NCBI GenBank assembly: GCA_027600665.1
Contig: JADGJL010000347.1
Span: forward strand, 1 to 24,158
Direction of reading: 5' to 3'
Length of the DNA stretch: 24,158 nucleotides
Source: Irineochytrium annulatum
Taxonomy: Eukaryota > Chytridiomycota > Chytridiomycetes > Chytridiales > Chytridiaceae
In this document: positions 1 through 24,158 of the stretch, piece by piece
Numbering within the stretch: the stretch's first letter is position 1
How the letters are laid out: every line of letters begins with the position of its first letter
Notes under the pieces: generated by a model
Told to the model about the DNA's origin: nothing
The model's database searches: none
Seen by the model: the letters and a program-made list of their open reading frames with translations, nothing else
Program-made: the position numbers and the translations under genes

Positions 1-1044
1 GCGGTGAGGAGGGACTGCAGGTCAGCGACCGAAATCGTGACGGTGGGTTCGGCGGCGGCGGACGTGGGCTCAATGTCCTGCATGTTAACGAGGAGATCAC
101 CAAAGAGGTCCATAGAGTCATCCTCCGCGGCGCCGAGGTCGAATGTGGGCGATGTGGCGTTGTTGCCGAGGTCGGTGAACGGGCTAGGGTCCGAGAGCGG
201 GGAGAAGGCGGGTGTTTGGAACGGCAGGGCCGGGATCGGTGAGAAGGCGGGCGTCTGGAACGGGAGTGAGGCGTTGGAGACGGGGGCGAGCGGGGGAGTG
301 AGAAGGGACAGGAGGTCGTCCGACGACGCGAAGTCGGTGGCCGGGAGGCCGAGGGCGAGCGCGAAGTCGGTGGTCGGGAAGCCGACGCCGAGCGCAAGGT
401 CCGGCGTAAGGAGATTCAGGATGTCGTCCGCGGAATCATTCCGGTTGTTCGTTGAAAAAAAGTTGTCGAGTCCGTGCGTGTTGGTGGGCAAGATGGGCGT
501 GTTTACGGTGGCAGATGGGTGCAGCCCGCGCAGGAGATCGTCGAGCAGCATCCCGTTTCCGGCTAGAGCCGCGTCGTGGGCGGCCAGGCCACCATCAGGT
601 CCTGGGCGGCCCTGCTCGTGGCGCCCTGGAAGTTCAAGACGGTGGAGGCCGAGGAGGTTACGTTCGTCGTGAAGGTCGCGTAGGAGTCCGCCCCCGACGA
701 AGTCGTCGAGGTGTTCGAAGTCGAGCGCATCGGGAGAGCCGCTGACAGGAGTGTTTCTAATGATAAAAATAAATAGATTAGTAAACAACCAAGTTATATC
801 GTCCACCGAAATATATAGCTTACCGTTCCAACAGGGAAGGTCGTCGATCAATCCCTGATCGAATTGCTCGGGGAACATAATCGAGGCCGTATCCTGCTGC
901 GAGAGACGCTGAGAAAAGTTCATCTTCAACTGGGTTGGTTTCGATGGTGTTCTTGCTCGAAGAAATAGAGTCGGTGTTGTTAATTAAAGTTTCGTGGATG
1001 ATGTCGAAGGTTTGGGTGGAAGCTTCGTGGGGGTTCAGTCGCAT
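1..1044 (-). CDS. Partial acidic, Pro/Leu/Ser-rich protein, probable transcription factor activation region
   Basis: The gene runs off the left edge, so the C-terminus and any DNA-binding domain are missing. The model joins exon 1044..824 to exon 756..1 across a 67-bp intron (757..823) with donor GTAAGC, a perfect TACTAAT branch point and acceptor TTAG. The junction is phase 2 and keeps an open frame to the edge. The protein has short acidic-hydrophobic motifs (DDLLRGL, DDILNLL, DDLLSLL, MDLFGDLL) and two copies of LPFQTPAFSP, as in transactivation regions. The start is uncertain. The ATG at 1044 is in frame, but an ATG at 923 opens another frame with natural-looking protein (MNFSQRLSQQDTAS) that does not splice into the acidic frame. 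Between about 560 and 700 a second frame also has coding-like codon use, so a further intron is possible. I cannot assign a family; a bZIP or similar factor is only a guess. Confidence 0.55.
202..379 (-). repeat. Two short in-frame duplications in the left-edge gene
   Basis: Two neighbouring coding duplications lie here. One has a 39-bp period: a GAGAAGGCGG core starts at 202 and again at 241, giving two copies of the peptide FQTPAFSP. The other has a 33-bp period: GCGAAGTCGGTGG starts at 328 and again at 361, giving two copies of a TTDFALALGLP/ATDFAS-type peptide. Both periods are multiples of three, so the frame is kept and the number of activation-motif copies changes. Confidence 0.7.
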
Positions 1045-1584
1045 AAAACGACTAAGCGCGGTAGACCGAGGTGTCGACGGACGGGCTGGTGTCGTGGTCG
1101 CGGGAAGACGACGACGACGGAGAGCTTGGAAGAGGGGACGGCAGCGGGCGGTCTCCCTCTAGGACGGGGGTGGGGTGAGCTGACGGACTGGCGCTGGCTG
1201 GGTGTGGCGCGGAACCTCTGGCGAGCGAGGTGGTCGTGGACGGGCCGGATCAGCGACGACGGCGATAGACGAGTCGAGTGTGGTCAAGTTCTGAGGGGGG
1301 GTTGCCAAAGGCGAGCCGGTATTTGTCAGTTGGCGGTGACTAATTTTTCCACCTTTCCCACGACGTTGCCCCTGCCAGCCAGCGGTGCAACCCGCATCCG
1401 AGCTGGGCGACCTGGGCGAAGTCACGTTAACGGAAACTCATCCACTTTGAAATAGCCTACTGTTTTACACCAAGCCTTTTCTCGATAGGGTTGGTCAGGG
1501 TGCAAACAATGGGAATATTAATATTCTCGTTGTTAAACAATTTCGATACTTGCTCTTTTACGTTTCTTAACTAAAGAAATAAAT
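1045..1584. other. Intergenic region with no gene supported
   Basis: This separates the 5' end of the left-edge gene from the 3' end of the TIR-like gene. Reading frames here are short and lack recognisable motifs. It should hold the promoter of the left-edge gene and the 3'UTR of the TIR-like gene. A 14-bp perfect palindrome (GAATATTAATATTC) lies at 1513-1526 in an AT-rich stretch. I see no AATAAA on the minus strand near the stop at 1585. Confidence 0.5.
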
Positions 1585-4400
1585 TTAACTGGAAGCTTGA
1601 ATATCGTTCCTCGAAGCCCGGACGCTCGCGACTTTGGACCCAACCTTCGAGGCCACCTTCGACGCAACGACAGCGCGAGGCGTCATCGACCCCGATCCAC
1701 GCCCCGCAGCCGCGCTGTGGCCAGCGGACGCCACGTAGCTCCTGGGGGCCTTGACGCTGGCGGCAGCGGACCCAGACTTAACTTCTTCCTGCTTATGGTT
1801 ATTGTGCTTCGAGGTCGTGGAGGCCCGGGCAGTGCCTGGCGCAGGCTCGTGAGAGTTCGACGCTGCGGCCGGTTGCGCCGTTTTTGAATGGCGATGGGTC
1901 TCCGATGCGCGCGGGGTCTTTTGGTCATGAGCATCCGTACCGGCCGGTTGCGCGGTGTCCGAGTGCGGCTGGATCTCCGATGCGCGTGGGGTTTTCTTCT
2001 CATGAGCGTCCGACGCGGCCGGCTTGGTCTCCGACGTTCGCTTGCTGGTCGTCGATGCTCTCGGCGTTTTCTCGTGAGCATCTGACGGGACGGTCTTCGC
2101 GGTCTCAGTTGCGCGCTTGACAGTCTCTGACGCGCGCGGCGTCTGCTCATGTCCGTCCGCCCGCGCGAGCTTGACCGTCTCCGACGCGCGCTGTACGGTC
2201 TCAGAAGCCCTCTTGCTCGCCACCGACGCACGCTGCGACGCGGCGACGGCATCGTTCGCGTGCTGGCTCGCCGAAGCCCTTCCAGTCCCCGGCCCGGACG
2301 CCTTCCCATAATGATCCGGCATCGGAGCAGTCTCCGACGTCACCCTCGCCCCGCCCTCCGACAAGCTCCTCCGCACCGGGAGGCCCGCGTCGACGTTGAG
2401 GCCTCCGATGCTGGAAGCGAGCGGGCCCGACGCGGCGCGCCTGACGGTCTCTGAGGCGCGCTTGCTGCCGGCAGAGAAGCGGTGGCTCGGCCCAGTGATG
2501 GATGCGCGGGCGGTGCCGGTCGCATTCACAGCGGGCTTTGTTGCCGAGACCCGGTTGGAGGACGTCGATGCCCGCTTGCTCGTTGTCGACACGCGGCGGG
2601 ATGAAGACACGTCGGCGTCCGTGACGGCGGCAGCCCCGTCCCTGGCCGCGTGGTGCTCAACGTCCGCAAGATCACGCAGACTCTCCACCGCCATCCTCGT
2701 CATCGACTCCCATCCGATCGCTCCCTCCATCCCCTCCTTCTCCACAGCGTCGTCGTCCCCACCAACAACATCCCGCATGCTCCCCAGCGCCACTTCCGCA
2801 ATCGACGCCCATAAGTTTACATCACCGTTCCTGTTCGGCCCCCTCGCCATCCTCGCCGCCCTCTCCGCCTTCCCGGCAAACACCCCGAACCCCTCCAAAA
2901 CCCCGACAACCGCCCTCAAGCCATCCACGAACCCCTCCTTCCTCCTGAAATCCACGACGCTCATATTCGGTATGTAGCTCAACATCTTTTCGCTGAGCCC
3001 TTCGCCCTCCTCCTCGTCGCCAAAGACGCACCAGATGATCGGGATGGAGGACGAGGCCGCGGTCGAGAGATGGGAGAGGCAGGAAGGGTTGTCGGCGTAC
3101 GCGGTCGAGATGCACGCCAGGACGCAGGTGGTTGACGGAGGGATGTACGTGGATGACGGGTAGGGGACGTCGACGGTGTAGGTGAGGGAGTGGAGCTTGT
3201 GAGCGAGCTCGAGAGGGTCCACGTCCTGTTAAAAACGGCAACCCCAGGAGTCAACTGTCGAGCTCCCCCTTTGTATGTATGGATTTATGTACTTACGCCA
3301 ACGACGTTCTCGCAATCCTCCGGCAGGATGTTGGACGACAGGCTGTTGAGGCTGCAGTAGGACACGAAGACGGAGCCCGTACCCGGTGTGCCGTTGGTCG
3401 CAGTCGACGACGACGTGGCAGCTCGAAGTGGTTGGCTGGATGCCAGATTCGCGATGGAGGAGCGGGCGGATGGCGTAGCGGCCTGGAACAGGGCTTGGGC
3501 CGCGATATCGACGACGGAGGCCCTCACGCTGGATGTCCTGCCATCGGAACGAAGACCCCTTGACTCGTCGGCAGGAGTTCGGGGGGCTGAGGTAGGCGTT
3601 CGAGGAGCGGACGCGAGAGCCGATGCACGGCCGGAGCGGGACGCCGACGCGGGGCGGGCGGACGCGCGGCCGGAGTGAACGACCGACGCAGGGTGGGCGG
3701 ACGCGCGGCCGGAGTGAGCGACGGACTTGGGGCCGGCGGACACGCGGCCGGAGTGAGCGACGGACTTGGGGCGGGCGGATGCGGGGCCCGGGGTCGTGGT
3801 ACGTGCAGAGGGCGGAGAACGGTCGTTGAGCTTGATGGCCGAGTCAGCCACGTCCTGAGCGGCGGGTGCGTCTGCGTTATCTCCCGCCGCCGCACTTTGG
3901 TGAGTGTCCTCCTGGTGTTCCTGTCCCCAGTTCGCGTCCTCGGCTCCATGCTCGGACTGGGCCACATCGTTCTCAACTGTGTGGCTTTGCTTGTCCGCAT
4001 CCGTGACTGGTGCATCAGCAGGTTCATGATCCGCGGCTGGCTCCACCTGCTGCTCATCCCCGCGCTCGCGCTGGTCATGTTCCGCGACGACGTCGTCGGT
4101 CTCGGCAGGCTGCTGCCCCGCGTCGCGTGAATGACCGTCGGCGGCGGGGTCCACGTTGGCGACATCGGCGTGGTGGGCATGAAGCGCCGCGTCCGCCGCG
4201 TCCATCGCGTCCAATGCGCGCCGCAGCCTCTCCTCATCTCGAGCCAGCTCACGCTCGAGCTCCTCGACCTCCCCCTCTTCTCGCTCCAGCTCTCTCTCCA
4301 GCCCATTCTCGTCGCGCATCAGCGGCTGCTCGAGCTCCACCTCCGCCTTCTCGATCTCCTTTTCGACGGCCGCCGCCTCGCGTTCATGGTCGTCGTGCAT
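1585..4400 (-). CDS. TIR-like domain protein with N-terminal coiled coil and Arg-x-Ser repeat tail
   Basis: Two exons, 4400..3297 and 3225..1585, encode 914 aa. The 71-bp intron (3226..3296) has donor GTAAGT and acceptor TTTTTAACAG and is phase 0. Residues 1-80 are a Glu/Arg-rich heptad region typical of a coiled coil. About 225-280 hold four 13-aa repeats. About 343-470 look like a TIR fold: strand VFVSYCSLN, helix ELAHKLHSL, strand YTVDVP, strand TCVLACIST, the YADNPSCLSHL loop-helix, strand IPIIWCVFGD and strand MSVVDF. His420 sits where enzymatic TIR domains have the catalytic Glu, so an adaptor role is more likely than NADase. The rest, to 914, is low-complexity Ser/Thr/Ala/Lys with many KRAS, RRVS and PRAS motifs. 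No signal peptide or TM is seen, so it is probably cytosolic. The ATG at 4400 is the first in frame; an in-frame stop lies near 4498. The TIR call rests on strand pattern, not on a search. Confidence 0.6.
3622..3777 (-). repeat. Four-unit 39-bp tandem repeat inside the TIR-like gene
   Basis: The units are 3622-3660, 3661-3699, 3700-3738 and 3739-3777, each 39 bp. Each encodes 13 residues of the form S-A-x-P-x-S-V-x-H-S-G-R-x. The two units at 3700 and 3739 are nearly identical in DNA, which suggests recent duplication. A decayed partial unit follows at 3778. The repeat lies just before the TIR-like domain. Confidence 0.85.
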
Positions 4401-4918
4401 CGCGCGTGGAGTGATTAACTCTTGCAATGCGAGTCGGTTGGACTGAACCCTGAACAAGGCGTTCTTTGGCTTCCCGACGCGCGGCGGCGGCGGCGTTTAC
4501 AGGCACACGTTGATTGGGGTCCTGGAGGGGATTGGGGGAAAGATCAGCGACCAATCCTTCGACCCGCGTTTACTTTCTGTTGTGCTAGGTGATTGCTATA
4601 CTCGCGACGAAGCGGTTGGGGACGACGTGTTGTAAATACATAGCCTGACCTGCACGATGAGGCTGAGGGACAGTTGCGACTCATTAATGATATTTAAATG
4701 GCCTTGTAGTTCATGTCTTGAAGCAGGATTATGATGATTATGATGTTAGTGCTCTAAATCAGAATTGTACGTCGCGAAAAAAGGTATGCGGGCTATGCGG
4801 AAAATTGCTAATGATGAAGATGTGTGTAAACATGCAAATGCTAAAATGGTACTATTCAAGATGCAGTCATCTATGTGCGCTCATTGCAGCGGCAGAAGGA
4901 ACGCCTGCCTTAAATCGC
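4401..4918. other. Intergenic: promoter of the TIR-like gene and 3' flank of receptor 1
   Basis: No convincing gene is present. The 4400-4600 side is GC-rich and should hold the promoter and 5'UTR of the TIR-like gene; the 4640-4918 side is AT-rich and follows receptor 1. A frame on the minus strand at about 4457-4520 reads like peptide (NAAAAARREAKERL), so a short 5' exon cannot be excluded. I did not find a clean splice path from it to the ATG at 4400. Confidence 0.4.
4513..4535 (-). promoter_or_regulatory. Pair of CCAAT motifs upstream of the TIR-like gene
   Basis: Minus-strand CCAAT pentamers lie at 4513-4517 and 4531-4535, 18 bp apart and 113-135 bp upstream of the proposed ATG. That spacing suits binding sites of the fungal HAP/NF-Y complex. 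The motif is short and may be chance; a third CCAAT lies on the plus strand at 4551. Confidence 0.25.
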
Positions 4919-6863
4919 CTAGTGAGCGGTCTTCTGGCCCATATTGGGGTCGTGCACGCTGGCGGCGTTAACGCTGCTGGCGGCATGATTTCGGGACGCC
5001 AGACTCTTGTTTTGCTGAATGGCCTCTGCGAACTTCGTAATCTGTGGAGGAGGAGGCCGCTGTCAACATGCATCTTGCACGAAAGTCTGCCGGGAGAGAA
5101 AACGTTACCATATTCCAGTATGCGCTTTCAATCATCGACAGCTCCTTGATCGAGCTCCTCGCGTTCTTGTCCTTCCCATGCAGCGCGCTAAAGTCGAACT
5201 TGCTCGCCTCCTCCATGTGGACCGCGAGCTTGGCCAACGGCCTGCCAATCAGCGTGAACGTCGCCGGGACAGAGAGCGCGACGAAGACAAGGCAGAGCCC
5301 GACGGCGACGCCAATCATGATGGCGTTCGATTTGTTCAGGTTGTTCTTCATCGTCTCCCTCGCGCCCTCGACGGCACCAATATAGTCCGACAGCGGGGCA
5401 CCGGTCGCGACGATAATGTCCAGGCCGTAGGGGTCGGAGTAGGAGTTGTGTTGGAAGATGAGGCCGCCGGCTTGATACGTGCCGGAGCTGGGCAGGCGCG
5501 TCAGATCGTTCTTGCACGAGGCAAGGATGGTTTGAACGACCAAGCGGGAGTTGAGGTCCGTCATCATGGTGATGTTCTTGAGGTCGTTGGAGATCGCGCC
5601 GGACACGTTGACCATGATAGACGGGCTCTCGTTGAGTACGCTGGAGCCGAACAAAATCTGGTTGGTGTTGAAGATGAAGGCAAAGCCGTTGGCCGTCAGA
5701 GGCAAGGCCCTCAAGTTAGTCGAGAGCGCTCCGAAGGTAAGGTCTACGGCGGCTACGCCCAGCAAGGTCCCTGACGACGAGTATACAGCTTGACTCTGTA
5801 GTAAATATTCAAAGTTCAGCATTTACGGTATCATCAATCCTGCTTTCTCACCGTCGTGATCCCGACGCTGTGTTCCGGGTCCGAGTAGACATACACGGGC
5901 GACCAAACCGGCACCGACTTTGACGCGTTCACGGCCTGCACATACCAAGGCCGCCCGCGAGTGTTGTAGGGAACGTTAAGAATCGAGTCCGTTTTGTTAA
6001 ACGACCCATCCGGTTTCAAATTCCAGAAAGTCAGCGTGTTGGGTGGCATATTCTGCGGGCAAAGCTTCGGGCATGCCTGCAGAGAATCGCAGCAGGTGTT
6101 AGAATCAGTTGCTGAAGCGAGCCGACTTATAGACTTACCGATCCGTTCGGTTGGCTTTGTAGGTTATCTTGCAGCACAACCTGGTAGAGCCACGGTGGCG
6201 CGAAGTTTTCTTTGCCGATGTTGACAAAGTTTCCCGTGCTTTGAGACGCGAAGTACAAGTAGGAAGCCTGGATGGGGGTCTTCGTTAAATATCAAAAGGC
6301 CACTGGCAAACAAGACGGGCAGATGCTAACCTGGTCAAACCCGGCGATAGTCTTATAGAGGTAAGGAATCATCATGTCGGTGGACAAAGGATCTGTTGTT
6401 TGCACATGCAGTTAGAATCCTGCTTTTTAACAAAAAATACCGCCAGCCCAACTAACTCAGGTATCCCAGATCGATCAGCTTTACGAGATTGCTCAGGACG
6501 AGCACGGGAAGCATCGCGAGCACGTTGATGTCCTGGATAATAGTCGTCGACACTCGGTCCTGAATCTGCAAAGCGAGCTCCTGGATCGCGTTCTCGCCCG
6601 TCGACAAACTGAGGTCGTTGTTGGTCGTGGCCGTCGAGAAGGAGATGCCGATGAGCGCGGCCGTGATGGCGGCGCAGCTGGGGGTTCGGGGGACGTCGCG
6701 CGTCAGATTGGGGCTCTCGATCATTTCGATTGGGGGCCCAGTCACGCTCAACTCACCAAAAGAAGACCTCGAGCGTGACGATGGTGAAGAACGGCAGGCG
6801 GCCGGCCTTGGCGGGCGACGCGTCCGCCTTGCGGGAGTCGCTGGTGTTGTGGTCTTCACCCAT
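4919..6863 (-). CDS. Receptor 1: dCache-HAMP membrane sensor without output domain
   Basis: Seven exons: 6863..6757, 6677..6457, 6392..6331, 6267..6139, 6076..5852, 5795..5109 and 5041..4919, encoding 517 aa. The layout is a cytosolic N-terminus of about 22 aa, TM1 (about 23-49), an extracellular double Cache domain (about 55-400), TM2 (407-431), a HAMP-like segment (432-477, with RPLAKL, SIKELS and AYWNM) and a 40-aa tail. Visible Cache marks are CPKLCP (175-180), Y210, R215-P-W217-Y218 and D266 in GVAAVDLTF, then the second subdomain with DPYGLD and GAPLSDY. In the amino-acid-binding dCache_1 family, Tyr, Arg, Trp, Tyr and Asp at equivalent places hold the ligand, and all five are kept here. 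The start matches the N-termini of the other three paralogues. Unlike them, it has no intron in the NVSG region, so its sixth exon is long. No cyclase, kinase or phosphatase domain follows. Confidence 0.85.
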
Positions 6864-7508
6864 CGTAGCAGTGGTTGTCGATGTATGTACCGGACGATAA
6901 GGAATTTAGAGAAAGTGCAAGCGCGGAAGGTGCAGGCGGCGATTTACTGCCGAATCTGAAGCCATTGTTCAGATGCATTAATAACTCCCGAGTCTCTCAT
7001 TATGAGGCGAGGTTGAACGGGTGGATTGCAGCGGAACGGACCTTCCTCATTCTCCAGTTGCCGAGAAAAAAAAAAAATAATAATAATAATAAAAATTTTT
7101 AGGTCAGCGTGAGCCGCGTTTCTTTTTCTTTCATTTTTTTTTGCCCCCGTTTTTCTATTAAGTATAAAGCACTTAATCTTTTAGCTAAATTCCGTTGTGG
7201 GCACGCATGGCCGGGTCAGGCTCTTTAAAAAGAGCGTCTGGAGCCGCTCTTAGGTGGAAGACAGCATGATATTGAGAGAAGCACTCGTGTATTGAATGAC
7301 GACAGTAACATCGAGACGAACGTAATATGTCTACTACTACCAGCAATAAGAATAAGAATCAAAACTGCGAAATTATACGAAACCAGTATTACTGCAACCA
7401 TGCGCAAATGCTCCTCCGGCCCATAATATCGTTATGGAGCAATGCGATTTTACATCTAACCAGACTGACCCGATGCAAAAAGCAGTAAAGAACAAGACCC
7501 GCTGGCTC
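6864..7508. other. Intergenic: promoter of receptor 1 and 3' flank of receptor 2
   Basis: No gene is supported. The region is AT-rich, with an A-run and AAT microsatellite at 7066-7100. A small inverted repeat (AGAGCG at 7231-7236, CGCTCT at 7245-7250) lies downstream of receptor 2, but nothing shows that it acts in termination. No AATAAA is seen on the minus strand close to the stop at 7509. Confidence 0.5.
7066..7100. repeat. Poly-A / (AAT)n microsatellite
   Basis: A run of 12 A (7066-7077) continues into about five AAT units and ends in AAAAATTTTT. It is a simple-sequence tract about 205-235 bp upstream of the receptor 1 start codon, where poly(dA:dT) can exclude nucleosomes. No function is shown. 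Confidence 0.85.
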
Positions 7509-9731
7509 TCAGTGCTGCGAAGGCGTTTGCGAGGACGGCGTCAAGGATGACATAAAGGCGGTCTTGGGCATCGGCTCGACGTGGCTGCCAGTCGCCGGTA
7601 GCTGGTTCATGCTCGAGCCGATATTACGTTGACTTAGAGCCTTGTTCTGCTGGATGCCCTCGGCGAACTTTGAGATCTGTTTTTTTTTCCCCCAAAGATG
7701 AAAAAACCGTATATTAGCCTTTTTCCAAGGCGAGATGAACGAGGACAAACATCCCCATAAAAAAAAAAGCTCACCATGCTCCAGTAAGAGCTCTCGATCT
7801 TTGCCAGCTCCCTGATCGAGCTCCTCGCGTTCCTGTCGACGCCGTGCAGCGCGCTAAAGTCGAACCTGGACGCCTCCTCCATATGGTTGGCGAGCTTGTT
7901 CAACGGCCTCCCGATCAGGACGAACGTGGCCGGGATCGACAGCGCGACGAAGAACACGCACAGGCACACGGCGACGGCGATCATGATGTTGTCGGACTTG
8001 GCCAGGTTCTGCTTGAGCGTCGTCCGCGTCTGCTCGACCGATCCCGTGTAGTCAGACAACGGGGCTCCAGAGACGACGATGACGGCGAGGCCGTAGGGGT
8101 CGCGGAAGAAGGAGTGCTGGAAGATAAGACCGTGGGTCTGGTACGTGTCGGTGGAAGGCAGGTCGGAGATTTTGTTGTTGCATGCCGCGAGAATGGCCTG
8201 GACCGCAAGGATAGAGTTCGGGTCGGTCATGTTGTCGATGTACTTGAGGTTGTTCGTGACCGTGCCAGAGACCTGTGGGGGTAAGCCCAGTATTAGATGG
8301 GAAGGCATTGACGAGGGAGAGGAGGGGAGGCATGTGGAGTTAAGCCCGGGATCGAGTCACTCACATTCAAGGCAAGAGAGATGGTCTCGGTGGGGACGCT
8401 AGAGCCGAAAAGAACGCGATCGGTGTTGAAGATGAAGGCAAAGCCGTTGGCCGTGAGCGGCAAGGCCCTCAGGTTGGTGGAGAGCGACCCGAACGTGATG
8501 TCGACCGAGGCCACACCAATGAGGCCGCCGGACGGCGTGTACATGGCCTGGCAAGCCGTGATCCCGATGTTGTGAGTTGAGTCCGAGTACACGTAGACGG
8601 GCGTCCAGACGGGGACGGAGCGATTCATGCTCGTCGCCTGCGTGAACCACGGGCGCTTGCGGGTGGGGAAGGCGTCAACCTCGAGCGGGGTCCCCTTGTT
8701 GAAATTGCCGGTGCCGTCGATGTCCCAGATCGTGATCGAGTCGACGGTCAGGTTCTGCGGGCAGATTTTAGGGCACGTCTAGATGGTTGCGTATTAGTTG
8801 TTGCGTATTAATCTCAAAACTTCACCGTTCCGTTTGGCTGATTCTGAAGGTTGTCCTCGATCAAGGCCTATAAGATAGCTGTTACGATGGATGTCTGATG
8901 TACACGGACAGCACTAAAAAAAAACAATCCTCTTTCATCCCATACCTGGTACCTCCAAGGCGGGGCGTAGTTTGCCTTCCCTACGGCTATGAAGTTTCCG
9001 GTGTTTTGAGCACCGAAATACACGTACGAGGCGTCGTCGAAACCGAGGATCTGCTGGTACAGGTACGGGTACATCATGTCAATCGACAGCGGGTCTAGAT
9101 GATAAAGTGTCAATGTTCGATCTCTTGATGGAAGGCGAAATCAAGCTTACTGATGTAGCCCAGGTTGATAAGCTTGACAAGGTTCCCAAGCACAGCAACG
9201 GGGGCCGCAGCCAGGGTGGCGATTTGCAAGGAGATGGCCGACGACAGCTGTGGGCACGCGCGAGTGGTAAGAAGAGAAGCGAGATAGCTAGCTAAGTTAG
9301 CGCTCAATGTACCTTATCCTGGATAGTGAGGGCGAGGTCCTGGATTGAGGTCTCCCCAGTCGTAAGGCACAAGTCGTTGTTCGTGTTCGAGGCCGAGAAC
9401 GAGATGGAAATGAGGGCCGCCGTTATGGCAGCACAGCTATCAAAAGCACGTTAACGCATCAGTACGCGATCGTTGGTGCTCCCCACCGCCACGCGTCCGT
9501 GCGTCTCCGTGGTTCCTCCCCGCCACCTTCCCCCTACCGTCCTTCCACCGCGTGGCTTCACCAGGGCCCCCACCACCACGAGAAACGACTCGTCGCCGAC
9601 CGTACTCACCATATGAAAACCTCCAAGGTCACGATACTGAAGAACGGCAGGCGGAAGCCATTGTTGGCCAAGGTGGCCGCTTTGCCGCTCGGGCTCATAC
9701 TCGCGTCGTCGGTGCCCTTCTCGGCGACCAT
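7509..9731 (-). CDS. Receptor 2: dCache-HAMP membrane sensor without output domain
   Basis: Eight exons: 9731..9610, 9436..9313, 9247..9151, 9094..8946, 8867..8826, 8778..8365, 8272..7775 and 7676..7509, encoding 537 aa. TM1 follows a Ser/Ala-rich cytosolic N-terminus; then come the double Cache domain, TM2 (IMIAVAVCLCVFFVALSI), the HAMP-like segment (RPLNKLANHM...SIRELAKIESSYWSM) and a 55-aa tail, the longest of the four. The ligand motif is partly changed: the first Tyr is Phe (FPTRKR) and RPWY has become RPWF, while Arg, Trp and the later Asp (GVASVDITF) remain. CPKIC is kept. Intron 1 is 173 bp, the longest coding intron seen here, and the intron after IQDK is unique to this gene. The frame stays open to an ATG at 9869, but 9731 gives an N-terminus like those of the paralogues. 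Confidence 0.85.
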
Positions 9732-10156
9732 GGCTGGCAGGTGGCGGTGGCGGGTCGACGGGTGGCGATGGGACCTGGGGAGTTCGCGGTTGGGCTGTGT
9801 GGCCTCGAAGGTGTAATTGCGTGCGGTGCTATGTAAATCTCTTGTAACGAAAGGGGGCTTTCGCTTCACCAGGAAGGTTGGCTAGGTCTCGGCGGACCCC
9901 CGTGTTCGTGGGCGGGATGGTCGGCAGCGTTGCGGACATCCGGAGAGAGGAGCGAAGGCCATTGTTCGACGATAACCACTGGCGAGTGTGAGCTTTCCAA
10001 TCGAAATTTCCTCCCGTTTTCGACGAGGATGAAGTAGACAAACGGAATGTGGCCGAGATTTTATGCAGATTGTATTAGCAGATCTATTTTTTTCTGATGT
10101 ATCAACGCCGTATGAAAGCATCAGAAGAGGAGGGGCGAGCGCGCCAAACTGGACTG

Positions 10157-10505
10157 TCAGTCACGCAGAGAATCAACCCTATGGCCGCCACCGGATAAGG
10201 CCGATGGTACTTTCATGACAGCAACTTCGTGAGCTGGGAGTCGAGCCAGCCAATACGTCCAACGAATTTGGCTGCCAGGTGCTTCCACAACCGGCTCCCA
10301 TCCGAACGCATTATCGACCATTCCCGTCCAGAAACGGTTGTTCTTGAACCACTCGCTCGATCCAGTCCACGTCTTCGAAGCCGATCCCAGTATGGGCAAC
10401 GAAATGATAACCCCGTTCCTCACGACAGGCCTTGGGGAGGGTTCCAACCGGCCGACCATTTTACTGGACGAATGGACGACTTTCCTCCTTGCTCATCCCT
10501 TTTAA
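10157..10505 (-). pseudogene. Possible degraded coding remnant of unknown family
   Basis: A 100-codon open frame (10459..10157) is rich in Trp and Gly. Its other two minus-strand frames also contain protein-like stretches: one reads GFEDVDWIERVVQEQPFLDG before a stop, another reads WKHLAAKFVGRIGWLDSQLT slightly downstream. An ATG near 10495 begins MSKEESRPFVQ, then a stop. Coding-like text shared among frames suggests a gene broken by stops and frameshifts, but short GC-rich DNA can give the same impression. No homology was recognised. Confidence 0.25.
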
Positions 10506-10695
10506 TTTTTCTGCCCACCGGTGATTTGCTTCTTACGTCTCCGCTGCCATACGGCCCGTATATCTGTAGCCCTCATCCGTGGGACCGCGCGTCAAAACCT
10601 TCGTCGCATCCCGGCCATAGGTTTTGTTTTGATATATAGATTAATATCTTGAGCCTTTGCTTGCAAATGTGTCATATACAACAGACGAACGAACT

Positions 10696-10701
10696 TTTAT
10701 T
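10696..10701 (-). terminator. Poly(A) signal of receptor 3
   Basis: An AATAAA hexamer on the minus strand lies 16 bases past the receptor 3 stop codon. This supports the stop position and a short 3'UTR. Confidence 0.6.
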
Positions 10702-10716
10702 GGTGAAAGCATTTAT

Positions 10717-12686
10717 CTAATCTACTTTCGTGATCATCATGGACGACTTGCCACCACCGCTAACGTCGTTTGTGCTCTGATTGCCGTTGCTGTTGGGACC
10801 GTGGCCATGCCTTTGCACGAGCGCCTTGTTCTTCTGTATGCCGTCGGCGAACTTCGATATCTGTTCGCGGTTGGCAGTGGAGATTTAATTGTCAGAAAAA
10901 CTCGGTGACCCAATTTATAGGTCAAGCCCAGTCCTCTTACCATGTTCCAGTAAGCGTTCTCAATGACTGAGAGCTCCTTGATCGTACTCCTCGCGTTCCT
11001 ATTGACGCCGTGGAGCGCGCTGAAATCGAACTTGCTCGCCTGCTCCATGTGTTGGGCGAGCCTGTTCAAGGGTTTCGCGATCAGGATGAAGGTCGCCGGC
11101 ACGGACATGCCGACGAAGAAGACGCAGAGCGAAACGGCGATGATGATCATGACCATCTCCGAGTGGTTGAGGTTGCTCTTGAGCGTCGAGCGAGTCTCCT
11201 CCACCGATCCCGTGTAGTCGGTCAAGGGCGCGCCGTTGACGACGTACATGTTCAGGCCGTACGGGTCGGAGAAAGAGGAATGCTGGAAGATGAGGCCGGA
11301 CTTTTGGTAGGTCTCGCTGGCCGGGAGATTGGTAAGATTTCCCTTGCATGCCTCAAGGATGGCCTGGACGGCGATGATCGAGTTAGGGTCGGTCATGTTG
11401 GCCAGGTACTTGAGGTCGTTTGTCAAAGCTCCGGTGCTCTTTTTTGTAACAAAAGATTGGTCACCGTTAGTATTTCATCGGTCAGCTATGAAAGCGCCAG
11501 CGCGTACATCTTTAACAGTCAACGAGATTGTTTCGTTCGCCACGCTAGATCCAAAAAGAACCTGCTTGTTGTTGAAGGCAAATGCAAACCCGTTCGGGGT
11601 GAGCGGCAGGTTTCGGAGATTCGTCGACAGGACACCGAACGTGATGTCGACCGCCGCCACGCCGAGAAGATTCCCGTTAACGTAGATGGCTTGACTCTGA
11701 TGCGGAACTTTCAGGGTTTGCTTGTTGAAATGGCAAAAACAACGACGCGCCTACCGTTGTGATTCCAACGTTGTGACCTATGTCGTCGTACACATAGACC
11801 GGCGTCCAGACCGGAACCGTAACGCCGGCTGCTTGCGTGTACCATGGCCGCTGCTTCGTGGGATACGCCGTAGTGGACGGCGTGGCGCTTTTGTTGAAAT
11901 TGCCGTTGGCGTCGATGTTCCAGATGGCCAGGTTGCCCTTGGGCATGACCGTCGGGCACACTTTTGGGCATGAGGCATCATCGTTCCGCTCGATCAACGC
12001 CTGATACTGCCATGGTGGCGCGAAGTTGGCTTTCCCGACGCACACGAAGTTACCCGTGCTCTCGGCGCCGAAGTAAACGTATGACGCCTCGTCGAACCTA
12101 CGACAAGCAACCGCGAACTTCAGTTAGTGTCTGTCGCGTGCTCACCAATCTTACCCGACAATCTGTTGGTACAGGTACGGATACATCTGGTCGATGTTTT
12201 GGGGATCTGGTTTTTTTTTCGTTCGTCTCGCATTAGCACACGCTAAAAGAAAGTACAGGGGGAGCACTTACTGTAGTATCCCAAGTTGATGAGCTTCACC
12301 AGGTTCCCCAGCATCGAGACCGGGGCGGCGGCGATGGTGGCTATCTGCAGCGATATCGTTGTGGAGACCTTGCTCTGTATCGTCAGGGCAAGTGTTTGGA
12401 TGGCCGACTCTCCGGTCTCAAGGCAAAGGTCATTGTTGGAGCTCGAGGTTGTGAACGAGATGGCGATGAGAGCGGCGGTGATGGCGGCACAGCTGTCGAA
12501 GTCGTGCGCGCGTCAGAGCATATTTTTCCCCTTCAATGCCACAGCGGCGCGCGCGACTCCTTTCAAGAGAAAGACTGACCAGATAAACAGCTCGGCCGTT
12601 ACTATGGAAAAGAACGGGAGTTTTAAGCCCTTGTTCTCTGTGACGAGGGTCGAGGCCGCCTCGCTCTGGTCGCCGTTCTTGGACAT
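10717..12686 (-). CDS. Receptor 3: dCache-HAMP membrane sensor without output domain
   Basis: Seven exons: 12686..12580, 12492..12272, 12206..12155, 12097..11755, 11696..11508, 11438..10941 and 10860..10717, encoding 517 aa. The order is TM1, double Cache, TM2 (MVMIIIAVSLCVFFVGMSV), HAMP-like segment and a 47-aa Asn/Ser/Gly-rich tail. The ligand signature is complete: Tyr in YPTKQR, then Arg-Pro-Trp-Tyr, then Asp in GVAAVDITF. CPKVC is kept. The protein reads ALIERNDDASCPK where the others have ALIEDNLQNxPNG-xCPK (or similar); the segment is shortened and both flanking introns are absent, so exon 4 is long (343 nt). The third intron is displaced by a few bases and is phase 2 instead of 0. The start chosen (MSKNG) matches the receptor 4 N-terminus. 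It is most like receptor 4 (NETIS, STGA, TLKSNL). Confidence 0.85.
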
Positions 12687-13025
12687 GGCGCGTCTGCTGC
12701 CGGAGGGGACTGTTTCCGGATGTGACTCCTCTCCGGAGGTGCGTACGGTTGGAGCGTCGGCCGTCAACGGTGGCGATCTTGGATTGCCACATCAAACGAT
12801 TTACACCGTCACGTATATCCCCAATATCGGTACCAGCAGCATTACTTCGACGAGAAAGCATTATGATTTACTCCGCTTGTTTGGCACGATCACGGAAAAC
12901 TAGGCAGGATAATGATTAAGTTATTTTATTACAAAATATGCACATGATATAAAATTCGAAGCTGTCAGGAATACGACACATGACCACAAGACGGTTCAAT
13001 CACCGAATCAAAGAGGTGGAGCAGT
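12687..13025. other. Short intergenic region: promoter of receptor 3 and 3'UTR of receptor 4
   Basis: This 339-bp gap is the tightest in the array. About 240 bp lie between the receptor 4 poly(A) signal (12925-12930) and the receptor 3 ATG, which leaves little room for an independent promoter. The reading frame upstream of the ATG stays open on the minus strand to about 12767 without another ATG. Confidence 0.5.
12925..12930 (-). terminator. Poly(A) signal of receptor 4
   Basis: AATAAA on the minus strand lies in an A/T-rich stretch about 96 bases past the receptor 4 stop codon. No other AATAAA is seen between the stop and this site. Confidence 0.55.
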
Positions 13026-15047
13026 CTACCCTACGCTGGCCTTAGCGAAACTCATGTCGTGCGAGCTTTGCATAACGCTGCTCTGTTGCGCGCCGCGGAG
13101 GGCGATCTGCTTGTTCTTTGAGACGCCCTCTGCAAACTTAGCAATCTGAAAACCAACGAAGGGTCAGGAAAAAGACCTTACTTCACGGCAAAGCCAGTAT
13201 ATGGACAAAGCACACGCACCATATTCCAATACGCGTTCTCGATCGTCGACAGCTCTTTGATCGTGCTCCTCGCGTTCCGATCCACGGCATGCAGCGAGGT
13301 GAAGTCAAACCTGCTCGCCTCCTCCATGTGGTTCGCGAGCCTAGTCAGGGGCCTGCCGATGAGCACGAACGTGGCGGGTATGGACAGCCCGACAAAGAAG
13401 AGGCAAAGGAAGACGGCGACGACAATCATGACGACCTCAGAGCGCGTGAGGTTGCTCTTGAGCGTGGCGCGCGCCTCATCCACGAGGCCCGTATAGTCGG
13501 TCAGAGGCGCGCCGTTCACGACAAAGAGCTTCAAACCGTACGGGTCCGAGAAGGAGACGTGCTGGAAGATTAGGCCTGAGGTCTGGTAGGTGCCGTTGGG
13601 CGCGAGATGGGAAAGGGTCTGGTTGCAGGCGGCAAGGATGGCGGCCACGGCAATGATAGAGTTTAGGTCCGTCATCTGATTGATGTATTTGAGGTTGTTT
13701 GTCTGCGCGCCGGTGCTCTGTTCCGTGGGGTAAGATATAGGCACGTTGAAGGAAGCAAGAAGACAGCACTACATAAGCGACAAACGCACATCGTATCCAG
13801 CAATGGAGATGGTCTCATTCGCGACGCTTGACCCAAACAAAATTCGCTGGTCGTTAAAAGCGAACGCGAACCCATGCGGCGTCAGAGGCAGCTGCCGCAG
13901 ATTCGTCGACAGGACCCCGAACGTGATATCGACGGCAGCGACCCCGACAATGGTCCCCGACGTCGAGTAGATTGCCTGAGACGTCGTCATCCCGATGTTG
14001 TGCACCGCGTCGGAGTAAACGTACACGGGCGTCCACATTGGGACCGAGACGGGCTGCTTCGCGACCGGGACGTACCAAGGCCGCTCCCTTGTTGGGAACG
14101 GCTGCGTCTGCGGATGCGACGACTTGTTGAAATTGCCCGAAGCGTCCACATCCCAAATGGATATAATTCCGGGATCCATATTCTGAGGGCATAACTTGGG
14201 GCAGGCCTAAGGTCATGGCTTATTTGAGCAACTAGTGACTACATATGACAATTTCACGAACCGTTCCGTTCGGCACGTTTTGAAGGTTGTCCTCTATCAA
14301 GGCCTGTAAGATGACAGTATTAAAACACTGATATCAAACGACATTCTGATGCTTAAAATACACAGAGAGACGAGGTGCATACCTGGTACCTCCAGGGCGG
14401 GGCATAATTGGACTTCCCGACGGCTACGAAGTTGCCAGACACCGCGGACCCAAAGTACAAGTACGAGGCCACCTGGAAAAGGCAACGCTTAGTAATGAAT
14501 TGCAATCAAGCAGTAATCACGTTAAAATCCAGGATTTGTTGATAGAGGTACGGGTATAGTTGGTCGCTGTTGAGAGGATCTACATCGCTGTGATGAGGAA
14601 AAATGCACGGGCAAGATCCTTCCGCTGTTCATCACATGCTTACCAAGGTATTGCAAGTTGATCAGCTTCACCAGATTCCCTAGCAAGGCCACCGGCGCGG
14701 CGGCCATGGCGGCAATCTGCAGCGAGATAGTAATCGACACTTTCGTCTGTATCTCTAACGCCAGTGTTTGAATCGATGCCTCCCCAGAGGCGAGCGACAG
14801 ATCATTGTTAAAGCTCGAGGCCGTGAAGGAGATGACGATGAGCGCGGTCGTGATCGCTGCACAGCTGTAATCGAGTAAGCTGTGGTCAGCTTCGTGTTCG
14901 ACGATAGAGTCCAGATGCTAATAAGAGGCAGAGAAGCACGTACAAGGTGAAGACCTCCATCGTCACGATCGTGAAGAACGGCAACTTCAGGCCGCGGTTC
15001 TCCGTCAGCAGGGTCGCGGCCGTCGAGGCCGCGTCGACCTTTGGCAT
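13026..15047 (-). CDS. Receptor 4: dCache-HAMP membrane sensor without output domain
   Basis: Eight exons: 15047..14944, 14864..14644, 14579..14521, 14472..14383, 14303..14262, 14206..13790, 13717..13220 and 13145..13026, encoding 516 aa. TM1 is split by a phase 2 intron at the same codon as in the other three. Then come the double Cache domain, TM2 (VVMIVVAVFLCLFFVGLSI), the HAMP-like segment (RPLTRLANHM...TIKELSTIENAYWNM) and a 39-aa tail. The ligand motif has Phe for the first Tyr (FPTRER) but keeps Arg-Pro-Trp-Tyr and the Asp of GVAAVDITF. CPKLC is kept. Two donors are weak (GTGATT after exon 3, GTTCGT after exon 5), but alignment with the paralogues and frame support both. The penultimate exon is 498 nt, the same as in receptors 2 and 3. 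It is the first receptor gene downstream of the TmcB-like gene in the direction of transcription. Confidence 0.85.
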
Positions 15048-15500
15048 CGAAGATCGGGGCGGTGGAGAAGAGGTAATCGATGTGGAGCAGAAAGCGAGGT
15101 GTCCCGTGCACTGCCGGGGTGTCCGCGCAGATTTACGGGGGTTACATAAGAGGGGATCGCCAATTTACGCCGTACTTGACGGGAGCTGGCTTCAATGCAA
15201 ATGCGAGGAAGCGGATGAGGCCCTTCGCTGTGGACACCCGGCCTGGTCCAATCGCTCCGGGCTTCAGGGCCGGGTCGGGTCGGGGTCGGCTGTCGGTCGG
15301 CGGCGACAGACAGGCCACGAGCACCTTCCAGTAGTAAGTACCAGTAAACATGCTCGCTGTCGCGGTGTCGCGGGCGACATCCGGCCGTGTCCGCGCCGGC
15401 CTAGGTGGTCTGGGAACGCCTTTTGACATCGTCGAGGATAAACAGATCGCTTGGTATCTATTAACACAACCTCTTCAAGCTTTTTTCTATTAAATATATA
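15048..15500. other. Intergenic: promoter of receptor 4 and 3' flank of the TmcB-like gene
   Basis: No gene is supported. The 15100-15420 part is GC-rich with open frames that look accidental (Pro/Arg/Gly-rich, no motif). The 15421-15500 part is AT-rich and probably holds the 3'UTR of the TmcB-like gene; only a non-canonical AATAGA is seen there. Confidence 0.45.
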
Positions 15501-18500
15501 CTAAGAGGTCTTGATTGAAATCTGATGGTTCAGTCCATTTTCACTGTGGCCATAGCTGCCACTCCGAGTCTGCGCCTGCACCTTCACATGCACACCTGAC
15601 TGGCGCAGTCGCAGCATCTGCCTGAGCACCGGCATGTCAGAGGCCACATCTGCCGGTATCATCAGCAGCAGCTTCATGGTCCTCTCGATCTCGGTCCGAA
15701 GCAGGTACTTGAGCACCCTCCTCCACAGGATCGTGTATGTCAACACGATCACCGCTACGAAGAAGCAGAACATAACGGACGCCGTTGTCGTCACGATCGA
15801 AAGCGAAGCGTCGGCTACGTCTTCGACTTCATCAACGAAACCGTCGTACCCCGCCATGATCAGCCGCGATAGTTCCTTCAAGTCCGCTGTCTCGGCTGAC
15901 GAGTCCGCCTCCGGGATCCCCTGCGCCACCGCCCCGACGCGCTCGACAAACAAGCTCGTCACGCCGTAGGTGGAGTACGACCCGAGGGCGGCGTCATGCC
16001 CGACATCGAAGAACTTGTATTTCGCGAAATCCCTTGGTATCCCCATCTCCACGTTCCCATACAGTATCCCCGCCTGATCCGCCACTAACGCGCCCGCGTC
16101 CCTCCTTAACACGCCAGCCGCGCTCGCCCACGGTCTCGTAAAATCCAGGCCTCGTACATCGAGCGCGCTATCATTTCCCAACGCGGCCTCCATCACGACT
16201 GCGGGCGCCCGTCCCGCTGCGGCGCGCGCGTCGTAGCCCAACGCCAGAAGGGCAGGGAACGAGCGCGTGGTTCGGGCCGTGACGAAGTTGGTTACGGAGC
16301 CAGCGGAGGACGCGATGAGGATGAAGATAAGGGCCGCGATGCAGTCGCGCATCAACCGCGCGTACATGGTGAAGGCTTTGCTCAGGAGCGGGTCTGCAGG
16401 GCCGCTGGCGGGCTCAAGCTCCTCCTCTGGATCTACCATCAGCACACGAGCGAAAGAACGGGGCAGCCTACCTTCAGAGCTTGAGTCCTTAGCGTTCACG
16501 TCGAGGTTGTCCTTTGAGACGGCGGACGAGGGGTCGTAGTACAAACGGTAAATATTGAGGGCAGCGGGCTTCGGGACCTCCAGGAACGCGCGGAGCGTGG
16601 CCTCCCTGTTTATCTTAGCGCTCCGGATTGGCACGAAAACGACATAGGCAGTGATCAAAAGGATAATAAGCGTCGCCGGGATGATGACTACGCAGCGTGT
16701 TAGAAGCAGGGAGCACCGTTTCCGTAAGTAACTAACCAAGTTGAAGAATTCCGAGCAGATCGACATCGCGCCGGATGACGTCCGCGTACGTGGACGTCAT
16801 CTTTCCGTACGAGTCCGCCAGCGTGATGAGCCCGTTGTCCAACACGAACCTCGCGTCCGGGTCCCCGTCTAGCGTAGTTATGTTCCATCCGGCGGTATGG
16901 CTAACTAGATGCTTTACTGCCAGAACAGCTCGCCTCGTATACGTCATGGTCGCGTCCCGCAACGTTTGCGTCCAGTTCACCCGCATGGGGTCTATAGCAC
17001 CACCGGCTTCTCCACCACCACCCAGGTACACGTCCAACGTGACCGAAGGCGTCCCCCACAACGCGTACAACCTCACATGCGACCCGGCAGACTCGAATAG
17101 CTGCGTGCTATTATCCGCGAGCGCCTTTACGGCCTCTAAAACCTGCGAGCCGGCGGCCGTCATCGACTCCCCTGCCCCCGTCATCGCGAGCGCCTGAAGC
17201 GACCTCAGGGCGCCATGCAGGTCCACGAACGCTTGACGACAAGCGCTCGCGACGCCCAAGAGGTCAATCTCGAACTGGATGAACCTCTGCCCGTAAACGC
17301 TGACGAGGACCTGGGCGACCGCGAGCAAGGCGAAGGCCGCCTGCGCGCTCCGAACGGTCCAGACGAGCCTCTCCCCCGATCGGTGGGAATGTGACTGGAC
17401 CTGTTTCTTGTAGAGCCGGTGGGCGGCGCGTTCCTTGCGGGACATCGACCACAACGCTGACGGTGAAGGGTTTTTGGTGGTGTCGACGTCCGAGGTCTTG
17501 TCGGATGTGGCGCTGTCCTTCCGTATGACGTTGACCTCGTCGTCAGCTCGGGGGATCTTGCGGAGGCGCTTGCGGATGTTGAGGGCCTCCGTATCGTCCT
17601 GATGGATCTCCTCCAGGAATTGTGCATAGTTCGCCAGCGCTCGTCGAGACTGCGGGAACTTCTCGCTGAATGGGCGCGAATGCATTAGATCATGAAGTGA
17701 ACAGTAACGGCGCGAGCTCACAGCAGCTCCTCGTAACTTTGCGTCGCGATCGTGTCGGACGTCTCCATGTAGTACACCAAGCCGACGAGCGTTGATATGG
17801 TGTCGTCTTCGGCCGAGTCTTCGTTGGTGTAGAGGATGCATTGCCAGAAGTTGGCAACACAGAGCTTGGCCTCCTTGTGAGCGAGCGTCGCGCGGGCAAT
17901 AAGGTGCTTGAATTCGGCCGAGTTTGCCCCACCAAGGATCGTCTGGCCGTTCGCGGCCGTCCGGCGGCCGATACCGTTGGCTATGTCGTCTGTAATCTTC
18001 CAGATAATCACTAGGAGGTCGAAAAAAGGGTGGCAATCAAGCGCGCGCTTTAGATACAGCTTTGCCGTCGCTTGATCGTCTTTGTAAACTGCATTCATAA
18101 TGTTTAGTGCTGACTACTCAATAAAATAGATTCTTTACCTAGCAGGAAAACTGCATCTAGAAAGCAAAAGCCCTTGTTAAAACACAGGTGGATTAAAAGG
18201 AGCCTTACAAGACACATATATTTGCGGGTTGTGGTATCTGTCCAGGCCGTCCATAAAGATGCTGTCGGCAAGCTTTATCGGCATCGTGTAACTGGAAAGA
18301 AAGCGGGTGGCGATTTCGACCTACAAAGCGTGAAGTGATAAGAAACAGTATATTATTAAGAGGTCTATGTGGACCAACCTGGCTCGAATGCCAGAACCGA
18401 GAGTCCACCCGGTGATCGGCATCAATCTTCTTGGCTTCCTCATTCTTTTTGAAAATGCTGAGGCTGACGGCATATGACGTGGCCGAATCGACTCTCCAAT

Positions 18501-19628
18501 TAATAAGATAGTAGGCCCCGACGCTGACGGCGGGTGTGAGAACTGCAGCGCATATGAAGGTGTACAGGGTGATCGTGCTCATGTTGCCACTCCCTTTAAA
18601 TCTAAAGCAAGCCAATACGAGAGCTGCTGCCGACCACACGATCATCACGGAATAGCTGATGAACTTGATCGCAAGTACGCGTCGGTTGTAAAATCTTTTA
18701 TCGACATTAGATTTAAAAGATAGAGAAGTAGTCAGAACAGTTTCGAAGTGACTTACGGTAAAGCTACGTAGTAAACAAGTAGGAGGGCAAGCATAACGAA
18801 CAGGAGAAACGTGAACCTCAGCACTGCAATGCGTCTGACCAACACGAATATCGCCGCAAGCCCGATTTTTACCGTTATCTCGATCAACTCGGGACGCGTC
18901 GTCGATCTTGCGAGCAGGTTCTTCGACTTTGGGTCCAGATCCGCAAGGCTGACGCGAGCCGCCGCGCTGAAGACGAGCAGCCACGGCGCGCTGAGAGCCG
19001 CGAAGAATTGAAGCGCGACCGAGTTTGTCGTGAAGGACCAGAACAAGGGTACCGCCAGCGGTATCAGCAGGAGGCCTGACACCGCCACGAGGCTGAATCT
19101 CTGCGCGCGTCGAAGCTCCAGCGCCAACGGCGCGGCCATCCGGTAGCACGCCGCAAAATTCCACGCGGTCAACGCGGTCGCCCCCCACAGGATCGCCATG
19201 GCGGCCGTGTACAGCGCGACTGGCGCCAGGTCGGGTTGCCGCTCCGCCGTGAGCGTCGAGACTTGCAGCGCCAAGACGGCCTTTGCGAACGGATTGAATA
19301 CGCCCCACCCGACGCCCCAGAACGCGAACGACCACATCTGCAGGCACTCGGCCACGACGGTCGCGTGGGCGACCCAGGGATGGTCGTGTCGCTGGAGGCC
19401 GCGGACCATCCTGACGAACGCGCGCTGAAGACGCGCGTTGCGCCTTCGGACCCCCTTCATGACGCGCTCGAGCCGTTGCTGCTTCGGTGTCGCCTCCAGC
19501 TCGGCCCGGAGCTTCTCCTTGTCGCGGACCGTGTCGGCGGCCGGGCGGAGGCCGTGTCCCGAGGACCCCACCGCTTTGGCCGAGGTGGGGACGGCGTCGC
19601 CGGTGCGTAACGAGTGGTCGAGCGCCAT
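15501..19628 (-). CDS. TmcB/TmcC-like multi-pass membrane protein
   Basis: Seven exons: 19628..18757, 18694..18379, 18320..18209, 18156..18139, 18088..17722, 17665..16737 and 16687..15501, encoding 1266 aa with every junction in frame. The layout suits the TmcB/TmcC family of chytrids and ciliates. Residues 1-340 hold a Lys/Arg-rich N-terminus and several TM segments (LQMWSFAFWGVGWGVFNP is typical). About 397-610 form a cytosolic helical, TPR-like part (AKLYLKRALDCHP, RRALANYAQFLEEI). Then come TM about 663-687, an ectodomain of about 180 aa, TM 872-893, an acidic cytosolic loop, TM about 985-1003, a second ectodomain, TM about 1171-1195 and a cytosolic tail. Two short REATLRAFLEVP / ERTMKLLLMIP elements follow TM segments. 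The family's biochemical role is unknown; links to sensing are inferred. Exon 4 is only 18 nt. The ATG at 19628 is the best start; an ATG at 19701 is out of frame. Confidence 0.75.
18139..18156 (-). other. 18-nt microexon in the TmcB-like gene
   Basis: The exon is flanked by a TTTGCTTTCTAG acceptor and a GTAAAG donor and codes for about six residues (AVFLL plus split codons). Both flanking introns (52 and 50 bp) are phase 1, so inclusion or skipping both keep the frame. It lies where the membrane part passes into the TPR-like part. Confidence 0.6.
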
Positions 19629-20653
19629 GTCGCGGCTGATATTCCGAGTAAATCGCCGAGGCCGATTTGGACTGTTGACGAGGAGGAGGTCGAGGCTTCA
19701 TGGTGAGTCAACCGTGAGTAAATCCCTCAATTTGATCGCGGGGGTCACTACCGCATAGGCGCCAACCATTACGACGTCGCCGCGCCATGAAAATCCCACC
19801 TGTACCGCAGTACCGTGCGAGGAGCGGCGCTGGTGAAGTGTTTTGCAGTAATATATTCAGAGGCCGGCTTGTGCATTGTTTCGAGATGTTTCAGGTAGGT
19901 GGACCCAACATCCGCAACTTCCAAGCTGGCGCGATTTTCCTGCCATGCCAACGTTTGAATCTTCAACCCTGCCGCCGTCACGATCGTGCGGTGCACCCAC
20001 AGCGGTAATAAACAGCTCAAATTCTCGCTTTGGAGCGCGTGGGGTCGCTTTTGGGCTGAGATGTACTGTTGCGATCACGTCAGAAGAGTACAGTCCGCGA
20101 TGGCGACGAGTCGGCCATGTTCAACAAACGCACTTTATCGGGGAGACGACGATCCCGCATTTCACTAAAGCAGACGAAGCTGCCAGCAAGCATCCAAAGC
20201 GTGCCGCGACGGCGGTCAGCGAGGCATCAAGAACGAAGCCATGGCCAACTTCCCTCGTGGCCAATATCTCCCCGTTGACAGGCGCAATCGCTCGTTCCGC
20301 GGGGCCACTAACCATTCGCCGTCGCACTGGAGATCTTAGACAACCTGTAAATCTTCACGTAAATCGCCTTCTCTTCGGCAGCACCCCGTAAATCCCATGA
20401 ATGGACCTGCCTCTGCCCTCTCTCGCTACAGGGAATTTCGCTCGCTCGTCACCCACCGCCCGGCCCGGCCCGTTTGTTCCCTTGTCCTCACCGCCCATTG
20501 TCCCCAACCCCGCCCCGCCGACCACCACCGCTCCGCCTACGCCGACCCCACACCGCGACCGTCGACCCCGAGAGCGGCCTGACCTCCCCAAGGCCCCGTC
20601 GTCGGTCCCTGATCGTGCTCTGTTTGCACCGAACATTTGACGACCTCTAGAGT
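19629..20653. other. Divergent intergenic region between the TmcB-like and HMG-box genes
   Basis: About 1 kb without a supported gene separates the start of the TmcB-like gene (minus) from the 5'UTR intron of the HMG gene (plus). Open frames of 60-171 codons on the plus strand (for example 19876-20391) show no motif and uneven codon use, so I treat them as chance. The stretch 20400-20600 is very C-rich on the plus strand and is probably core promoter or leader of the HMG gene. The region may act as a shared bidirectional promoter. Confidence 0.5.
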
Positions 20654-20942
20654 GTGAGTCCCTTCCGTTTAATCGTATGATCGCGACCGGGAGGTCGCGG
20701 CCCCCCGGCCGGACGGACCTCTGGTGGGGGGTCAAGATAGGTAGAGGGGATGATGGGGTGAGACCTCCGGGGAGACCAGGGGGTTGGAGATCCCCTGTCG
20801 CGAAGGATCCCGGGACGGAGGCCAGGGATGGGGCGGGCTTGCTTCACTGCGGACGGGAATGGATGTTGACGGTGCTCGATGGCGTCGCGGCTGTTGGGAC
20901 TCAAAGAATACTAATCATCTTACATCATGTTATTTCATGCAG
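20654..20942 (+). other. 5'UTR intron of the HMG-box gene
   Basis: The donor GTGAGT starts at 20654. The acceptor TTTCATGCAG ends at 20942, with a perfect TACTAAT branch point at about 20909-20915. At 289 bp it is much longer than the coding introns. There is no ATG between the acceptor and the proposed start at 21087, which fits a spliced leader exon. The 11-bp sequence GACGACCTCTA occurs just before the donor (20639-20649) and again across the acceptor (20942-20952). Confidence 0.65.
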
Positions 20943-21086
20943 ACGACCTCTATCACTTTTGAGACCTCATCAATACCCGTCTCCTACCAACTAGTTCCGA
21001 CCTCATATTCGCACGACTCTGATCAACCAACTCTTTTTGTCTCCAACCAACTTGTCTCAAGAACCTCGCTCGCAACTCTCCTAAGC

Positions 21087-23230
21087 ATGTCTCACGGAAT
21101 GGGTTTACCTAGGATTGACTCGCATGGTATGTACGAAAGAGACCGATAATTGTGCGGGATTCGTGCAGAACATTTCCCTAACTCGTTTACTTCGTATTAT
21201 CAGACAACGTCTTCAACCACCCTCATCAATCATCGTCGTCGGCCTCCGACCCGAACCACGACATTCTCTTCGGGAGTTACGACGGCAGCGGCGAGTCCTT
21301 TTTCAACCGTGGCTCCATCTACAACCCGCTCGACGCCACGATCGACCCCTCTGGCAACACGGGCGGGATCAACCTCGTTACTCAGACGCTCTTTGAGTGG
21401 GAGGGCGGCCGAAGCGCCGAGCGCGTCAACGTCGACCTCATCGGTGACCACCACCCCATTGACGCCGTCTCGCACCAACACTCCCCCGCCTTGCACCCAC
21501 ATGTCCACCACATGTCGCCCTTTGGGATGATGGAATCGCTCGGTGATGTCGACGGCCTTCTGGGATCCGGCATGGGAGCACGCTCAGGCGGCCTCTTTGC
21601 TCACACGTCGGTCGACCATCACGACTCTCACCACCACGAGGCTCACTTGGCCGCCGGGCTGGTTCACAACGACCCCTCAAGGCGCCGGGAAGAGCCCACG
21701 GCCTCCGTTGCGGAGCTATTCAACACCAACACCACCCCTATCCCCGCCACCACCATCAACACAACCCCAAATGTCGACCCGGTTGTCGCTTCGACGTCGT
21801 CCGCCGCTGTATCGGCCCCGGTCGTAAAGAAGGCGTTCACTGCAACTATGTCCAAAGCCAAGAAATCCAAGCACCCCGCCGACGCGAAGCCGTACGCCCG
21901 CAAGGACAAGAAGGTGACTGCCGCTAAGGACAGTGCGTCTAAGGGAAGCAGCGCCGCCGCCAAGTCCTCCAAAAAGCACTTTAAGGGCAAGGCTGGTAGC
22001 ATTGTCAAGGTCGAGTGTGACGGCTCCGCCCTCATGCATGGTCATGACGAGCTTCTACTACCGGACCTCAACGCCCCGAACGCCGTCGAGAAGCCCATCA
22101 CGAGCATGGCGGCGCTTCTGAACCAGGCCGAAATCGACGCCGTCGCCGCCTCCCAGTTCAACGCTGTCGCGGGCCTGTCCTCCCCCACGGACATCCACAT
22201 CGGCCCCCACGTCGCCTCCTCGGCCGACGCCGCTGCCCTTGCGCTCTCGTCCGACCACCTTAGGCTTTCCCTTTTCGACACGAAGCTCTCCGACTCGGAC
22301 GATGAGGGCGCCGCCATCGAGGTCGACATCAACGGCCTCCCATGCCTCCCCGAGCTGCCGCCGGACCTCGAACTGGCCATCCAAGCCGCGCACCAGCAGC
22401 AGCAACAGGCCCACGGCATCCCGCAGCCCTTCGACGGCCCGCACGCCCACATGACGCCAATAGACCTTCAAAACGCCATGGCACAGCAGCACCACCAGCA
22501 GCAGATGATGCACGCCCTCGCCGCGGGCATGCAACACACAAACTCCACCGCCATCCCGCCCGGCGGGTCTACGTCCTCCCTCCACCTCCAATCCCAGCAC
22601 CACCCTAGCTCCGCCACCAAACAAAAGCGCCAGCGCACCACGACGCACACGCCCCGGCCCTCGAACAGTTTCATCCTCTACCGGAAGGAGAAGCACGGCG
22701 AGATAATGGAGCAGTACCGCGGCACCAAGGCCCTGAACAACAACGTCATCAGCAAGATCGTCGCGTCCATGTGGAGAAACGAGAAGCCGGAGGTGAAGGC
22801 AAAGTACGCGGCCAAAGCCGAGGAGGAGAAGAGGGCACACATGCTCAAGTACCCGGACTACAAGTATAAGCCGAGGAAGGCGCCGAATAAGGCCAAGCAT
22901 GTGCCCGGCGGGCCGGTTAACGGCGGGCAGAACGGCGGAGTTGCGATGGTGCAGTGTGGAGGCATGATGGCGGGCGGCGTTATGGCGGGCGCGATGGGCG
23001 GAGGTGTCGTTTCGGCGGCGGCCGCGGCGGTGATCCCTGAGCATCAACAGCAGCACTACAACTTTAGCCAGCCGGGTGTGATGCCCACATGGTATGGCTA
23101 TTACCCGCCGCCGCAGCAGGGGCCAATGATGCAGCCGGCGGAGTTGGCCGGCGCGCAGTGGCAGGGAGCCGACATGGGGTTCTGGGGGCAGGCGGGGGGT
23201 GTAGAGGGACCCTTCGGGCAGCGGTTCTAG
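21087..23230 (+). CDS. HMG-box (MATA/SOX-type) transcription factor
   Basis: Two exons, 21087..21126 and 21204..23230, encode 688 aa. The 77-bp intron (21127..21203) has donor GTATGT, a CTAAC branch point and acceptor TATCAG, and is phase 1. The DNA-binding HMG box spans about residues 498-572: RPSNSFILYRKEKHG, then NNNVISKIVASMW, then HMLKYPDYKYKPRK. This is the sequence-specific fungal type, not the abundant chromatin type. The N-terminal part is His/Ser/Asp-rich, then comes a Lys/Ala-rich basic stretch (about 225-295), then Ala/Asp-rich and Gln/His-rich stretches before the box, and a Gly/Met/Ala/Gln-rich tail after it. It is expected to act in the nucleus. Related boxes are found in fungal mating-type and developmental regulators, but the box alone does not show a mating role. 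The first ATG after the leader is used. Confidence 0.9.
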
Positions 23231-24158
23231 GGCGCGGCGAGTGATATGGGGTCGCAAACGTGGGTCGTATCGAACGGTATGATGACGTCGTGATCGATGA
23301 GGATACATGGATTTGCTTGCAAGTGAAGGGAGGAATTAGAATGAGACGATGGATATTTGGAAGGTTGTTGAGATATGAAGTGGCTGCACCCTAATTTATT
23401 CTCTTCTCAAGTTTGGTTTCTGTTCGTTACGGTGGACGAATAACGACCACGAGGACTCGCGCCCGACTACTTTCTCTTTGTTAGTCGCATATTCGCTTGT
23501 TAAGCGCGCCGCGCATAGTAGATAGACTTTCCTAGCTGATTTAGACATAATATAGAATGTGAGCTGTGAAAACATCAAGTTCCCTTCCACATCGCTCGCT
23601 AACTTGCCTCAGTGCGCAAGGGCCTTTAGTTTTTAAATCAGCGTTCACGCGGAATCGCTGCCGCAATTCAAACACATTCTCGACGACATCGTCACCAGTC
23701 GCCAGCCGCACAATTTACATTAAGTTGGTTTTTGCACTGTGAAATTTGACCGAGTTTTCGTTCCACCTGGTTTTCCCAACACAGAATTCTAACGTTGAGA
23801 TCTTTCGATTTTTCGTTGTCGTGGAAGTCACTAGCAATTCCGCAATAAAATGTCTGGGCAAGCCCACTCAAGTTTAGGGCGAGGTGCTTTCCGGTGATGG
23901 TGCCTCCCCTCTACTTATCTCAAGCAATGTCGTTTTATTTGGAAAGATCACCTTATGTTGCAAAATCAATTTACAACGATCTGTGCTAATTAAATGCCTC
24001 GACGGAAGAAAACAAGGATGCAATCAATAACAGAAAGAAGTCACAGCAAACAAACGTTGTTAGAAGACAAAGAAAACAAGCGGCTAATGATGCCAACATT
24101 CCCACGCAGCCGAGCGATTATCCAAATCTAATCCTACCCTCTCCTGCCACCCCCACCC
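23231..24158. other. 3' flank of the HMG-box gene with no further gene seen
   Basis: The first part is the 3'UTR of the HMG gene. The sequence becomes AT-rich after about 23340 and all frames are short. A plus-strand AATAAA at 23844-23849 is the only clear candidate poly(A) signal but lies about 610 bases past the stop. A minus-strand AATAAA at 23395-23400 could serve a convergent gene beyond the right edge, of which no coding part is visible. Confidence 0.45.

Follow-up and report, generated by a model that had tools for sequence, protein, structure and literature searches.

Four neighbouring genes in the genome of the chytrid Irineochytrium annulatum (Chytridiomycota, Chytridiales) raise the question of how a membrane sensor might signal when its polypeptide stops short of any output domain. 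The genes lie on contig C378 of an assembly of 26.9 Mb in 1082 contigs; the window referred to here is the whole stretch of DNA that was analysed, with a length of 24,158 nucleotides. Splice models were built from GT-AG sites and mutual homology. Genes D (13026..15047; 8 exons, 516 amino acids), C (10717..12686; 7 exons, 517 amino acids), B (7509..9731; 8 exons, 537 amino acids) and A (4919..6863; 7 exons, 517 amino acids) follow each other head to tail, all on the minus strand; each contains six to seven introns, all of them GT-AG, and each model is open to a single stop. All four were modelled as dCache-HAMP-like receptors without an output domain, on the basis of the splice model and Pfam (C, D), of the splice model, an identical database protein and the predicted fold (B), or of the splice model and a database protein with another start (A). 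Gene B equals GenBank entry HK101_007232 in 537 of 537 residues, while HK101_007231 corresponds to gene A with a different, shorter start replacing exon 1 and with some additional residues where two exons join; the stops of both entries are those of our models. Together with ectodomain identities of 58 to 68%, the spliced models bear out the preliminary description, which had recognized four paralogous genes on one strand, each ending 39 to 55 residues after its last intron (A, 40; B, 55; C, 47; D, 39 residues). The spacing between a stop and the next start is approximately 340 to 990 bp, and the gap between C and B amounts to about 1 kb. AATAAA or ATTAAA hexamers are present less than 400 bases past the stops of C and D and are missing there in A and B, which we regard as neutral.

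The extracellular part was assigned most clearly. Pfam dCache_1 (PF02743) matches all four proteins (E 7.7e-9 to 2e-8; 34.5 to 35.9 bits), in each case under the curated cut-off of 45 bits, and MCP-like_PDC_1 clears its cut-off in A and C and stays under it in B and D. The predicted fold of gene B, a model of low confidence outside the sensor, shows the dCache layout, in which two PAS-like modules come after a long helix; its double Cache ectodomain (8021..9378, minus strand, residues 61 to 400) spans introns, and the best VIA-align match covers model residues 61 to 405. The equivalent of the PctA Y121-Y129 amino-acid motif is complete in gene A (YNTRGRPWY, 5942..5968) and gene C (YPTKQRPWY, 11839..11865), has the first Tyr replaced by Phe in gene D (FPTRERPWY, 14072..14098), and carries Phe at both Tyr positions in gene B (FPTRKRPWF, 8644..8670; all on the minus strand). 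Counted over the full motif of the dCache_1AA family (Y/R/W/Y, Y, D), which was reportedly defined in a PNAS paper, A and C retain six of six residues, D five (F for Y121) and B four (F for Y121 and Y129). Judged from these residues and the modelled fold, the ectodomain of A to D looks like a double Cache of the amino-acid-binding kind, with amino acids as the predicted ligand class. NCBIfam gave nothing for A and B beyond a phosphodiesterase of bacteria, matched weakly at 36 and 44 bits against a cut-off of 1200.

TM2 is followed by a segment that we call HAMP-like, located at 13140..13363 in gene D (residues 430-479), 10855..11084 in gene C (residues 423-472), 7671..7918 in gene B (residues 435-484) and 5036..5252 in gene A (residues 430-479), on the minus strand and with the last intron inside in every case. 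The post-TM2 consensus reads RPL.+LA.HMEEAS+FDFS.LHG.++NARS.I+EL..IE.AYWNMI.KFA..I..NK.L. The HAMP part had been described as ending at the last intron; that intron instead sits within the second HAMP helix, and the conserved block extends about 13 residues further. Of the proposed TM-dCache-TM-HAMP layout, the dCache part is supported by the sub-threshold Pfam matches of all four proteins and by the fold of B, whereas the HAMP assignment is weaker: none of A to D matches Pfam HAMP, and it rests on paralogues and profiles. The paralogue on contig C181 reaches 30.1 bits with Pfam HAMP (cut-off 25) and that on C454 24.8 bits; altogether, five of 14 family segments match at E 1 or better, the best at 9e-8. 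Compared by hhalign with seven bacterial HAMP domains of a contaminant in the assembly, the family alignment of these 14 segments reached a probability of 96% with TM2 and 76% without, while none of 40 column shuffles exceeded 12%. One row of this alignment, the second gene on C279, has its TM2 letters out of frame; it also entered the Pfam scan of the 14 segments, the residue frequencies, and the profile used for the PDB search and for the cyclase loci described below. With the 13 sound rows the values are 96.5% and 73% (best of 40 shuffles, 2%), so the conclusion drawn from the HAMP profile stands. The A to D subfamily alone (six rows) scored 91% with TM2 and 20% without (best of 40 shuffles, 1.1%). 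Among the HAMP hallmarks, the Glu of the second helix is invariant in the family alignment and the starting Pro is present in at least 90%, and a PDB search with the family HAMP profile returned no match at E 1.

Among A to D, pairwise identity is 72 to 78% in the HAMP-like segment, 54 to 77% in the 13-residue helix beyond it and 8 to 28% in the tail. The ratio dN/dS is 0.06 to 0.32 in the HAMP-like part and 0.17 to 0.26 in the ectodomain, indicating that both are under purifying selection and hence that the cytoplasmic stub is maintained by selection. The synonymous distances are high (pS 0.61 to 0.70), and the duplications are therefore not recent. In gene B, the conserved helix past the HAMP-like part, KFAEGIQQNKALS (7632..7670, minus strand), carries the FA..I..N block and is followed by the variable tail and the stop (7509..7631, minus strand). 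Either the HAMP helix or the tail had been suggested as a docking site for a partner. The tail is too variable to serve as a general docking site, and the FA..I..N..L helix is the better candidate.

The four genes belong to a larger family. When the whole assembly was searched with full-length B and three HAMP-region segments as queries, with only the best candidates scored, at least 18 family loci were found: four on C378, two on C279 and single ones on C1003, C607, C443, C454, C181, C626, C656, C873, C625, C843, C1026 and C822 (a contig-edge scrap on C587, near-identical to the C443 gene, was left out). Otherwise, the HAMP-segment searches gave weak matches on C159, C436 and C325, contigs that carry long intron-less frames of bacterial type. 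The FA..I..N block, in a pattern broadened by hand to cover C822 and C181, is found in all 18 loci and is followed by a stop after 11 to 61 residues in each; the frame on C181 enters an intron past the block, and its spliced tail of about 60 residues was traced by eye. The common ending of so many loci, the age of the duplicates and the purifying selection on the HAMP-like segment all agree with the earlier view that a recent truncation is unlikely, and the class of output-less fungal receptors proposed on four genes now appears to extend to at least 18 loci. The ectodomains of the family form groups that show no matches to one another, yet the HAMP-like block is common to them: a C454 ectodomain query matches C454, C626 and C181 only, and the TM2-HAMP segment of C454 reaches the other groups too. 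Pfam was also run on one exon from each of ten loci. The C1003 exon matched Cache at E 5.5e-5, below the cut-off, and the C607 exon marginally at E 0.09; Cache was not found in the C454, C656, C443, C625 and C279 pieces, single exons that may miss such a domain.

We therefore asked what such proteins might do. The explanation we favour, to which we give an even chance of being right as a whole, is that they are output-less sensors acting via a separate cytosolic partner. Based on sequence and fold prediction, A to D are two-pass membrane proteins with an extracellular double Cache, two TMs and a cytoplasmic HAMP-like module, which passes into a short helix, itself conserved, and then a loose tail; in the DNA analysed here, no catalytic or adaptor domain of theirs is recognisable. 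Binding of a ligand by the ectodomain would shift TM2 and alter how the HAMP-like helices pack in a dimer; the helix that carries the FA..I..N..L block, being exposed, would then dock or release, and so switch, the cytosolic partner. This partner is probably common to the subfamilies, since they share the block despite unrelated-looking ectodomains. As to its identity there are only leads, namely coiled-coil class III cyclases in similar copies (C286, C140, C228) and the gene downstream of A at 1585-4496, which has a coiled coil by eye. After splicing, this neighbour also gave a weak match to TIR_2; at 13 bits against a cut-off of 28 it was not accepted as a TIR adaptor and stays a lead.

In a fungus with swimming spores, nutrient or host sensing would be a likely use. 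Batrachochytrium zoospores reportedly swim toward keratin, cysteine and sugars (PMC4660679), and another study describes amino acids as weak attractants for four chytrid diatom parasites (PMC5334607), which counts against the amino-acid reading. Receptors were not named in the zoospore chemotaxis literature that we found. It is conceivable, though we consider it rather less probable than not, that bacterial-type Cache-HAMP sensors grew into a set of chemoreceptors with at least 18 genes, in which different ectodomains feed a single HAMP-helix module and a new, purely eukaryotic partner in the cytosol replaces CheA, kinase or cyclase, and that these are the long-missing chemoreceptors of zoospores. 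For work on zoospore chemotaxis, the family offers genes with names and a predicted class of ligands, and it would allow a natural test of what can be switched by a HAMP module to which nothing is fused. Our literature searches on fungal and chytrid dCache, Cache and HAMP found no paper on output-less Cache-HAMP proteins; the dCache_1AA data of the PNAS paper may include such sequences.

A different role is that of decoys, likewise raised in the preliminary description, or of modulatory subunits: pairing with full-length receptors through the HAMP helices, they would damp or tune the latter. HAMP modules dimerise, and the genome does contain, on C683, a frame that matches dCache at 30 bits, below the cut-off; a frame with TM, TPR and VWA comes next on that strand, and by position the two are counted as one gene. 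At least one Cache receptor of the genome thus probably has an output. This receptor, although it shares with A to D a dCache frame and a TM in a fungal contig, is of a different make, with TPR and VWA past the membrane and a membrane-proximal segment that is unlike that of the family and matches only itself in the assembly; the output-less family is therefore a separate class. The preliminary description had also asked whether full-length relatives with a cyclase or kinase exist in the same genome; among the best candidates of the HAMP-segment searches there was no fungal protein fusing the module to a catalytic domain. The 14 family contigs, C378 included, hold none of the 32 class III cyclase matches, none of the 18 MCPsignal matches and none of the 39 scored HATPase_c matches (of 101 candidates) in the assembly, and the HAMP profile matched nothing at E 1 or better in six cyclase loci (L031-L036, on 6 of the 21 contigs with cyclase matches). 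Eighteen decoys with no visible partner seem unlikely, and we consider this role improbable.

Bacterial amino-acid chemoreceptors have the order TM-dCache-TM-HAMP, and those of the dCache_1AA family (PctA, PctB, CtaA, Mlp24/Mlp37) align with A to D in fold and motif residues; A to D differ by the lack of an MCP signalling domain and by their introns, and their family has S.I.EL where bacterial HAMPs have DEIG.L. Pfam found neither MCPsignal, HisKA/HATPase_c and class III cyclase nor VWA in the A to D proteins. Fungal and plant Cache histidine kinases (group VI, Sln1/AHK1) are described with an extracellular Cache between two TMs as in A to D (PMC4822843, PMC6944256), and the first of these papers, a survey of 2016, confines fungal Cache to histidine kinases. 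In contrast to these kinases, A to D have neither kinase nor receiver, the nearest counterpart of their sensor is the amino-acid dCache of bacteria, and their family comprises 18 loci. Animal alpha2delta and CACHD1 are dCache proteins of eukaryotes that have no output enzyme, share the amino-acid motif and act as accessory subunits (PMC9901441). A to D might similarly belong to an ion channel or a transporter as subunits, with the Cache acting outside the cell. However, A to D lack a VWA domain (Pfam) and have a constrained cytoplasmic HAMP-like module. This is their best-conserved part and, to our knowledge, alpha2delta has no such segment, so that we regard a channel subunit as doubtful.

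A sensor with a separate partner could also be mimicked by incomplete gene models, if transcripts skipped the terminal exon and ran into an output domain. The 1 kb between C and B would leave some room for this, but the other gaps are shorter. The C-B gap holds three minus-strand ORFs that reach at least 80 amino acids; the two that were scanned had no Pfam match, and neither had the next ORFs past gene A before splicing. In total, scans of ten ORFs, lying in the C-B gap or in gaps and downstream of genes on 7 of the 13 family contigs outside C378, gave only unrelated enzymes (GFO_IDH_MocA, PNP_UDP_1) or nothing. With a common ending in 18 of 18 loci, GenBank stops identical to ours in A and B, and no cyclase, MCPsignal or scored HATPase_c match on the family contigs, missed 3' exons are very improbable.

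Bacterial contamination as the source of C378 was ruled out by the six to seven GT-AG introns per gene and by contaminant loci retrieved for comparison, which differ in GC content and gene structure; in addition, GenBank files two of the proteins under Irineochytrium annulatum. Protein-database searches returned only HK101_007231, HK101_007232 and one histidine kinase. They missed true relatives from the same assembly (C, D and 14 other loci) and are therefore uninformative on other chytrids; tblastn against phage records found nothing, as expected. That A to D are degenerate remnants of horizontally acquired bacterial receptors, as the divergent HAMP, the missing output and the bacterial dCache-HAMP proteins in the same assembly might suggest, is hardly tenable in view of the low dN/dS of the cytoplasmic part, the old duplications and the intact frames, and while the eight bacterial loci retrieved from the assembly are long single frames with a GC content of 0.435 to 0.505, the 13 family loci retrieved from outside C378 range from 0.517 to 0.587.

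Apart from the receptors encoded by the four head-to-tail genes A to D, the assembly of Irineochytrium annulatum (G000) contains a fungal dCache frame that is followed by a frame with a transmembrane helix, TPR repeats and a VWA domain (locus L040, G000:C683:4869-7530). Joined as one putative gene, these two frames would encode what is apparently the sole fungal Cache protein with output found in this analysis. Class III cyclases are encoded at three further loci (L031, L035 and L036, on contigs C286, C140 and C228, respectively), which are alike and in which a long coiled-coil-like stretch is located upstream of the cyclase domain. The assembly also includes a bacterial contaminant, possibly Paenibacillus-like, whose dCache-HAMP chemoreceptors and histidine kinases are encoded on long intron-less frames (contigs C547, C657, C137, C214, C975 and C126, with loci L001-L008, among others; GC content 0.435-0.505 for the 8 loci fetched).

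The GenBank protein HK101_007231, which matches gene A (window 4919-6863), starts within intron 1 of this gene and thus lacks exon 1, including part of the first transmembrane helix; genes C and D were absent from the results of protein database searches. Both neighbours of the cluster are likewise on the minus strand. The gene directly downstream (1585-4496) shows an N-terminal coiled coil by eye as well as long low-complexity repeats, and its C-terminal part matches TIR_2 only very weakly (13 bits versus a cut-off of 28). The upstream gene (15501-18113) contains TPR repeats of the TmcB type (PF25474, 43 bits) in a protein that looks multi-transmembrane, and the joined portion of this gene, too, has no recognisable output domain. 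On the plus strand, a 682 aa open frame (21182-23230) encodes an HMG box (56.5 bits).
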